Shown: positions 1 through 64,000 of the stretch, piece by piece
How the letters are laid out: each line of letters begins with the position of its first letter
How positions within the stretch are numbered: the first letter of the stretch is position 1
DNA from: Lutibacter agarilyticus
GTDB taxonomy: Bacteria > Bacteroidota > Bacteroidia > Flavobacteriales > Flavobacteriaceae
Length of the DNA stretch: 64,000 nucleotides
Assembly: GCF_900188235.1 (NCBI RefSeq)
Contig: NZ_FZNT01000008.1
Coordinates: 62,001-126,000 of the forward strand
Direction of reading: 5' to 3'
Translations under genes and position numbers: made by a program
The notes under the pieces: generated by a model
What the model was told of the DNA's origin: nothing
Databases searched by the model: none
What the model saw: only the letters and a program-made list of their open reading frames with translations

Positions 1-562
1 CTTTAAAATCGGATGTTTTTAGCATCCAACTTTCTGCTGCTGCTTGCCAATTTTCAATTGGATTGTTTCCTTTTTTCCATCCAACAGATTCGTAGTAATT
101 GAAGAATTTTTCAGCTTCATTTTCAGACCAATTCTTTTTTTTGAAAAAATTAAAAATCTCTTTTATAGAGAGAGGTTTATTTATGTTTGTATTATGTTTA
201 TTAATGTTTATATAAGATACCGAAGCTTGTCCGTTTATAGGACGGTCTAAATCCACACCTTGAATTTCACTTGTCCCAAATTGAAACAACTGAACTCTAC
301 TGCCTTTAAACGGGTTGTGAGATGGACTATAAAGTATATATTTCCAGTTACTTAGCTCTTTGATGCATTTATGGTAGGTGGATTTTGAGCCTATTTTAGA
401 TTGACTCATAACTTCTTCTCGATTTATGAAAAAATCTTTCGGAAATCGGTTGTAATTCCAAATATAAAATAAGGCTAAATATAAGCTGATATGTGTTGTA
501 TTTAATCTCCTATCTTTTGAAAATTGATCTAGTATAGCGTTGAGGTGTTTTATGTAGTTCAT
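1..562 (-). CDS. Conserved mobile-element protein, winged-helix-like (partial)
   Basis: Reading the complement from ATG at 562 gives 187 uninterrupted codons to the window edge, so the C-terminus is missing. The start (MNYIKHLNAILDQF) and the segment HISLYLALFYIWNYNRF, followed by REEVMSQSKIGSKSTYHKCI, look like the N-terminal winged-helix region of a protein common on Bacteroidetes plasmids and integrative elements. It is usually left unnamed or called a transcriptional or replication regulator. It follows the HTH gene on the same strand, separated by a 48-bp gap that holds a degenerate copy of a dispersed repeat. The function is not known to me; a role in replication or in regulating the element is inference. 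Confidence 0.65.
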   Translation of the reverse strand, partial: MNYIKHLNAILDQFSKDRRLNTTHISLYLALFYIWNYNRFPKDFFINREEVMSQSKIGSKSTYHKCIKELSNWKYILYSPSHNPFKGSRVQLFQFGTSEIQGVDLDRPINGQASVSYININKHNTNINKPLSIKEIFNFFKKKNWSENEAEKFFNYYESVGWKKGNNPIENWQAAAESWMLKTSDFK

Positions 563-573
563 AGTTTTTTAAT

Positions 574-605
574 GATGAGATTCCTTATCAAGTGCAGAAT
601 GACGT
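574..605. repeat. Degenerate copy of dispersed palindromic repeat
   Basis: This stretch reads ATGATGAGATT, four divergent bases, then ATCAAGT-CAGAATGACGTT. It matches the copy at 25902-25933 at nearly every position, but its central stem is broken. It shows that the repeat family seen in core intergenic regions also occurs inside the mobile element. Confidence 0.6.
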
Positions 606-610
606 TGATA

Positions 611-889
611 TTAAAAGTTATTATGGATGCTATTTTCTTTCATCACTTTTGATATTTCTTCTGGGTCATAAAATATAATTCCGCCAATTTTTATATAGGG
701 CAGTGTTCCATTGATTCTCATTGTTTGAAGTGTTCCAGAACTTACTTTTAATATTTTCATTAAATCGGGAGATTTCAAATATTTTTTACGGCTTAAATCT
801 TCACTTAATTTTAATAATTTTTTTATGTCGTCTAGTAGTTCTAATCTGAATTCTCTCAGATCATCGGTTGTGATAATTTCTGTAGGCAT
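611..889 (-). CDS. Excisionase-like helix-turn-helix protein
   Basis: A 92-residue protein. Residues about 38-85 (YLKSPDLMKILKVSSGTL, then IKIGGIIFYDPEEISKVM) form the small winged HTH of the MerR/HTH_17 class, in which a helix pair is followed by a short wing that reads like 'kiGg..fy...ei'. Such proteins on Bacteroidetes conjugative transposons are excisionases (Xis2c/Xis2d of CTnDOT) or regulators of mobilization genes. It precedes the partial winged-helix gene on the same strand and is separated from rteC by a 345-bp region rich in palindromes. That order resembles CTnDOT, where RteC activates the xis operon. The HTH class is clear; the excisionase role is inferred from context. Confidence 0.75.
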   Translation of the reverse strand: MPTEIITTDDLREFRLELLDDIKKLLKLSEDLSRKKYLKSPDLMKILKVSSGTLQTMRINGTLPYIKIGGIIFYDPEEISKVMKENSIHNNF

Positions 890-967
890 TTTAATTGTTT
901 TTTGAATTAATAAATTTTTATAGCGATTTGACTTTCGTACTACAAAGCTGTAAAACTTGTTTGAATA

Positions 968-1204
968 TTTTTAGTAGTAACTTAGTAGCTACTAAAAAAT
1001 TTAACATTTCAAAACACTTAAATCACTTGTAATCAGAGATTTATTTTTTGATATTTTTTTGAACCTTAAAAAATTTTTAACCAGACCTTGTTTTTCTATC
1101 AAAAAAAACCTGAAAATTGACAATTTTCAGGCTAAAAAAGGACTATTTTTCAAAAATAATAGTAAATAGTATATACTACTTACTACTAAAAATTTTAACA
1201 TTTA
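968..1204. promoter_or_regulatory. TAGTA/TACTA palindrome cluster between rteC and the HTH gene
   Basis: The 345-bp gap 890-1234 has no gene but holds several symmetric elements: a perfect 14-bp palindrome TTAGTAGCTACTAA at 982-995; an inverted repeat TTTTTAGTAG / CTACTAAAAA at 968-977 and 989-998; an imperfect palindrome at 1161-1184 built from AGTAA, TAGTA, TACTA and TTACT; and a direct repeat of about 22 bp starting CTACTAAAAA at 989-1010 and 1183-1204. In CTnDOT, RteC binds inverted repeats upstream of the xis promoter, so these are candidate RteC operators for the HTH operon. The repeats are seen; the binding protein is inference. Confidence 0.5.
1101..1131 (-). terminator. Rho-independent terminator downstream of rteC
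   Basis: An 11-bp stem CCTGAAAATTG / CAATTTTCAGG (1109-1119 and 1121-1131) with almost no loop is followed, on the minus strand, by eight T residues (1101-1108). It lies about 100 bp past the rteC stop codon. Confidence 0.75.
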
Positions 1205-1234
1205 CTAATCTATAATAGATTGACTTATAAGTTA

Positions 1235-2089
1235 TTAAGATTTTTTCAAATCTTCATCTATTGTTTTCAACAAGGCAATTTTTAATTTATCAAGGAATTT
1301 TGTGGGATCTTTTTTTCTGTTTTTAATTTGACTGAAGGTATTGTAAATATTCCCTACATCAACATCGAAATTATTTTTACAAAATTCAACAATTTTAGAC
1401 ATTTCTACATTTCCATTATTTATAGCCTTTGCTTTTATTAAAGGTAGTATCCACTCTATCAAATCGGTGTTTGAAGCCGTCCATTTTAAGCCTGTATCTT
1501 GCTGTGCCCGAACTTCCTTAATTGGTGGTTTTGAATTCTTTTTTTTAAAAGATTCTAATTGTTTTTCGTAAAACTTAATAAGCAAATCGTACGCAACTAC
1601 TTTTGAAGCAAGATGATCTCTCAAGGTGCTAAATTCAGGGTCTTCAAAAATGGTCGTATTGTCGATAAATAGTTCTAATTGCTCTTCACCTCTTAGGAAA
1701 TAAGTTTTATCATTTTTTGATTCCTCAAGCTTATAATAATTTATAAAATCTATATGCCTACAATGTTCTTTTGAAATTTCACTCAATTTTAGATTCACAA
1801 ATTTACGCTGTTCCGATTTGCTTCCCTTTGGTTTTTCGTGTAAATAACCATTCAAATTAAGGTAAAATATTAACCTTCCTTTGACATAGGGTTTTTGATG
1901 TTTAAAAAAATATATTTCCTTTTTTGGAGAATCAAAACTGTTCAATAGGACTTCACGTCTAAGTTCATTTAAACAGTTTTTAGTTCTATTTATCTTTTTT
2001 TTAAGTTGTAATAACTGTGTTAAATTTGATTTTTCAATTTCAGATATAGATGTGTCGAAACATTCGATAATCGAAGCAATTTTTTTCAT
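1235..2089 (-). CDS. rteC: RteC domain regulator of the mobile element
   Basis: A 284-residue protein matching the RteC family along its length: EIYFFKHQKPYVKGRLIFYL near residues 58-77, a DKTYFLRGEEQLELF block near 130, an acidic DPEFSTLRDHLASKVVAYDLL block near 150-170, and the C-terminal winged-helix-like region (WTASNTDLIEWILPL, then VEMSKIVEFCKNNFDVDVGNIY, FLDKL). In Bacteroides CTnDOT, RteC is the DNA-binding activator of the excision operon. Here it sits between the integrase and the HTH gene, all on one strand, as expected for an element regulator. No RteA/RteB two-component pair is visible, so the inducing signal is unknown. Confidence 0.85.
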   Translation of the reverse strand: MKKIASIIECFDTSISEIEKSNLTQLLQLKKKINRTKNCLNELRREVLLNSFDSPKKEIYFFKHQKPYVKGRLIFYLNLNGYLHEKPKGSKSEQRKFVNLKLSEISKEHCRHIDFINYYKLEESKNDKTYFLRGEEQLELFIDNTTIFEDPEFSTLRDHLASKVVAYDLLIKFYEKQLESFKKKNSKPPIKEVRAQQDTGLKWTASNTDLIEWILPLIKAKAINNGNVEMSKIVEFCKNNFDVDVGNIYNTFSQIKNRKKDPTKFLDKLKIALLKTIDEDLKKS

Positions 2090-2191
2090 TTACAATCGTA
2101 TTTTTAATCTTTTTCTCGAAATAAAAATACTAAAACATCTTTTATTGTGTGACAAAAATCACATAAATAACACTATTTTATATTTTGTTAA

Positions 2192-3445
2192 TTATTGCGC
2201 CTTTTTGTTATCGTCAGCTTTTTTCTTATTTAATATATCCCTAAGAGCATTCATATCATCACTCACTTTTCGTTCAATTACACGTGCATAAATTTGAGTA
2301 GTCGCTATTTTAGTGTGTCCTAATAATTTTGAAACAGTTTCTATAGGTACTCCATTTGTTAAAGTTACTGTAGTTGCAAATGTGTGACGTGCCATATGGA
2401 ATGTTAGATTTTTTTTGATACCTGAAAAATTTGCTACCTCTTTTAAATAAATATTCAATTTTTCATTTGTTATCACGGGAAGTAATGTTCCTGTAACTTC
2501 TGTAATTGGGTGACTTTTATATTTATCTAAAATATATTTTGCTTTTTCTAGTAGCGGCACTTTTACCATTACATTTGTTTTTTGACGTTTTGTAATAATC
2601 CAGTTATTACCATCAATTCCTAAATGAATGTTGTTCTCAGTAAGTTGCATAATATCTATATATGCTATTCCTGTGTAACAACTGAAAACAAATAAATCTC
2701 GAACACGGTCTAAACGCTCAGAAATAAACTCATAGGTTTCAAGGTTTGACAATTCACTATCTGATAAAAATTCTCGATTGGTTTTTTCAAAAACTGGCTT
2801 CCATCTTATGAATGGATCCTTATCAATCCATTCTAAATGATATGAAAGTGTCACCATTTTCCTTAACCTTTGAATATGCTTCATCACCGTATTTTGGCCC
2901 AATGCCTTAGGATGCCCTTTTGGCCAGAAACCGTGTAGAAAGTTTTCGAAATCACAGATAAATTTGTAATCTAATTGATTTAAATAAATGTCTGTTGTTT
3001 TTCTTTTTTGCTCAAGAAACTTCGAAATATAATTTTCTGTAATACCATAATTTCTTATGGTTCCAATAGCAAATGTATTCTTTGTTTTATTAGAGTGATA
3101 GGCAATTAATTCGATTAGAGATTTATTATGCTCTCCTTCACCCAAGAAATTAGCTTTAATGAGTTGGGCTGTGATTAATTTATCCTTAAATTTTAAATCT
3201 TGATAAACCTGAAAAATTTGAGAATTAACCTGAGATAAATACTGGTTAATTTGTCTAGCTTCAGCTGAGTTTCCTTTAGCCTTTTTTAATTTAGGGTTCC
3301 AAAGGTCAATTGGAATTTTCTTTTTAAGGCTTATGTTAACTCTTTTTTGGTTAACGTTTATTCTAGCATATAATAATGCTTCATTGTTTTTACTGTTCTT
3401 TTGGTCAGCCCAAAAGAGAATTGAGAATGTGTTTGTTGCACGCAT
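2192..3445 (-). CDS. Tyrosine recombinase (element integrase)
   Basis: A 417-residue site-specific integrase of the Bacteroidetes type: an N-terminal arm-binding domain (about 1-100), a SAM-like core-binding domain (110-215) and a catalytic domain (225-400). Catalytic residues visible are K289 (TKRQK), H350 and R353 in HMARHTF, H377 in LLGH and the nucleophile Y386 in TQIYARV. The usual first arginine is replaced by A261 (CYTGIAYID), a departure also known in IntDOT, which has Ser at that position. The gene starts 233 bp from the tRNA-Arg 3' end. It should catalyse integration and excision at the tRNA 3' end. Confidence 0.93.
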   Translation of the reverse strand: MRATNTFSILFWADQKNSKNNEALLYARINVNQKRVNISLKKKIPIDLWNPKLKKAKGNSAEARQINQYLSQVNSQIFQVYQDLKFKDKLITAQLIKANFLGEGEHNKSLIELIAYHSNKTKNTFAIGTIRNYGITENYISKFLEQKRKTTDIYLNQLDYKFICDFENFLHGFWPKGHPKALGQNTVMKHIQRLRKMVTLSYHLEWIDKDPFIRWKPVFEKTNREFLSDSELSNLETYEFISERLDRVRDLFVFSCYTGIAYIDIMQLTENNIHLGIDGNNWIITKRQKTNVMVKVPLLEKAKYILDKYKSHPITEVTGTLLPVITNEKLNIYLKEVANFSGIKKNLTFHMARHTFATTVTLTNGVPIETVSKLLGHTKIATTQIYARVIERKVSDDMNALRDILNKKKADDNKKAQ

Positions 3446-3523
3446 AGCAGTCGTCTTTTAAATGTTTAACATTGTTTATGACGAAAGTCAAATCTACTAT
3501 ACTGATTTATATTTGATTTAATG

Positions 3524-3568
3524 AAAGTGTCAGTTAAACTGACACTTTGAAAATTAACTGACAGTTAA
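3524..3568. repeat. Paired palindromes between integrase and tRNA
   Basis: Two adjacent palindromes share the half-site CAGTT/AACTG. One has a 12-bp arm AAAGTGTCAGTT and its exact complement around one central base (3524-3548). The other is TTAACTG-A-CAGTTAA (3554-3568). They lie upstream of the integrase start inside the expected attachment region, so they are candidates for integrase or excisionase arm sites, or an operator of int. The symmetry is seen; the role is inferred. Confidence 0.55.
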
Positions 3569-3678
3569 CTACCATTTCATATCAAATAGCATCAAATTCT
3601 ATGTATTCCTAAAAACTTAAAAAACCTATATAAACATAGGATTTACAAGGATTTGGGCTTTTTTGATTGTTACTTTAG

Positions 3679-3752
3679 TGACCCCGGCAGGATTCAAACC
3701 TGCAACCGCTGGAGCCGAAATCCAGTGCGCTATTCAGTTGCGCCACGAGGCC
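3679..3752 (-). tRNA. tRNA-Arg (anticodon UCG)
   Basis: The complement folds as a complete 74-nt cloverleaf: acceptor GGCCTCG / CGGGGTC with two G-U pairs, D stem GCGC/GCGC, anticodon stem CTGGA/TCCAG with loop TTTCGGC (anticodon TCG at positions 34-36), T stem GCAGG/CCTGC with loop TTTGAAT, and discriminator A. CCA is not encoded. It starts only 10 bp after the yqeY stop codon on the same strand, so it may be processed from the yqeY transcript. Its 3' end faces the integrase and is the likely attachment site of the element. Confidence 0.95.
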
Positions 3753-3762
3753 ATTTATTATG

Positions 3763-4212
3763 TTATCCTAATAACTCTTTTACTACTGCTGAAATAGCTT
3801 TTCCATCAGCTTTACCCGCCAATTGTTTTGAAGCCATCCCCATAACTTTCCCCATATCTTTCATTGATGAAGCTCCTACGTTAGCAATAATTGTTGCAAT
3901 TATGTTCTTTAGCTCCTCTTGGCTCATTTGCTCTGGTAAAAACTGAGCAATAATTTCAACTTGTGCCAATTCTGGCGATGCCAAATCATTTCTATCTTGT
4001 TCTAAATATAAAGCTGCACTATCTTTACGTTGTTTTACTAATTTTTGAAGTAACTTAATTTCTTCTACTTTCGTTAAATCTTCTGAAGCTCCACTTTTAG
4101 TTTGCACTAACAATATTTCTGACTTTATGGCTCTTAAAGATTCTAAAGCAACTGTATCCTTAGCTTTCATTGCTTCTTTTATTTTCACCATTAATTCTTT
4201 TTGTAAACTCAT
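3763..4212 (-). CDS. GatB/YqeY domain protein
   Basis: A 149-residue YqeY-family protein of full family length. The N-terminal half (MSLQKELMVKIKEAMKAKD, then LRAIKSEIL) and the C-terminal half (ELKNIIATIIANVGASSMKDMGKVMG, then ADGKAISAVVKELLG) are the usual YqeY signatures; the latter resembles the tRNA-binding tail of GatB and GatE. The family is thought to act on tRNA-dependent amidation or to bind tRNA, but its reaction is not established. It lies downstream of ftsZ behind a strong terminator and directly upstream of tRNA-Arg. A weak -7 element (TATATTCG, 4232-4239) precedes it. Confidence 0.9.
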   Translation of the reverse strand: MSLQKELMVKIKEAMKAKDTVALESLRAIKSEILLVQTKSGASEDLTKVEEIKLLQKLVKQRKDSAALYLEQDRNDLASPELAQVEIIAQFLPEQMSQEELKNIIATIIANVGASSMKDMGKVMGMASKQLAGKADGKAISAVVKELLG

Positions 4213-4238
4213 AGTCTATAATTTGATACTGCGAATAT

Positions 4239-4286
4239 AAAAAAAAAGAACTCGAAAATCTTCAATATAACAAGAAGATTTTCGAG
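4239..4286 (-). terminator. Terminator of the division/cell-wall operon
   Basis: A perfect 13-bp stem CTCGAAAATCTTC / GAAGATTTTCGAG (4251-4263 and 4274-4286) with a 10-nt loop is followed on the minus strand by a T-rich tract. It lies about 50 bp after the ftsZ stop codon and separates the cluster from yqeY. Confidence 0.88.
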
Positions 4287-4337
4287 TCTAAACTTAGAAA
4301 ATTAGTCTAAGGGCACTCGTCTTTGGGCAATATATTT

Positions 4338-6308
4338 TTAATCTACATTGTCATGTAAAAATGAATTGTTTGATCTTAACTGAACGTCATCATTATCATC
4401 AATTTCTAAAGAAGTTCTAGAAACTTTTGTTTCTGATGAATGTGTGCTAGCATCTAAATCAACTCCCATTCTTTTGTATGCAGGTACCTTTTCAATTTCA
4501 TCAATATTATGACTCACTTTATTCATAAATTTATAATTAAAGTTTTTCATTTTTTCTCTTCTATCATCAGCTCTTTTTTGCAATTCTGAAATGGTTAAAT
4601 CTAACGGTGAAACTTCCTTGTGATCTACAACTTCTTGTTCATTAATATCAATTTTACCTTCTGAACGCAAGGTTAAATTTAAATCGGCTTCTTCTTCAAT
4701 TGCAACCTTACTAATTGGTTTTACAGGTGCTTTTGCATTTGCTTTTGCATTTGCTTTTGCATTTGGTTTTGCATTCGCTAAATTATCTTCTAATTCCGTA
4801 TAGTCTTCTAAAGAAAAATGTATCACTTTTTCAACCGTTTTAGCTGGCTCAACAACTTCTGGCTCAATAACCTCAATTGCATTTATTTCAATAGTTGGCT
4901 CTTCTACAATAGGTTGTTCAAGCTTTTTTTCAACAGGTTCGCCTTGCTCTTTTGCTATTGGCATATCAAACGTAAATGATATTTGACTTTCCTCTTCTAT
5001 AGATTCTACCTCAGGTTCTTCACTTACAGGTGCTATATTTGTAATTACAAAATCACTTGGTGATGTAACAGCTACTTCTTCATAAATTACATCTAAATTA
5101 TTTATAAACTCTGTTGAAGGTATCATATCAAATTCATCTTCAACTTCTTCTCCTAAATCATAAACCACCTTTTCTTCTTCTTCAGGTTTTTCATTTAAAG
5201 GCATTGTTGGCTTGTTACTAGACACTTTAATTCCTTTATCACCAGACAAATCAAATGTTGCCTCTTGATCGTCACCAAGCACATGCTTGATTACCTTAGG
5301 GTCGGTATTTGAAATTTCATTTTGCTGATCCTTAGTAAAACCTGTAGCTACAACAGTTACAGAAATAGAATCACCCAAGCTTTCGTCTTCACCAACACCC
5401 ATAATAATATTTACATTGGACTTTGCTTCTGATTGAATAAAATCATTTATTTCTCCAATTTCATCAATTGTTATTTCATCTGAACCCGAAACAATTAACA
5501 ACAATACATTTTTAGCTCCTGTAATTTTATTATCATCTAAAAGTGGTGAATCAAGGGCTTTTGAAATAGCTTCTTCAGACCTATTCATACCTGATGCCGT
5601 CGCAGATCCCATAATAGCTGTCCCACTATTTGAAAGAACCGTTTTAGCATCTTTTAAATCAATATTTTGTGTATAGTGATGTGTAATTACTTCAGCAATA
5701 CCACGTGAGGCTGTTGACAAAACTTCATCAGCTTTTGAGAAACCTGCTTTAAAACCTAGGTTACCGTAAACTTCTCTTAATTTATTATTATTGATAACCA
5801 CTAAAGAATCTACATATTCACGTAATTTCTCAATCCCCTTTTTAGCTTGATCATTACGCATTTTACCTTCAAAAGAAAATGGAATTGTAACAATACCAAT
5901 AGTTAACAAATCTAACTCTCTAGCAACTCTTGCAATAACTGGTGCAGCTCCGGTACCGGTTCCTCCACCCATTCCAACGTTAATAAATACCATTTTAGAG
6001 TTGGTACCTAACATTGCTCTTATTTCTTCTATACTTTCTTCAGCTGCTTGCGCCCCAACTTCTGGATTAGCTCCTGCACCTAAACCTTCAGTTAAATCAA
6101 CTCCTAACTGAATTCTTGTTGGAATAGGACTGTTTTGTAACGCCTGAGCATCGGTGTTACAAATCACAAAATCTACTCCGTTAATTCCTTGAGAATACAT
6201 ATGGTTAACGGCATTACTACCGCCACCACCTACACCAATGACTTTTATTACGTTTGACTGATTCTTTGGTAAATCAAATGAAATGTTGCTAAAATCTGAA
6301 CTGCTCAT
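4338..6308 (-). CDS. ftsZ: Cell division protein FtsZ
   Basis: A tubulin-like GTPase that polymerises into the division ring. The nucleotide-binding GGGGSN at residues 27-32, the tubulin signature GGGTGTG at 114-120 and the T7 loop NIDLKDAKTVL near 215 are intact. The protein has 656 residues, far longer than the roughly 380 of E. coli FtsZ, because of a 300-residue acidic, disordered C-terminal linker typical of Bacteroidetes. The linker contains a short tandem NAKA repeat. A final conserved tail (near KVPAYKRMGVDLD) probably binds FtsA or other partners. It is the last gene of the minus-strand cluster, 42 bp after ftsA. Confidence 0.97.
   Translation of the reverse strand: MSSSDFSNISFDLPKNQSNVIKVIGVGGGGSNAVNHMYSQGINGVDFVICNTDAQALQNSPIPTRIQLGVDLTEGLGAGANPEVGAQAAEESIEEIRAMLGTNSKMVFINVGMGGGTGTGAAPVIARVARELDLLTIGIVTIPFSFEGKMRNDQAKKGIEKLREYVDSLVVINNNKLREVYGNLGFKAGFSKADEVLSTASRGIAEVITHHYTQNIDLKDAKTVLSNSGTAIMGSATASGMNRSEEAISKALDSPLLDDNKITGAKNVLLLIVSGSDEITIDEIGEINDFIQSEAKSNVNIIMGVGEDESLGDSISVTVVATGFTKDQQNEISNTDPKVIKHVLGDDQEATFDLSGDKGIKVSSNKPTMPLNEKPEEEEKVVYDLGEEVEDEFDMIPSTEFINNLDVIYEEVAVTSPSDFVITNIAPVSEEPEVESIEEESQISFTFDMPIAKEQGEPVEKKLEQPIVEEPTIEINAIEVIEPEVVEPAKTVEKVIHFSLEDYTELEDNLANAKPNAKANAKANAKAPVKPISKVAIEEEADLNLTLRSEGKIDINEQEVVDHKEVSPLDLTISELQKRADDRREKMKNFNYKFMNKVSHNIDEIEKVPAYKRMGVDLDASTHSSETKVSRTSLEIDDNDDVQLRSNNSFLHDNVD
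4729..4776. repeat. 12-bp tandem repeat in the ftsZ linker
   Basis: Three perfect units of GCTTTTGCATTT and a fourth with two changes are arranged head to tail. They encode (Ala/Pro)-Asn-Ala-Lys units in the disordered linker. Copy number changes would keep the frame, so length variation between strains is possible. Confidence 0.85.
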
Positions 6309-6350
6309 AAATATATATTTTGGTATGTTGTTTCTTTTTCTTTTTTTTAA

Positions 6351-7688
6351 TTATTCTGCGTTGTCTAAAAAATCTTTGAATCTTTCTCCCCATTTTTCAA
6401 AAATGGTTTTCTTTGGTGGTTTTGGCTCTTCCTTAACTACCTCCTTAACAACTTCTTTTGTTTCCGCTACGGCTGCGGCTTCTTCCTCAAACTTCTGTTG
6501 TTCGGCTACTCTTACTTTTTCTTTATCTAGTTGTTTTAAACCATTCATTAATAAACCAACTGCTGTTGCATATTGCGGACTTGATAAACTTTCGTCAGAA
6601 TCACCTGCTAAATTTTCATTTGGATATCCAATTCTAGAATCCATTCCCGTAATATATTCAACTAATTGTTTTAAATGTTTTAATTGAGCACCACCACCTG
6701 TAATAACAATTCCTGCTATTAATTTTTTCTTTGGCTCTTCGTACCCATAATTTTTTATTTCTAAAAATACCTGCTCAATAATTTCAACAACACGTGCATT
6801 AATTATTTTTGAAAGGTTTTTTAATGTTATCTCTTTTGGATCTCTTCCTCTTAAACCTGGTATTGAAACAATTTCATTGTCTTTATTTTCACCTGGCCAA
6901 GCCGATCCAAATCTTGTTTTTAATAATTCGGCTTGCTTTTCAATAATTGAACAACCTTCTTTTATATCTTCCGTAATTACATTTCCTCCAAATGGAATTA
7001 CAGCTGTATGGCGAATAATACCATTTTTAAATATTGCCAAATCTGTTGTTCCACCACCTATATCAATCAATGCTACACCAGCTTCTTTTTCTTCGGTACT
7101 TAAAACAGCTTCAGCTGATGCTAAAGGTTCTAATGTAATGCCTGCCAGATTTAAACCTGCACTACGAATACAACGTCCAATATTTCTGATAGAAGAAACC
7201 TGTCCAACTACTACATGAAAATTAGCTTCCAATCTTCCTCCGTACATTCCCACAGGTTCGGTAATTTCAGCTTGACCATCAACTTTAAATTCTTGTGGTA
7301 ATACATGAATTATTTCTTCACCTGGAAGCATTACTAATTTATACACTTGCTTTTCTAATGCATCTAAATCATCATCATCAATAACTTCTTCAGCATTTAC
7401 ACGCGTAATATAATCGCTGTGTTGTAAACTTCTAATGTGTTGACCCGCAATACCTACAACTGCATCGGTTATTTTTATTCCCGAAACGGCTATAGCTTCG
7501 TCAACCGCCATTTGTATAGATTGTATGGTTTGTGTGATATTATTTACAACACCACGATGCACACCTAAACTCTTGGCTTTTCCAGTTCCAAGCAATTCAA
7601 TCTTTCCATATTCATTTCTACGACCAATCATAGCAACAATTTTTGTTGTTCCTATATCCAATCCTACTGAAATATCATTGTGTTCCAT
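6351..7688 (-). CDS. ftsA: Cell division protein FtsA
   Basis: An actin-like ATPase that ties FtsZ to the membrane. The phosphate-1 motif DIGTTKIVAMIG (residues about 11-22), the phosphate-2 motif DIGGGTTDLAIF (about 209-220) and the adenosine motif VITGGGAQLKHL (about 328) are visible. The SHS2 (1C) domain lies between. The 445-residue protein ends in an amphipathic segment FEKWGERFKDFLDN, the expected membrane-targeting helix, after a Glu/Lys/Pro-rich linker. It lies 3 bp downstream of ftsQ and 42 bp upstream of ftsZ. Confidence 0.96.
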   Translation of the reverse strand: MEHNDISVGLDIGTTKIVAMIGRRNEYGKIELLGTGKAKSLGVHRGVVNNITQTIQSIQMAVDEAIAVSGIKITDAVVGIAGQHIRSLQHSDYITRVNAEEVIDDDDLDALEKQVYKLVMLPGEEIIHVLPQEFKVDGQAEITEPVGMYGGRLEANFHVVVGQVSSIRNIGRCIRSAGLNLAGITLEPLASAEAVLSTEEKEAGVALIDIGGGTTDLAIFKNGIIRHTAVIPFGGNVITEDIKEGCSIIEKQAELLKTRFGSAWPGENKDNEIVSIPGLRGRDPKEITLKNLSKIINARVVEIIEQVFLEIKNYGYEEPKKKLIAGIVITGGGAQLKHLKQLVEYITGMDSRIGYPNENLAGDSDESLSSPQYATAVGLLMNGLKQLDKEKVRVAEQQKFEEEAAAVAETKEVVKEVVKEEPKPPKKTIFEKWGERFKDFLDNAE

Positions 7689-7691
7689 ATC

Positions 7692-8414
7692 CTACTTTTT
7701 AGTGCACACAACTTGGTTGTTGTACTTTAAATTTATTAACGTGTAATTGTCTATTGAATGATCTGCCATTGTTTTACTAAAAAATGAATTTAGGTTTTTA
7801 AACTTCAATTTTAGATTTTCAATTTTCCCTAATTCAATTTTTTGACCACCAATTCTGGTACTTAAAACAAACTCATTATTCCTTGTTTTTTGAATTCCAA
7901 TTATTTGCTTTTTCAAAAATTCATCATTTAAAATTTTCGTAACTAACAAATAAATTTGAGTATTATCTTCTTCATTTACATCGCCAGAAATTAATAAAAC
8001 TCTAGCTGAGTAATTCTTCGATAAAGGCATTTTTTTTGCCTGTTTATCAATATAATAACTTTCTGTACCTGATATAACTCTTGCAATAGGTGTTCGCTGT
8101 TTCACTACCGTTTTCAGCAAACCATCAACCGTTAAAAAAACTGAAGCGTTTTCTACCATGGGGTGCGATAAAACGTTGGCTTCTAATTTATGTAAATCTA
8201 TAACAGTTTTCGACTCATTTTTAACCGTCTTGCCATTTTGTATTAACAATTTATTAACCATTTCATAATCCATAAAAAGGCTATTTCCCCCTTCAAATTC
8301 AATGCTAATATCACGCACTGTTTTACTGTCGTTTTTCACGTGTGAAAACCCAACAAGAAACATTACTGAGACCAGTAACAGCAAGCCCTTTATAAAAATC
8401 CAATTAATTTTCAA
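7692..8414 (-). CDS. ftsQ: Cell division protein FtsQ
   Basis: A 240-residue bitopic membrane protein. One N-terminal membrane segment (about 6-24, WIFIKGLLLLVSVMFLVGF) is followed by a POTRA-like region (VRDISIEFEGGNSLFMDYEMV, VENASVFLTVDGLLKTVVKQRTPIARV) and a weakly conserved beta domain. FtsQ links the Z-ring to the FtsW/FtsI synthase. Identification rests on POTRA character and on its place between murC and ftsA. It overlaps murC by 11 bp, suggesting translational coupling. Confidence 0.88.
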   Translation of the reverse strand: MKINWIFIKGLLLLVSVMFLVGFSHVKNDSKTVRDISIEFEGGNSLFMDYEMVNKLLIQNGKTVKNESKTVIDLHKLEANVLSHPMVENASVFLTVDGLLKTVVKQRTPIARVISGTESYYIDKQAKKMPLSKNYSARVLLISGDVNEEDNTQIYLLVTKILNDEFLKKQIIGIQKTRNNEFVLSTRIGGQKIELGKIENLKLKFKNLNSFFSKTMADHSIDNYTLINLKYNNQVVCTKK

Positions 8415-9750
8415 CTGTCAATTTATTTTTAATATTATCTACTAATTCTCCTATATCTCCAGCGCCAATTATCACAATAATTTGCGCATCAGATTTTAAA
8501 ATATTTTCAACTAAATTTTCTTTGGTTGAAATTTGTTTCTTTTTGGCGGAAATTTTACCCAATAACCATTCTGAAGTTACCCCTTCAATAGGCAATTCTC
8601 TCGCCGGATAAATGTCTAATAAGATCAATTCATCAAACTTTGAAAGTGCCGAGGCAAAATCATCTACAAAATCCTTTGTTCTACTGTATAAATGCGGTTG
8701 AAAAACACCCAACACCTTTTTTGAAGGATACATTTCATTCACCGAACTTATCACTGCATTTATTTCGGTTGGATGATGCGCATAATCATCAATCAATACT
8801 AAATTTTCTGTTTTTATTTTATAGGAAAAACGTCTTTTAATTCCTTTGAAGGATCGTAAAGCTTTAGCAATGACAGGTAATGAAACACCATAACTATTTG
8901 CCATTGCTAAAGCTGCCACTGCATTTAGCACATTATGTTTTCCTGGTAAATTTATTTGTACATTTTCTATGGTTTCTGTTGGAGTTTTTACGTTAAAAGT
9001 ATAAGCTCCATCTTCAATTTTAATGGATGAAGCATCAAAATCTGCTTGCTCTTCAATACCATAAGTTAAACCACTAATTGACAATCCTTTTTTAACAATT
9101 AAGGTGTCCGAAACTTTTACTGCAAAATCTCTAAACGACTGCTCCAACTTGGAATGTTCGCCATAAATATCTAAATGATCAGCATCCATTGAAGTGATAC
9201 AAGCAATATTTGGCGACAATTTTAAAAATGAACGATCAAATTCATCAGCTTCTACTACCGAAACTTCATTGCCACCTAAAATTAAATTAGAGTTGTAATT
9301 TTCTGAAATCCCACCTAAAAAAGAAGTCGCATTTACACCAGCTTCCTCTAAAATATGACCTAATATGGTTGAAGTTGTTGTTTTACCGTGCGTTCCTGAC
9401 ACAGCCAAACAAAACGTTTTTTCAGTAATTTCTCCTAAAATTTCAGATCGTTTTAAAACCTTGAAATTGTGATCTAAAAAATAATTTAATTCTGAATGAT
9501 TTTTAGGAACAGCAGGTGTATAAATTACAAGGGCATTTTGATTGTCTTTAAAATCTGAACCAATTAAACCTACTGAATCTTCAAAATGAATTGCAATACC
9601 TATATCTTCAAGAGTTTTGGTGATAATTGTAGGTGCTTTATCATACCCAGCAACATTTTTACCATTGCTTTTAAAATAGCGTGCAACAGCACTCATTCCG
9701 ATACCTCCAATACCAATAAAATAAACGTTATGTATACTATCTAAATTCAA
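8404..9750 (-). CDS. murC: UDP-N-acetylmuramate--L-alanine ligase MurC
   Basis: An ATP-dependent ligase adding L-Ala to UDP-MurNAc in the cytoplasm. It has 448 residues, the normal family length. The N-terminal Rossmann motif FIGIGGIGMSAVARYF (about 11-26), the Mur ATPase P-loop SGTHGKTTTSTI (about 118-129), EADEFDRSF and the C-terminal DDYAHHPTEI block are all present. The gene overlaps ftsQ by 11 bp and follows murG by 5 bp. Confidence 0.97.
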   Translation of the reverse strand: MNLDSIHNVYFIGIGGIGMSAVARYFKSNGKNVAGYDKAPTIITKTLEDIGIAIHFEDSVGLIGSDFKDNQNALVIYTPAVPKNHSELNYFLDHNFKVLKRSEILGEITEKTFCLAVSGTHGKTTTSTILGHILEEAGVNATSFLGGISENYNSNLILGGNEVSVVEADEFDRSFLKLSPNIACITSMDADHLDIYGEHSKLEQSFRDFAVKVSDTLIVKKGLSISGLTYGIEEQADFDASSIKIEDGAYTFNVKTPTETIENVQINLPGKHNVLNAVAALAMANSYGVSLPVIAKALRSFKGIKRRFSYKIKTENLVLIDDYAHHPTEINAVISSVNEMYPSKKVLGVFQPHLYSRTKDFVDDFASALSKFDELILLDIYPARELPIEGVTSEWLLGKISAKKKQISTKENLVENILKSDAQIIVIIGAGDIGELVDNIKNKLTVEN

Positions 9751-9755
9751 ATTCT

Positions 9756-10850
9756 TTAACTAATCATTAATTTTTCAATCTCTTTCACAATATCTTTTGT
9801 TGCATTTGGCAATGCTAATTTTTTAATGTTTTCACTGAGTTTCAACTGTAATTCTTCATTGGCAATTAACTCAGAAAACATGGCTTGAAATAGTTCTATT
9901 TCAGATTCCTTCAACAATAAAGCAGCATCTTTAGAGACAACTGACAAGGCATTTTTTGTTTGATGATCCTCAGCTACATTTGGCGATGGAATAAAAATAA
10001 CCGGCTTACCTACAATACACAATTCTGAAATTGAACTTGCCCCAGCTCTGCTAATTAAAACATCAGCAGCTGCATAAGTAAAATCCATCCTATTTAAAAA
10101 TGCAAAAGTTTGAACACCTTCTAAGTTGTCATATTTTTTAAACTCTTCATAATACAACTTCCCCGTTTGCCAAATTACTTGAATACCCAATTCAACCAGC
10201 CAATTAATATGTTTTTCAACTAAATTATTTACAGCTCTTGCACCTAAACTTCCACCTATAATTACCAAGGTTTTCTTAGCAATATCTAACTTGAAAAATT
10301 CAAGCGCTTCAGTTCGCTTCTCTTCAATATTTAATAAATCCTGACGTACAGGATTCCCTGTTTTTACAATTTTTTCAGCAGGAAAAAAGCGTTCTAAACC
10401 ATCATAGGCTACACAAATTTTATCTGCTCTTTTACTTAATAATTTATTGGTTATTCCCGGATACGAATTTTGCTCTTGTATCAAGGTTTTTACACCTCTT
10501 CTGCTTGCAGCATACAATGTTGGCCCGCTTGCAAAACCACCTGTACCAATAACCACATTTGGCTTAAATTTTTTAACAACTTTATATGCATTCCACAAAC
10601 TACTTAAGAGTTTAAAAGGAAACGACAGGTTTTTTAAAGTTAACTGACGTTGTAATCCTGAAATCCACAAACCTTCAATTGCGTAACCCGCCTGAGGCAC
10701 TTTTTCCATTTCCATTTTATCCTTTGCACCCACAAATAAGAAATTAGCCGAAGGGTATTTCGCCTTCAACTCATTCGCAATAGAAATCGCCGGATAAATA
10801 TGTCCGCCTGTTCCACCGCCACTTAATATAATATTAACCGATTGTTTCAT
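9756..10850 (-). CDS. murG: UDP-GlcNAc:lipid I N-acetylglucosaminyltransferase MurG
   Basis: A GT28-type transferase that adds GlcNAc to lipid I at the inner face of the membrane, giving lipid II. The N-terminal loop [15 protein letters not shown], the second glycine loop [17 protein letters not shown] and the C-terminal donor-site block [11 protein letters not shown] are intact. The start is set at the Met three codons inside the longest frame (10850 rather than 10859), because [13 protein letters not shown] matches the usual short lead. Either start overlaps the end of ftsW. Confidence 0.95.
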
Positions 10851-12024
10851 GCAGTACATTTAAAGGGTTTTCATCGTTAATTTCGCGATCCGTTTTTTCT
10901 TTGTTTGCGGTAACACTTAAAATAATTCCAATAGCAATACAAGTCATCCAAATTGAAGTACCTCCACTACTAATTAGCGGCAAGGTTTGACCTGTAACAG
11001 GAAATAAATTAACCGCTACTGCCATATTTATCATGGCTCTAAAAATTATAGGTAAACCAACACCTATGACTAGTAATGTGGCAAATATGCTTGTTGCTTT
11101 TTTTGCTGCAATTAAAATTCTGATCAATAAAAACAGGTAAAAGAAAATTAAGGTTCCTGCACCTATAAGCCCGAATTCTTCCACAACAATTGCAAATATA
11201 AAATCGGAAGAAGATTGTGGTAAAAAGTTTTTTTGAACACTCTTACCTGGACCTCTCCCCTTAATTCCTCCACTTGCAATGGCTATTTTAGCTTTTTCAA
11301 CTTGATACCCCTCTTGGGCATTTTTATCGGAGAAATTTTCAATCCTACTTATCCATGTATCAACTCTATTTGGCATGGCATTCGGAAATGCCTTTGCAGT
11401 AAGCACAAATAGAGTTAATGCAAATACACCTATCCCCACAACAGATGCTAAATATTTCCATGGATAACCGCCAATAAAGCATATTAATAACACCATTGAA
11501 AAAATGATGGCGGTGGTTGAAAAGTTTGCTGGTAAAATGAACATTAAAGTTACCGCTACTGGCAACCATAATTGGAATATACTTTCTTTAAAAATAATTA
11601 CTTTTTCTTTATTTCGTGCTAAATACCTGGCAACATAGACCATTAAAACCAAGGCTGCCAAGGTTGAAGTTTGGAAACCAATACCAATTACTGGAATTTG
11701 GATCCACCTACTTGCATTTGCACCTCCAATGGTGGTTCCTTGCGAAAGTGTGTAAATTAACAAGACAATAACTAGCGGTAAAGCTAATACAGAACCTCCA
11801 CTAAAATACCTAAAAGGAACTTTGTGAACTGCGTAAATAATAAAAAAACCACAGAACAATAAAAAAGCATGCTTAAATAAATGATAGGTAGTGGTACCAT
11901 TATTGGCTACATAAACCAAATTGGTACTTGCACTGTAAACCGGCAAAAAGGACAAGATTGCTAAAATTGTAACAATTGCCCAAATAGCACGATCACCTTC
12001 AATATTTTTAAGTAGGCGTTTCAT
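10834..12024 (-). CDS. ftsW: SEDS-family peptidoglycan polymerase FtsW
   Basis: A polytopic membrane protein of 396 residues with about ten hydrophobic segments. The SEDS signatures are visible: [20 protein letters not shown], the long loop with [12 protein letters not shown] and [34 protein letters not shown], and [14 protein letters not shown] near the C-terminus. It polymerises lipid II into septal glycan together with FtsI. Position between murD and murG, rather than beside a mrd cluster, favours FtsW over RodA. It starts directly after the murD stop codon. Confidence 0.95.
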
Positions 12025-13359
12025 TTATAATTCTCTAACAGCTTGTTTAAATTTATTACCTCTATCTTCATAACTTTCAAACAAATCGAAACTTGCACAA
12101 GCAGGAGACAACAAAACAGTATCTCCTTTCTCTGCAATTTTATAAGCAACTTTTGTTGCTTCTTCAGCCCCAGCAGTTTCAACAATTAAATCGACCACAT
12201 TGTAAAAAGTCTGCATGATTTTTTGATTGTCAACACCTAAACAAACAATTGCTTTTACCTTTTCTCTTACCAAAGGCATTAAATCTAAATAGTCATTTCC
12301 TTTATCAACACCACCAACAATCCAAACTGTAGGAGTTTGCATGCTATCTAATGCGTAGTAAGTAGCATTTACGTTAGTTGCTTTAGAATCGTTTATGTAT
12401 TGAACACCATTAATTTTTAGCACAGGCTCCAATCTATGAGCTGCTCCTTCAAAATCTTCAAGGCTCTCTCTAATCGTATCTTTTCTAACTTTTAATAAAG
12501 TTGCTGCCATAGCTGCTGCCATGGCATTTTTTGTATTGTGATTCCCTTTTACCGCTAAAGTTTTAGTCTTCATTATTTCTATCTCTGTATTATATTTTAT
12601 GAATATCTTATTATCTTTTATGTACGCCCCTTGCTCCACTTCATTTCTTAATGAAAAAGGCAACAAAGTAGCTTTTACTTTATTATTTTTTAACCAACTT
12701 GCAATCACCTCATCGTCAGCATCATAAATTAAAAAATCATCTTCCGTTTGATTTTTAGTAATTCTAAATTTTGACTCAACATAGTTTTCAAACTTATAAT
12801 TGTACCTATCTAAATGATCTGGCGTAATATTGGTTATTATGGCAATATGCGGTGCAAAATCTTCAATACCATCTAATTGAAAACTACTTAATTCCAATAC
12901 TTGTATATCGAAATCACTTTCTGCAACTTGCTGCGCAAAACTATCGCCAATATTCCCTCCCATTCCAACATTTAAATTCGCCTTTTTCAAAATATGATTT
13001 ACCAACATTGTTGTAGTTGTTTTACCATTTGAACCAGTAACACCAACAATTACACTCTTCGAAAATTTTGACGCAAATTCAATTTCTGAAATTACCGAAA
13101 TACCCTTTTCTTTCAATTCCGTTACTAAGGGAACTGAATCGGGTATTCCCGGACTTTTCATTACAATATCTGCGTCTATTATTTCAGCTATTGTATGTTT
13201 TTCTTCTTCAAAAGAAATTCCATTATTTAAAAGAACTTTTTTATATTTTTCTGCAATTGCTCCTTTATCAGAAACAAAAACAGTGTACCCTTTTTGTTTT
13301 CCAAGTATCGCTGTGCCAACACCACTTTCTCCTGCGCCTAATACAACTAACTTTTTCAT
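12025..13359 (-). CDS. murD: UDP-N-acetylmuramoylalanine--D-glutamate ligase MurD
   Basis: A cytoplasmic Mur ligase adding D-Glu. In its 444 residues are the Rossmann-like start VVLGAGESGVGTAILG, the P-loop GVTGSNGKTTTTMLV (about 109-123), ITPDHLDRY and NDSKATNVNATYYAL. The stop codon directly abuts the ftsW start, and the gene itself directly follows mraY. This spacing indicates one transcript. Confidence 0.97.
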   Translation of the reverse strand: MKKLVVLGAGESGVGTAILGKQKGYTVFVSDKGAIAEKYKKVLLNNGISFEEEKHTIAEIIDADIVMKSPGIPDSVPLVTELKEKGISVISEIEFASKFSKSVIVGVTGSNGKTTTTMLVNHILKKANLNVGMGGNIGDSFAQQVAESDFDIQVLELSSFQLDGIEDFAPHIAIITNITPDHLDRYNYKFENYVESKFRITKNQTEDDFLIYDADDEVIASWLKNNKVKATLLPFSLRNEVEQGAYIKDNKIFIKYNTEIEIMKTKTLAVKGNHNTKNAMAAAMAATLLKVRKDTIRESLEDFEGAAHRLEPVLKINGVQYINDSKATNVNATYYALDSMQTPTVWIVGGVDKGNDYLDLMPLVREKVKAIVCLGVDNQKIMQTFYNVVDLIVETAGAEEATKVAYKIAEKGDTVLLSPACASFDLFESYEDRGNKFKQAVREL

Positions 13360-14586
13360 TTATCGCAACTTTAATGTTACAATGGTTAATACTGCCAACA
13401 TAATACCCACAATCCAAAATCTGGTTACAATTTTACTTTCGTGATAACCTGATTTTTGATAGTGATGATGCAATGGTGACATTTTAAATATGCGTTTTCC
13501 TTCTCCGAATTTCTTTTTGGTGTATTTGAAATAACTTACCTGTAAAATCACCGATAGATTTTCAACTAAAAATACGCCTGCCAAAATTGGAATCAACAAT
13601 TCTTTTCGAACTGAAATAGCTAAAACAGCAATAATACCTCCAATTGTTAAACTTCCTGTATCACCCATAAATACCTGAGCAGGGTATGTATTATACCATA
13701 GAAATCCAATTAATGCACCTACAAATGCTGAAATAAAGATGGTCATTTCACCTGAATTTGGAATGTACATGACATCTAAGTAATTTGCGAAAATAATATT
13801 TCCAGAAACCCAGGCAAACACCCCTAATGTTAGTACAATTATCGCCGAAGAACCAGCAGCTAATCCATCAATACCATCAGTTAAATTTGCTCCATTTGAA
13901 ACCGCTGTAATAATAAAAATTACGATTGGTATAAAAATAATCCACGCGTATCCTCTAAGCCCGTCACCAAATAAATCTAATACCGCAGCATAATCTAATT
14001 CGTTATCTTTTAAAAATGGAATGGTGGTTTTTGTTGATTTCACTTCATCTGCAAATAGTTTCGTTCTTCCATTTTCTGTAACCACTTCAACACCTTGAGG
14101 TAGCTTTTCTTTCATAGTAACCGCAGGATGAAAATACAGCATAGACCCCACAAAAATTCCCAAAGTAATTTGACCTAAAACTTTAAAACGACCTTTTAAG
14201 CCATCTTTATCATTTTTGAAAATTTTAATATAATCATCAATAAAACCAATGGCCCCCATCCAAAGTGTGGTAACTATTAAAATAATAATGTAAACGTTTT
14301 CAAGTTTGGTAAACAACAACACAGGAATTAAAGTTGCCAAAATTATAATAACACCTCCCATTGTTGGTGTACCAGCTTTTTCAACCTGACCCTGAAGTCC
14401 TAAATCACGCACCGATTCTCCAACTTGTTTTCGCTGTAAAAATGTGATGATTCGCTTTCCATAGATTGTTGAAATTAACAGCGAAAAAATAAAAGCTATT
14501 GCCGAACGAAACGAGATATACTGAAACAAACTTGCCCCAGGAATACTGTAATGATTTTCTAAATAGCTAAATAAATAATATAACAT
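13360..14586 (-). CDS. mraY: Phospho-MurNAc-pentapeptide transferase MraY
   Basis: An integral membrane enzyme that transfers phospho-MurNAc-pentapeptide to undecaprenyl phosphate, making lipid I. Family motifs are clear: [29 protein letters not shown] with the catalytic Asp pair, [24 protein letters not shown] and the MSPLHHHYQ loop. At 408 residues it is longer than E. coli MraY (360) because of a periplasmic insert near residues 155-205, which is usual in Bacteroidetes. It is followed without a gap by murD. Confidence 0.97.
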
Positions 14587-14605
14587 TTTATGTACTTTCT
14601 ATAAC

Positions 14606-16054
14606 TTATAATAATTGTTTAATTTGCTTGTAATCGTCAAAATCAAATCGCTCTCCTTTTATCTCTTGATAGTTTTCATGCCCTTTTCCGGCTATTAAAA
14701 TAATATCACCCTTTTGTGCGAGTTTACTAGCCGTTTTAATTGCTTGCAAACGATCTAAAATAGACAACGTTTTCTTGAAATTTTGCGACTCAACACCCGC
14801 TTCAATTTCATTTAAAATTAGTTGCGGATCTTCATTTCTAGGGTTATCTGAAGTAAAAATCACTTGCGAACTTAATTGAGAAGCTATACGCCCCATAACA
14901 GGACGTTTAGCTTTATCTCGGTTACCTCCGCATCCCACAACGGTAATAATTTGTTCATTTCCTGTTCTAATATTATTAATGGTTTCTAGCACATTTTTTA
15001 AAGCATCTGGTGTATGTGCGTAATCTACAATAGCAGTTACTCCACCTTCTGAAATAAAATGTTGAAACCTGCCACTTACACTTTCTAACTCACTAATAAT
15101 GGTTAAAGCCTCCGTATTTTCTAAGCCCAACAAAGTTGAAACTCCGTAAACAGCTGCTAAATTATAAGCATTAAAACTTCCTATTAATTTTGTCCAAACT
15201 TCATTTCCATTAATATTCAACAACAAGCCTTCAAACTGATTTTCTAAAACTTTCACTTTAAAATCGGCCATTGTTTTTAAAGCGTATGTATATTGTTTTG
15301 CCTTTGTATTTTGAAGCATTACCGAGCCATTTTTATCATCAACATTTACCAATGCAAAAGCTGTTTTTGGCAATGAATCAAAAAATGATTTTTTCACATC
15401 TCTATATTCCTTAAATGTGTTGTGATAATCTAAATGGTCATGTGTTAAATTCGTAAAAACTCCACCTTCAAAATGCAAACCTGCAGTTCGTTTTTGATCA
15501 ATTCCGTGAGAACTAACCTCCATAAAACAATAGGCAACACCAGCTTCAACCATTTCATTCAGATATTGATTAATAACTACTGAATTAGGTGTTGTATGCG
15601 TAGCTTTATATACTTTTTTATCTACTAAATTTTTTACTGTTGAAAGCAAACCAGTTTTATAACCTGCTTTTTGAAATAACTGATATAATAAAGTAACAAT
15701 AGTTGTTTTTCCATTTGTACCGGTAACTCCAACCAATTTTAATTTTGAAGAAGGATTATTATAAAAATTAGCAGCCATAATTGCCAAAGCCTCATCTGCA
15801 TCTTCAACTTTAATATAGCTTACTTCATTTATTAATTCCTTAGGAAACTCTTCACAAACCACCACCGAGGCACCTAGTTCAATTGCTTTATCAATAAATT
15901 GATGTCCGTCAAAAACCAACCCTTTTTGAGCTACAAACAATGCATCTAACCCAACTTTTCTTGAATCAAATTCTATTGCATTCACAAAACGATCTATACT
16001 ACCTTTTACCGCAGTAACAGCAACCTTATACAATATGTCTTTAACTAATTTCAA
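14606..16054 (-). CDS. murE: UDP-MurNAc-tripeptide synthetase MurE (meso-DAP adding)
   Basis: A Mur ligase adding the third amino acid. In 482 residues it shows the P-loop GVTGTNGKTTIVTLLY (about 108-123), HTTPNS, SSHGIDQKR, NLTHDHLDYH and the DNPRNEDP motif near residue 405. DNPR is the signature of meso-diaminopimelate specificity, so the peptidoglycan is predicted to be DAP-type. It starts directly after the ftsI stop codon. Confidence 0.96.
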   Translation of the reverse strand: MKLVKDILYKVAVTAVKGSIDRFVNAIEFDSRKVGLDALFVAQKGLVFDGHQFIDKAIELGASVVVCEEFPKELINEVSYIKVEDADEALAIMAANFYNNPSSKLKLVGVTGTNGKTTIVTLLYQLFQKAGYKTGLLSTVKNLVDKKVYKATHTTPNSVVINQYLNEMVEAGVAYCFMEVSSHGIDQKRTAGLHFEGGVFTNLTHDHLDYHNTFKEYRDVKKSFFDSLPKTAFALVNVDDKNGSVMLQNTKAKQYTYALKTMADFKVKVLENQFEGLLLNINGNEVWTKLIGSFNAYNLAAVYGVSTLLGLENTEALTIISELESVSGRFQHFISEGGVTAIVDYAHTPDALKNVLETINNIRTGNEQIITVVGCGGNRDKAKRPVMGRIASQLSSQVIFTSDNPRNEDPQLILNEIEAGVESQNFKKTLSILDRLQAIKTASKLAQKGDIILIAGKGHENYQEIKGERFDFDDYKQIKQLL

Positions 16055-18046
16055 TTAAACTAACTTTATAAAAATGGTTGATCCTTTTACTAATTTTTCA
16101 CCTTCACTTAAAGATTGCTCTACAACTTTCCCGTTACCTTCAACTTGCACTTTCAATCCTAAATTTTCAAGTATAGAAATCGCGTCCATAGCTGCCATTC
16201 CTTTTAAATTTGGGATTGACTTCAACTCTATATCTGACAACTTATTATACTTGTTAAAATTCTTATCAACACTTTCAAATTCTGGCACTTTATTCTCTGC
16301 TAAATTTATTTCGTGATTTGATGTATAAATTTTTTGAGCAATATCTTTAAACACAGGTCCTGAAACATCTGCCCCATAATACCCTACAGTTTTATCTGGT
16401 TTATGAATGACAACAATGCATGAATACTTAGGGTTTTCCGCAGGAAAATAACCTGTAAACGATGAAATGTATTTTTTATTTTTTACCCACTCTTGATAAT
16501 TTCCATATTCAGTTCTTGCTGTACCTGTTTTACCTGCCATAGAGAAATTTTCTTCATACAAACTTCTTCCAGTACCTCTAAAAACTACATTTTTTAATAT
16601 TTCCTGAACTTTTCCTATTGTTTTTTCAGAACATATTTTAGGGTTTATTACTACTTTATCAAATTTCTGAACATGCTTATCATAAGATCTTATCTCCTTC
16701 ACAAAACTGGGTTTTACCATCTCTCCATTATTTGCAATAGCATTATAAAATGTCAATGTTTGCAAAGGTGTTAGCTTTAAGTTATACCCATAAGCGATAG
16801 AAGGCAATGCATTTTTACTCCAAATTTCATGCCCAGGACTAGGTATTAGAGGCGCTCCTTCACCTTTAATAGGCAACCCTAATTTATTGTTTAGATTCAT
16901 CTTCAATAACGGATTGATAAATTCCTCAGGTTTTTCACCAAAATTCTCATCAATTAACCTTGCAAATGCAATGTTTGAAGACACTTCTAAAGCTCGTGCT
17001 GCAGAAATTTCCCCATAACCACCTCTTTTAGAATCACTAATATACCTTCCATGCATACGATAACGCCCTGTACCAGTATCAACTACGGTGCTTGTATCAA
17101 TTTTACCGGATTCCAATGCCACAACCATAGCCATTACTTTAAAAGCTGATCCTGGCTCATGAGATTCATATACCGCATAATTTCTTTTCTCGTAATATTT
17201 ACCCGCCTTACTTCTCCCTAAATTAGAAATCGCTTTCACCTCACCTGTTTTAGTTTCCATAACCACCACACAACCGTGTTCAGCCTTATAAAACTCCAAC
17301 TGTCTTAAAAGAGAATGATGCGCTATATCCTGTATATTTACATCAATAGTGGTTACAATATCTTTTCCGTTTACCGGTTCTTTTTCATTGTTATCATTGA
17401 TAGGCTTCCACTGTCCTTTGGCTATTTTCTGCTTCAACCTAACGCCATTAACCCCCGTTAAATAACTACGGTAAGCACCTTCAATACCCGGAGCACCTCT
17501 ATAATCGTCGTACCCTATTGTTCTTTCAGCTACTTTATCTAAAGGATGCGCTCTTACCGTTGTTTGCTCTGCAATAAATCCACCTTTATACACACCCAAA
17601 TTAAAAATTGGAAACTTTTTTATTTTCACATAATCTGTGTACCCAACATTTCTAGCTATAAATAAATAGCGACTCTTTTTACTTTTACCTCTTCTTAATT
17701 TGGTTTCCCATTTTGAAGCTGAATTTCCAAACATTTTTGAAAGTTCTTTTGAAAGTCCTTTCACATTTTTCTCAAACACATCACCATTTACCGTCACCAA
17801 ATCCATTCTTATCTCATATTGAGACATAGAGGTTGCCAACAAACTTCCGTCAGCCGAAAAAACACTTCCTTTATTTGCATGAATTGTATCCGTACGAATG
17901 GTCAACTGCTCTGATAAACCTCTATACCTGTCACCTTCTACAAATTGAATATTAACCAACTGAGCAGCTATTGCTATGAAAAACACAACAATAAAAAGCA
18001 ATACAAAATTTAATCTATTTAGTATGTTTTTTTTAGTTACAGCCAA
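16055..18046 (-). CDS. ftsI: Septal peptidoglycan transpeptidase FtsI (PBP3-type, with PASTA)
   Basis: A class B penicillin-binding protein. One N-terminal membrane helix (about 12-33) is followed by a dimerisation or pedestal domain and the transpeptidase domain with S300-A-F-K303, S356-S-N and K506-T-G-T. A C-terminal PASTA-like domain (about 608-663, IPNLKGMAAMDAISILENLGL) is unusual for Gram-negative FtsI but common in Bacteroidetes. It cross-links septal glycan made by FtsW. It is 7 bp downstream of ftsL. Confidence 0.96.
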   Translation of the reverse strand: MAVTKKNILNRLNFVLLFIVVFFIAIAAQLVNIQFVEGDRYRGLSEQLTIRTDTIHANKGSVFSADGSLLATSMSQYEIRMDLVTVNGDVFEKNVKGLSKELSKMFGNSASKWETKLRRGKSKKSRYLFIARNVGYTDYVKIKKFPIFNLGVYKGGFIAEQTTVRAHPLDKVAERTIGYDDYRGAPGIEGAYRSYLTGVNGVRLKQKIAKGQWKPINDNNEKEPVNGKDIVTTIDVNIQDIAHHSLLRQLEFYKAEHGCVVVMETKTGEVKAISNLGRSKAGKYYEKRNYAVYESHEPGSAFKVMAMVVALESGKIDTSTVVDTGTGRYRMHGRYISDSKRGGYGEISAARALEVSSNIAFARLIDENFGEKPEEFINPLLKMNLNNKLGLPIKGEGAPLIPSPGHEIWSKNALPSIAYGYNLKLTPLQTLTFYNAIANNGEMVKPSFVKEIRSYDKHVQKFDKVVINPKICSEKTIGKVQEILKNVVFRGTGRSLYEENFSMAGKTGTARTEYGNYQEWVKNKKYISSFTGYFPAENPKYSCIVVIHKPDKTVGYYGADVSGPVFKDIAQKIYTSNHEINLAENKVPEFESVDKNFNKYNKLSDIELKSIPNLKGMAAMDAISILENLGLKVQVEGNGKVVEQSLSEGEKLVKGSTIFIKLV

Positions 18047-18053
18047 GTTGAAT

Positions 18054-18380
18054 TTATTTTTTTGAAATTACCTTAATTACTTTCGGAGGCGTTTCACTAG
18101 GTTTCAACCCCATTTCAACAACCTTATATCTTATGGACGATTCTAATTTCATTTTCATAGAAATAGACCTTAAATCGACAAAATGAGCCCTCAGCTCTTT
18201 TACCTCTTTATTTAACTTTGCTATTTCCATTACTTTTTTATCAGAACCATGAGCACTGGCAATCATCAACAACATTAGCAATACTATAAATGAAATAAAA
18301 CCCCAATTACTTAAGGAATCATCACTTATTAAAAATTTACCTTTTAATATGTTAAATATGCGCTCTTTTATTTTTGCCAT
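18054..18380 (-). CDS. ftsL: FtsL-like division protein
   Basis: A 108-residue protein with one central membrane segment (about 26-45, WGFISFIVLLMLLMIASAH) followed by a heptad-like coiled coil (VMEIAKLNKEVKELRAHFVDLRS) and a short tail. This is the layout of FtsL, which bridges FtsQ/FtsB and the FtsWI synthase. Sequence identity in this family is low. The call rests on topology and on the position between rsmH and ftsI. It directly follows rsmH. Confidence 0.85.
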   Translation of the reverse strand: MAKIKERIFNILKGKFLISDDSLSNWGFISFIVLLMLLMIASAHGSDKKVMEIAKLNKEVKELRAHFVDLRSISMKMKLESSIRYKVVEMGLKPSETPPKVIKVISKK

Positions 18381-19283
18381 TTACGCTAGTGTTGCAATTC
18401 TAAGCTTTGCGCTTCTTGCACGGTTATTCTCTTTAATTTCTTTTAAACTTGGTATTATTAATTTCCCCACTTTCTTCATAGGAACTTTAATATTTCCAAA
18501 AAAATCTTTTTCAGGCTGCCCTTCAAACAAACCATCTCTTATAAACCGCTTCACTAACCTATCTTCTAAAGAATGGTATGAAATTACACTCAACCTTCCA
18601 TCTTCATTTAATATTTCAGGTATTTGAAGTAGAAATTCTTTCAACACTTCTATCTCCTGATTTACTTCAATCCTAATTCCTTGAAAAATTTGAGCCAACA
18701 CTTTGTGCTCTTTTGCTTTTGGAATAAATTGTTCTAATACTTCTTTTAATTGAAAACTTGTTTTTATAGATCCTTCTGAACGTTTTTCAATAATTTTCTT
18801 TGCAATAGCTCTGGCATTTCTTAATTCTCCATACTGAAACAACACATTGCTAATTTGTTCTTCATCGTAATTATTCACCACATCAAACGCCGACAAACCA
18901 ACAGATTGATTCATTCTCATATCCAATTCCGCATCAAAACGAGTCGAAAACCCTCTTTCAGCTTCATCAAATTGATGTGATGAAACACCTAAATCAGCCA
19001 ACACACCATCTACCTTCTTCACACCATAAAAACGTAAATACCTTTTTATAAATCTGAAATTTTGAGGTATCAACGTAAACCTTGGATCATCAATACTATT
19101 TCGCTGTGCATCTTCATCTTGATCAAAAGCAAATAACTTTCCTTCAGAACCTAAACGACTTAAAATTTCTCTAGAATGACCACCGCCACCAAACGTAACA
19201 TCTACATACACTCCATCAGGCTTAATATTTAAACCATCTACACTCTCCTTCAACAATACTGCATTATGATACTCCATTTTCAT
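18381..19283 (-). CDS. rsmH: 16S rRNA m4C1402 methyltransferase RsmH (MraW)
   Basis: A SAM-dependent methyltransferase acting on 16S rRNA in the ribosomal P-site region. It has 300 residues, the normal length. Motifs visible are the start HNAVLLKESVDGL, VDVTFGGGGHSREIL, FDQDEDA, GVLADLGVSSHQFDEAERGFS, LDMRM and ISYHSLEDRLVKRF. The start overlaps the end of mraZ by 20 bp, which suggests coupling. Confidence 0.97.
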   Translation of the reverse strand: MKMEYHNAVLLKESVDGLNIKPDGVYVDVTFGGGGHSREILSRLGSEGKLFAFDQDEDAQRNSIDDPRFTLIPQNFRFIKRYLRFYGVKKVDGVLADLGVSSHQFDEAERGFSTRFDAELDMRMNQSVGLSAFDVVNNYDEEQISNVLFQYGELRNARAIAKKIIEKRSEGSIKTSFQLKEVLEQFIPKAKEHKVLAQIFQGIRIEVNQEIEVLKEFLLQIPEILNEDGRLSVISYHSLEDRLVKRFIRDGLFEGQPEKDFFGNIKVPMKKVGKLIIPSLKEIKENNRARSAKLRIATLA

Positions 19284-19737
19284 CGCTAATTATATTACCC
19301 ATAACATCCTCAGCTAAATCTGCAAACTCATTTGAAGCATCTTCAATAGCCTTTTCATAATTTTCCTTATCCCAAATTTCAATAATATTTACAGCTGAAG
19401 AAAGCACCACATTTTTTGTAATTTTAGCAAACACTTGCAAGTCTTTCGGAATTAAAAGCCTTCCTGAGGCATCTAACTCGACAATTTTTACACCTGCAGT
19501 GAACCTTCTAATGAAGTCATTATTCTTTTTCACAAACCTATTTAGTTTGTTAACCTGCCCCATCAACACATTCCACTCAGACATTGGATACAACTCCAAA
19601 CATGGCTGAAACACAGAACGTTTCAATACAAATCCGTCTTGCAACATAGGCGATAATTGTTTTTTTAACGCAGCTGAAAGCACCAATCTTCCTTTGGCAT
19701 CTGCTTTCCCTTCGTATGTCCCAATTATATTTACCAT
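19264..19737 (-). CDS. mraZ: Transcriptional regulator MraZ
   Basis: The conserved first gene of the division cluster. MraZ proteins form ring oligomers and bind repeats upstream of their own operon. The Met at 19737 is chosen (157 residues) because it opens directly into the family start MVNIIGTYEGKADAKGRLVL. The longer frame from 19788 would run through the promoter. Two MraZ repeats are visible: KGRLVLSAALK (about 12-22) and SGRLLIPKDLQVFAKI (about 91-106). No clear DNA-binding repeat array is recognisable just upstream. Confidence 0.94.
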   Translation of the reverse strand: MVNIIGTYEGKADAKGRLVLSAALKKQLSPMLQDGFVLKRSVFQPCLELYPMSEWNVLMGQVNKLNRFVKKNNDFIRRFTAGVKIVELDASGRLLIPKDLQVFAKITKNVVLSSAVNIIEIWDKENYEKAIEDASNEFADLAEDVMGNIISDENGVS

Positions 19738-19755
19738 GAGTGTACTGAATGAATT

Positions 19756-19763
19756 CAAAAATA
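19756..19763 (-). promoter_or_regulatory. Promoter (-7 element) of mraZ and the cluster
   Basis: On the minus strand TATTTTTG fits the Bacteroidetes -7 consensus TAnnTTTG. It ends 18 bp before the mraZ ATG. The upstream -33 element is poor, the nearest being TTGTGG about 13 bp upstream. Confidence 0.45.
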
Positions 19764-19892
19764 TAAATTTTTTCCCACAATTATCCACTTTTACCCACTT
19801 TGTTGATAACTTTTACCACAATCACCCATATTTGGGCTATAAATTTGAATGTCAATCTCTTAAAAATAAAATTGAAGGGATTTTTTAAAAGG

Positions 19893-19921
19893 TTTGAATT
19901 TCAAAAAAAAGACTACCTTTG
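19893..19921 (+). promoter_or_regulatory. Bacteroidetes promoter for hydrolase-engB-rluA
   Basis: TTTG (19893-19896), a 17-bp spacer and TACCTTTG (19914-19921) match the sigma-ABfr consensus. Transcription should start near 19928. That makes the ATG at 19935 too close and supports the start at 19947. Confidence 0.75.
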
Positions 19922-19946
19922 CACCACGTATTAAATGTGTATTTTA

Positions 19947-20711
19947 ATGAGCTTAACTCTTAAAAAAGAAGGTAAATTTAGCTATATAGAAGCTGGTGAA
20001 GGGCGACCTATTATTTTACTCCATGGTCTAATGGGACACTTGAGTAATTTTGAAGGTGTTTTTAAACATTTCTCCAAAATTGGGTATAAAGTAATTATGC
20101 CTGAATTACCTATTTATTCTTTACCTATTTTAAAAACCAATGTTAGAAATTTATCTAAATTTTTAAAAGAATTTATGGCATTCAAAAACATTGATAGCGC
20201 CATATTAATGGGGAATTCTTTAGGTGGACACATTGCATTATATTTTGCAAAAATGAACTTAAGTAAGGTTGACGCACTTGTGCTAACTGGAAGTTCTGGA
20301 TTGTATGAAAAATCAATGGGAGATAGTTACCCAAAAAGAGGAAACTACGAGTACATTAAAGCCAAAACAGAAGCTGTTTTTTACAGACCAGAAGTTGCAA
20401 GCAAAGAGATGATTGATGATGTTTATGCATTAGTAAACGACCGAAGTAAAGTGTTAAAAACTTTGACAATTGCTAAAAGTGCTATTAGACACAATATGGC
20501 AAAAGATTTACCAGATATGATAGTTCCAGCTTGTATTATTTGGGGTAAAAATGATACTGTTACACCGCCTGAAGTTGCTGTAGATTTTCAGAAATTATTA
20601 CCTGACGCCCAACTATTTTGGTTTGATGAGTGCGGGCATGCACCTATGATGGAACATCCTGATAAATTTAACGATGTATTGGAAAAATGGTTAAAAGAAC
20701 GTAATCTTTAA
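19947..20711 (+). CDS. Alpha/beta hydrolase
   Basis: A 254-residue serine hydrolase of the alpha/beta fold. The oxyanion motif IILLHGLMGH lies near the start. The nucleophile elbow is MGNSLGGH (Ser about residue 93), the acid is probably the Asp in IWGKNDTVTPP, and the His is in CGHAPMMEHP. The substrate cannot be told from sequence; such proteins are esterases, lipases or C-C hydrolases. The start at 19947 is preferred over 19935 because of the promoter position. It is followed after 3 bp by engB, so it is probably co-transcribed. Confidence 0.85.
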   Translation: MSLTLKKEGKFSYIEAGEGRPIILLHGLMGHLSNFEGVFKHFSKIGYKVIMPELPIYSLPILKTNVRNLSKFLKEFMAFKNIDSAILMGNSLGGHIALYFAKMNLSKVDALVLTGSSGLYEKSMGDSYPKRGNYEYIKAKTEAVFYRPEVASKEMIDDVYALVNDRSKVLKTLTIAKSAIRHNMAKDLPDMIVPACIIWGKNDTVTPPEVAVDFQKLLPDAQLFWFDECGHAPMMEHPDKFNDVLEKWLKERNL

Positions 20712-20714
20712 GCT

Positions 20715-21323
20715 ATGAAAATTAAAACTGCCGAATTTATTATAAGCAATTCTGATGTGGCAAAATGCCCAAAAGAGCGTATTGCTGAATATGCTTTTAT
20801 AGGCAGGTCTAATGTTGGGAAATCTTCGTTAATCAATATGATTACTGATAGGAATAAATTAGCCAAAACATCTGGAAGACCAGGAAAAACTCAACTAATC
20901 AACCATTTCAAAATTAATAACGAATGGTTTTTAGTGGATTTACCAGGCTATGGTTATGCCAAGGTTTCTAAAAGCATTAAGAAAACATTTCAGAGCTTTA
21001 TAAAACAATACTTTTTAAACAGAGAACAATTAATTTGCACATTTGTATTGATAGATTCTCGCTTGGAGCCTCAAAAAATAGATTTAGAATTTATGGAATT
21101 TTTAGGTGAAAACGGCATTCCATTTTGCATAATTTTCACAAAAGCAGATAAATTAAAGCTGAATGAATTGAATAAAAATATTCAGTTTTATTCAAAAAAA
21201 ATGACCAGTACTCTTTGGGAAGAAATGCCTCCTTACTTTGCCACCTCAGCAACAAATTCAACCGGAAAAGAAGAACTTCTTAATTATATTGACCAAATAA
21301 ATAATCAATTAGAGAAATCTTAA
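20715..21323 (+). CDS. engB: Ribosome biogenesis GTPase EngB/YsxC
   Basis: A small essential-type GTPase that helps 50S subunit assembly. Its 202 residues carry G1 GRSNVGKSSLI, the G2 region with TSGRPGKTQLINHF, G3 DLPGYGYAKV, G4 TKADKL and a G5-like TSAT. The length is normal for the family. It lies 3 bp after the hydrolase and 1 bp before the pseudouridine synthase gene. Confidence 0.96.
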   Translation: MKIKTAEFIISNSDVAKCPKERIAEYAFIGRSNVGKSSLINMITDRNKLAKTSGRPGKTQLINHFKINNEWFLVDLPGYGYAKVSKSIKKTFQSFIKQYFLNREQLICTFVLIDSRLEPQKIDLEFMEFLGENGIPFCIIFTKADKLKLNELNKNIQFYSKKMTSTLWEEMPPYFATSATNSTGKEELLNYIDQINNQLEKS

Positions 21324-21324
21324 A

Positions 21325-22011
21325 ATGGCTTCTACCAAAAAAGATTTAGAGGTTTTATTTGAAGATAATCACTTCATTATTATCAATAAGAAATCTGGTG
21401 ATATTGTTCAAGGTGATAAAACTGGCGACCAACCGTTGAGCGATGTTGTTAAGGATTATATTAAAGATAAATACAATAAACCAGGCAATGTTTTTTTAGG
21501 TGTTGTTCACAGGTTAGACCGACCAACAACTGGTGTAATTGTATTTGCTCGTACTTCAAAAGCATTGGAACGTTTTAATAAAATGTTACGTGATAAAACA
21601 GTTCATAAAACCTATTGGGCTGTTGTAAAAAACAAACCAAAAAAAACTAACGACACACTTATAGGTTTTTTAAAAAAGAACCCTAAAAACAACAAATCCA
21701 CTTCATATTCTTCTGAAATTGAGAATAGTAAAAAAGCAATCCTTCATTATAAAACTATAAAATCTCTAGACAATTATTACCTACTAGAAGTAGATTTAGA
21801 AACTGGTCGACATCATCAAATTCGCTGCCAATTATCAGCCATTGGAAGTCCTATTAAAGGCGATTTAAAATATGGTTTTGACCGAAGTAATAAAGATGCA
21901 AGTATTCATTTACACGCTCGAAAAATTGATTTTATGCATCCTGTTACCAACAAAAAAATAGTGATAACTGCTCCAACTCCAAACGAAGTTATTTGGAACG
22001 CATGTAACTAA
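21325..22011 (+). CDS. RluA-family RNA pseudouridine synthase
   Basis: A 228-residue pseudouridine synthase. The catalytic motif HRLDRPTTGVIVF carries the invariant Asp (about residue 64). The segments VLFEDNHFIIINKKSGDIVQ, KTYWAVVKNKPK, ETGRHHQIRCQLSAIGSPI and IHLHARKIDFMHP are typical. There is no S4 domain, so it belongs to the short, RluA/RluC-like single-domain group. Whether it modifies rRNA or tRNA is not evident. Confidence 0.93.
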   Translation: MASTKKDLEVLFEDNHFIIINKKSGDIVQGDKTGDQPLSDVVKDYIKDKYNKPGNVFLGVVHRLDRPTTGVIVFARTSKALERFNKMLRDKTVHKTYWAVVKNKPKKTNDTLIGFLKKNPKNNKSTSYSSEIENSKKAILHYKTIKSLDNYYLLEVDLETGRHHQIRCQLSAIGSPIKGDLKYGFDRSNKDASIHLHARKIDFMHPVTNKKIVITAPTPNEVIWNACN

Positions 22012-22103
22012 AGACACATAAGTTACATCCTATTTCAACAAAAGTCTCGTTTTTTAATAACAAACAATCAAAACTATTTTAGTATTGATGAATCAACTAT
22101 TAT

Positions 22104-22499
22104 ATGAATGAAGTGGTTGCTTTAACAACCTATTATCGCTATTATTATGATGATTGGGAAATTGCAGCACATACAGCAAAAATTGAACTTCCTATAAAAA
22201 TATCAGATAAGTTTACACTGTACCCTTCTTATAGATATTACACACAAACTGCTGCAGATTATTTTGCACCTTTTGAAGCACATACTTCAACAGATGAATT
22301 TTACACATCTGATTATGATTTATCTGCGTTTGATTCTAGTCAATATGGATTAGGAATTTCGTATACCGATATTTTTACCAAGGCACATATATGGAAACTT
22401 CGCTTAAAAAGCATTGATTTAAACTATCACTATTACGATAGAACTACAGGCTTATCGGCAGGTATTGTGAATGCCGGTTTTAAGTTTGTGCTGTATTAA
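22104..22499 (+). pseudogene. C-terminal remnant of a DUF3570 protein
   Basis: The 131-residue frame matches only the C-terminal part of DUF3570 beta-barrel proteins, which normally exceed 400 residues: ALTTYYRYYYDDWEIAAHT, LYPSYRYYTQTAADYFAPFE, then FYTSDYDLSAFDSSQYGLGI, ending in a beta-strand-like FKFVLY. No signal peptide or N-terminal barrel is present, and an in-frame TGA lies at 22089, just upstream of the ATG. It is therefore called a truncated remnant. Full-length relatives are often found in flavin-transfer or extracellular electron-transfer neighbourhoods, but none is visible here. Confidence 0.75.
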
Positions 22500-22677
22500 A
22501 AAAGCTGTCTAAAAAAGTTAAATATTCGTCAATCTATGCTTCGTCTCCGCTCAGCAACCAGTTATTGAGCGGAGTCGAAATATAGGTTCTTTGAAAGTTA
22601 AGTTACCAGTATGGTGAGTTTTGAAACAAGTTCAGAATAACGAGACCTTCAATACTTTTTTAGCAAGCTTCTTTTTT
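22500..22677. repeat. Composite palindromic repeat, likely bidirectional terminator
   Basis: The gap between the convergent DUF3570 remnant and argH is one nested inverted repeat. The outer arms are AAAAAAGCTGTCTAAAAAAG near 22500 and a complementary GCTTGCTAAAAAAG-like arm near 22650-22675, each with a T-rich tract outward. Inside are a hairpin CTCCGCTCA / TGAGCGGAG (22545-22575) and a GTTTTGAAACAAGTTCAGAATAACG unit related to the copy at 25902. The build matches the element at 60471-60610. Confidence 0.7.
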
Positions 22678-23953
22678 AAGCTCTATTTTTTTTGGCTACA
22701 ATTTCATCTAAACATAAATTACCTACACTTCCTTTGTGTGTGTGATTTACGGCTTTATCAGGATTGAAGTTTCCTTCATTAATATCTTTACCAACTATTT
22801 TATAAGCATCTCTAAATGGCACTCCATTTTGAACCAATTTATTTACTTCTTCAACACTAAATAAATACAAGTATTTTTCATCTTCAACAATATCAGTTTT
22901 CACTTGAATGTTTTTTAACGAATAGGTTAACATTTCCAAACAAGCTTTCAACGTTGAGAACGACGGAATTAAACCTTCTTTCAACAATTGTAAGTCTCTA
23001 TGATACCCACTTGTTAAGTTGTTAGAAATTAATGTAAATTCCATTGGCAATGCTTGTAACTTATTACATTTCCCACGAATCAATTCAAAAACATCTGGAT
23101 TTTTTTTATGAGGCATAATACTTGAACCTGTTGTTAATTCATCTGGAAAAGAGATAAAATTAAAATTCTGACTCATGTACAAACAAATATCCATACTCAT
23201 TTTAGATAAGGTTGCTGCCACTGAGCTCAACCCAAAAGAAACCGATTTCTCTAATTTTCCACGCCCCATTTGTGCCGCAACTGAATTAAATTTCAACGTA
23301 TCAAAACCTAACAATTCAGTCGTTTCATCTCTATCAATAGGAAATGAACTTCCATAACCTGCCGCTGAACCTAACGGATTTTGATCGGCAACTTTATACG
23401 CTGCTTTTAAAAAGTAAATATCGTCAATTAAAGTTTCAGCATAAGCCGAAAACCACATACCAAAAGAAGATGGCATTGCAACTTGTAAATGCGTATAACC
23501 TGGCAATAACACGTTTTTGTACTTTTCAGCTAATTGAATTAGTAAATCAAATAACTCATCAACACCTTCGTTTATTTCAACTAAAGCATCTTTTAAATAC
23601 AAATGCACATCTACTAAAACTTGATCGTTTCTTGAACGCGCTGTATGAATTTTTTTACCTGTATCTCCTAACTTTTCAGTTAACAAATATTCTACTTTTG
23701 AATGTACATCTTCAAACGAGTCTTCAATAGTAAATTCTCCCGCTTCAATTGTTTTTAAAATGGCGTTTAATTCTACTTCTAAAGCTGAAATTTCTTCAGA
23801 AGAAAGCAAACCAATTTTATGCAACATTTTAGCGTGTGCTAAATTTCCTATTACATCGTATTTTGCTAAAATTAAATCTAACTCTCTATCGTTTCCAACT
23901 GTGAAAATATCTATTTTTTTATCGGTTGAAAATCCTTTATCCCAAAGTTTCAT
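22676..23953 (-). CDS. argH: Argininosuccinate lyase
   Basis: Splits argininosuccinate to arginine and fumarate, the last step of arginine synthesis. The 425 residues contain the superfamily signature GSSIMPHKKNPDVFE (about 273-287), TARSRNDQV, PGYTHLQVAMPSSFG and NPLGSAAGYG. It is somewhat shorter than E. coli ArgH (457). It is the last gene of the minus-strand operon. It is separated from argE by a 90-bp gap containing a stable hairpin repeat, which may affect its expression relative to upstream genes. Confidence 0.96.
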   Translation of the reverse strand: MKLWDKGFSTDKKIDIFTVGNDRELDLILAKYDVIGNLAHAKMLHKIGLLSSEEISALEVELNAILKTIEAGEFTIEDSFEDVHSKVEYLLTEKLGDTGKKIHTARSRNDQVLVDVHLYLKDALVEINEGVDELFDLLIQLAEKYKNVLLPGYTHLQVAMPSSFGMWFSAYAETLIDDIYFLKAAYKVADQNPLGSAAGYGSSFPIDRDETTELLGFDTLKFNSVAAQMGRGKLEKSVSFGLSSVAATLSKMSMDICLYMSQNFNFISFPDELTTGSSIMPHKKNPDVFELIRGKCNKLQALPMEFTLISNNLTSGYHRDLQLLKEGLIPSFSTLKACLEMLTYSLKNIQVKTDIVEDEKYLYLFSVEEVNKLVQNGVPFRDAYKIVGKDINEGNFNPDKAVNHTHKGSVGNLCLDEIVAKKNRA

Positions 23954-23982
23954 AATATTGTTATTTTATTTAGTTTGATGAT

Positions 23983-24036
23983 TGAGCGGAGTGGAAATCA
24001 CGTAACATTTTACTGCTGTCACTTCTACTCCGCTCA
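23983..24036. repeat. Intergenic hairpin repeat between argE and argH
   Basis: TGAGCGGAGTGGAA (23983-23996) pairs with TTCTACTCCGCTCA (24023-24036) with one mismatch. It shares the TGAGCGGAGT core with the hairpin at 22545-22575. It lies inside the arginine operon and has no T-tract typical of a terminator, so mRNA processing or stability is a more likely effect than termination. Confidence 0.75.
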
Positions 24037-24043
24037 GTCACCA

Positions 24044-25102
24044 TTATACTATTTGTTCTAATATTTTAATATATAAATCTATTCCTTCTTCAATTTCACG
24101 AATATAAATAAACTCATCTGCCGTATGTGACCTTAAGCTTTCACCCGGACCTAATTTTAAGGACGGACAGGTTAATATTGCCTGATCTGAAATTGTTGGT
24201 GACCCATACGTTTCGCGTCCTAATTTAATTCCCGCCTGTACAACTTCGTGATCTTTTGGTATTGAAGATGAGTTTAAGCGTTGTGATCTTGGACAAACTT
24301 CTGATTTTACATGTGCTGCTACAATATCAAACACCTCTTGATTTGTATATGCATCTGTCACCCGAACATCAACCACAAATTTACAACTTGAAGGAATTAC
24401 ATTGTGTTGGCTTCCTGCTCCAATTTGAGTCACCGTCATTCGTACTTTCCCTAAAGTTTCTGATTCCTTCGGAAATTCATAGGTTTTAAACCAGTTGATA
24501 TCTTCAATCGCATTGTAAATTGCATTGTCAGCATTTCCGTGTGCAGCGTGCCCCGAAGTTCCTTTTGCTTCACAATTTAACACCATTAACCCTTTTTCTG
24601 AAATGGCTAAATTCATTAAGGTTGGCTCACCAACTATGGCGAAATCTATTTGAGGAAGAATTGGTACAATACTTACCAAACTATTTGGACCTGTATTTTC
24701 TTCTTCGGCAGAAGCCACCATTACAAAGTTATATTTTAAGTCTTCTCTTTCATATAAATACGTAAATGTTGCCAATAATGAAACCAAACAACCACCTGCA
24801 TCATTACTACCTAAACCATACAATTTACCATCTATTATCTCAGGAAGTAAAGGATCACGTGTATAACCTTTATTTGGCTTTACAGTATCATGATGAGAGT
24901 TTAATAAAATGGTTTTTTTTGAAGGATCAAAGTGTTTGTTTTTTGCCCAAACATTATGAACTTTACTTTCAAATTTTATGTTGTGATCTGAAAACCATTG
25001 CATAATTAATAAAGCCGTTTCGTTTTCTTCTCCAGAAAAAGATTGCTTTGAAATTAATTTTTGAAGCAACTCAATTGCTTCTTTTGTCAACTGTTCTATC
25101 AT
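24044..25102 (-). CDS. argE: M20 family N-acyl-ornithine/citrulline deacylase (ArgE-type)
   Basis: A zinc-dependent M20 peptidase-fold deacylase of 352 residues. Metal-ligand segments are visible: SHHDTVKP (His and Asp), LGSNDAGG, SAEEENTG with the catalytic Glu pair and VGEPT. In the operon it follows argB and precedes argH. Because the carbamoyltransferase here is the N-acyl-ornithine type, the likely substrate is N-acylated citrulline (acetyl or succinyl) rather than N-acetylornithine. That assignment is inference from context. Confidence 0.85.
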   Translation of the reverse strand: MIEQLTKEAIELLQKLISKQSFSGEENETALLIMQWFSDHNIKFESKVHNVWAKNKHFDPSKKTILLNSHHDTVKPNKGYTRDPLLPEIIDGKLYGLGSNDAGGCLVSLLATFTYLYEREDLKYNFVMVASAEEENTGPNSLVSIVPILPQIDFAIVGEPTLMNLAISEKGLMVLNCEAKGTSGHAAHGNADNAIYNAIEDINWFKTYEFPKESETLGKVRMTVTQIGAGSQHNVIPSSCKFVVDVRVTDAYTNQEVFDIVAAHVKSEVCPRSQRLNSSSIPKDHEVVQAGIKLGRETYGSPTISDQAILTCPSLKLGPGESLRSHTADEFIYIREIEEGIDLYIKILEQIV

Positions 25103-25107
25103 TTTTT

Positions 25108-25890
25108 TTACAAACTTAATGTTGTGTATAATTTTGTTGAATTTTTCACTAAAGAAGCGTCTCCAATTTTCACTTTACTTACTCCTTTTTGAAGCGCATT
25201 AAAACAATTGTGCATTTTAGGAAGCATTCCGTCAGCAATTATTCCTGCTGCAACTAATTGCTCATATTTTTCTGAATTGATTGCTGTAATTACTGAATCT
25301 TTATCATCAATACTTTCTAAAACACCTTTCAATTCAAATACAAAATTTAATTCTGTAGTGTACAATTTACTCATTCCTATAGCAACTTCCGAAGCAATAG
25401 TATCAGCATTTGTATTTAATAACTGTCCGTTTTTATCATGTGTAATGGCACAAAAAACAGGTGTAACTTTATTTTGAAGTAACACATCAATAATTTCTGA
25501 ATTAATAGCATCAACATCACCTGCAAAACCGTAATCAATATCTTTTACAATACGTTTATGCGCTAAAATACAATTGGCATCAGCACCCGACAATCCCATT
25601 GCGTTACAGCCAAAACTTTGCAGTTTAGCTGTTATTTTTTTATTTAACAAACCGGCATACACCATTGTTACCACCTCAACAGTAGCTTCATCGGTTACAC
25701 GACGACCATTGATCATTTTTGGCTCTAAACCCATTGCTGAAGACACTTCAGTTGCTTTTCTACCGCCTCCGTGTACTAAAATTTTTGGTTCTGAAATTTC
25801 TGAAAAATCTTTTAAAAACGAATTTAAAGCTTCTTCATTATTAATTACATTTCCTCCAATTTTAACTATTTGTACTATTTGTTTGCTCAT
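25108..25890 (-). CDS. argB: N-acyl-L-glutamate 5-kinase
   Basis: An amino-acid kinase family enzyme phosphorylating N-acylglutamate, the second step of arginine synthesis. The 260 residues contain KIGGNVI, LVHGGGRKATEVSSAMG, INGRRVTDEATVEVV, GLSGADANCI, NTNADTIASEVA and ADGMLPKMHNCFNAL. It lacks the N-terminal extension linked to arginine feedback in hexameric kinases, so it is probably the arginine-insensitive dimeric form. The acyl group (acetyl or succinyl) is not settled by sequence alone. Confidence 0.93.
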   Translation of the reverse strand: MSKQIVQIVKIGGNVINNEEALNSFLKDFSEISEPKILVHGGGRKATEVSSAMGLEPKMINGRRVTDEATVEVVTMVYAGLLNKKITAKLQSFGCNAMGLSGADANCILAHKRIVKDIDYGFAGDVDAINSEIIDVLLQNKVTPVFCAITHDKNGQLLNTNADTIASEVAIGMSKLYTTELNFVFELKGVLESIDDKDSVITAINSEKYEQLVAAGIIADGMLPKMHNCFNALQKGVSKVKIGDASLVKNSTKLYTTLSL

Positions 25891-25901
25891 TTACTCTTTA
25901 T

Positions 25902-25933
25902 GATGAGATTCTGAATCAAGTTCAGAATGACGT
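25902..25933. repeat. Dispersed palindromic repeat between argF' and argB
   Basis: GATGAGATTCTGAA-tcaag-TTCAGAATGACG forms a perfect 8-bp stem ATTCTGAA / TTCAGAAT (25908-25915 and 25921-25928). The same unit occurs at 574-605 (degenerate), near 22615-22640 and twice in inverted orientation at 60500-60582. Confidence 0.8.
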
Positions 25934-25941
25934 TTCTTATT

Positions 25942-26889
25942 TTAATTATTCTCCAATATTTTTTTCAACACAATCTGTGCTGAATACGTTCTGTTATTTG
26001 CTTGCTGAATTACGATTGAATTTTCAGAATCTATTACCTCATCAGCAACCACAACATTTCTACGAACAGGCAAACAATGCATAAATTTACCATTATTTGT
26101 AACGTTCATTTTTTCTTCATTAATCATCCAATTTTCATCGGTACAAACCACTTTCCCGTAGTCTTTAAAAGAACTCCAGTTTTTTACATACACAAAATCT
26201 GCATTTTCAAAAGCCTTTTTTTGATTGTATTCAATTTTTGCATTTTTTGTAATTTCTGTATCTAACTCGTAACCTTCAGGGTGCGTAATTACAAAATCAG
26301 CATCTTGTAATTGCATCATTTCAACAAACGAATTAGCAACCGCATGCGGTAAAGCTCTTGGATGCGGCGCCCAACTTAAAACCACTTTTGGCTTGTGAGC
26401 AACCTTGTATTCTTCTATAGTAATAGCATCAGCTAACGCTTGTAAAGGATGCCCTGTGGCACTTTCCATATTAATTACTGGGATTCCGGCATACTTTTTA
26501 AAATTATTTAAAACAATCTCGGCTTTGTCTTTTTCTTTATCTGTTAACGAAGCAAACGCTCTAATAGCAACAAAATCGCAATACTGTGCAATTACTTCTG
26601 CCGCCTCTTTTACATGTTCTGCTTTGTCTTGATTCATTACAACTCCATCTTCATACTCTAACTGCCAACCTTCGCTTCCAAAGTTCATTACAATTACATT
26701 TAAACCTAAATTTTGAGCTGCTTTTTGGGTGCTTAAGCGGGTACGTAAACTATTGTTAAAAAATAACAAACAAATTGTTTTTCCTTTTCCTAAGTGTTCA
26801 AATTGCAATTCGTTTTTTTTAAGCGTTATTGCTTCTTGAACGGTGTTTTGCAAATTATCTAAGTTGTTAATGTTCAAGTAATGTTTCAT
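25942..26889 (-). CDS. argF': N-acyl-L-ornithine carbamoyltransferase (ArgF')
   Basis: A transcarbamylase of 315 residues from the N-acetyl/N-succinyl-ornithine branch rather than ordinary ornithine carbamoyltransferase. The carbamoyl-phosphate motif FFNNSLRTRLS (about 43-53), the 80s loop WQLEYEDGVVMNQDKAEHV and the motif HCLPVRRNVV are present. From memory of the family, the residue that sets the acyl preference is Glu in the Xanthomonas acetyl enzyme and Pro90 in the Bacteroides succinyl enzyme. Here residue 90 is Ala (DKAEH), so the acyl group is open, with succinyl more likely. It lies between proB and argB. Confidence 0.88.
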   Translation of the reverse strand: MKHYLNINNLDNLQNTVQEAITLKKNELQFEHLGKGKTICLLFFNNSLRTRLSTQKAAQNLGLNVIVMNFGSEGWQLEYEDGVVMNQDKAEHVKEAAEVIAQYCDFVAIRAFASLTDKEKDKAEIVLNNFKKYAGIPVINMESATGHPLQALADAITIEEYKVAHKPKVVLSWAPHPRALPHAVANSFVEMMQLQDADFVITHPEGYELDTEITKNAKIEYNQKKAFENADFVYVKNWSSFKDYGKVVCTDENWMINEEKMNVTNNGKFMHCLPVRRNVVVADEVIDSENSIVIQQANNRTYSAQIVLKKILENN

Positions 26890-26894
26890 GTTTT

Positions 26895-27680
26895 TTATTT
26901 TGTAATTATTTTTGTAAACTCTGTAGTATTATTAATGGCGTCAATTATAAAATTTTCTTTTAAGCCGTTTACAATCCAAGTTTCAATTTTAGCCTCTTGC
27001 GCTATTTCAGCAGCAGCAATTTTTGTTGCCATACCTCCAGTTCCATGCAATGAAACAGAGGCTTGTTGAATTTGCTCTTTTAAAGATGCTATATCTGCTG
27101 TTTGCTTGATGGTTTCTTTGTGATCACCATCCATAGATTTTTTGGTGTAAATCCCATCAGTATTGGTTGCAATTATTAACAAATCAACATTTAACAATGC
27201 TGCTGCTAATGCCGATAATTTATCATTATCGCCAAATTTAATTTCATCAGTTGCAACCGTGTCATTTTCATTGATAATAGGAATGTAATTATTCTCTACC
27301 AACACATTAATGGTATTTTTTATATTGGTTCTAGATTTCTCTTTTTTAAAGTCGGAATACGATAACAAACATTGAGATGTAAACAAACCTAATTCCCAAA
27401 AATTTTCATGGAAAATACGCATTAAGTGCGGTTGACCAATAGAAGCTAGTGCCTGTTTTACATTTATAAGCTTGCCGTTACTTTCTAGTTCAACAAACTG
27501 TTTTGCTACAGCAATGGCGCCTGAACTTACAATTATAAACTCATACACCTCTTTTAACGATGCTATTTGACGCGCAATATCCTCTAATTTCCCTCTAGAA
27601 ATTTGGTTGGTTTCTTTTGTTAAAACATTAGAACCAATTTTTAATAAGATTCTTTTTTTATCTGATTTGCCCATCTCCAA
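26895..27680 (-). CDS. proB: Glutamate 5-kinase (short form)
   Basis: First enzyme of proline synthesis, phosphorylating glutamate. The 261 residues cover the amino-acid kinase domain only: LLKIGSNVLTKE, IVSSGAIAVAKQFV, NENDTVATDEIKFGDNDKLSA and GTGGMATKIAAAEIAQ. The C-terminal PUA domain of the E. coli enzyme is absent, which may alter feedback or oligomer state. It overlaps proA by 23 bp, so the two products, whose intermediate is unstable, are likely translationally coupled. Confidence 0.94.
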   Translation of the reverse strand: MEMGKSDKKRILLKIGSNVLTKETNQISRGKLEDIARQIASLKEVYEFIIVSSGAIAVAKQFVELESNGKLINVKQALASIGQPHLMRIFHENFWELGLFTSQCLLSYSDFKKEKSRTNIKNTINVLVENNYIPIINENDTVATDEIKFGDNDKLSALAAALLNVDLLIIATNTDGIYTKKSMDGDHKETIKQTADIASLKEQIQQASVSLHGTGGMATKIAAAEIAQEAKIETWIVNGLKENFIIDAINNTTEFTKIITK

Positions 27681-28854
27681 AAACGTACCATTTATTAGTT
27701 ACCAAATGGTGTAATCCCATTGGTCCTCTATGATGTAATTTATCTGTACTAATTGCCAACTCACCACCCAAACCAAACTGTCCACCATCTGTAAAACGAG
27801 TAGATGCATTTTGATACACCGCCGCCGAATCTACCGACTCCATAAATTGCTGCGCAGTAGCGTTATTTTTTGTGATGATTACTGCTGAATGTCCACCTCC
27901 ATAAGTATTTATTTTGGTTATTGCTTCTTGTATCGTAGCAACACTTCCTAACACAATTTTGTAATCTAAGAACTCTTCAAACCAAATAGCATCATCTTCA
28001 AAAGCTGCAACATTCTCAAATTTCGACAATTCATCATCACCTAAAATTTCAACTTTAAATTCTTTTAATTGTTGAATTAAATTTTGAATAAATGCTTCTT
28101 TATTTGGAAGATCTTCCGCAATTAACACTTTATCAACCGCATTACATGCCGAAATTTTAGCTGTTTTACCGTTCATAATTAGTTTTAAAGCTACATCGGT
28201 ATCTGCCTCACTTTCAACATATATAAAATTATTACCTCTACCACTTACAATTACCGGGCATTTGGCATGTTGTTTTGTAAAAGCGATTAGTTTTTCACCT
28301 CCACGTGGCACAATTAAATCTAACTTTTGAGTAGGATTTTCTAAAAATTCTTGTGTTTCTGTTCGGTTGTAATTTAAATATGCTACCCAATCTGTTGTTA
28401 TGTTATGACTTGCAAGTGCTTTATGCCATAATTCCACAATTTTCAGGTTTGAATTTAACGACTCTTTCCCCCCTTTTAGTAAAATTTTATTTCCAGATTT
28501 AAATGCAATTCCTGCAGCTTCAACAGTTACATCAGGGCGAGATTCATAAATAATTAAAACGGTGCCAAAAGGTGCCGTTTTATTTATAATTTTCATGCCG
28601 TTTTCGTGCGTAAAGTTGTACAATTCTTTCCCTAAAGGGTCTGAATCTTCAATTAGTTGTTGTAATGATAAAATCATTCCGTCAACTTTACTATCATCAA
28701 CTTTTAGTCGGTCGTACATGGCGATATCTTCACCGCTATAATTTTCAACATCGATTTTATTAATGGCTAAAATACTAGCCCTTTCTTGAGCAATTAAAGT
28801 TGCCATTGTATTTAAAACAGCATTTCGTTGTTGGTGTGTTAACATGGTATTCAT
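27658..28854 (-). CDS. proA: Gamma-glutamyl phosphate reductase
   Basis: An NADPH-dependent aldehyde dehydrogenase-fold reductase giving glutamate semialdehyde. The 398 residues contain APFGTVLIIYESRPDVTVEAA, LKGGKES, LIVPRGGEKLI and the active-site Cys region KISACNAVDKVLI. Family length is normal. It overlaps the start of proB by 23 bp and directly follows argD (1-bp overlap), embedding proline genes within the arginine operon. Confidence 0.96.
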   Translation of the reverse strand: MNTMLTHQQRNAVLNTMATLIAQERASILAINKIDVENYSGEDIAMYDRLKVDDSKVDGMILSLQQLIEDSDPLGKELYNFTHENGMKIINKTAPFGTVLIIYESRPDVTVEAAGIAFKSGNKILLKGGKESLNSNLKIVELWHKALASHNITTDWVAYLNYNRTETQEFLENPTQKLDLIVPRGGEKLIAFTKQHAKCPVIVSGRGNNFIYVESEADTDVALKLIMNGKTAKISACNAVDKVLIAEDLPNKEAFIQNLIQQLKEFKVEILGDDELSKFENVAAFEDDAIWFEEFLDYKIVLGSVATIQEAITKINTYGGGHSAVIITKNNATAQQFMESVDSAAVYQNASTRFTDGGQFGLGGELAISTDKLHHRGPMGLHHLVTNKWYVFGDGQIR

Positions 28855-29981
28855 TAGGCTAAAACTTCTTTAAGTGCAGTTATAAAACTAGCTATTTGTT
28901 CTTTTGAAATTGATAATGGAGGTAATATTCTCAATAAATTTTTATTGTTTGATCCACCCGTAAAAATTTGTTTGTCGAAAATTAATTTCTTTCTTAGTTC
29001 ACCCACTTCAAAATCAAATTCAACGCCCAGCATTAAACCTTTTCCTTTTACTTTTTTAATTTCTGGAATTGTTGCTATTTCTTCTAAAAAGTAAGCATAA
29101 ACACTATTTACATTTGCCAACAACTGCTCTTCTTCAATAATATCTAAAACTGAAATTGCCGCTGCACACGCTAAATGATTTCCGCCAAAAGTAGTACCTA
29201 ACATACCGTATTTGGCTTCGTGTTTATTTAAAATTAAAACGCCTCCAATAGGAAAACCGTTTGCCATTCCTTTGGCAGTTGTAATAATATCTGGTTGAAT
29301 ATTGTGGTGTTGAAATGCAAAAAACTGTCCGCTTCTTCCGTAACCACTTTGAATTTCATCTAAAATAAGAAATACGTTATGCTTATTACATATTTTTTCT
29401 ACTTCTTGAAAAAATGCTGTAGTTCCTTCATCTAAACCACCAACACCTTGAATTCCTTCAATAATAATCGCTGCAACATCACCTTTTCCTATTTCGTGAA
29501 TCACTAATTCAATATCGTTTAAAGGTAGAAAAACAACCTCTTGCTGTAGGTTTATTGGCGCATTTATATTTTTATTATCTGTAGCTGCTACTGCTGCTGA
29601 AGTTCGCCCGTGAAAAGCATTACTAAAAGCAATAACTCTACTTTTACCAGTTTTAAAAGATGCTAATTTTAAAGCGTTCTCATTTGCTTCGGCACCAGAA
29701 TTACATAAAAACAAATTGTAGTTTTCACAACCTGAAATTCGACCTAATTTCTCCGCTAATTCTTTTTGTAATGGATTTTGAATTGAATTGGAATAAAACC
29801 CAATTTTATTTAATTGATTGGAAATTGATTTTACATATTTAGGATGTGTATGCCCCACAGAAATTACGCCATGACCTCCATACAAATCTAAATATTTTGT
29901 ACCTTTTTCATCCCAAACATAAGCGCCTTCTGCTTTTACTGGCGTTACATTGTACAACGGATATACATCAAATAATTCCAT
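28854..29981 (-). CDS. argD: N-acylornithine aminotransferase
   Basis: A class III PLP aminotransferase converting N-acylglutamate semialdehyde to N-acylornithine. Start chosen at 29981 (375 residues) because MELFDVYPLYNVTPVKAEGA matches the family start; a longer frame from 30014 would overlap the end of proC. Visible are FLCNSGAEANENALKLA, FHGRTSAAVA, LDEIQSGYGRSGQFFAFQ and the PLP lysine K237 in TTAKGMANGFPIGG. It may also act on ornithine for proline or arginine interconversion, as the cluster mixes both pathways. Confidence 0.93.
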   Translation of the reverse strand: MELFDVYPLYNVTPVKAEGAYVWDEKGTKYLDLYGGHGVISVGHTHPKYVKSISNQLNKIGFYSNSIQNPLQKELAEKLGRISGCENYNLFLCNSGAEANENALKLASFKTGKSRVIAFSNAFHGRTSAAVAATDNKNINAPINLQQEVVFLPLNDIELVIHEIGKGDVAAIIIEGIQGVGGLDEGTTAFFQEVEKICNKHNVFLILDEIQSGYGRSGQFFAFQHHNIQPDIITTAKGMANGFPIGGVLILNKHEAKYGMLGTTFGGNHLACAAAISVLDIIEEEQLLANVNSVYAYFLEEIATIPEIKKVKGKGLMLGVEFDFEVGELRKKLIFDKQIFTGGSNNKNLLRILPPLSISKEQIASFITALKEVLA

Positions 29982-29991
29982 AGTTATTTTT

Positions 29992-30786
29992 TTAAATCTG
30001 ATTAATTTTTTCAAATGAAGTTACCAAACCTCTAATTAAGGATGAGCTTAAACCTTGGTGCTCCATTTCATTCAACCCTTCAATAGTACAACCACTTGGC
30101 GTTGTAACTTTATCAATTTCCTGCTCTGGATGACTTCCAGATTTAATTAATAAACTTGCAGCTCCTAAAGCTGTTTGCATAGATAACTCTTGTGCTTCTT
30201 CAGCATCAAAACCTAATTGAACAGCTCCTTGTGTAGTTGCACGTATTAAACGCATCCAAAAAGCAATTCCACTAGCACAAATTACAGTTGCAGCTTGCAT
30301 TAATTTTTCATCAATACACATAGTTTGCCCAACAGAATTAAAAATAGATTTTGCAGTTTCTACATTTTCCATTCCTTTTTCATTTCCACTTAAACATGTC
30401 ATAGATTGTCCAACCGAAGCAGCTGTATTTGGCATACTTCTAACAATTGAGATACCATGACCTACAATGCTTTCAATTTCTTCTATCTTTCTACCAGTAA
30501 CTACAGAAATTATAGTATGCCTTTTTGCATTTAACTGAGGCTTTATTTCCTCTAGAACACTTTGTAATTGTTTTGGTTGAACCGCAATAATTATTACATC
30601 AGAAAAACGTACTGCCTTTTTATTATCTGTTGAGATTTTAATATTTGGCAGCTTATCCCATTTTTTTAAAGAATCAATATTACGTTTGGTCAAGTATAAA
30701 TTTTTAACCTTAAAATCGTCTTGGGTTAATATCCCCATTGCTATTGAATACCCTAAATTTCCTGTTCCTAAAATTGCTATTTTCAT
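29992..30786 (-). CDS. proC: Pyrroline-5-carboxylate reductase
   Basis: An NAD(P)H-dependent reductase giving proline. The 264 residues contain the Rossmann start MKIAILGTGNLGYSIAMGIL, the VIIIAVQPKQLQSVLEEI strand-helix, VRSMPNTAASVGQSMTCL and the C-terminal signature region VTTPSGCTIEGLNEME. Length is normal. It lies between argC and argD, with 10 bp to argD. Confidence 0.95.
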   Translation of the reverse strand: MKIAILGTGNLGYSIAMGILTQDDFKVKNLYLTKRNIDSLKKWDKLPNIKISTDNKKAVRFSDVIIIAVQPKQLQSVLEEIKPQLNAKRHTIISVVTGRKIEEIESIVGHGISIVRSMPNTAASVGQSMTCLSGNEKGMENVETAKSIFNSVGQTMCIDEKLMQAATVICASGIAFWMRLIRATTQGAVQLGFDAEEAQELSMQTALGAASLLIKSGSHPEQEIDKVTTPSGCTIEGLNEMEHQGLSSSLIRGLVTSFEKINQI

Positions 30787-30818
30787 TATAATTTGGTGTT
30801 GTATTGTGATTAGTTTTT

Positions 30819-31796
30819 TTAAAACGATGTTGCTTTTAATTTTAAACCTTCCATTTGATCCAAACCAAACATTAAGTTCATATTTTCTATGGCTTGACCA
30901 GATGCTCCTTTTAATAAATTATCTATTTCCGAAGTAATTAACAACATTTCTTCGTGCTTTTGTAAGTGTAAAAAACAATTATTTGTATTTACAACTTGTT
31001 TTAAATTTATAGGTGATTTTGATACGTGTGTAAACAAGGCATCTTTGTAATAATCTTCAAATAATTCATAAGCTTTTTCTATGCTTTCATCAAATTTTAA
31101 ATAGATGGAAACAAATATTCCTCTACTAAAATTACCTCTGTTTGGTATAAAAAATAATTCTTGATTAAAATTATTTTGAAGCGCCACTAGACTTTCACCT
31201 ATTTCACCTAAATGTTGATGTGTAAAAGCCTTATAAACAGAAAAGTTATTATCTCTCCATGCAAAATGAGTTGTTGCTCCTGGTGAAACACCTGCTCCTG
31301 TAGCTCCTGTAGTAGCATTTATATGAATAGAACTATTTAATAAGCCTGCGTTTGCCAATGGCAATAATGCCAATTGAATTGCGGTTGCAAAACAACCTGG
31401 GTTTGCAATGTGTTTGGCTTGTTTAATTTCTTCTTTTTTAGCTTCGGTTAATCCGTACACAAATTCTTTACCTTGAAAAACCATATCGGCATTCAATCTA
31501 AAATCGTTACTTAAATCAATAATTTTTGTATTTTCTGAAAACGAATTATTTTCTAAAAACGCGGTAGAATTTCCGTGTCCCAAACATAAAAATAACACAT
31601 CAACTTCTGGATTAATTTCACTCGTAAATTTTAAATCTAAGGCTCCTAATAAATCTTGGTGTACTTGATAAATATAGTTTCCTGCATTTGATGTACTGTA
31701 TACAAAATCTAATGCTGCGCTTGGGTGATTAACTAACAATCTAATTAGTTCACCTGCTGTATAACCTGCTCCTCCAACTATTCCTACTTTAATCAT
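30819..31796 (-). CDS. argC: N-acyl-gamma-glutamyl-phosphate reductase
   Basis: An NADPH-dependent reductase of the aspartate-semialdehyde dehydrogenase fold. The 325 residues show VGIVGGAGYTAGELIRLL, LFLCLGHGNS, the catalytic Cys in IANPGCFATAIQLALLPL, TGATGAGVSP and HQHLGEIG. Length is that of the short ArgC group. It lies 2 bp after argG and 32 bp before proC. Confidence 0.95.
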   Translation of the reverse strand: MIKVGIVGGAGYTAGELIRLLVNHPSAALDFVYSTSNAGNYIYQVHQDLLGALDLKFTSEINPEVDVLFLCLGHGNSTAFLENNSFSENTKIIDLSNDFRLNADMVFQGKEFVYGLTEAKKEEIKQAKHIANPGCFATAIQLALLPLANAGLLNSSIHINATTGATGAGVSPGATTHFAWRDNNFSVYKAFTHQHLGEIGESLVALQNNFNQELFFIPNRGNFSRGIFVSIYLKFDESIEKAYELFEDYYKDALFTHVSKSPINLKQVVNTNNCFLHLQKHEEMLLITSEIDNLLKGASGQAIENMNLMFGLDQMEGLKLKATSF

Positions 31797-31798
31797 AC

Positions 31799-32980
31799 TT
31801 ATGAGTTTACGCTGTGATAAATTTTATTTGCTGTTCCTAAAATTTTAATAAATCCTTTAGCATCTTCAGATGTCCAAGCTTTATTAGTTTCTCCATATTC
31901 TCCAAATTTAGATTTCATTAAATCGTGTTTAGATTCAATTCCATTTAAACTAAAGTGATACGGTTTTAAAGTTACATAAACTTCTCCGGTTACCGTTTTT
32001 TGAGAATTGGTTAAGAAGGCTTCAATATCGCGCATTGCAGGCTCAAAGTACTGCCCGTCGTGTAGTAACATTCCGTAGGTACTTCCTAAACCTTCTTTTA
32101 AATTTTGTTGCCATTTAGAAAGCACATGCTTTTCTAATAAATGATGCGCTTTAATAATTACGGTTGCAGCTGCGGCTTCAAAACCAACTCTACCTTTAAT
32201 TCCTACAATAGTATCTCCAACGTGAATATCTCTACCAATAGCGTACTTAGAAGCAATTTCTTCTAACTTTAAAATGGTGTTTACTGGTGTATCAAACTCT
32301 CCGTTTAGACCAACTATTTGCCCTTTTTCAAAATGCAATTTAATATTGGTTGGCTCGGTTCTTTTTAATTGACTTGGGTAGGCTTCTTCTGGCAATGCTT
32401 GGTGCGAAGTTAAGGTTTCAACACCTCCAACACTTGTTCCCCAAATTCCTTTATTGATGGAATATTTAGCTTTTGACCAAGGATAATCTACCCCGTGTTT
32501 TTTTAAATATTCTATTTCTTCTTGTCTAGATAATTTTAAATCTCTAATTGGAGTAATAATTTCAATCTCAGGAGCCAATGTTTGAAAAATCATATCAAAA
32601 CGCACTTGATCATTTCCTGCACCAGTACTTCCGTGAGCTATATATTTTGCATTTATTTTTTTAGCATATTCAACAACTTCAATAGCTTGAAAAACACGTT
32701 CAGCACTAACTGACAAAGGGTATGTGTTGTTTTTTAACACATTACCATACACCATAAATTTAATGGCTTTTTCGTAATAAATATCTAAAATATTCTGGTT
32801 TGTATGCGATTTTACTCCCATATCATAAGCTTTCGCTTCAACCACTTTTAATTCTTCGGCTGAAAACCCACCAGTATTTACCAATACACTGTGAACTTCT
32901 AAATTTAATTCGTTTTGCAAGTACTTTACACAATATGATGTGTCTAAACCTCCGCTATATGCTACAACAACTTTTTCCAT
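31799..32980 (-). CDS. argG: Argininosuccinate synthase
   Basis: An ATP-dependent ligase joining citrulline and aspartate. The 393 residues carry the PP-loop AYSGGLDTSYCVKYL at the N-terminus, AHGSTGAGNDQVRFD, YSINKGIWGTSVGG and a C-terminal KPYHFSLNGIESKHDLM. It sits 4 bp after the GNAT gene. The final steps (argG, argH) thus lie at opposite ends of the operon. Confidence 0.96.
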   Translation of the reverse strand: MEKVVVAYSGGLDTSYCVKYLQNELNLEVHSVLVNTGGFSAEELKVVEAKAYDMGVKSHTNQNILDIYYEKAIKFMVYGNVLKNNTYPLSVSAERVFQAIEVVEYAKKINAKYIAHGSTGAGNDQVRFDMIFQTLAPEIEIITPIRDLKLSRQEEIEYLKKHGVDYPWSKAKYSINKGIWGTSVGGVETLTSHQALPEEAYPSQLKRTEPTNIKLHFEKGQIVGLNGEFDTPVNTILKLEEIASKYAIGRDIHVGDTIVGIKGRVGFEAAAATVIIKAHHLLEKHVLSKWQQNLKEGLGSTYGMLLHDGQYFEPAMRDIEAFLTNSQKTVTGEVYVTLKPYHFSLNGIESKHDLMKSKFGEYGETNKAWTSEDAKGFIKILGTANKIYHSVNS

Positions 32981-32984
32981 GATA

Positions 32985-33599
32985 TTATTTTTTCTTCTTT
33001 AGAAATAATGCTTGTTTTATTCTTTTTAATCTGCTTAATGTTTTTGAATTGTATTTATGTTCCTTTGCATTTTTTTTCTGCTTAGGATCGAATAACATTC
33101 CTGTACATAAACACATTTTTTTATCGGTTCTCATTAAAACATCGTAATTTTTACAAGTTCTACACCCATTCCAAAAAGCTTCATCTGTAGTTAATTCTGA
33201 AAAAGTTACTGGTTGGTATCCTAATTCATAATTAATTTTTAATACCGCCAACCCAGTAGTTATTCCGAATATTTTAGCTTCAGGATATTTTTCCTGAGAA
33301 TAGTCTAAAATTTTCTTTTTAATTTTTTTTGCTAAACCCTGATTTCTAAAATCGGGATGTACTATCAACCCTGAATTTACCACAAAAGATTTATTATCCC
33401 AAGTTTCTATATAACAAAACCCAGCAAATTTTCCGTTTTCAACAGCAATTACAGCATCACCTGTACTAATTTTTTTTGTGATGTATTCTGGTGTTCTTTC
33501 GGCAATACCAGTACCTCTAACTTTGGCAGACTCTTTAATAGTCTCACAAATTAATTCAGCATATTTAATATGCGATATATTAGCAATAACAACTTTCAT
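32985..33599 (-). CDS. GNAT acyltransferase, candidate N-acylglutamate synthase
   Basis: A 204-residue GNAT-fold protein with strand-helix features IKYAELICETIKESAKV, AVIAVENGKFAGFCYIETWD, the acyl-CoA loop region VHPDFRNQGLAKKIKKKIL and a Cys-bearing segment FWNGCRTCKNYDVL, ending in a Lys/Arg-rich tail of about 45 residues. It is the first gene of the arginine operon, and no argA or argJ is present in the window. The natural inference is that it makes the N-acylated glutamate that starts the pathway. It is not closely like E. coli ArgA, which has a kinase-like domain. Confidence 0.8.
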   Translation of the reverse strand: MKVVIANISHIKYAELICETIKESAKVRGTGIAERTPEYITKKISTGDAVIAVENGKFAGFCYIETWDNKSFVVNSGLIVHPDFRNQGLAKKIKKKILDYSQEKYPEAKIFGITTGLAVLKINYELGYQPVTFSELTTDEAFWNGCRTCKNYDVLMRTDKKMCLCTGMLFDPKQKKNAKEHKYNSKTLSRLKRIKQALFLKKKK

Positions 33600-33648
33600 T
33601 GATTACTTTTTGTTTTAAATTGATTTATTGATGTTTTTTTTGAGAAAC

Positions 33649-33696
33649 GAAAACGGACTCACCGTTTTCAATAGAAAATTACGCCCGTAAGGGGCG
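33649..33696 (-). promoter_or_regulatory. Candidate attenuator of the arginine operon
   Basis: Reading the minus strand after the Arg-rich leader frame there are three overlapping hairpins: CGCCC / GGGCG (33696-33692 with 33686-33682) within its last codons; TTTTC / GAAAA (33678-33674 with 33669-33665) just after its stop; and GAAAACGG / CCGTTTTC (33669-33662 with 33656-33649), followed by a broken T-rich stretch. The second and third exclude each other. This matches the logic of ribosome-mediated attenuation, although the T-tract is weaker than in the ilv attenuators. Confidence 0.6.
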
Positions 33697-33744
33697 GCGT
33701 GCGAAGCGGCGTACAATTGTAGTATTTAAATTGTAATTTTTCAT
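33679..33744 (-). CDS. Arg-rich leader peptide of the arginine operon
   Basis: A 21-codon frame (ATG at 33744, TAA at 33679-33681) lies 79 bp upstream of the GNAT gene. It begins MKNYNLN and ends with the segment IVRRFARRPLRA. Five of the last ten codons are arginine (CGC CGC, CGC CGC, CGG), codons that stand out as GC-rich in an AT-rich genome. Overlapping hairpins follow at the stop codon. By analogy with his, trp and ilv leaders, arginine starvation would stall ribosomes at these codons and relieve termination. The frame, composition and position are seen; regulation is inferred. Confidence 0.7.
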   Translation of the reverse strand: MKNYNLNTTIVRRFARRPLRA

Positions 33745-33749
33745 TACCA

Positions 33750-33757
33750 CAATATTA
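33750..33757 (-). promoter_or_regulatory. Possible -7 element of the arginine operon
   Basis: TAATATTG on the minus strand matches TAnnTTTG at all but one defined position, with TTG 16 bp upstream. The predicted transcript would start within a few bases of the leader-peptide ATG. Confidence 0.35.
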
Positions 33758-33860
33758 CGCTAAATATTCTATACAACCACTCATTTGTTTATTATTTAAC
33801 AACATTTCATATTAAACAGTCCTTTATTAACAATATGCATCAATTTTTATTATAAATCAC

Positions 33861-35123
33861 CTAAATTAAAAACTGGAACAACTCGGGATTATCATTTAAA
33901 TACTCACCTAAAAATCCTTTTTGTTTCATTCTAGCAATTAATGGCTCAAAATCATCTTTATCTGCTAATTGAATTCCAACTACAGCAGGCCCTTCAGCCC
34001 TATTATTTTTCTTCGTATATTCAAAATACGTGATATCATCATTTTGCCCTAAAACATCTACTACAAATTCTTTTAGCGCACCTGCTCTTTGCGGAAATTT
34101 TATAATAAAATAGTGCTTTAAACCTCTAAATAACAAAGCTCGCTCTTTCATTTCTTCCATTCGGGTAATATCATTATTACCTCCACTTACAATACAAACA
34201 ACCGTCTTCCCTTTAATTTTCTCTTTGTGTTGTTCTAAAGCTGCAATAGAAAGTGCTCCTGCGGGCTCAACCACCAAGGCATTCTCATTATACACTTTTA
34301 AAATTGTTGAACAAATTAAGCCTTCGCAAATGGTATCGGTTTCATCTAAAAATTGTTTACAAAACTCAAAGGTTAATTCACCCATTCGTTTAACAGCAGC
34401 TCCATCTACAAACTTTTCAATTTCATCTAAAGTAGTATTTTCACCTTTTTTTAATGAAGTTGTTAAAGATGGCGCTCCTTTTGGTTCAACTCCAATTAAT
34501 TTGGTTTCTGGACTTAAAGATTTAAATACGCTTCCTACTCCTGAAGCCAAACCTCCACCTCCAACAGGCATTAATAAATAATCAATTTTAGAATTGATAT
34601 CATTTAATATTTCTAAACCTATTGTTCCTTGACCAGCAATTACATCTAAATCATCAAACGGATGTACAAAAGTACTTTTATGTTCCTTACAAAATATTGA
34701 TGCAGCAGCCTGACTATCGTCAAAGCTATCTCCAAAAAGTTTTACCTCAACAAATTCACCTCCAAACATTTTAACCTGATCAATTTTTTGATGAGGCGTA
34801 GTTATAGGCATAAATATGGTACAATTTGCTTCTAACTTTTTACAAGCAAAAGCAACACCTTGTGCATGATTTCCAGCACTAGCGCACACAATTCCGTTTT
34901 TAAGTTCTTTTTGACTTAAACCCTGTATTTTATTATAGGCTCCTCTTATTTTATACGAACGAACTACTTGGACATCTTCTCTTTTAAAGTAGATATTTGC
35001 CTGATACTCTTCTGAGAAATTTTTCATAAAAACTAAAGGAGTTGCTTGCACAACTCCTTTAATGCTCTGTTGAGCTTTATAAATTTTCTCTAATGAAAGG
35101 CTATTTTTAATAGTTTCACTCAA
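33861..35123 (-). CDS. ilvA: Threonine ammonia-lyase (biosynthetic)
   Basis: A PLP enzyme turning threonine into 2-oxobutanoate for isoleucine. The 420 residues contain the PLP lysine K58 in RSYKIRGAYNKI, CASAGNHAQGVAFACKK, the glycine-rich phosphate loop PVGGGGLASG and the SGGNND motif. A single C-terminal ACT-like domain (about 335-420, HYFIIKFPQRAGALKEFV) is the short-form arrangement. It is the last gene of the ilv operon, 23 bp after ilvC, with the arginine operon beginning about 120 bp further on the same strand. Confidence 0.95.
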   Translation of the reverse strand: MSETIKNSLSLEKIYKAQQSIKGVVQATPLVFMKNFSEEYQANIYFKREDVQVVRSYKIRGAYNKIQGLSQKELKNGIVCASAGNHAQGVAFACKKLEANCTIFMPITTPHQKIDQVKMFGGEFVEVKLFGDSFDDSQAAASIFCKEHKSTFVHPFDDLDVIAGQGTIGLEILNDINSKIDYLLMPVGGGGLASGVGSVFKSLSPETKLIGVEPKGAPSLTTSLKKGENTTLDEIEKFVDGAAVKRMGELTFEFCKQFLDETDTICEGLICSTILKVYNENALVVEPAGALSIAALEQHKEKIKGKTVVCIVSGGNNDITRMEEMKERALLFRGLKHYFIIKFPQRAGALKEFVVDVLGQNDDITYFEYTKKNNRAEGPAVVGIQLADKDDFEPLIARMKQKGFLGEYLNDNPELFQFLI

Positions 35124-35146
35124 AATTTAATATTGCTTTAAACTTA

Positions 35147-36619
35147 TTAAACAATTTTTGTCATTGCTGTCATTGAAGCTCTTAAGAATTCTCCAATTTC
35201 TTCAACTGGGTGATTTCTAATTGCATCATTTACTTCAATTAATTCTTTATTATCAACTCCATTTGAACCATCGTTAAAAGCTTTACCAACATAATTACTT
35301 GGTGCATTTTTAACGTAATCTTCAATTAAAGGCTTACAAGCATGGTCAAATAAATAACATCCGTACTCCGCAGTATCAGAAATTACACTGTTCATTTCGT
35401 ATAATTTTCTACGTGCAATTGTATTTGCAATTAATGGAGTTTCGTGTAAAGATTCGTAATAAGCTGACTCATCAATAATTCCAGATTCTGTCATCGCTTC
35501 AAAAGCTAATTCTACACCTGCTTTTACCATTGCAACCATTAACACACCGTTATCAAAATATTCTTGTTCTGAAATTTCAATATCTCCGGCTGGTGTTTTT
35601 TCGAAATTAGTTTCTCCTGTTGCAGCTCTCCAAGTTAATAAATTCACATCATCGTTAGCCCAGTCTTCCATCATTGTTTTAGAAAACTCACCTTCCATAA
35701 TATCATCCATATGTTTTTGGAATAATGGACGCATAATATCTTTTAATTCTTCTGAAGCGTTAAATGCAGCAATTTTTGCTGGATTTGATAAACGATCCAT
35801 CATATTTGTAATTCCACCGTACTTTAAAGCTTCAGTGATTGTTTCCCAACCATACTGAATTAATTTTGAGGCATAACCAGCATCAACACCTTCAGCTACC
35901 ATTTTATCGAAACATAAAATTGAACCTGTTTGTAACAACCCACAAAGAATTGTTTGCTCCCCCATTAAATCTGATTTTACTTCAGCAACAAATGAAGATT
36001 CTAATACACCTGCTGTGTGCCCACCAGTTGCTACCGCATACGCTTTTGCATAATCCCATCCTTTTCCTTCAGGATCATTTTCAGGGTGTACTGCAATTAA
36101 AGTTGGTACTCCAAATCCTCTTTTATATTCTTCACGAACTTCAGAACCAGGTGATTTTGGCGCCACCATAATTACGGTAATATCTTTACGAATTTGCATA
36201 CCTTCTTCTACAATATTAAAACCGTGAGAATAAGATAATGTTGCTCCTTTTTTCATTAAAGGCATTACAGCAGAAACAACCGCTGTGTGTTGTTTATCTG
36301 GAGTTAAGTTAATTAATAAATCTGCTGTAGGAATCATTTCTTCATACGTTCCTACTGCAAAATTGTTTTCAGTTGCGTTTAAAAAAGATTGTCTTTTTTC
36401 TGCAATAGCAGCTGGTCTTAGTGTATAAGAAACATCTAAACCTGAGTCTCTCATGTTTAATCCTTGGTTTAACCCTTGAGCTCCACAACCAACAATTACA
36501 ATTTTTTTCCCTTTTAAAGCTTCTACACCTTCTCCAAACTCTGAAGAATCCATAAATCTACATCTTCCTAATTGATCTAATTTGTCTCTTAATGAAAGTG
36601 TGTTAAAATAATTTGCCAT
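35147..36619 (-). CDS. ilvC: Ketol-acid reductoisomerase, class II
   Basis: Isomerises and reduces acetolactate or acetohydroxybutyrate. At 490 residues it is the long class II form with a duplicated knotted C-terminal domain, like E. coli and plants, rather than the 330-residue class I. Visible are [20 protein letters not shown] (NADPH fold), [15 protein letters not shown], the metal-binding region [16 protein letters not shown] and a late [11 protein letters not shown] block. It lies 19 bp after ilvN. Confidence 0.96.
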
Positions 36620-36638
36620 TTCTCTATCTTTATTCTAT

Positions 36639-37160
36639 TTAATTAAATTCTGCTAATAATTCTGATATTGCCATTTTTGGCTTTGTAATTGCGATACGAC
36701 CTGAACGTACAAATTGTAATAAACCGTAAGGCATTAATTTATCGTACATATTGTCTATATCTTCTTTTAATCCCGAAGCCTCAATTACAAAATAACGTTC
36801 TGTTATTGCAATTATATGAGCCCTTCTAAATTTCATTCTTTCCTGAATTTCTTCATTATATAAGTGTTCTGTAGAAATTTTGAATAATGCTGTTTCATTA
36901 TAAATAATCTCATCTTCAGTATGAAAAAACGCACGAATTACTTCGATTTGCTTTTCTAACTGCCCAACAACTTTGTGCGCCTGATTTCCGCTAATATTTA
37001 CCACAAATGTAAACCTATGTACGTTATCAATTTCTGATTTTGAAACGGTCATACTTTCAATATTAATATGACGTTTTAAAAATATTGCTGAAAGTCTATT
37101 TAATATCCCTACGTTATTTTCAGTGTAAACTGAAATTGTATAATTTTTTATTTCTTCCAT
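36639..37160 (-). CDS. ilvN: Acetolactate synthase small subunit
   Basis: Regulatory subunit of acetohydroxyacid synthase. The 173 residues begin with an ACT domain (YTISVYTENNVGILNRLSAIFLKRHINIESMTV, about 6-80), the site for valine feedback, followed by the C-terminal domain (ILAITERYF-like segment and the end near GRIAITK). The length fits the IlvH/IlvN group. It follows ilvB with a 1-bp gap, so the subunits are probably translationally coupled. Confidence 0.94.
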   Translation of the reverse strand: MEEIKNYTISVYTENNVGILNRLSAIFLKRHINIESMTVSKSEIDNVHRFTFVVNISGNQAHKVVGQLEKQIEVIRAFFHTEDEIIYNETALFKISTEHLYNEEIQERMKFRRAHIIAITERYFVIEASGLKEDIDNMYDKLMPYGLLQFVRSGRIAITKPKMAISELLAEFN

Positions 37161-37161
37161 C

Positions 37162-38895
37162 TTAACTTAATCTTACATCTGAAACACTTGCACCTGTTGG
37201 TATCATTGGAAACACATTATCTTCTTGCTCAATAACTACTTCTAAGAAATAAGCTTCTTTTGAAGCAATCATTGTTTGAATTGCTGCATCTAAATCTTCA
37301 CGTTTTGAAACTCTTTGAGCTTCAATATCATAAGCGCCTGCTAATTTAACAAAATCAGGGCTAATCATCTCTGTTGAAGCATAACGTTTATCAAAAAATA
37401 ATTCTTGCCATTGGCGCACCATCCCTAAATAATTATTATTTAACACTACAACCTTAACTGCTGCTTTGGTTTGAAGAATGGTTCCTAACTCATTACATGT
37501 CATTTGATAACCTCCATCACCAATAATTGCAACAACTTCACGATCTGGCACTCCCATTTTTGCTCCAATTGCTGCTGGTAAACCAAAGCCCATGGTACCT
37601 AAACCACCAGAAGTTACATTACTTCTAGTTTTATTAAAGTTGGCATAACGCCAAGCAAACATTTGGTGCTGACCAACATCTGAAACAATTACAGCATCGC
37701 CATTTGTTTCTTTGTTAATTCCGCCTAAAACCTCACCCATTGTTAATCCTTCTTTTGTAGGATTTAACTGATCGTAGATTACATTTTCATGTTCAATATC
37801 ATATAATTTTTGAAATTCTTGCATCCATTCATTATGATCACCTTTATTTACAAGAGGCATAATTTTAGTTAAAGATTCTTTAACATCTGCCACAACAGCA
37901 ACCTCAGTTTTTACATTTTTATCAACTTCAGCAGCGTCTATTTCAAAATGAATTACTTTTGCTTGCTTTGCATACGTAGCTAAATTACCTGTTACACGAT
38001 CGTCAAAACGCATACCAATAGCTATTAACAAATCACAAGAATTGGTTAAAACATTTGGCGCATAATTTCCGTGCATACCAACCATTCCAACATGTAACGG
38101 ATGTGATGTTTCTAAAGCTGAAAGACCTAAACCTGTACAAGCCGAAGGAATGTTGGTTTTTTCAATAAAATCTTTAAACTCTTGTTCTGCTTCACCAAGA
38201 ATAACACCTTGACCCCAAACAATTAATGGTTTTTTAGCTTTATTTATTAAGGTAGCCGCATCTTTCAATTTTTCGATTTCTAAATCTGGAACTGCCTTAT
38301 AACTTCTTATTTTTTTACATTTTTGGTATGAAAAATCTAATTCTCCAAACTGTGCATCTTTTGTAATATCAATTAAAACAGGACCTGGACGACCTGATTT
38401 TGCAATATAAAATGCTTTTGCAATAACTTCTGGAATTTCAGAGGCATCGGTAACTTGGTAATTCCATTTTGTAACTGGTGTTGAAATACCTATAATATCA
38501 GTCTCCTGAAAAGCATCAGAACCTAATAAATGAGATGCTACTTGACCTGTAATACATACTAAAGGTGTAGAATCTATTTGAGCATCAGCAATACCCGTTA
38601 CTAAATTTGTTGCACCCGGACCTGAAGTAGCAAATACAATACCTGGCTTACCAGTTACACGGGCAAAACCTTGCGCTGCATGTATAGCGCCTTGTTCATG
38701 ACGTGTTAATACGTGGTGAAATTTTTCTTGGTATTTATATATTTCATCATAAACAGGCATAATAGCACCACCTGGATAACCATAGGCTAAATCTGCTCCC
38801 TCCTCTAACAGACACTTAATTACAGCCTCTGCACCTGATATTTTTACCTCCTGTGCAGTTTCTTGATGTTTAGCTTCTTTATTTAATGTTTTCAT
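37162..38895 (-). CDS. ilvB: Acetolactate synthase large subunit
   Basis: The ThDP-dependent catalytic subunit, first common enzyme of valine, leucine and isoleucine synthesis. The 577 residues show the N-terminal ThDP Glu in YGYPGGAIMPVYD and LTRHEQGAIHAAQGFARVTGK, the FAD domain (IGMRFDDRVTGNLATY), and the ThDP-Mg motif GDGGYQMTCNELGTILQTK ending at NNNYLGMVRQWQ. Family length is normal. It lies 7 bp after ilvD. Confidence 0.97.
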   Translation of the reverse strand: MKTLNKEAKHQETAQEVKISGAEAVIKCLLEEGADLAYGYPGGAIMPVYDEIYKYQEKFHHVLTRHEQGAIHAAQGFARVTGKPGIVFATSGPGATNLVTGIADAQIDSTPLVCITGQVASHLLGSDAFQETDIIGISTPVTKWNYQVTDASEIPEVIAKAFYIAKSGRPGPVLIDITKDAQFGELDFSYQKCKKIRSYKAVPDLEIEKLKDAATLINKAKKPLIVWGQGVILGEAEQEFKDFIEKTNIPSACTGLGLSALETSHPLHVGMVGMHGNYAPNVLTNSCDLLIAIGMRFDDRVTGNLATYAKQAKVIHFEIDAAEVDKNVKTEVAVVADVKESLTKIMPLVNKGDHNEWMQEFQKLYDIEHENVIYDQLNPTKEGLTMGEVLGGINKETNGDAVIVSDVGQHQMFAWRYANFNKTRSNVTSGGLGTMGFGLPAAIGAKMGVPDREVVAIIGDGGYQMTCNELGTILQTKAAVKVVVLNNNYLGMVRQWQELFFDKRYASTEMISPDFVKLAGAYDIEAQRVSKREDLDAAIQTMIASKEAYFLEVVIEQEDNVFPMIPTGASVSDVRLS

Positions 38896-38902
38896 AATAA
38901 TA

Positions 38903-40597
38903 TTAAAATTTATCCGTTACACAACCTTCTGAAGCAGAAGAAACGGTTTTTGCATATTTATATAATATTCCTTTTGAATGTTTTAAAGCTGGCTCAGCCC
39001 AATGCGCTTTTCTTTCAGACAGTTCAGCTTCAGAAACTTTCACATCAATTGATTTATTTACTGCGTCAATTACAATAATATCACCATCTTTAACTAAACC
39101 TATATTCCCACCTGCCTGCGCTTCAGGAGTAATGTGACCTACCACAAAACCGTGTGTTCCGCCTGAAAAACGACCATCGGTAATTAAAGCTACAGATTTT
39201 CCTAAACCAGCACCCATTATCATAGAGGTTGGCTTCAACATTTCTGGCATTCCTGGACCTCCTTTTGGACCTACATAACGAATCACCACAACATCACCTC
39301 TTGAAACCCTTCCGGCTCCAATTCCATCATTTGCTTCTTGTTCGCTATCAAAAACCACTGCTTTTCCTTCAAACAAATTACCTTCGTTTCCACTAATTTT
39401 TGCTACAGAACCTGCTTGCGCTAGGTTTCCATATAAAATTTGAAGATTTCCTGATGATTTTAAAGCTTTATCTGTTGTATGAATTACTTTTTGATCTTCT
39501 TCAAAAGTCAATGGTTTAACATTTGCTAAGTTTTCTGCCAATGTTTTACCTGTAACAGTCATACAATCTCCGTGTAAAAACCCTTTATCTAATAAATATT
39601 TCATAACTGCTGGCGTACCACCAACTCCATGAACATCTTCCATTAAATATTCACCACTCGGTTTTAAATCTGCAATAAGTGGAGTTCTATCACTTACTCG
39701 TTGAAAATCTTCTAGTGTAAATTCAATTCCTGCAGCATGTGCAATGGCTAAATAATGCAATACGGCATTGGTTGAACCTCCTAAGGCATTCACCAAAGCA
39801 ATGGCATTTTCTAATGATTTTTTTGTAATAATATCTAACGGCTTTAAATCTAATTCTAATAAGTTTTTAATTGCCGCAGCTACTCTTTCGCTTTCTGATT
39901 CTTTCGTTGGATTTTCTGCCGGAATTGAAGAATTATAAGGCAAAGCAAAACCTAATGCTTCTATAGAAGAAGCCATGGTGTTTGCCGTGTACATGCCCCC
40001 ACAAGCTCCTGCTCCTGGAATAGCATTTTTAATAATTTCTTTATATTCTTCTTCTGAAATTTCTCCTGCAATTTTTTGACCCAAAGCCTCAAATGCCGAA
40101 ACAATATTTAATTTTTTTCCTTTATAATTTCCTGAAGCAATTGTACCACCATACACCATTAAAGATGGGCGATTTAAACGCAACATTGAAATAATGGCTC
40201 CTGGCATATTTTTATCGCAACCAACAACCGTTACTAACGCATCATAACTTTGAGCGTTCATTACAATTTCAATAGAATCTGCAATAACATCACGAGAAGG
40301 TAATGAATAATTCATACCTAAAGTCCCCATAGAAATTCCATCACTAACACCTATAGTATTAAAAATAAGTCCGACCTGGTTTAGCTTATTTACATCTTCT
40401 TTAATTTGAGATGCCAACCCATTTAGGTGCATATTACAAGGGTTACCATCGTAACCTGTACTTGCAATTCCTACTTGTGGAAGTTTCATATCTTCTTCAG
40501 AAAGTCCAACAGCATATAGCATTGCTTGCGCTGCGGGCTGCGTAGGGTCTTGTGTTACTCTTTTACTATGTTTATTTAATTGCATTAATTTTAGCAT
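38903..40597 (-). CDS. ilvD: Dihydroxy-acid dehydratase
   Basis: An Fe-S dehydratase of branched-chain synthesis. In 564 residues the cluster Cys motifs are visible: NPCNMHLNG (about 52-60), CDKNMPGA (about 125) and [12 protein letters not shown] (about 197). [10 protein letters not shown]-like residues occur as [16 protein letters not shown] near 480. The start could also be the Met four codons inside. It is the first enzyme gene of the operon and is preceded by two tandem attenuators, so its transcription should depend on isoleucine/valine supply. Confidence 0.96.
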
Positions 40598-40793
40598 TTT
40601 TTAAATTATTTTAAACTATTTTTAAAATAATCACATTTTAATTCCTTATTTAACAATAAGATACAAATTTAATTCAGCTATTTCTTTTAACAGTTTTCCA
40701 TTTGGTTTTTTTACAATAGCCATCTACCAAATATATTACTTACACTACTGTAATGCTGATAGTTAACTCTATTTTTTTTACAATGATTATACA

Positions 40794-40831
40794 ATAAAAA
40801 AACCTGCATCGAATAAATGATACAGGTTTTT
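40794..40831 (-). terminator. Attenuator terminator 2 of the ilv operon
   Basis: On the minus strand AAACCTGTATC pairs with GATGCAGGTTT (11 bp, one G-U) around an 8-nt loop, followed by a run of T. The 5' arm (40829-40818) can instead pair 11 of 12 bases with TGATACAAGTTT at 40859-40848, which begins at the stop codon of leader peptide 2. Confidence 0.85.
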
Positions 40832-40856
40832 AAGTTACTTACACAACAAACTTGTA

Positions 40857-40922
40857 TCAATCTTTTGAACTGACTATAATGACTTGAATTAAAATAATTA
40901 TATATATAAATTTTGCTTTCAT
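40857..40922 (-). CDS. Ile/Val-rich leader peptide 2 of the ilv operon
   Basis: A 21-codon frame (ATG at 40922, TGA at 40857-40859) starting MKAKFIYIIILIQVIIV has 7 Ile, 2 Val and 1 Leu. It starts just after the first terminator's T-tract and is preceded by an A-rich AAAAATAAT typical of Bacteroidetes initiation regions. Its stop codon begins an antiterminator arm for terminator 2. The composition, position and alternative structures together make it a leader peptide for Ile/Val attenuation; function is inferred. Confidence 0.8.
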   Translation of the reverse strand: MKAKFIYIIILIQVIIVSSKD

Positions 40923-40934
40923 ATTATTTTTAAC

Positions 40935-40968
40935 TAAAAAACCTTCCCAAATTATATTAGGAAGGTTT
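40935..40968 (-). terminator. Attenuator terminator 1 of the ilv operon
   Basis: On the minus strand AACCTTCC (40967-40960) pairs with GGAAGGTT (40947-40940), followed by a T-run. The alternative partner TAGGAATGTT (40998-40989), beginning at the stop codon of leader peptide 1, pairs 9 of 10 bases with AACCTTCCTA (40967-40958). The two structures exclude each other. Confidence 0.85.
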
Positions 40969-40995
40969 TGTACGATATATACTTCAACAACATTC

Positions 40996-41061
40996 CTATG
41001 CTTCTTGTGAAATAATCACAGAGACATAAATAGAAATGATATTGATAATTAATTTTTTCAT
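40996..41061 (-). CDS. Ile/Val-rich leader peptide 1 of the ilv operon
   Basis: A 21-codon frame (ATG at 41061, TAG at 40996-40998) begins MKKLIINIISIYVSVIIS and has 7 Ile and 2 Val. The second half of the transcript leader contains a near copy of the whole device (leader 2 with its terminator). A stalled ribosome here would favour the antiterminator formed by bases from the stop codon onward. The 40598-41105 gap thus holds two leader peptides and two terminators rather than being empty. Confidence 0.8.
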   Translation of the reverse strand: MKKLIINIISIYVSVIISQEA

Positions 41062-41072
41062 CTTAATTGGTA

Positions 41073-41080
41073 CAAATATG
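41073..41080 (-). promoter_or_regulatory. Possible -7 element of the ilv operon
   Basis: CATATTTG on the minus strand is one base from TAnnTTTG and ends 11 bp before the ATG of leader peptide 1. No good -33 TTTG is visible. A start here would give a very short 5' end before the leader peptide. Confidence 0.35.
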
Positions 41081-41105
41081 TAAAATAATTTTAAATAAAA
41101 GACTT

Positions 41106-42650
41106 TTAGTGTACTTTATTTTTTTCTTTTTTCTGAATTATTTCTTCAACAGTTAAGTTTTGTATTTTACTTTCAAGCCAAGAAATAATATCTAAATATA
41201 AAAATGCTCTTTTTTCGTAAGGGTGGTCTTGATATTTTATGAGCTCACTATGTAATTTTATAAACTCTTTACGAAGGTCTTGTGGATAAATATTACTCAA
41301 GTTCTTTAAAAACGCAATCATTTTCCGTTGAACATCGTGTAAATCATCCATTTTCAACAAAAACTTATAGGTTGAAACTATTAGTTTCTCAATATTATAA
41401 TCTATCCCTGCTTCGTAATGTGCAACCAAATTTAATACACGAGAAAAGCACAATAAATCTTCTCGCATTTTTAAATCTTTATTATTAATTATTTTCTCTA
41501 AATAAACAATGCATTCTTCATTTTTACCAGCCCCAAAAAACATACAACCAATTTTATAGTAAAATACCATAATATGATGTGGATCTATTTTTGTTTTATA
41601 CTTCTCTAATTCTAACAGTAATGTTGGTATAAATTTTAAGCCTTCAGTAAATTTACCATTAATAAAATAGGAATTCAATTTATTTTGATTGTAATATAAA
41701 AATGCTAGAGTTAACGTATTTTCATTTAACAACACATTCCCTTCATCAATATCTAATTTAAATTTCTCTACAACATTTTTAAATTTTTCTTTATGTCGAA
41801 TTAAAAATAAAGACTCTAATAAGTAATTTAACCCCTTTAAATAAAAAACCGTGTTTTGTTTTTTCATTTCGGGAGCATCTTCAAACAAATCAACCCATTT
41901 TTGAGCGTATTTATAACTCGAAACAAAATCTTGTAAAATTAAACTTCTCCATAAATGAGCTTTGTATAAAAAAAGTTTTTCCATAAAACCTAACTCAGAT
42001 AATTTATACTTTGGCAAACGCTTTTCAAAATACTCATTTACAAGTTGAGAATCTGATTCGTCTTTAACGTACCCTTGTTTTAATAATAAACTATATAATT
42101 GCAATGAAAGGTTTGATAATTTACTGGTTCTAACATTTTTTAAGCTTAATTGTTTTGCCTGTTCAGAAAGTTCATCAGCTCTATTACTCATACTACGAGT
42201 AATATATTGCGACTCAATAATTTTTTCAAATTCTACAATTCCGTAGGCTAAATTGTTTTCATCGTTAGTTAGCGCCAATTCCTTAGCTTTATCTAAAATT
42301 TTTAAACTTTGCTTATATAAACCTTTACTGTATAAAATTGAAGCAAAATCAAACTGCTCTCTTATTTGCGCTTTTACATTTTGATGCACAGGGTTAAATC
42401 TTAAACTCACCAAAATTTGCTTGTATAAATGTGCTTTTGTATTAGAAATTTGCTGTTTTTTAATATTGGTTTTTTTTAAAATAAGTTCATCATTATAACT
42501 ATTAACCTTATCTAACAAATTAAATAAAGACATGAAGTTTGCTTCAGAATTACCACCCAATCGCCCAACATACAATTTAAATTGACGTTTTTCAGATTTA
42601 GAGAGTGATTTCACTAAAGTAAAAAGTGAATCTTTTTGCTCAATAGCCAT
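41106..42650 (-). CDS. Conserved helical-repeat (TPR-like) protein of unknown function
   Basis: A 514-residue, Lys/Leu-rich, mostly alpha-helical protein. The start SLFTLVKSLSKSEKRQFKLYVGRLGG is a conserved opening I know from Bacteroidetes hypothetical proteins. The rest has degenerate TPR-like helix pairs (for example LYKQSLKILDKAKELALTNDENN near 115). No signal peptide, membrane segment or catalytic motif is seen, so it is probably a cytoplasmic scaffold. Its stop codon lies 45 bp upstream of the ilv leader on the same strand, so read-through into the ilv leader is possible. Confidence 0.75.
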   Translation of the reverse strand: MAIEQKDSLFTLVKSLSKSEKRQFKLYVGRLGGNSEANFMSLFNLLDKVNSYNDELILKKTNIKKQQISNTKAHLYKQILVSLRFNPVHQNVKAQIREQFDFASILYSKGLYKQSLKILDKAKELALTNDENNLAYGIVEFEKIIESQYITRSMSNRADELSEQAKQLSLKNVRTSKLSNLSLQLYSLLLKQGYVKDESDSQLVNEYFEKRLPKYKLSELGFMEKLFLYKAHLWRSLILQDFVSSYKYAQKWVDLFEDAPEMKKQNTVFYLKGLNYLLESLFLIRHKEKFKNVVEKFKLDIDEGNVLLNENTLTLAFLYYNQNKLNSYFINGKFTEGLKFIPTLLLELEKYKTKIDPHHIMVFYYKIGCMFFGAGKNEECIVYLEKIINNKDLKMREDLLCFSRVLNLVAHYEAGIDYNIEKLIVSTYKFLLKMDDLHDVQRKMIAFLKNLSNIYPQDLRKEFIKLHSELIKYQDHPYEKRAFLYLDIISWLESKIQNLTVEEIIQKKEKNKVH

Positions 42651-42761
42651 TGTAATAAAAATATTTTTATTATACTGTTAATCAGTAACTTAAAACCAAT
42701 GCCAAGAACTTGAATATAGTAATAACCTTCTACATGAAGAATTATACGAATACTATACTTC

Positions 42762-42769
42762 TATTTTTG
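42762..42769 (+). promoter_or_regulatory. Possible -7 element of leuA
   Basis: TATTTTTG fits TAnnTTTG and lies 31 bp before the leuA ATG. No -33 TTTG is visible at the expected distance. Confidence 0.35.
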
Positions 42770-42800
42770 ACTTTCCAAAATTGATAAAAAAAAATCAGAA

Positions 42801-43976
42801 ATGAGTAAAAATAGAGTCCAAATTTTTGACACAACCCTAAGAGACGGTGAACAGGTCCCTGGTTGTAAGTTAAATACTGAGCAAAAATTAGTGATTGCTG
42901 AACGCCTTGATATTTTAGGAGTTGATGTAATTGAAGCTGGTTTTCCAATTTCAAGTCCGGGAGATTTTGATTCAGTAGTCGCAATTTCAAAATTAGTGAA
43001 AAATGCAACGGTTTGTGGTTTAACAAGAGCAAATCAAAAAGATATAGAGGTAGCTTCAGACGCTTTAAAATATGCTAAACGCCCTAGAATTCATACAGGA
43101 ATTGGAACGTCTGAATCGCATATTGTACATAAATTTAGATCTACTCAAGAAGAAATTATTGTTCGCGCCTATGATGCCGTAGCTTACGCAAAGAAATTTG
43201 TTGAAGATGTTGAATTTTACGCTGAAGACGCAGGTAGAACAGATAACGAATATTTAGCTAGAGTTTTAGAACAAGTTATTAAAGCTGGAGCAACTGTTTT
43301 AAATATCCCTGACACTACAGGTTACTGTTTACCTGATGAGTATGGTGCTAAAATAAAATACTTAAAAGAAAACGTAAAAGGAATTGATAATGTAACGTTA
43401 TCATGCCACTGTCATAACGATTTAGGTTTGGCAACTGCAAATGCTATTGCTGGGGTTCAAAATGGAGCACGTCAAATTGAGTGTACAATTAACGGAATAG
43501 GTGAACGTGCTGGAAATACCGCTTTAGAAGAAGTAGTAATGATTTTAAAACAACACCCATACTTAAATTTAGACACTGGAATTAATACCAAATTATTATA
43601 CGATACAAGTTTATTAGTGCAACGAAGTATGGGAATGATAGTTCAACCAAACAAAGCTGTTGTAGGTGAAAATGCATTTGCTCATAGTTCAGGAATTCAT
43701 CAAGACGGAGTTATAAAAAACCGTGAAACATACGAAATTATGGACCCTGCTGATGTTGGTGTTACTGAATCTTCTATTGTTTTAACTGCCCGAAGTGGTA
43801 GAGCTGCATTGGCTTACCGTGCAAAAAATGTTGGATACGACTTAACTAAAATTCAGTTAGATGATATTTATCCTCAATTTTTAAAATTTGCCGATCATCA
43901 TAAAGAAGTGAATGATGAAGATATCCAACATTTAATGGAACTAAATCAAATTTCAAAAACTCGTATAGCAATTTAA
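42801..43976 (+). CDS. leuA: 2-isopropylmalate synthase, short form
   Basis: A DRE-TIM metallolyase condensing acetyl-CoA with 2-oxoisovalerate. The 391 residues contain [17 protein letters not shown] (metal-binding Asp, catalytic Arg), [25 protein letters not shown], the [14 protein letters not shown] block and [13 protein letters not shown]. It lacks the C-terminal LeuA allosteric domain of the 520-residue E. coli enzyme, so leucine feedback at that site is not expected. A related reaction (homocitrate or citramalate synthase) cannot be fully excluded, but leuB next door favours leucine synthesis. Confidence 0.88.
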
Positions 43977-44008
43977 ACTTGTATTGGTAAAAATTGTATA
44001 TTTAATTT

Positions 44009-45124
44009 ATGAAATTAACAATCGCTTTGCTTCCTGGTGATGGAATTGGACCCGAAGTAATACATCAAGCTGTAAAAATATTAGATGCAATTTCCGAAAA
44101 ATACAATCATACTTTTGAATATAAAAAGGCTGATGTTGGTGCTATTGCCATTGATAAAACTGGAAATCCGCTACCTGACGAAACATTAGAAATTTGTTCA
44201 AGTGCTGATGCCATTTTATTTGGGGCTATTGGAGATCCAAAATACGACAAAGACCACAATGCAACTATAAGACCTGAACAAGGTTTATTAAGGCTTCGGA
44301 AAGAATTAGATTTATATGCCAATATTAGACCTGTAATATCTTACGACTACTTAATTCATAAATCAAACTTAAAAAAGGAGATTGTTGAAGGAACTGATTT
44401 TATTATTTACCGAGAACTTACTGGTGGTATTTATTTTGGCGAAAAAAAGTTTAGTGAAGACGGTAAAGAAGCAATAGATACATGTAAATATACTGCAAGT
44501 GAAATTGACCGAATTGCACATTTAGCATTTAAAGCTGCAAAATCAAGACGTAAAAAATTAACTTTAATTGATAAAGCTAATGTACTTGTAACATCTCGTT
44601 TGTGGAGAAAAAGAGTGAAAGAAATTTCAAAAAGTTACCCAGGAGTACAACTTAACTTTTTATATGCAAATACAGCTGCAATGCAGTTAATTTTAAAACC
44701 AACACAGTTTGATGTTATTTTAACTGAAAATATGTTTGGTGATATTTTATCTGATGCTGCAAGTGTAATTTCAGGCTCTATTGGTTTGTTAGCCTCGGCA
44801 TCTATAGGCAAAAAAACAGCTTTATTTGAACCAATTCACGGGTCGTATCCAAAAGCAAAAGGTAAAAATTTCGCTAATCCTTTAGCCGCAGTATTATCAG
44901 CAGCGATGCTTTTAGAACATTTTCAATTAATTGATGAAGCTGAAGATATTAAAAATGCTGTTGAAAAATCAATAGAGTTAAATATTACAACACCGGATTT
45001 AAATTCTACAAATCATTTTTCAACTACCAATGTTGGAAATTTTTTAAGAGATTTTATTTTGGATGATGAAAATACATTTTACAATAAAAATAATATTGAT
45101 TTAGGACAGTCAACTATTATTTAA
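44009..45124 (+). CDS. leuB: 3-isopropylmalate dehydrogenase
   Basis: An NAD-dependent oxidative decarboxylase. The 371 residues show LLPGDGIGPEVI at the start, RPEQGLLRLRKELDLYANIRPV, the substrate-binding YRELTGGIYFGE, and the metal/NAD signature LTENMFGDILSDAASVISGSIGLL with GSYPKAKGKNFANP. It follows leuA after 32 bp. The isomerase genes leuC and leuD are not between or beside them. The IS982 remnant begins 7 bp after the stop codon. Confidence 0.95.
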   Translation: MKLTIALLPGDGIGPEVIHQAVKILDAISEKYNHTFEYKKADVGAIAIDKTGNPLPDETLEICSSADAILFGAIGDPKYDKDHNATIRPEQGLLRLRKELDLYANIRPVISYDYLIHKSNLKKEIVEGTDFIIYRELTGGIYFGEKKFSEDGKEAIDTCKYTASEIDRIAHLAFKAAKSRRKKLTLIDKANVLVTSRLWRKRVKEISKSYPGVQLNFLYANTAAMQLILKPTQFDVILTENMFGDILSDAASVISGSIGLLASASIGKKTALFEPIHGSYPKAKGKNFANPLAAVLSAAMLLEHFQLIDEAEDIKNAVEKSIELNITTPDLNSTNHFSTTNVGNFLRDFILDDENTFYNKNNIDLGQSTII

Positions 45125-45131
45125 AAATTAA

Positions 45132-45786
45132 CCCGTTGTGCATTTTAAATAATGCTAAATTTAATATTATTAATATTTCTACCAAATAACTTATTGATAT
45201 ATTGAACAGTTGTTAAAGCAGTTATCTTAGCTACTATTCTAGTTTTAAAACCTTCAAAAGTTTTTAGCATAATTACGTCTTATCATAAATTGCTTACAAG
45301 GTTGTGAAAATAAAGTTTCTATCCTTTTCATCCTTTTTCTAAATACATAAGGTGGGTATTTTGTAATTTTTTTAATCGCTTCTCTTATGTGTACTTAGTG
45401 TTATATTACAGGTTTCAAACAAGCTAAGTTGTATTTCTATTGATAAATAACCTCTATCACCAATTAACGTACAATCACTTATTTGCTTCTTAATATCTTT
45501 AAGGTAATTAATATCGTATACAGATACTGGATTCAAATCGATACTTTGAAAAACCCCATTTACAGAACAAACAGCATGTAGTTTATAACCGTAATAATTA
45601 GAACTTTGAGCTGTACAATAGCCTCTACCTAGAAATACATAAGTATTTTATTTACAAATACTTGAACGAGAACTGCGTGATAATTTACACTCAAGTTACT
45701 CATTGTTAATAATTTGCAATTAAATATATTTACTAATTTTCAGGAAGATGAATACCTTTTTCTTTTAAATCATAATGCACAACGGG
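45132..45786 (-). mobile_element. Decayed IS982-family insertion sequence
   Basis: Inverted ends CCCGTTGTGCATT (45132-45144) and AATGCACAACGGG (45774-45786) match 13 of 13. Between them the minus strand encodes, in broken frames, IS982-type transposase pieces: GRGYCTAQSSNYYGYKLHAV, then LIGDRGYLSIEIQLSL and RKRMKRIETLFSQPCKQF, then GFKTRIVAKITALTTVQYIN. There is an in-frame stop after THKRSD and at least two frameshifts. The N-terminal half is deleted, so the 655-bp element is shorter than the usual 1 kb. It is inactive. Confidence 0.85.
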
Positions 45787-45867
45787 ACAAAAGACTATAT
45801 TATTGTTTACGAATTTTCAAACATTCATTTAAAATTAAGTAACCAACATTTACCTCTTCCATAAACT

Positions 45868-45919
45868 AAAAAATAATCGTATCTTTTTTGACATGCAAAA
45901 AAAGACACGATTATTTTAA
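45868..45919 (-). terminator. Terminator downstream of the universal stress gene
   Basis: AATAATCGTATCTTTTTT (45872-45889) pairs with AAAAAAGACACGATTATT (within 45897-45916) with one mismatch. On the minus strand the stem is followed by a T-run. It lies about 65 bp after the stop codon of the stress-protein gene. Confidence 0.7.
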
Positions 45920-45982
45920 ACTATAAACATATAGTAAATGTTTATATTCCTTATTTTAAAAAAGAGCTACTTCCCAATTTTA

Positions 45983-46777
45983 TTATAAGTTTCCTTTTAA
46001 AACTAATAATGGAACTTTACTTTCAAAATCAATTTTTTTGATGCTATTTTTCTCCCATAATTTAGCAAAAAATCCACGTTTTCGTCTAATCACACAAATT
46101 AAATCTGGAGTAATGCTATTTAAATGCAATAATACACCATGAAATACTGTAGCGTTTTCACTTGTTGTAATAGTATCTGCAATTTCTTTAAAATCTTCAT
46201 GCAATACGTTATCTTTCTCACTATTATGTGGGGTAATCACATGCAATAAATTAAATTTTGTATTAAAATTAGCCATTAAATCTTCTAAAGGTTTTAATAC
46301 TTTATGTTTTCTAAGCAAACCTGATCTTAATCCAATTAAACCATTTTTAAACGGCTTAAATTTACAATTCACAGGAATAATTAACATTGGAAGTTCAGTG
46401 CGTTTTACAATTCCACCTGTTATTGACCCAACATATAGAGAGCTATCGGCACTTGTAATATTTGCAGATGCAATTATTAAATCAACATTTAATTCTTTTG
46501 ATGCTCTGGCAATAACATCTAAAATTTTACCTGTTGATGTAATTGCTTTTATATCAACATTTTTAACATCAACTTTTGATAAAACAGCTGTTATTTCTTC
46601 TTTTGTTCTATTTTCAATAAGGTCATCAATATTTCGTAAAGAACCTGTTACTTTTGTTGAACCAAAGACTTGAACAACATATATATTTGCATTTACTTCC
46701 GAAGCAAAGTCAATTGCATACTGTAAAGTATTCACTGCGTTTTCTGAACTTCCAAGAGGAACTAAAATGGTTTTCAT
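45983..46777 (-). CDS. Tandem universal stress protein (UspA family)
   Basis: A 264-residue protein with two Usp domains. The first (about 1-140) begins KTILVPLGSSENAVNTLQYAIDFA and ends with the nucleotide-binding style loop YVGSITGGIVKRTELPMLIIPV. The second (about 145-264) is more degenerate, with LICVIRRKRGFFAKLW and a final KVPLLVLKG. Usp proteins bind ATP or act as stress-survival factors, but their target is unknown here. It has its own promoter and terminator, so it is a single-gene unit. Confidence 0.88.
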   Translation of the reverse strand: MKTILVPLGSSENAVNTLQYAIDFASEVNANIYVVQVFGSTKVTGSLRNIDDLIENRTKEEITAVLSKVDVKNVDIKAITSTGKILDVIARASKELNVDLIIASANITSADSSLYVGSITGGIVKRTELPMLIIPVNCKFKPFKNGLIGLRSGLLRKHKVLKPLEDLMANFNTKFNLLHVITPHNSEKDNVLHEDFKEIADTITTSENATVFHGVLLHLNSITPDLICVIRRKRGFFAKLWEKNSIKKIDFESKVPLLVLKGNL

Positions 46778-46793
46778 AAAAAATAATTTTCGC

Positions 46794-46801
46794 CAAAGGT
46801 A
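46794..46801 (-). promoter_or_regulatory. Promoter (-7) of the universal stress gene
   Basis: TACCTTTG on the minus strand is a perfect TAnnTTTG and ends 16 bp before the ATG. A TTTG lies 22 bp upstream, at the edge of the ahcY terminator. Confidence 0.6.
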
Positions 46802-46823
46802 TTAATTAATTTAGAAAACAAGA

Positions 46824-46866
46824 CAAAAAAAGGCTTCATTAATTAATTTAATGAAGCCTTTTTTTA
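46824..46866 (-). terminator. Terminator downstream of ahcY
   Basis: A 12-bp stem AGGCTTCATTAA / TTAATGAAGCCT (46831-46842 and 46848-46859) has an A-run on one side and a T-run on the other, so it ends ahcY transcription on the minus strand and could act in both directions. Confidence 0.88.
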
Positions 46867-46883
46867 TATTAAAATACCTTTAA

Positions 46884-48200
46884 TTAGTATCTGTAATACT
46901 CAGGTTTAAATGGTCCTTCAACCGTTACACCAATATATTCAGCTTGATCTTCACGTAATGTTTCTAATTCAACACCTATTTTAGCTAAATGTAAACGAGC
47001 TACTTTTTCATCTAAATGTTTTGGCAACATATACACTTCATTTTTATAAGCTTCTCTGTTATTCCAAAGTTCTAATTGCGCCAATGTTTGATTTGTAAAT
47101 GAGTTACTCATTACAAAACTTGGGTGACCTGTTGCACATCCTAAATTCACCAAACGACCTTCAGCTAAAACAACAATATCTTTTCCGTTAATATTGTATT
47201 TATCAACTTGTGGTTTAATTGTATCTTTTGTATGTCCGTGGTTTTTATTTAACCAAGCCATATCAATTTCATTGTCAAAATGACCAATATTACATACAAT
47301 TACTTTATCCTTCATTGCTTCAAAATGACGACCTTGAATAATATCTTTATTTCCTGTTGTAGTAATAACAATATCAGAATTACCAACAACTGTTTCTAAA
47401 CGTTTTACTTCAAAACCATCCATTGCAGCTTGTAATGCACAAATAGGATCAATTTCAGTAACCGTTACAATAGAACCTGCTCCTTTAAATGATGCAGCTG
47501 TACCTTTACCAACATCACCATAACCACAAACTGTTACGCGCTTTCCAGCTAACATAATATCTGTTGCTCTTCTAATGGCATCTACTGCACTTTCTCTACA
47601 TCCGTATTTATTATCGAATTTAGATTTTGTAACAGAATCGTTTACATTAATTGCAGGCATTGGCAATGTTCCTGCTTTCATACGATCGTATAAACGGTGC
47701 ACACCTGTAGTAGTTTCTTCACTTAAACCATTAATACCTGCAGCTAATTCTGGATATCTATCTAATACCATATTGGTTAAATCTCCACCATCATCTAAAA
47801 TTAAATTCAATGGTTTTTTATCTTCACCAAAAAATAATGTTTGCTCTATACACCAGTCAAATTCTTCTTCGCTTAAACCTTTCCAAGCATACACTGAAAC
47901 TCCTGCAGCAGCAATAGCAGCGGCAGCTTGATCTTGTGTTGAAAAAATATTACAAGAACTCCAAGTAACCTCAGCTCCTAAATCAACCAATGTTTCAATT
48001 AAAACAGCTGTTTGAATAGTCATATGTAAACAACCTGCAATTCTAGCTCCTGCTAAAGGTTTTTGACCTTTATACTCTTCTCTTAAACTCATTAAACCTG
48101 GCATTTCAGCTTCAGCAAGTTCAATTTCTTTACGTCCCCAATCGGCAAGATTGATATCTTTTACCTTATATTTTACGTATGTTGATGTTTCTGTACTCAT
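46884..48200 (-). CDS. ahcY: Adenosylhomocysteinase
   Basis: Hydrolyses S-adenosylhomocysteine to adenosine and homocysteine, restoring methylation capacity. The 438 residues contain [57 protein letters not shown], the NAD motif [19 protein letters not shown] and the C-terminal [21 protein letters not shown] ending YRY. Together with metK at the other end of the window it covers two steps of the SAM cycle, though the genes are not adjacent. Confidence 0.97.
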
Positions 48201-48258
48201 ATTTCTTAAATTTGTTTTTTTATTTAAAACAATTAGTTAGTATTGTTTTAATATTTTG

Positions 48259-48266
48259 CAAAAGTA
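48259..48266 (-). promoter_or_regulatory. Promoter (-7) of ahcY
   Basis: TACTTTTG on the minus strand is a perfect TAnnTTTG, about 58 bp before the ahcY ATG. Confidence 0.5.
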
Positions 48267-48271
48267 CAAAA

Positions 48272-48279
48272 TACATTTG
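48272..48279 (+). promoter_or_regulatory. Possible -7 of the phosphopantetheinyl transferase gene
   Basis: TACATTTG is a perfect TAnnTTTG, but it ends only 9 bp before the ATG at 48289, implying an almost leaderless message. It lies back to back with the ahcY promoter. Confidence 0.4.
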
Positions 48280-48288
48280 AGAAACTAA

Positions 48289-48927
48289 ATGCCTTTATTT
48301 AAAACCATTAAACCAAATAAGCACACCACAATTTATGTGTGGAAAATTGAAGAGTCTTTTGATGCATTATCTAAGGGTATGCTTTTAACAGATAGAAGTA
48401 AAAACCGAATTCAATCTATGAAATCGGAATTACACCAACGCGGTTTTTTAAGCGTACGTCATTTATTAAAAGAAGCAGGATATTGCGACAACGATTTATT
48501 TTATAATGGAAATGGAAAGCCACATTTAACCGATGGTAAGCATATTTCAATCACGCATTCATTTACCTTTTCTGCCATTGCAATTAGCACTAATGAAGTG
48601 GGAATTGACATTGAAAAAAATAGAGAGAAAATAAAAATAATTCAGCATAAGTTTGTCAATTTTGAAAGAGGTTTTATTCATGAGAATGATGATTACATTC
48701 AGCAATTAACAGTTATTTGGGGTGCAAAAGAAAGTTTGTATAAAATTTACCCGTATGGCGGATTGACTTTTAAAAATGATATTGATATTGATTCTTTTCA
48801 AATTTCAGATAAAAAAACAACAGGTTATATTAAAGTGGAAAATTGGGACAAAACCTACGATATTCATTTTCACCAAGTAGAAAATTTCACATTGGTTTAT
48901 GCTCTAGATCCTGCTACGAATGATTAA
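48289..48927 (+). CDS. 4'-phosphopantetheinyl transferase superfamily protein
   Basis: A 212-residue Sfp-type transferase that would attach phosphopantetheine from CoA to carrier proteins. Visible are FLSVRHLLKEAG, NGNGKPHLTDGKHISITHSF, the magnesium motif VGIDIEKNREKI and the second motif WGAKESLYKIYP. The length suits the Sfp/AcpT group. The targets are unknown; fatty-acid ACP or a polyketide/flexirubin-type pathway carrier are possibilities. It overlaps the next gene by 8 bp. Confidence 0.88.
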   Translation: MPLFKTIKPNKHTTIYVWKIEESFDALSKGMLLTDRSKNRIQSMKSELHQRGFLSVRHLLKEAGYCDNDLFYNGNGKPHLTDGKHISITHSFTFSAIAISTNEVGIDIEKNREKIKIIQHKFVNFERGFIHENDDYIQQLTVIWGAKESLYKIYPYGGLTFKNDIDIDSFQISDKKTTGYIKVENWDKTYDIHFHQVENFTLVYALDPATND

Positions 48928-49627
48928 ATCAATTCTTTCAAACATACAAAACGCTTCAAAAAAGAGCCAAAAATTATTGGCTATTTTATTAGACCCTGAT
49001 AAAAGTACTTTGGGTGAAATTTCTTCAATTATAAAAAGAATTGAAAAACTAAATGCAGATTTTATTTTTGTTGGCGGAAGTTTTGTTGAAGATGGAGTTA
49101 CTTCCAACTTTGTAAAAAAACTGAAAGAAAACACTGAAATTCCAATCATTTTATTCCCAGGAGATTACTCACAAGTCACAAATTATGCTGATGGTTTGCT
49201 ATTTCTATCGTTGCTTTCTGGTAGAAATCCCGAATATTTAATTGAACAACAAATAAAAGCAGTTCCTTTTTTAAAAAATTCAACTTTAGAAATAATTCCG
49301 ACAGGTTATATTTTAATTGATGGCGGCACAAATTCGTCAGTTTTAAAAGTGAGTAAAACCAGTCCTATTCCACAAAATAATATAGAATTAGCCGTTTCCA
49401 CAGCTGTTGCCGGTATGTACAAAGGCAAACAACTAATTTATTTAGAAGCCGGAAGTGGTGCTAAACAAGTTGTAAGTGCTGAATTAATTTCAGAAGTGAA
49501 AAAAAATATTTCAATACCACTTATTGTTGGTGGTGGTATAAGATCAAAAGAACAATTAAAAAATGCCTATAAAAATGGTGCAGACCTTGTGGTAATTGGA
49601 ACCGCATTTGAAAATAACGAGCTATAA
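48920..49627 (+). CDS. Geranylgeranylglyceryl phosphate synthase family protein
   Basis: A TIM-barrel prenyltransferase of the GGGPS/PcrB family, 235 residues. Motifs are LAILLDPDKS at strand 1, FIFVGGSFVEDGV, PIILFPGD, the YLEAGSGA segment, PLIVGGGIRSKEQL and GADLVVIGTAFENN. Archaeal members make the first ether bond of archaeal lipids. Bacteroidetes members fall in a separate group whose lipid product in the cell is unclear. It overlaps the phosphopantetheinyl transferase gene and is 2 bp from pnuC. Confidence 0.9.
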   Translation: MIKSILSNIQNASKKSQKLLAILLDPDKSTLGEISSIIKRIEKLNADFIFVGGSFVEDGVTSNFVKKLKENTEIPIILFPGDYSQVTNYADGLLFLSLLSGRNPEYLIEQQIKAVPFLKNSTLEIIPTGYILIDGGTNSSVLKVSKTSPIPQNNIELAVSTAVAGMYKGKQLIYLEAGSGAKQVVSAELISEVKKNISIPLIVGGGIRSKEQLKNAYKNGADLVVIGTAFENNEL

Positions 49628-49629
49628 CT

Positions 49630-50259
49630 ATGAACGAATTATTTGATACCCTTTTTGGGCAATATAGTAGCTATGATACAATAGATATTGCATTAGAAAT
49701 TATTGCTGTTATTTTTGGTTTTTTATCGGTTTGGTATTCAAAAAACAACAAGGTTTGGGTATATCCAACCGGAATGGTAAGTACCTTAATTTTTGTGTAT
49801 TTATTATTAAAATGGGAACTTTTAGGTGATATGATGATCAATGCTTATTATTTTATAATGAGTGTTTACGGCTGGTATATTTGGACTAGAAAAGTAGATG
49901 ACACGCATAATACGCCTATTACAAAAACCACTAAAAAAGAAAAAATCACATCCATTTTTATATTTTTAGCCACCTTAGTTTTTGTGTATTTTGTTTATAC
50001 TTATTTTGATAAATGGACCAGTTGGGTTGCTTATGTTGACACTATTACCACAGCTATATTTTTTGTAGGAATGTGGTTAATGGCGAAAAGAAAAATTGAA
50101 AACTGGATTTATTGGATTATTGGAGACCTAATTTCTGTTCCGCTATATTTTTACAAAGGATTTACGTTTACAAGCTTTCAATATCTTATATTTACACTTA
50201 TCGCAATTTCTGGTTATTTATCATGGAAGAAACTCTTAAACAAACAAACGCAAACATAA
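49630..50259 (+). CDS. pnuC: PnuC-family vitamin transporter
   Basis: A membrane protein of 209 residues with about seven hydrophobic segments (IALEIIAVIFGFLSVWYS, VYPTGMVSTLIFVYLLL and others), the PnuC-type YGWYIWTRK motif and a late WIIGDLISVPLYFYKGF block. Family members carry nicotinamide riboside (PnuC) or thiamine (PnuT) by facilitated diffusion with intracellular trapping by a kinase. The NadR-like kinase gene overlapping its end favours nicotinamide riboside. The TPP-controlled receptor nearby raises the thiamine alternative. Confidence 0.85.
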   Translation: MNELFDTLFGQYSSYDTIDIALEIIAVIFGFLSVWYSKNNKVWVYPTGMVSTLIFVYLLLKWELLGDMMINAYYFIMSVYGWYIWTRKVDDTHNTPITKTTKKEKITSIFIFLATLVFVYFVYTYFDKWTSWVAYVDTITTAIFFVGMWLMAKRKIENWIYWIIGDLISVPLYFYKGFTFTSFQYLIFTLIAISGYLSWKKLLNKQTQT

Positions 50260-50816
50260 TAAAAGTTGTGTTGTTTGGTCCTGAAAGCACAGGAAAAACT
50301 ACCCTATCTCGTAATTTAGCACACCATTACAATACTGTTTGGGTACGTGAATATGCACGCGAATATTTACAAGATAAATGGAACAACGAACGTAAAACTT
50401 GTGAAAATTCCGACTTAATTCCAATTGCCATTGGTCAAATGAAATTAGAAAATGAATTGGCAAAAAAAGCTGATAGAGTTTTAATTTGTGATACTGATTT
50501 ATTAGAAACCAAAGTGTATTCAGAAGAGTTTTACGGCGGTTATGTACACCCCGACTTGGAAGAAGCCGCAAAAACAAATCAATATGATTTGTACCTGCTA
50601 ACTTATATTGACACACCTTGGGATGCTGATGACTTAAGAGACAGACCTGAACAACGTTTAGAAATGTTTAATGCTTTTGAAAATGCTTTAAAAAAATACA
50701 ATCGACCTTATATTTTATTAAAAGGAGATAAAAAAACCAGATTAGATAAAGCTGTAAAAGCTATTGATAAAATATTAGCATCAAAGCCTAATTTACAAAC
50801 ATTTTCAGGGTTATGA
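50223..50816 (+). CDS. NadR-like ribosylnicotinamide kinase domain ATPase
   Basis: A 197-residue P-loop kinase matching the C-terminal kinase domain of NadR: P-loop FGPESTGKTTLSRNLA (about 18-33), VREYAREYL, LICDTDLLETKVYSEEFYG, LLTYIDTPWDADDLRDRPEQR. The NMN adenylyltransferase domain is absent. The start at 50223 (MEETLKQ) is chosen because the longer frame upstream lies wholly within pnuC; it overlaps pnuC by 37 bp. It would phosphorylate the vitamin brought in by PnuC and trap it. Confidence 0.85.
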   Translation: MEETLKQTNANIIKVVLFGPESTGKTTLSRNLAHHYNTVWVREYAREYLQDKWNNERKTCENSDLIPIAIGQMKLENELAKKADRVLICDTDLLETKVYSEEFYGGYVHPDLEEAAKTNQYDLYLLTYIDTPWDADDLRDRPEQRLEMFNAFENALKKYNRPYILLKGDKKTRLDKAVKAIDKILASKPNLQTFSGL

Positions 50817-51214
50817 TTGCTGAAAACCTCATAAAAGAATTAAGTTTTAAAGCAGTTAGAAGTAGCGGTGCAGGCGGACAACATGTGAACAAAGTTTCTT
50901 CAAAAGTTGAACTAATTTTTGACCTTATAAATTCTATTGAATTGTCTTCTGAAGAAAAAGAATTACTACAAAAAAACTTGTATTCAAAACTAACAAAAGA
51001 AGGTGTTTTACTCTTAAATTGTGATGAAAGTAGAAGTCAGCATAAAAATAAAGAGCTTGTAATTGACCGATTTATTACACTTATTACAAACGGATTAAAA
51101 GTTCCTAAAAAACGAAAAGCCACCAAACCTAGTAAATCTAGCATTCGAAAACGGCTAGATAAAAAGAAAAAACAGGCATTTAAAAAGGCCTTCAGAAGAA
51201 AACCAGAAATATAA
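50813..51214 (+). CDS. arfB: Alternative ribosome-rescue factor ArfB (YaeJ)
   Basis: A codon-independent peptide release factor for stalled ribosomes, 133 residues. The catalytic GGQ is at residues 21-23 in SSGAGGQHVNKVSSKVEL. The C-terminal basic tail (KKRKATKPSKSSIRKRLDKKKKQ), which enters the empty mRNA channel, is complete. It overlaps the kinase gene by 4 bp (ATGA), so the two are probably translated in sequence. Confidence 0.95.
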   Translation: MIAENLIKELSFKAVRSSGAGGQHVNKVSSKVELIFDLINSIELSSEEKELLQKNLYSKLTKEGVLLLNCDESRSQHKNKELVIDRFITLITNGLKVPKKRKATKPSKSSIRKRLDKKKKQAFKKAFRRKPEI

Positions 51215-51248
51215 TTTTTCTTTATTTTACTTTTAAAAAAATATTGAG

Positions 51249-51256
51249 TAGCTTTG
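51249..51256 (+). promoter_or_regulatory. Promoter (-7) of the thiamine receptor transcript
   Basis: TAGCTTTG is a perfect TAnnTTTG about 10 bp before the TPP aptamer, so the transcript should start at or just before the riboswitch. Confidence 0.6.
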
Positions 51257-51265
51257 CCGCATCTC

Positions 51266-51334
51266 AAAAGGGGTGCCTATAACGGCTGAGATCAAACCCA
51301 TTGAACCTGAACAGGTAATGCTGTTAAGGGACGT
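51266..51334 (+). promoter_or_regulatory. TPP (THI-box) riboswitch
   Basis: The conserved pieces occur in order: GGGGTGCC, GGCTGAGATCAAACCC, TTGAACCTGAACAGGTAATG and GCTGTTAAGGGA. These are the pyrimidine- and pyrophosphate-sensing helices of the thiamine pyrophosphate aptamer. It precedes the TonB-dependent receptor by about 90 bp. A short ACAGAA / TTCTGT hairpin follows but has no T-run, so control may be at translation. Confidence 0.95.
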
Positions 51335-51424
51335 TCAGACAGAAAAATTCTGTTGGGGCAATTTGTAATTTTGTCAAATCATCGATTTAATTACCTCTTT
51401 TTATATCGTTTTATTTATTAAAAA

Positions 51425-53809
51425 ATGAAACAATATTTAAAACAGAACTTTAAAAAAGCGAAGAATTTAGTAGCTTTTTTAATCATTGTATTTTCAATCA
51501 ATACAAACGCACAACAATTATTTACTATTAAAGGAAATGTAGTTGACGGGGAAAACCCAATTGCTGGCGCTTCAATTGTAGTAAAAGGAACAAAAACAGG
51601 AACTACTTCAGGTGCAGATGGTTCTTTTTTATTAAACCTAAAAAAGGGAACCTATACACTACAAGTAAGTTTAATTAGTACTCCTAAGGAAGTAAAAATT
51701 ACCTTAACAGAAAATACTTCTATTACTATAGATTTGTCTGATAATTTTGAAAGCTTAGATGAAGTATTGGTATCTGCAGTACGCGTAAAATCTGGTGCTC
51801 CTGTTACATTTAGTAACGTAAGCAAAGAAGAAATTAAAGACCGAAACCTAGGTCAAGACATTCCAATTTTATTAAACTATTTACCATCAGTTGTTACCAC
51901 TTCTGATGCTGGAGCAGGTGTTGGATACACAGGAATTAGAGTGCGTGGTAGTGATGCAACTAGAGTAAATGTAACTATCAACGGTATTCCTTACAACGAT
52001 GCTGAAAGTCAAGGAACTTTTTGGGTAAATATGCCCGATTTTGCTTCTTCAACAGAGAGTTTACAGTTACAGCGTGGTGTAGGAACTTCAACCAATGGTT
52101 CTGGTGCATTTGGAGCGAGTTTAAACTTGTTAACAGATGCTGTTTCTGAAGATGCCTTTGGAGAATTGAGTGCTTCTGTAGGATCTTTCAACACTACAAA
52201 AATTACAGGGAAATTTAGTACAGGATTATTGAATGACCATATTGAAATTTCAGGAAGAGTCTCTAAAATTGATTCTGACGGATATATTGACAGAGCATAT
52301 TCAGACCTAACTTCTTACTTTTTACAAGCTGCTTATGTTGATGATAATACCTTGATTAAGGCCATTACTTTTGGAGGTCACGAAAAAACGTACCAAGCTT
52401 GGTACGGTGTAACCAAAGAAGAAATGGAAGAATTTGGAAGAACTTACAATCCCTACACTTATGACAATGAGATTGACAATTACAATCAAGATCATTATCA
52501 ATTACACTGGAATGAAACTATTTCAGAAAACTGGTCTACAAACATTGCTTTTAACTACACCAAAGGAAAAGGATATTTTGAACAATTTAAAGATGGGGAA
52601 GATTTTGCAGATTACAACCTTGACCCTATAGTTATTGGTGGAGAAACTATTGATGAAACCGACTTAATTAGAAGACGTTGGTTAGACAACGATTTTTATG
52701 TTTTTAATGCGAATGCAACTTATACAAACACCAATTACAATGTAATTTTTGGAGGATCTTTCAGCAACTATACAGGTGATCATTTTGGTGAAATTATTTG
52801 GGCTGAATATGCTAGTAATTCTGAAATAAGAGACAGGTATTACGAAAGTGAAACTCAAAAAACAGATTCAAATATTTTTGCAAAACTAGATTACAAATTT
52901 AGTGAAGCTTGGTCTTTATTTGTTGATGTACAAGGGCGTTTTGTTTCGTTTGAAACCAACGGATTAACTTCAGACAGAACACCAATAAATGTAGATGAAA
53001 ATTATTCTTTTTTCAATCCAAAAGCAGGTATAACCTACCAAATTAACGATTACAACAGTTTGTACTTTTCTTATGCAAAAGCAAATAGAGAACCAAATAG
53101 AAATGATTTTGAAAATGGTATTTCTAGTCCAGAGAAGTTAAACGACTTTGAATTAGGGTGGCGTATAAATAAGGAAACATTTAAAATTAACACGAATGCT
53201 TATTATATGCTTTATAAAGATCAATTGGTGTTAACAGGTGCAATTGATGATGTTGGTTCTCCTATTAGAGCTACTAGTGATAAAAGCTACCGTTTAGGGT
53301 TAGAAATTGATGCAGCAGTAAAAATTTCAAATAAGTTTAGTGTGATGCCTAACGTTGCCATTAGCAGCAATAAAAACATTGATTTCCCAGCTTATATTGA
53401 TGGTGAAGAGGTTATACTTGAGAGTACAAACATTGCATTTTCACCTAATTTTATTGCAGGAAACAACCTTGCATACCAACCAACTTCAAACCTTAAATTA
53501 TCATTATTATCAAAATTTGTTGGAGAACAATATATGGGAAATATTGATACAAACAATTCAAAGTTAGACAGCTATTTTGTAAACGATTTTAATGTTTCTT
53601 ATGAAATTACACCAAACAAAATTGCAAAATCTATCCGCTTTGATTTGTTAGTAAATAACATTTTTAATGCTGAATATATTTCAAATGGATATTACTATAC
53701 TTATGATGATGATTGGTCTGTACCTGGTGAAGTTACTACAATAGATGGTGCTGGTTATTATCCGCAAGCAACTATTAACTTTTTATTAGGAGCTACAGTA
53801 AGATTTTAA
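51425..53809 (+). CDS. TonB-dependent outer-membrane receptor, probable thiamine uptake
   Basis: A 794-residue receptor with an N-terminal signal peptide (about 1-30, ending NTNAQ), a CarboxypepD_reg-like domain (about 33-115, FTIKGNVVDGENPIAGASIVVKGT), a plug domain (about 125-235, LPSVVTTSDAGAGVGYTGIRVRG, RGVGTSTNGSGAFGASLNL) and a 22-strand-type barrel ending in aromatic F (LLGATVRF). The TPP riboswitch directly upstream implies repression by thiamine pyrophosphate and hence import of thiamine or a precursor. It is followed by a terminator, so it is probably a single-gene unit. Confidence 0.93.
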   Translation: MKQYLKQNFKKAKNLVAFLIIVFSINTNAQQLFTIKGNVVDGENPIAGASIVVKGTKTGTTSGADGSFLLNLKKGTYTLQVSLISTPKEVKITLTENTSITIDLSDNFESLDEVLVSAVRVKSGAPVTFSNVSKEEIKDRNLGQDIPILLNYLPSVVTTSDAGAGVGYTGIRVRGSDATRVNVTINGIPYNDAESQGTFWVNMPDFASSTESLQLQRGVGTSTNGSGAFGASLNLLTDAVSEDAFGELSASVGSFNTTKITGKFSTGLLNDHIEISGRVSKIDSDGYIDRAYSDLTSYFLQAAYVDDNTLIKAITFGGHEKTYQAWYGVTKEEMEEFGRTYNPYTYDNEIDNYNQDHYQLHWNETISENWSTNIAFNYTKGKGYFEQFKDGEDFADYNLDPIVIGGETIDETDLIRRRWLDNDFYVFNANATYTNTNYNVIFGGSFSNYTGDHFGEIIWAEYASNSEIRDRYYESETQKTDSNIFAKLDYKFSEAWSLFVDVQGRFVSFETNGLTSDRTPINVDENYSFFNPKAGITYQINDYNSLYFSYAKANREPNRNDFENGISSPEKLNDFELGWRINKETFKINTNAYYMLYKDQLVLTGAIDDVGSPIRATSDKSYRLGLEIDAAVKISNKFSVMPNVAISSNKNIDFPAYIDGEEVILESTNIAFSPNFIAGNNLAYQPTSNLKLSLLSKFVGEQYMGNIDTNNSKLDSYFVNDFNVSYEITPNKIAKSIRFDLLVNNIFNAEYISNGYYYTYDDDWSVPGEVTTIDGAGYYPQATINFLLGATVRF

Positions 53810-53840
53810 AAATATAATTGAATTGCTATAAAGAAGAGAA

Positions 53841-53867
53841 AACCGAGGCGAATGTCTCGGTTTTTTT
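53841..53867 (+). terminator. Terminator of the TonB receptor gene
   Basis: A 7-bp stem AACCGAG / CTCGGTT (53841-53847 and 53856-53862) with an 8-nt loop is followed by a T-run on the plus strand, 31 bp after the stop codon. Confidence 0.88.
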
Positions 53868-53869
53868 AT

Positions 53870-54103
53870 TTATACTTCTATACCTTTCATCATTTTGTTC
53901 CAATACAAATAAGGTAACATATACTTTTTTAAAACCCATAAACGCCAATGTTCTTTTGAAGAATCTTCAATCGTTAAGGGGTATTGTTTTAATTTAGGAT
54001 CGGGTTCAAAATTTTTGACATAATCAAATTTATAAATATTTATGGACTCTAAAAAACCGTCAAAGCAAAGGTAAACACAACAAAAATGAACAACTTTTTT
54101 CTT
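53870..54103 (-). pseudogene. Gene remnant truncated at an insertion-sequence end
   Basis: On the minus strand 77 codons are open from 54103 to a TAA at 53870-53872, with no ATG near the upstream end. The inferred peptide contains FEPDPKLKQYPLTIEDSSK and HWRLWVLKKYMLPYLYWNKM and looks like the true C-terminus of a cut-off protein. I do not recognise the family. Its upstream side runs into sequence shared with the IS982-type right end, suggesting that an insertion removed the rest. Confidence 0.45.
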
Positions 54104-54125
54104 TTAAATCATTATGCAAACCGGG
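54084..54125. mobile_element. Solo right end of an IS982-type element
   Basis: The 42 bp ending CTTTTAAATCATTATGCAAACCGGG (54101-54125) match the right end at 45747-45786 with a few substitutions. No transposase and no partner end are visible nearby. This is a scar of another copy of the same element. Confidence 0.65.
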
Positions 54126-54148
54126 TAAAAATTAACAATTTATTAAAG

Positions 54149-54188
54149 CTACACACAAAATTACAACAAATTTTGGGTGTAGTTTTTT
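54149..54188 (+). terminator. Terminator-like hairpin before the nitroreductase gene
   Basis: CTACAC-A-CAAAATT (54149-54162) pairs with AATTTTG-G-GTGTAG (54169-54182) and is followed by six T. It lies 15 bp upstream of the nitroreductase ATG, an unusual position. It could end transcripts entering from the left or act as a leader element. Confidence 0.5.
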
Positions 54189-54203
54189 GTAGATTTACCA
54201 ATT

Positions 54204-54938
54204 ATGAAAAACAAGACAAGTTTTATAGACGCTTTAAATTATCGACGCTCAGTTAGATTGTATGATGAAAACAAAGAAATTAATACCGAAATTGTAAAAA
54301 AATGTATTCAACAAGCAACTTTAGCTCCTACTAGTAGCAATATGCAGCTATGGGAATTTCATCATATAACTTCTTCAAAAAAACTACGTAAATTAACAGA
54401 AGAGTGCTTAGGGCAATCTGCAGCAAAAACAGCCAAGCAATTAGTTGTTGTTGTGGTTCGAAAAGATTTGTGGAAAAAACGAGCAAAAGCAAACGCATCA
54501 CACTTAATAAATACATTTGGCAACAAACCAAAAAGTGATTATTCGTCAAAAGAAAAATTCGCCTTAAACTATTATCAAAAATTAATTCCTTTTATCTATT
54601 TTGATTTTTTAGGAATTTTTGGATGTTTAAAATATGGTTTTTCTTGGGTTACAGGACTTTTTAAACCAAGTTATCGTCAATTACGAAATTCAGATATGAG
54701 AGTTGTAGCACATAAATCGGCAGGTTTAGCAGCACAAACATTTATGTTAAGTATGGCTGCAGAAAATTATGACACTTGCCCAATGGAAGGCTCAGACACC
54801 CTACGAATTAAAAAAACATTAAATTTGCCACTTAGAAGCGAAATAAATATGGTTATTTCCTGTGGAATTAGAAAGCCTGAAGGTGTTTACGGAGAGCGTT
54901 TTAGAATTCCTTTTAATGAAATTTACAAACAGTGGTAA
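54204..54938 (+). CDS. Nitroreductase family FMN protein
   Basis: A 244-residue flavin oxidoreductase. The FMN-binding start DALNYRRSVRLYDENK (about 9-24), ATLAPTSSNMQLWEFHHI, the central KSAGLAAQTFMLSMAAENYDTCPMEG and the C-terminal VISCGIRKPEG are typical of the NfsA/NfsB-like superfamily. The hydrophobic segment near residues 120-150 (LIPFIYFDFLGIFGCLKYGFSW) is longer than in E. coli NfsB and might touch the membrane. The natural substrate is unknown. A terminator-like hairpin lies just upstream. Confidence 0.9.
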   Translation: MKNKTSFIDALNYRRSVRLYDENKEINTEIVKKCIQQATLAPTSSNMQLWEFHHITSSKKLRKLTEECLGQSAAKTAKQLVVVVVRKDLWKKRAKANASHLINTFGNKPKSDYSSKEKFALNYYQKLIPFIYFDFLGIFGCLKYGFSWVTGLFKPSYRQLRNSDMRVVAHKSAGLAAQTFMLSMAAENYDTCPMEGSDTLRIKKTLNLPLRSEINMVISCGIRKPEGVYGERFRIPFNEIYKQW

Positions 54939-54985
54939 TTTTTTAAAAATTAACACGACAAAGAATTAGAAAAGTCAATACAATT

Positions 54986-55774
54986 ATGACCGCAAAAGAA
55001 AGTATTATACATAAAATTATGTCGAGTAAAAATCGACCACATTTAGATTTTAGTTTAAAAACTAAAACTGAAAAATTTACCGATAATTTATTTCATACCT
55101 TATTTGATGCAACTGCTTGCGTTGCTAAAAACATTGAACAATTAGAAATAGATTTTGAAGAAATTTATAAGTTAGCTTGTAAAGTTGACCAAGAATATTG
55201 CGGAACTATTTGGAAAAATTTCTTATCTGAATTACCAGAAATTTTAGAAAATCTAAATTTAGACGCTCAGGAATTGGTAAATAACGATCCTGCATCTAAC
55301 AATATTGAAGAAGTATATTTAGCTTATCCTGGATTTTATGCTATTGCTATTTATAGATTTAGTCACGAATTATTTTTACTAAACACACCTTTAATCCCAC
55401 GATTAATGAGTGAATATGCGCATAGTAAAACAGGAACTGACATTCACCCAGGAGCAACCATTGGCAAATCATTTTTTATTGATCACGCTACAGGAACTGT
55501 AATTGGTGAAACTTGTTTAATAAAAGACCACGTAAAAATTTACCAAGGGGTTACTTTAGGTGCCTTACAAGTTGCCAAAGAGTTGAAAAACGTAAAAAGA
55601 CATCCTACAGTTGAAAACAATGTAACTATATATGCCAATGCTACAATTCTTGGCGGAGAAACTGTTATTGGTGAAAACAGTGTTATTGGTGGTAACGTTT
55701 GGATTACGGAATCTATTCCAAAAAACTCACTAGTATATCACAAACCCGAAACCAAGTTAAAACAAAAAAAGTAG
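54986..55774 (+). CDS. cysE: Serine O-acetyltransferase (EpsC-like)
   Basis: Makes O-acetylserine from serine and acetyl-CoA, the first step of cysteine synthesis. In 262 residues the N-terminal helical part (about 1-130) is followed by AYPGFYAIAIYRFSHEL and the left-handed beta-helix of hexapeptide repeats: TDIHPGATIGKSFFIDHATG, VIGETCLIKDHVKIYQGVTLGAL, NATILGGETVIGENSVIGGN. The catalytic His pair is present (HPGA and DHAT). It precedes cysM by 2 bp, so the products likely act together. Confidence 0.94.
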   Translation: MTAKESIIHKIMSSKNRPHLDFSLKTKTEKFTDNLFHTLFDATACVAKNIEQLEIDFEEIYKLACKVDQEYCGTIWKNFLSELPEILENLNLDAQELVNNDPASNNIEEVYLAYPGFYAIAIYRFSHELFLLNTPLIPRLMSEYAHSKTGTDIHPGATIGKSFFIDHATGTVIGETCLIKDHVKIYQGVTLGALQVAKELKNVKRHPTVENNVTIYANATILGGETVIGENSVIGGNVWITESIPKNSLVYHKPETKLKQKK

Positions 55775-55776
55775 TT

Positions 55777-56664
55777 ATGAAAAGCCGTAGTTTATTTGAT
55801 TTTATTGGAAACACACCTCTTGTAAAAGCCAATCATATTTTAAAAAAAGAAGGTGTTTCATTGTTTTTAAAATTAGAAGGAAATAACCCTGGCGGAAGTG
55901 TAAAAGATCGCGCCGCTTTTAATATGATTTCAGAAGCAATGCTAAGAAAAGAAATCAAAAAAGGCGATTATTTAATTGAAGCTACTAGCGGAAATACGGG
56001 TATTGCCTTAGCTATGATTGCACAACAATTTGGCATCAACCTAGAATTAGTAATGCCCGAAAACTCTACAAAAGAACGCGTTCAAACTATGGAGGCTTAC
56101 GGTGCAAAAGTAACTTTAACTCCTTCCGTAGTTGGAATTGAAGGTTCAAGAGCTTATGCTGAGAAAAAGGTAACTGAAAAAGGATATACCATGCTAAACC
56201 AATTTGCAAATGATGATAATTGGAAGGCGCATTATAAAACTACAGGTCCTGAAATTTGGAGAGATACCAATGGAGAAATAACACATTTTGTTTCAGCAAT
56301 GGGAACTACAGGAACAATTATGGGAACTTCAACCTTTTTAAAAGAACAACATAAAAATGTTCAAATTATTGGAGCACAACCAACCGATAATTCCAAAATA
56401 CCTGGGATTAGAAAATGGTCTCCAGAATTTTTACCAAAAATATTTAACCCTTCAAAAGTAGATACTGTGATTGAAGTTAGCGAAACTGAAGCTCGTTTAA
56501 TGACTAAAAGACTCGCTAAAGAAGAAGGGATTTTTGCAGGAATGAGTAGCGGAGGTTCTGTATCTGCCGCCTTAAAAATTGCAGAAACAATAGATTCTGG
56601 GATTATTGTAGCCATTATTTGCGACCGTGGAGACCGCTATTTATCATCTGATTTATTTGAATAA
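55777..56664 (+). CDS. cysM: Cysteine synthase B (O-acetylserine sulfhydrylase)
   Basis: A PLP enzyme making cysteine from O-acetylserine and sulfide or thiosulfate. The start at 55777 (MKSRSLFDFIGNTPLVKA) is chosen because the longer frame reads through the end of cysE. In 295 residues are FIGNTPLVKAN, the PLP lysine in GGSVKDRAAFNM (about residue 42), ATSGNTGIALAMIA and GTTGTIMGTS. The short C-terminus after SSGGSVSAALK is typical of CysM rather than CysK. Confidence 0.94.
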   Translation: MKSRSLFDFIGNTPLVKANHILKKEGVSLFLKLEGNNPGGSVKDRAAFNMISEAMLRKEIKKGDYLIEATSGNTGIALAMIAQQFGINLELVMPENSTKERVQTMEAYGAKVTLTPSVVGIEGSRAYAEKKVTEKGYTMLNQFANDDNWKAHYKTTGPEIWRDTNGEITHFVSAMGTTGTIMGTSTFLKEQHKNVQIIGAQPTDNSKIPGIRKWSPEFLPKIFNPSKVDTVIEVSETEARLMTKRLAKEEGIFAGMSSGGSVSAALKIAETIDSGIIVAIICDRGDRYLSSDLFE

Positions 56665-56696
56665 AACGTTGTAGCAGTATTCTCTATTTATCATTG

Positions 56697-56724
56697 TTTG
56701 TGAATTGCATTTATCGTACTTTTG
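56697..56724 (+). promoter_or_regulatory. Bacteroidetes promoter for the DegT-galE pair
   Basis: TTTG (56697-56700), a 16-bp spacer and TACTTTTG (56717-56724) match the sigma-ABfr consensus well, ending 27 bp before the DegT ATG. Confidence 0.75.
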
Positions 56725-56751
56725 TTAGCACGAATTACATAATTTCTTACC

Positions 56752-57903
56752 ATGAATAAAATTCAAATGGTTGACCTACAAGGTCAATACCAAAAAATTA
56801 AAGATAAAGTAGATATCCAATTACAAGAAGTTTTAAACTCATCAGCTTATATTAACGGACCTCAGGTTCACGCGTTTCAGAAAGATTTAGAAGCATATCT
56901 AGATGTAAAACACGTAATACCTTGTGCCAATGGTACAGACGCATTGCAAATAGCAATGATGGGCTTAGATTTAAAACCAGGAGATGAAGTAATCACAGCC
57001 GATTTTACATTTGCAGCTACTGTTGAAGTTATTGCTCTATTAAATTTAACACCGGTATTAGTTGACGTTGAAAAAGACACTTTTAATATGGATATTGATG
57101 CCTTGAAAAAAGCAATTACTCCAAAAACAAAAGCAATTGTTCCTGTTCATTTATTTGGACAATGTGCTAATATGGAAGCTGTTCTTGAAATCGCAAAAGA
57201 ATATGATTTATTTGTAATTGAAGACACCGCCCAAGCTATTGGAGCAAATTATACATTTAAAGATGGAAGTAAAAAGAAAGCGGGCACTATAGGTAACGTT
57301 GGAACTACTTCATTTTTTCCTTCTAAAAACCTAGGATGTTACGGTGATGGTGGTGCTATTTTTACCAACGATGATGATTTAGCGCACACAATTAGAGGAA
57401 TGGTAAATCACGGAATGTACAAACGTTATTACCACGATGTTGTTGGTGTAAACTCTCGTTTAGACAGCCTACAAGCAGCTGTTTTAAGAGTTAAACTACC
57501 TTTATTAAATGATTATTGTGATGCAAGAAGAAAAGCAGCTCGTTTTTACAACAATGCTTTTAAAAATGCACAAAATATTGTTACTCCAAAAATGAGCAAT
57601 GGTTGCGAGTTTATTTGCGACAATTGTGATTGCCACGTTTTTCATCAATATACCTTACAAATATTAAACGGTCAACGTAATGAATTGCACCAGCATTTAT
57701 TAGACAATGGTATTCCAAACGCAATTTACTACCCAGTTCCATTACATAGTCAAAAAGCGTATGCAGACGAGAGATATAAAGAGGAAGATTTTAAAGTTAC
57801 CAATGAATTAATTAATACGGTTATTTCATTACCAATGCATACCGAATTAGATGAAGAACAATTAGAGTTTATAACCACAACCATCATAAATTTCATCAAA
57901 TAA
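56752..57903 (+). CDS. DegT/DnrJ/EryC1/StrS aminotransferase with a Cys cluster
   Basis: A PLP sugar aminotransferase fold of 383 residues. Seen are the start MVDLQGQYQKIKDKV, ANGTDALQIAMMGL, ADFTFAATVEVI, EDTAQAIGA and the PLP lysine K192 in FFPSKNLGCYGDGGA. Members add an amino group to a nucleotide-linked keto-sugar for surface polysaccharides. Galactose epimerase follows by 2 bp, supporting a polysaccharide precursor role. Unusual is a short insert before HVFHQY with four Cys at 285, 289, 292 and 294, which may bind a metal or form disulfides. Confidence 0.9.
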   Translation: MNKIQMVDLQGQYQKIKDKVDIQLQEVLNSSAYINGPQVHAFQKDLEAYLDVKHVIPCANGTDALQIAMMGLDLKPGDEVITADFTFAATVEVIALLNLTPVLVDVEKDTFNMDIDALKKAITPKTKAIVPVHLFGQCANMEAVLEIAKEYDLFVIEDTAQAIGANYTFKDGSKKKAGTIGNVGTTSFFPSKNLGCYGDGGAIFTNDDDLAHTIRGMVNHGMYKRYYHDVVGVNSRLDSLQAAVLRVKLPLLNDYCDARRKAARFYNNAFKNAQNIVTPKMSNGCEFICDNCDCHVFHQYTLQILNGQRNELHQHLLDNGIPNAIYYPVPLHSQKAYADERYKEEDFKVTNELINTVISLPMHTELDEEQLEFITTTIINFIK

Positions 57904-57905
57904 TT

Positions 57906-58913
57906 ATGAAAAAAGTATTAGTAACAGGAGGATTAGGTTTTATTGGTTCTCACACCGTAGTTGAATTACAAAACGAAGGATTTGAAGTTTACATTATTGA
58001 TAACTTATCAAATTCTAAAATTGAAGTATTAGACAAAATTACATCAATCACAGGAGTTAAACCTTCTTTTTTCAATATTGATTTAAGAGATAAAGCTGCT
58101 GTAAAAGATTTTTTTGCAAACAATAAAGTTGACGGAACAATTCATTTTGCTGCTTATAAAGCTGTGGGTGAAAGTGTTCAAATACCTTTAGAATATTACG
58201 AAAATAACATTGGAAGTTTAGTGTACATTTTACAAGAAATGAAGGCTAACAACCTAAATAATTTCATTTTTAGTTCTTCTTGTACGGTTTACGGTCAGGC
58301 TGATGAATTGCCTATTACTGAAAATGCACCAGTTAAACCAGCGGAATCTCCTTACGGAAACACCAAACAAATTGGCGAAGAAATTATTAAAGATGCTACA
58401 AAAATTTCAGAATTAAAAGCAATTGCGTTGCGTTATTTCAACCCAATTGGTTCACATGAATCAGCAAAAATTGGTGAATTACCAATTGGAGTTCCTCAAA
58501 ACTTAATTCCGTATGTAGTTCAAACTGCAGCTGGTTTACGCGATGAGTTATCTGTGTTTGGAAGTGATTATAACACACCTGACGGAACTGCAGTGCGTGA
58601 TTATATTCATGTAGTAGATATTGCAAAAGCACATATTGTTGCCTTAAAAAGATTAATTGAAGACAATAATAAATCTCAATTTGAAGTATTTAATTTGGGA
58701 ACTGGTCAAGGAAATTCAGTTTTAGAAGTTATTAAATCTTTTGAAAAAGTTACTGGAAAAAAAGTGAATTTTAAATTGGTTGCTCGAAGAGAAGGTGATG
58801 TTACCGCTGCTTATGCTGACACCAATTATGCAAACAACGAATTAGGTTGGAAAACTGAATTATCATTAGATGAAGCTTTACTTTCGGCTTGGAAATGGCA
58901 AGAAACTTTATAA
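57906..58913 (+). CDS. galE: UDP-glucose 4-epimerase
   Basis: An extended short-chain dehydrogenase of 335 residues. The NAD motif VTGGLGFIGSH, FSSSCTVYGQ, the catalytic YGNTK pair (Tyr and Lys in SPYGNTKQIGEEI) and RYFNPIGSHES are typical GalE. It interconverts UDP-glucose and UDP-galactose (or the N-acetyl forms) for surface sugars. Cotranscribed with the DegT gene and followed by a strong terminator. Confidence 0.94.
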   Translation: MKKVLVTGGLGFIGSHTVVELQNEGFEVYIIDNLSNSKIEVLDKITSITGVKPSFFNIDLRDKAAVKDFFANNKVDGTIHFAAYKAVGESVQIPLEYYENNIGSLVYILQEMKANNLNNFIFSSSCTVYGQADELPITENAPVKPAESPYGNTKQIGEEIIKDATKISELKAIALRYFNPIGSHESAKIGELPIGVPQNLIPYVVQTAAGLRDELSVFGSDYNTPDGTAVRDYIHVVDIAKAHIVALKRLIEDNNKSQFEVFNLGTGQGNSVLEVIKSFEKVTGKKVNFKLVARREGDVTAAYADTNYANNELGWKTELSLDEALLSAWKWQETL

Positions 58914-58951
58914 AGTTTAATTGTTAACTTAGTTAATAACAACAAACTACT

Positions 58952-58990
58952 AAAAGCCTAATAAGTGTATTAAACTTATTGGGCTTTTTA
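58952..58990 (+). terminator. Terminator of galE
   Basis: AAAAGCCTAATAAGT (58952-58966) pairs with ACTTATTGGGCTTTT (58974-58988) over 15 bp with one wobble pair and ends in T on the plus strand. Confidence 0.9.
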
Positions 58991-59051
58991 TTGAAAATTG
59001 GTCAAAAACCAAAAAATTCGTTAAAAAATATTTTCATACCTATAATTTTCC

Positions 59052-59059
59052 TAAGTTTG
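59052..59059 (+). promoter_or_regulatory. Promoter (-7) of metK
   Basis: TAAGTTTG is a perfect TAnnTTTG, placing the transcript start a few bases before the SAM-II aptamer. The -33 region reads TTTC, one base off TTTG, 16 bp upstream. Confidence 0.6.
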
Positions 59060-59071
59060 CAGTCTAAAATT

Positions 59072-59124
59072 TAGGAGGAAGAATTTGACTGATTGCAACC
59101 TCATTAAAAAATGCTAAAGCAGTA
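59072..59124 (+). promoter_or_regulatory. SAM-II-type riboswitch upstream of metK
   Basis: The stretch has the SAM-II plan: P1 GAGG (59075-59078) pairs with CCTC (59099-59102); the loop holds ATTTGACTGATTGCAA with the conserved ATTGCA; after an A-rich ATTAAAAAAT comes GCTAAAG. The pseudoknot is supported by ACTG (59088-59091) pairing with CAGT (59120-59123). It starts just after a good promoter and lies 72 bp before the metK ATG. A following AGCG / CGCT hairpin may be part of the switch. SAM repression of metK is the expected logic. Confidence 0.82.
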
Positions 59125-59196
59125 TTCATTACTTCTTTTAGCGACCGCTGTAATCAACTTTTCTTTCAATTATTTATAATTAAAATATAAAAAGAT

Positions 59197-60453
59197 ATGT
59201 CATATTTATTTACATCTGAATCTGTTTCAGAAGGACATCCAGACAAAGTAGCTGATCAAATTTCAGACGCTTTAGTTGATAATTTTTTAGCCTTTGACGA
59301 AAACTCAAAAGTAGCATGTGAAACTTTAGTAACTACTGGGCAAGTTGTTTTAGCTGGTGAAGTAAAATCTAAAACCTATTTAGACGTTCAAAAAATTGCA
59401 AGAGACGTTATTAATAAAATTGGTTATACAAAAGGTGAATATATGTTTGATGGAAACTCTTGTGGAGTTTTATCTGCAATTCACGAACAATCTCAAGACA
59501 TTAATCAAGGTGTAGACCGTGAATCTAAGGAGCAGCAAGGTGCTGGTGACCAAGGAATGATGTTTGGCTATGCAACAAATGAAACTGAAAACTTTATGCC
59601 TTTGGCTTTAGATTTAAGTCATTTAATTTTAGTTGAATTAGCTGAGTTACGTAGAGAAAATAAAGACATTACTTATTTACGTCCAGATTCTAAAAGTCAG
59701 GTTACTATTGAATATACCGATGATAATGTTCCTTTCAGAATAAAAGATATTGTTGTTTCAACACAGCATGATGATTTTATGGAAAATGATGAGGAAATGT
59801 TAGCTAAAATAAAAAGCGACATTATTTCAATTTTAATTCCAAGAGTTATTGCTAAAGTTCCTACGGAAATTAAAGCCTTATTCAACGATCATATTGTGTA
59901 TCACGTAAATCCAACTGGTAAATTTGTTATTGGTGGGCCACACGGAGATACAGGTTTAACAGGAAGAAAAATTATAGTTGATACTTACGGTGGAAAAGGA
60001 GCGCACGGTGGTGGTGCTTTTTCTGGAAAAGATCCAAGTAAGGTTGACAGAAGTGCTGCGTATGCAACACGTCATATTGCAAAAAATTTAGTAGCTGCTG
60101 GTGTTGCCGATGAAATTTTAATTCAGGTTTCTTACGCTATTGGTGTGGTTGAACCAATGGGGATTTATGTAAACACAAATGGATCTGCCAATGTTGATTT
60201 AGCCGATGGTGAAATTGCTGAAATTGTTTCAACAATCTTTGATATGAGACCAGCATCAATTGAAAGTCGTTTAAAATTACGCCAACCAATGTATGCTGAA
60301 ACCGCTGCTTACGGACATATGGGACGTAAAAACGAAACTGTAAATAAATCATTTAAAAACGTAGATGGAACTGAAATTTCTGTTGATGTAGAATTATTTA
60401 CTTGGGAAAAATTAGATTACTTAGATAAAGTGAAAGAAGCTTTTAACTTGTAA
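59197..60453 (+). CDS. metK: S-adenosylmethionine synthetase
   Basis: Makes SAM from methionine and ATP. The 418 residues contain [49 protein letters not shown], the signature [13 protein letters not shown] and [19 protein letters not shown]. It is about 30 residues longer than E. coli MetK, mostly from inserts near residues 195-215 and at the end. Transcription is likely controlled by the SAM-II aptamer upstream. It is convergent with the outer-membrane gene downstream and separated from it by a palindromic repeat. Confidence 0.96.
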
Positions 60454-60470
60454 TTAGCTTTATAAATTAT

Positions 60471-60610
60471 ATAAAAAGAGGCTGTGTAAAAAGTAAGCTT
60501 TTCGTCAACCTGAATTTATTTCAGGTTCTCATAAAGGTTAATGATCAATATGATGAGATTCTGAAATAAATTCAGAATGACGGGTTTTGATACTTTTTAT
60601 ACAGCCTTTT
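60471..60610. repeat. Palindromic repeat element, likely bidirectional terminator
   Basis: The region between the convergent metK and outer-membrane genes is nearly one palindrome. Outer arms GGCTGTGTAAAAAGTA (60480-60495) and TACTTTTTATACAGCC (60591-60606) match 15 of 16, with T-runs outward on both strands. Inside lie two inverted copies of the dispersed unit (CCTGAATTTATTTCAGG near 60509 and ATTCTGAAATAAATTCAGAAT near 60558). Its plan equals that of 22500-22677, like a MITE or REP-type element used as a terminator. Confidence 0.8.
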
Positions 60611-60631
60611 TCAAATTCAACACCCTTCAAC

Positions 60632-63307
60632 CTAAATATTATATTTTACCGAAAACAGCCACAATCTTGGTTGAATATAATACAAAGAAGTTGAGTTACT
60701 ATCTGAAAGTTCATTATAACTATCTGTATTTATTGATTGATTGTCTGTAATGTTATTAGCCGACAATTTAAATTCCCACTTACTATTTTGCTTCTGAAAA
60801 TACAAATTAGCATTTAAAAATGAATACTCGTTTTTGTAGGTCTGCTCTTCATTTTTATAATTGTAATAACTATAGTCTGCAGTTAAAATAAAACTCTTTA
60901 AAAAGGCTATTTCCATATTAGCAAAAGGCCTATTTGTGGTACTACCCGTTTCAGCATATTTAGCAAACGATAAATTATAACCTACTTCAAAATTAGGGGC
61001 ATTCTTAAACTTTGTTGCCACACTTGCTTGGTAACTGTGTGAGAAATTTTTAGATTTCACCCATTCATTATTTACAATATTGTTGAATATTGAATTGTTA
61101 AAATTGGCTCTAAAATTAGTTTTTAACTTGCTGTAGGTTTTTCCGTATCTAAAATTACCCGCTAAAGTTTCATCAGCAAATGCTGAATTTATAGGAAACG
61201 AAACTCTATCAACACCAATTTGCTCAGTGCTATTTTTAATACCATTCACCTTTTTTGTATAAGTTAATGATGCATTTATATTGGTAAAAGAAAACATACT
61301 AAAACTAAAATAGCTTAATGAATAGCGGTGATTTAAAGAGTTTTCTAAATCTCTATTACCTCTACTCATAGACCTATAATTACTATACATATACCCTTCT
61401 GCTGCTTTATTTATATCTGAAAACTGAGATGTAATTGAATAATTGAATCTTAAACTTTCTGAAGATTTAAATTGTAAACGCGCATATACATCTGGCAATA
61501 CTAACGTTAAATTTTCTTTATCAACAGACCCTAATTGATCATCTTTAATAGTGTATTGATGTAAAATAACACCTGGATCAAAGGTGAAAATACCCGTAAT
61601 CATTCTATAATGCGCAGCTAAAAACACGTCGGTAAAATTAAACTTCACATCATTATTTAAATTCTCCTGATCAAACTCAATACTAGAACCATTTGCTAAA
61701 TTTTGAGTAATTTTTGACGTTAATTTTTGAGAACTAAGCGTTGAACCCAACGTAAAATTAATATTACTTTTAGCATTTAATAAATAGTAATAAGAAACTT
61801 GTCCGTCAAATTTACTTGTGCTTAATTTTTTATTCTGAAGTAAATCATAAACATCTACAGGCACCGTTGGCACAAATGAAAATGGTTGCGAATCGGCTAC
61901 CGAATTAAATAACGGCTTATCATTTTGGTATGCATATTGCAATTCTGCAGAAAAAATATTCTTTTCATTTATATTATAATATACATTGAAATTTTGATTG
62001 ATGGATGCCGGTTTTTCTTCCTTATAAGTATCTGCACTTCTTTGAGTTGAAGTCACATCGTTCATTTCAGATTGTTCTGAAATTTTACCAAAAATATCAT
62101 AATCTATATGCAAATTATCATTTGGTTTATAGGTTGTACTAAATTTCACCATGGCTAATTGACTTTCTTGTACAGATGATGATTCACTTTCATCAACCAA
62201 ACCTGTTTCATTGTAAACCGTTTGTGCTTGGGTAAACATTTGTGTTTCTGAATTGTTTACAATAGCAAAACCATTTAAATCTAAACCTTCTTTAGGCGCA
62301 ACACTAAAGTTTAAGGCTCCAAAATTAGACGTAATTTCTACCGCTCTATTGTTTTGAGCTGTTAAAAAACCCAACCCATCAGATTGCACATTAAAACTAG
62401 TTCCGTTGCCACTTAAAGCACTACGTAAACCACCAGTAAACCTAAAATAATCACGGCGCGTAAAAGGCGCTTCACCAATATTATTAAAATCAGCCAATAG
62501 GTTTACACTTTTATCTGGACTGTAATAAAACAACTTTGGTTTTGCCAAATATTTAGTGTTATCATCACTAGCACCTGCACCTGCGTTTACTTCTCCAAAC
62601 CAAAATTTATCTTTTCCTTTTTTTAACTTTATATTAATAGCAATATTATCTTCATTATTGGTAACACCACGCATTCCTGCAACCTCATTATAATTTCTTA
62701 AAACTTGTACTTTATCAACCGCATTTGCAGGGATATTTTGAGTCGCCAATTTTGAATCTCCATCAAAAAACTCCTTTCCTTCAACCAAAACTCTGTTAAC
62801 TTTTTTTCCTTCAACCTCTATTTCACCATTATCATCAATATCAACACCGGGTAATTTTTCTAACACATCTTCTAATTTTTTTTCAGTTCCATTGGTAAAG
62901 GAATCGGTATTGTATGAAATAGTATCTCCTGAAATTTTAACAGGCATTTCGTAAGTAATTTCAACCTCAGACAAAGATTCGTTAGATTCTTTTAAAACAA
63001 TATTTTTAATCAAATCTTCGGAAGAACTTCCTATGGAAATATCAATACTTTGTGCATCAAAACCTAAATAGCTTGTTCTTAAAGTATATGCTTGCTCTTC
63101 TTCTAAACTTAGCTTATAATGTCCTTTAGAATCGGTAATTGAGTACGACTGTAAAAATTTTGTTCCCTTTTTAAAAGCAATTACATTGGCCATTTCTAAA
63201 GGGTTACCTAAAGAGTCTTTTACAGTCCCTTCTACTTTAATAGTATGCTGAGCAAACGCTAAAACAGGAATAATCACAATCAAAAAAAGTATTATAAAAT
63301 TTTTCAT
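60632..63307 (-). CDS. Outer-membrane beta-barrel protein with CarboxypepD_reg-like domain
   Basis: An 891-residue protein with a signal peptide (about 1-19, ending AFAQ), a CarboxypepD_reg-like domain (about 22-105, IKVEGTVKDSLGNPLEMANVIAFK), a plug-like part (EKLPGVDIDDNGEIEVEGKKVNRVLVEGKEFFDGD, ATQNIPANAVDKVQVLRNY) and a long barrel. The plug resembles the OMP_b-brl_3 group of TonB-type receptors that Bacteroidetes pair with GLPGLI proteins. The substrate is unknown. The GLPGLI gene is 33 bp upstream on the same strand, so they form an operon. Confidence 0.88.
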   Translation of the reverse strand: MKNFIILFLIVIIPVLAFAQHTIKVEGTVKDSLGNPLEMANVIAFKKGTKFLQSYSITDSKGHYKLSLEEEQAYTLRTSYLGFDAQSIDISIGSSSEDLIKNIVLKESNESLSEVEITYEMPVKISGDTISYNTDSFTNGTEKKLEDVLEKLPGVDIDDNGEIEVEGKKVNRVLVEGKEFFDGDSKLATQNIPANAVDKVQVLRNYNEVAGMRGVTNNEDNIAINIKLKKGKDKFWFGEVNAGAGASDDNTKYLAKPKLFYYSPDKSVNLLADFNNIGEAPFTRRDYFRFTGGLRSALSGNGTSFNVQSDGLGFLTAQNNRAVEITSNFGALNFSVAPKEGLDLNGFAIVNNSETQMFTQAQTVYNETGLVDESESSSVQESQLAMVKFSTTYKPNDNLHIDYDIFGKISEQSEMNDVTSTQRSADTYKEEKPASINQNFNVYYNINEKNIFSAELQYAYQNDKPLFNSVADSQPFSFVPTVPVDVYDLLQNKKLSTSKFDGQVSYYYLLNAKSNINFTLGSTLSSQKLTSKITQNLANGSSIEFDQENLNNDVKFNFTDVFLAAHYRMITGIFTFDPGVILHQYTIKDDQLGSVDKENLTLVLPDVYARLQFKSSESLRFNYSITSQFSDINKAAEGYMYSNYRSMSRGNRDLENSLNHRYSLSYFSFSMFSFTNINASLTYTKKVNGIKNSTEQIGVDRVSFPINSAFADETLAGNFRYGKTYSKLKTNFRANFNNSIFNNIVNNEWVKSKNFSHSYQASVATKFKNAPNFEVGYNLSFAKYAETGSTTNRPFANMEIAFLKSFILTADYSYYNYKNEEQTYKNEYSFLNANLYFQKQNSKWEFKLSANNITDNQSINTDSYNELSDSNSTSLYYIQPRLWLFSVKYNI

Positions 63308-63340
63308 TTCAACTAATTATTAATGCTATTTATTCAAAAT

Positions 63341-64000
63341 TTACCCTCTTACTCTCATGTGACCTCCGCCACCACTTTTTTGACGTTCATTTTGAAAGCG
63401 CTCTCTCATTTCTTCAGTTTTCTCCTTTACAATTTTATCATATTCTGCTTGTGTTACTACCTTCCCTTTAGAAGGTTCTGAAATGGTTGCTTTCTCTTTA
63501 GGATTCATTACAATTTTTGTACATAATATTTTTGTATCACCCGCATCAATTTCTAAAATTAAACCTGGTAATCCCCAATAATCACCAGGGCCATTACTCA
63601 CCGGAATATCCATAGTGTACCAAGCAGTAACAATTATAACCTCCATTACATTTTCTAACTCTTTTGCTTTCTTTTCTTCCGCTTCTCTTTCTTCTGGAGA
63701 CCTTCTACCAAATTTTATTTCAGGTTTAGCCTGTCTTTCAATAGTAGTTGTAGCTTTAAAACATAAATAATTCCCAATCATTTTTGTTTCCTGCTCCATT
63801 TTCCAATCATAAGCAACCAAGTCATCTTTCACTAAAAAGTTTTTCCCGCTAAACTCATTTTCTTTGGTTGATTTTTTTGTTTGAATGTTCTTATAATAAT
63901 CTCCAGAAGCTCCACCTCCAAACATCATCATTCGCATTCCTCCTCGCCCACCACCAGGACCACCAGCTTGTTGTAATTGTTCTTCTTGCTTGTATATAGA
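63341..64000 (-). CDS. GLPGLI family protein (partial)
   Basis: The frame is open from the stop at 63341 to the right window edge, giving 219 residues; the true N-terminus with its signal peptide lies outside, so the Met at 63937 is not the start. The family signature GPGDYWGLPGLILEID is present (about residues 140-155 of the visible part), followed by a Lys/Glu-rich helix and a GGGGHMRVRG end. Gly/Met-rich segments (GGPGGGRGGMRMMMFGGGA) are low complexity. GLPGLI proteins are exported and of unknown function, commonly next to a CarboxypepD_reg-type receptor as here. Confidence 0.88.
   Translation of the reverse strand, partial: SIYKQEEQLQQAGGPGGGRGGMRMMMFGGGASGDYYKNIQTKKSTKENEFSGKNFLVKDDLVAYDWKMEQETKMIGNYLCFKATTTIERQAKPEIKFGRRSPEEREAEEKKAKELENVMEVIIVTAWYTMDIPVSNGPGDYWGLPGLILEIDAGDTKILCTKIVMNPKEKATISEPSKGKVVTQAEYDKIVKEKTEEMRERFQNERQKSGGGGHMRVRG

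Follow-up and report, generated by a model that had tools for sequence, protein, structure and literature searches.

How a bacterium in which no ArgR is found controls the synthesis of arginine is the question raised by an operon of Lutibacter agarilyticus (Flavobacteriaceae), which was analyzed within a window of 64,000 nucleotides (contig NZ_FZNT01000008.1, positions 62,001 to 126,000; all coordinates below are window positions). The ArgR domain PF01316 was found by profile search in none of 60 relatives, the genome of L. agarilyticus included, and the same search was positive in 9 of 14 control genomes, a Bacteroides among them. The norm of ArgR control invoked in a preliminary description of this DNA therefore does not fit the clade. 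We consider it likely that the GNAT-argG-argC operon is controlled, in place of ArgR, by ribosome-mediated arginine attenuation at a hairpin, designated T, that lies between a short Arg-rich leader frame and the first gene.

The arginine operon and its leader

The genes behind the leader are the following.

32985..33599, minus strand: GNAT acetyltransferase, 204 aa, first gene of the operon (Pfam PF00583)
31799..32980, minus strand: argG, argininosuccinate synthase (Pfam PF00764 and PF20979)
30819..31796, minus strand: argC-like semialdehyde dehydrogenase (Pfam PF22698 and PF01118; the name argC is from context)
29992..30786, minus strand: proC-like pyrroline-5-carboxylate reductase (Pfam PF14748)
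28854..30014, minus strand: argD-like class III aminotransferase (Pfam PF00202)
22676..28854, minus strand: proA, proB, an argF-like transcarbamylase gene, argB, an argE-like gene and argH (named by eye from ORF translations)

The Pfam matches, together with the position of the leader element next to GNAT and its co-occurrence with argG, identify the operon as one that makes arginine. The leader itself is a single frame.

33679..33744, minus strand: leader ORF MKNYNLNTTIVRRFARRPLRA*, ATG to TAA, 21 codons plus stop, with related leaders at 30 same-genus loci

The frame of 21 codons with five Arg in its last ten, from which the preliminary description started, is confirmed at 33744-33679 on the minus strand; four of the Arg codons are CGC and one is CGG, and all five fall within the final ten. 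The window contains 3,040 frames of 8-60 codons that run from a start to a stop; just two of them have at least five Arg in the last ten codons, and both are this leader, counted with two possible starts. The GC-rich island in AT-rich DNA that had been noticed there also holds, with 73% GC at 33679-33711 and 32% in the window. CGC and CGG make up 5 of 5 Arg codons in the leader versus 6 of 79 in the operon behind it, where AGA is dominant (44/79). The 201-nt leader region folds with z = -2.57, a stability equaled in 3 of 200 shuffles.

Upstream of the leader lies an ilvA-like gene (Pfam PALP and Thr_dehydrat_C), which reads by eye as the end of an apparent ilv operon. We also noticed that the ilvD-like gene is preceded by two Ile/Val-rich leader peptides in series (41061-40796, minus strand), the first being MKKLIINIISIYVSVIISQEA at 41061-40996 and the second MKAKFIYIIILIQVIIVSSKD at 40922-40857, both on the minus strand and both followed by a hairpin with a U-tract of 6-7 bases. 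The window that holds the Arg-codon leader further contains a tRNA-Arg with anticodon TCG (3678-3752, minus strand) and a SAM-II riboswitch (Rfam RF01726, 71 bits, 59069-59127, plus strand).

Promoter and transcript start

Two promoter-like elements were located ahead of the leader.

33774..33776, minus strand: candidate -33 element TTG, 16 nt ahead of the -7 box
33750..33757, minus strand: -7 promoter box TAATATTG, one mismatch to the consensus TAnnTTTG

A box of the form TAnn[AT]T[TC]G stands 3-7 nt ahead of the first leader start at all 30 same-genus loci, a count made without a shuffled control, and at 19 of the 30 a TTG is found with 14-24 nt spacing to the box. As these boxes resemble the flavobacterial -7 element, for which PMC9723704 gives the consensus TAnnTTTG, transcripts of the same-genus loci probably start within one or two bases of the AUG. 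In the window the box is so spaced that the transcript likely begins some one base ahead of the ATG of the leader, so that its ORF would probably be nearly leaderless.

Hairpins at the leader locus

The structured elements at the end of the leader frame and beyond it are listed in transcript order.

33682..33696, minus strand: hairpin P1, CGCCC (33696-33692, Arg and Pro codons) paired with GGGCG (33686-33682)
33680..33686, minus strand: GGGCGTA, region 2 of the antiterminator proposed here, with complementarity to the loop of T
33649..33669, minus strand: hairpin T, GAAAACGG-TGAGT-CCGTTTTC, with covariation in 53 plus 97 sequences
33655..33661, minus strand: T loop plus CC, TGAGTCC (conserved as UGNGUCC), partner of region 2, recognized by motif conservation
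33641..33648, minus strand: tail after T, GTTTCTCA, without a U-tract

The hairpins had been said to begin at the stop codon of the leader; the CGCCC/GGGCG stem instead ends one base before it. Since P1 and T share no bases, a further element is needed to connect the two. A weak UUUUC/GAAAA pairing, previously proposed as antiterminator, sits between them. In Rfam 15 no family matches the region at the gathering threshold, nor at E up to 1 in 33590-33860. A search of the genome of L. agarilyticus with the sequence of T returned the arg site as an exact match and otherwise two sites with three mismatches, and the reversed control was commoner (3 vs 5).

Conservation in the Flavobacteriaceae

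The GNAT gene is present in 42 of the 60 genomes searched, that of L. agarilyticus included. The genus comparison comprised 30 GNAT upstream regions (the window's among them), to which 80 further loci were added to give 110 upstreams, 96 of them distinct and 93 tested for Arg-rich frames. At least four Arg in the last 12 codons were found in 60 of the 93 upstreams where dinucleotide shuffles gave an expectation of 0.8, and at least five in 29 of the 93 where 0.25 were expected from such shuffles. In a model-free search the motif G[GA]TGNGT[CT]C was present in the last hairpin in 59 of the 96 distinct upstreams; 53 of these 59 form alignment A1, which is hence selected for the motif.

A model of P1 plus T, designated R1, has one match in the genome of L. 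agarilyticus, at the leader site (70 bits). R1, which would be a new RNA family, matches 125 of 199 genomes of the window's family (198 genera sampled) and is found in 124 of the 198 genera. Nearly all matches (121/127) lie 33-239 nt (median 44) upstream of GNAT on the same strand, and the element is present in 121 of 130 GNAT genomes and absent from nine. It co-occurs with argG, which was above the cut-off in 138 of the 199 genomes, 123 with the element and 15 without; the 61 genomes without argG above the cut-off gave two weak R1 matches, of 28 and 22 bits. In one genome (G399) the element stands ahead of another ORF, GNAT-like by eye, which is followed by argG.

A second set was taken from 110 of the 127 R1 matches, leaving out six seen before and the 11 weakest; 99 of its rows are outside the training set, 98 have P1, and 97 are in alignment A3. 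These rows are independent, of the same family as the first set and possibly of the same species. The loop motif recurs in 106 of the 110 matches, R1 itself having been built from motif-bearing sequences. In the 98 sequences the frame that enters the P1 arm has a mean of 4.04 Arg in its last 12 codons, one of which is built in by construction wherever P1 is CGCCC, and the other two frames have 0.91 and 1.27. The Arg codons used are CGC (209), CGT (159), AGG (12), AGA (8), CGA (7), and CGG (1), and the first in-frame starts are ATG (67), TTG (21), GTG (9), and none (1). The leader of L. agarilyticus is real and widely conserved, and it probably functions in sensing arginine. In nine genomes of a single genus of this family (g21) the leader before GNAT is Arg-poor or absent. 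At seven loci of this genus (L118-L121 and L124-L126) a conserved Arg-poor leader of the type MNKISLHITSLSRTNSPGTSPEVRML.. replaces the Arg-rich one before GNAT and may represent a remodelled or lost attenuator.

Tandem leaders

Among the 30 same-genus loci, 11 have a single leader of about 21 codons with RR..RRPLRA or a near variant at its C-terminus; tandem leaders are present at 19. The first of the tandem leaders has 24 codons (e.g., MKSYNLNTTVKIPTRFFEVRRCVR*), and the second frame has a TTG start, usually ends at the same place as the single leader, and contains at least three Arg in 15 of the 19 loci. An extra upstream short frame with at least three Arg in its last ten codons was also found in 44 of the 98 further family sequences (2.95 expected), often of the type MKNLKNKIRCTTPGLPVRNRRRF*; with at least four Arg the count is 33 of 98 (0.15 expected).

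The coding start of the upstream leader pairs with a U-rich segment past its own stop, with a mean z of -2.41 (34 of 41 below -1) in the further family sequences and of -2.58 (18 of 19 below -1) at the same-genus tandem loci. A ribosome stalled on the Arg codons of the upstream leader would be expected to hold this helix open. Given a second Arg-rich leader with a pairing helix of its own, arginine control in the relatives with tandem leaders may have two stages. The tandem arg leaders, together with the tandem ilv leaders of the window, suggest that two-stage attenuation may be common in Flavobacteriaceae.

The same data bear on whether the Arg codons could have arisen as a side effect of a GC-rich hairpin, with a frame that is untranslated or irrelevant. 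Such a bias is partly built in, since the last Arg and Pro codons form the 5' arm of P1, but the roughly four Arg per tail are more than the P1 arm alone gives, the second Arg-rich frame occurs upstream and away from P1 far above expectation, and all 30 first leaders of the genus start just after a promoter-like box; we find this explanation scarcely credible.

Covariation of P1 and T

In alignment A1, seven of the eight pairs of T are changed on both sides, a number reached by 21 of 500 shuffles, with 58 both-side cells versus 23.2 in shuffles (reached by 0/500). In the 97 further sequences, 84% of the cells of T are paired in a register with one bulged base; 63 both-side cells were counted versus 22.7 in shuffles (0/500), and seven pairs show double changes, a number reached by 4 of 500. 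The subgroup with a bulged A in T behaves alike, its number of both-side pairs being reached by 2 of 500 shuffles, and for P1 plus T this number was reached by none of 500. The covariation score was likewise reached by 0 of 500 shuffles for T in A1, in the bulged-A subgroup, and in A3, as well as for P1 plus T. Counted by pair types, the alignments do not exceed the shuffles (reached by 115-428 of 500). When the partners are slid by one column, 72-77% of the cells still pair, because T has two registers, and the score falls below that of the actual structure.

A best-stem search recovered, in every one of the 53 sequences of A1, a P1-like stem with 4-5 pairs, and in two of them (L048 and L057) the arms of P1 are changed and yet paired. 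In the fixed alignment of the 53 sequences 86.8% of the P1 cells pair, the outermost pair failing in 25 sequences. The preliminary description had proposed to look in relatives for Arg-rich short frames with covarying hairpins, and the outcome is largely positive: the frames recur at the 30 loci of the genus and in the 98 family sequences, and the last hairpin covaries. For the first hairpin, with double changes in only two cells, the alignment shows conservation but little covariation.

Antiterminator pairing and predicted switching

The UUUUC/GAAAA pairing did not hold up as antiterminator, its mean energy in 58 of the 59 motif-bearing sequences being no better than that of shuffled spacers (-0.66 vs -0.76 kcal/mol). 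A different link is offered by the 3' arm of P1 and the two bases that follow it, GGGYNYR, which are complementary to the loop of T plus its shoulder, UGNGUCC. In this 2:3 helix the share of paired positions is 83% over 52 sequences and 79% over the 98 further ones, versus 19-60% at other offsets. Positions 6-7 of GGGYNYR are pyrimidine-purine in 57 of 90 sequences, versus a fraction of 0.187 elsewhere in the spacer, and because they lie outside P1 their pairing cannot be explained by P1. The helix is weak: its centre, position 5, is mostly unpaired (it pairs in 17/52 and 19/98), and in energy it surpasses shuffles only slightly (mean z -0.39, with 36 of 57 sequences below zero). The spacing between P1 and T is tight, with 23-27 nt from GGG to the loop in 90 sequences. 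We regard GGGYNYR/UGNGUCC as the best candidate antiterminator, unproven but better than UUUUC/GAAAA, and this pairing is also the best candidate explanation for the otherwise odd conservation of the T loop. Two further partners of the loop, 16S rRNA in an SD-like pairing and the sequence on the 3' side of T, were considered by eye and rejected, both pairings being broken by loop variants.

In the attenuation model that we favor, transcription would begin some one base ahead of the leader AUG and a ribosome would load at once. When charged tRNA-Arg is scarce, the ribosome would stall on the CGN codons at the leader end and cover the 5' arm of P1, leaving GGGCGUA free for the loop of T and its 3' shoulder (UGAGUCC); with these two paired, T could not form and transcription would continue. 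When arginine is plentiful, the ribosome would reach the stop codon next to GGGCG and cover that strand, so that T would form and transcription would stop before the GNAT gene. Without translation, P1 would form, nothing would keep T from forming, and the operon should remain off. Of this model, the leader frame with its Arg codons, P1, T, their placement and their association with argG come from sequence comparison, and the transcript start, the 2:3 pairing, stalling, termination at T and the response to arginine are inferred.

These states were approximated by masking, and the predicted probability of T was averaged over 57 sequences. With the mask extending through the 5' arm of P1 the mean is 0.71 (0.69 in the window); with the mask extending past the 3' arm, or placed only further upstream, it is 0.86 in either case (1.00 in the window); and in unmasked sequence it is 0.62, the lowest of all (1.00 in the window), owing to upstream pairing of T or of its arms. 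Masking of the Arg codons hardly lowers the formation of T in many sequences of the same genus. As predicted values, 0.71 and 0.86 fit a trp-like scheme of 1:2, 2:3, and 3:4 helices, and the unmasked 0.62 does not fit well with a full shut-off without translation.

The conservation of the loop (59/96 upstreams and 106/110 R1 matches), unusual for a plain terminator, and the bulged A two pairs below it in many relatives, which is the geometry of some protein-bound hairpins, would suit a T whose UGNGU loop is the binding site of a protein or small molecule, the Arg-rich frame being secondary. We think this very unlikely, as the loop has an internal partner in GGGYNYR, an Arg frame runs into the element in the 98 further sequences on average, and Arg leaders precede GNAT also in genomes without an R1 match.

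The tail of T and termination

The weak T-tract, which the preliminary description held to be its main doubt, is confirmed by the eight bases after the last stem, GTTTCTCA. A U-tract after T was not found in the 57 sequences tested either, where a mean of 3.3 U in 8 nt compares with a background of 2.8, and GCAAA follows T in 6 of 97 relatives. Of the leader hairpins, a terminator scan listed only P1 and not T. The arg leader of L. agarilyticus would work like a leader-peptide attenuator, and since the U-tract looked for after T was not found it is not a standard intrinsic-terminator attenuator.

This raises the possibility that the leader senses arginine through its Arg codons with an output other than termination at T, which would then be a stability or pausing element, with shut-off brought about by Rho-dependent termination, by decay of the mRNA, or at the level of GNAT translation. 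We hold this to be unlikely, though by no means negligible: the two ilv leaders of the same window have U-tracts of 6-7 bases whereas T has none, and in speF orf34 two Arg codons act together with Rho and RNase G (PMC6386406), but T is set back from the GNAT start by tens of bases (median 44 nt from the end of the model to the GNAT match) and does not cover it, and the tight spacing of P1 and T (23-27 nt) suits an RNA-RNA switch. Termination at T, as required by the attenuation model, stays our preferred reading of the output.

ArgR and Arg-rich leaders in the phylum

In 198 genomes sampled across the phylum, GNAT (E up to 1e-15) is present in 83 and ArgR in 73, and the two overlap in only two genomes, G088 and G111. 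The ArgR matches of these two are five of 33 bits in 127-aa frames (G088) and one of 27 bits in a 312-aa frame (G111), unlike all other ArgR matches, which score at least 58 bits. Because ArgR and GNAT are split by lineage, the pattern is an association rather than a count of many independent events, and the E cut-off could miss a more distant GNAT in ArgR genomes.

At least four Arg in the last 12 codons were found in 43 of 82 other GNAT upstreams of the phylum (3.4 expected). In f36, a family outside the window's class, an Arg-rich leader precedes GNAT in 20 of 20 GNAT genomes, 15 of them ending PRRR*.

L130, L132-L142, L145, L147, L150, L151, L153, L158, L166, L167: leaders of family f36, mostly of 20-23 codons

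R1 has 12 matches in the 198 phylum genomes, ten in the window's own family and two weak, and none in the 20 genomes of f36; as the model does not reach these leaders, the RNA structures differ in f36. Families f37 and f42 are mixed for Arg-rich leaders, and f5, f23, f24, f35, f38, f40, f50, and genus g21 show at most 2 Arg in the scan. Upstream of argR itself, in 20 ArgR-bearing genomes, frames with at least four Arg are near chance (4 vs 2.8) and those with at least five are above it (2 vs 0.3). At Chitinophagales- and Sphingobacteriaceae-like loci (L087-L109, e.g., L103, L107, L097, and L105) an Arg-containing leader seems, by eye, to be followed by other structured segments, such as a long hairpin starting at the leader stop codon. 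Given Arg-rich leaders ahead of GNAT in further families of the phylum, the system extends more widely than had first been thought.

Whether most arginine-making Flavobacteriaceae and other ArgR-less lineages of the phylum share a separate attenuator design that replaces ArgR, with one or two Arg-rich leaders, a loop that serves as antiterminator strand, and an off-switch free of a U-tract, is in our judgment an evenly balanced question. If true, this would explain the control of arginine synthesis in a large group of bacteria where no ArgR was found, and arginine biosynthesis would join the short list of pathways controlled by leader peptides. The conserved loop and the missing U-tract raise the question by what means such leaders would halt RNA polymerase.

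Comparison with known systems

A search of the full-text literature, outside which most subscription papers and supplements lie, found no description of an arginine-synthesis attenuator in bacteria, in agreement with the earlier remark that an Arg attenuator was not well described; for sensing by Arg codons there is one close experimental precedent, the Salmonella speF leader orf34. By its name, the Bacteroid-trp motif RF01692 is a trp leader. It is likewise a probable cis-regulatory RNA of Bacteroidetes (PMC2864571), and it differs in that no Rfam family matches the L. agarilyticus leader region. Flavobacterium psychrophilum shows "strong clues" for leader-peptide attenuation ahead of amino-acid operons, with structured 5' elements that have no Rfam matches, and the passages on these name pheA and hisG among others, not arg (PMC9723704). 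The carA motif belongs to beta-proteobacteria (PMC8632094), and a term search of PMC8632094, PMC2965389, PMC2864571, PMC6429828, PMC7366714, and PMC11109978 returned no arginine-synthesis attenuator.

Experimental precedents exist for the sensing of arginine by leader Arg codons. The speF leader orf34 is likewise a short ORF upstream of its gene and has Arg codons in a row, at which ribosomes pause when arginine is low and thereby switch between alternative RNA structures; this gamma-proteobacterial leader differs in controlling ornithine decarboxylase, not arginine synthesis, and in its output by Rho, RNase G, and sequestration of the RBS (PMC6386406). The Arg codons of the Staphylococcus aureus leader peptide rbfL also sense arginine limitation, as established by experiment, but rbfL has 8 codons, overlaps the ribosome binding site of rbf, which is a biofilm regulator, and represses translation at low arginine (PMC13009471).

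The L. agarilyticus arg leader is like the trp, his, and ilv attenuators in that a short ORF rich in codons for the end product stands before the biosynthetic operon and is followed by helices proposed to be exclusive. In the enteric systems a 5' short ORF rich in codons of the end product lies ahead of the operon for that product, and helices 1:2, 2:3, and 3:4 are mutually exclusive. The present system differs from these in having arginine as the end product, often two leaders in series, a probably nearly leaderless start, and a last hairpin that lacks a U-tract and whose conserved loop can supply the 2:3 pairing.
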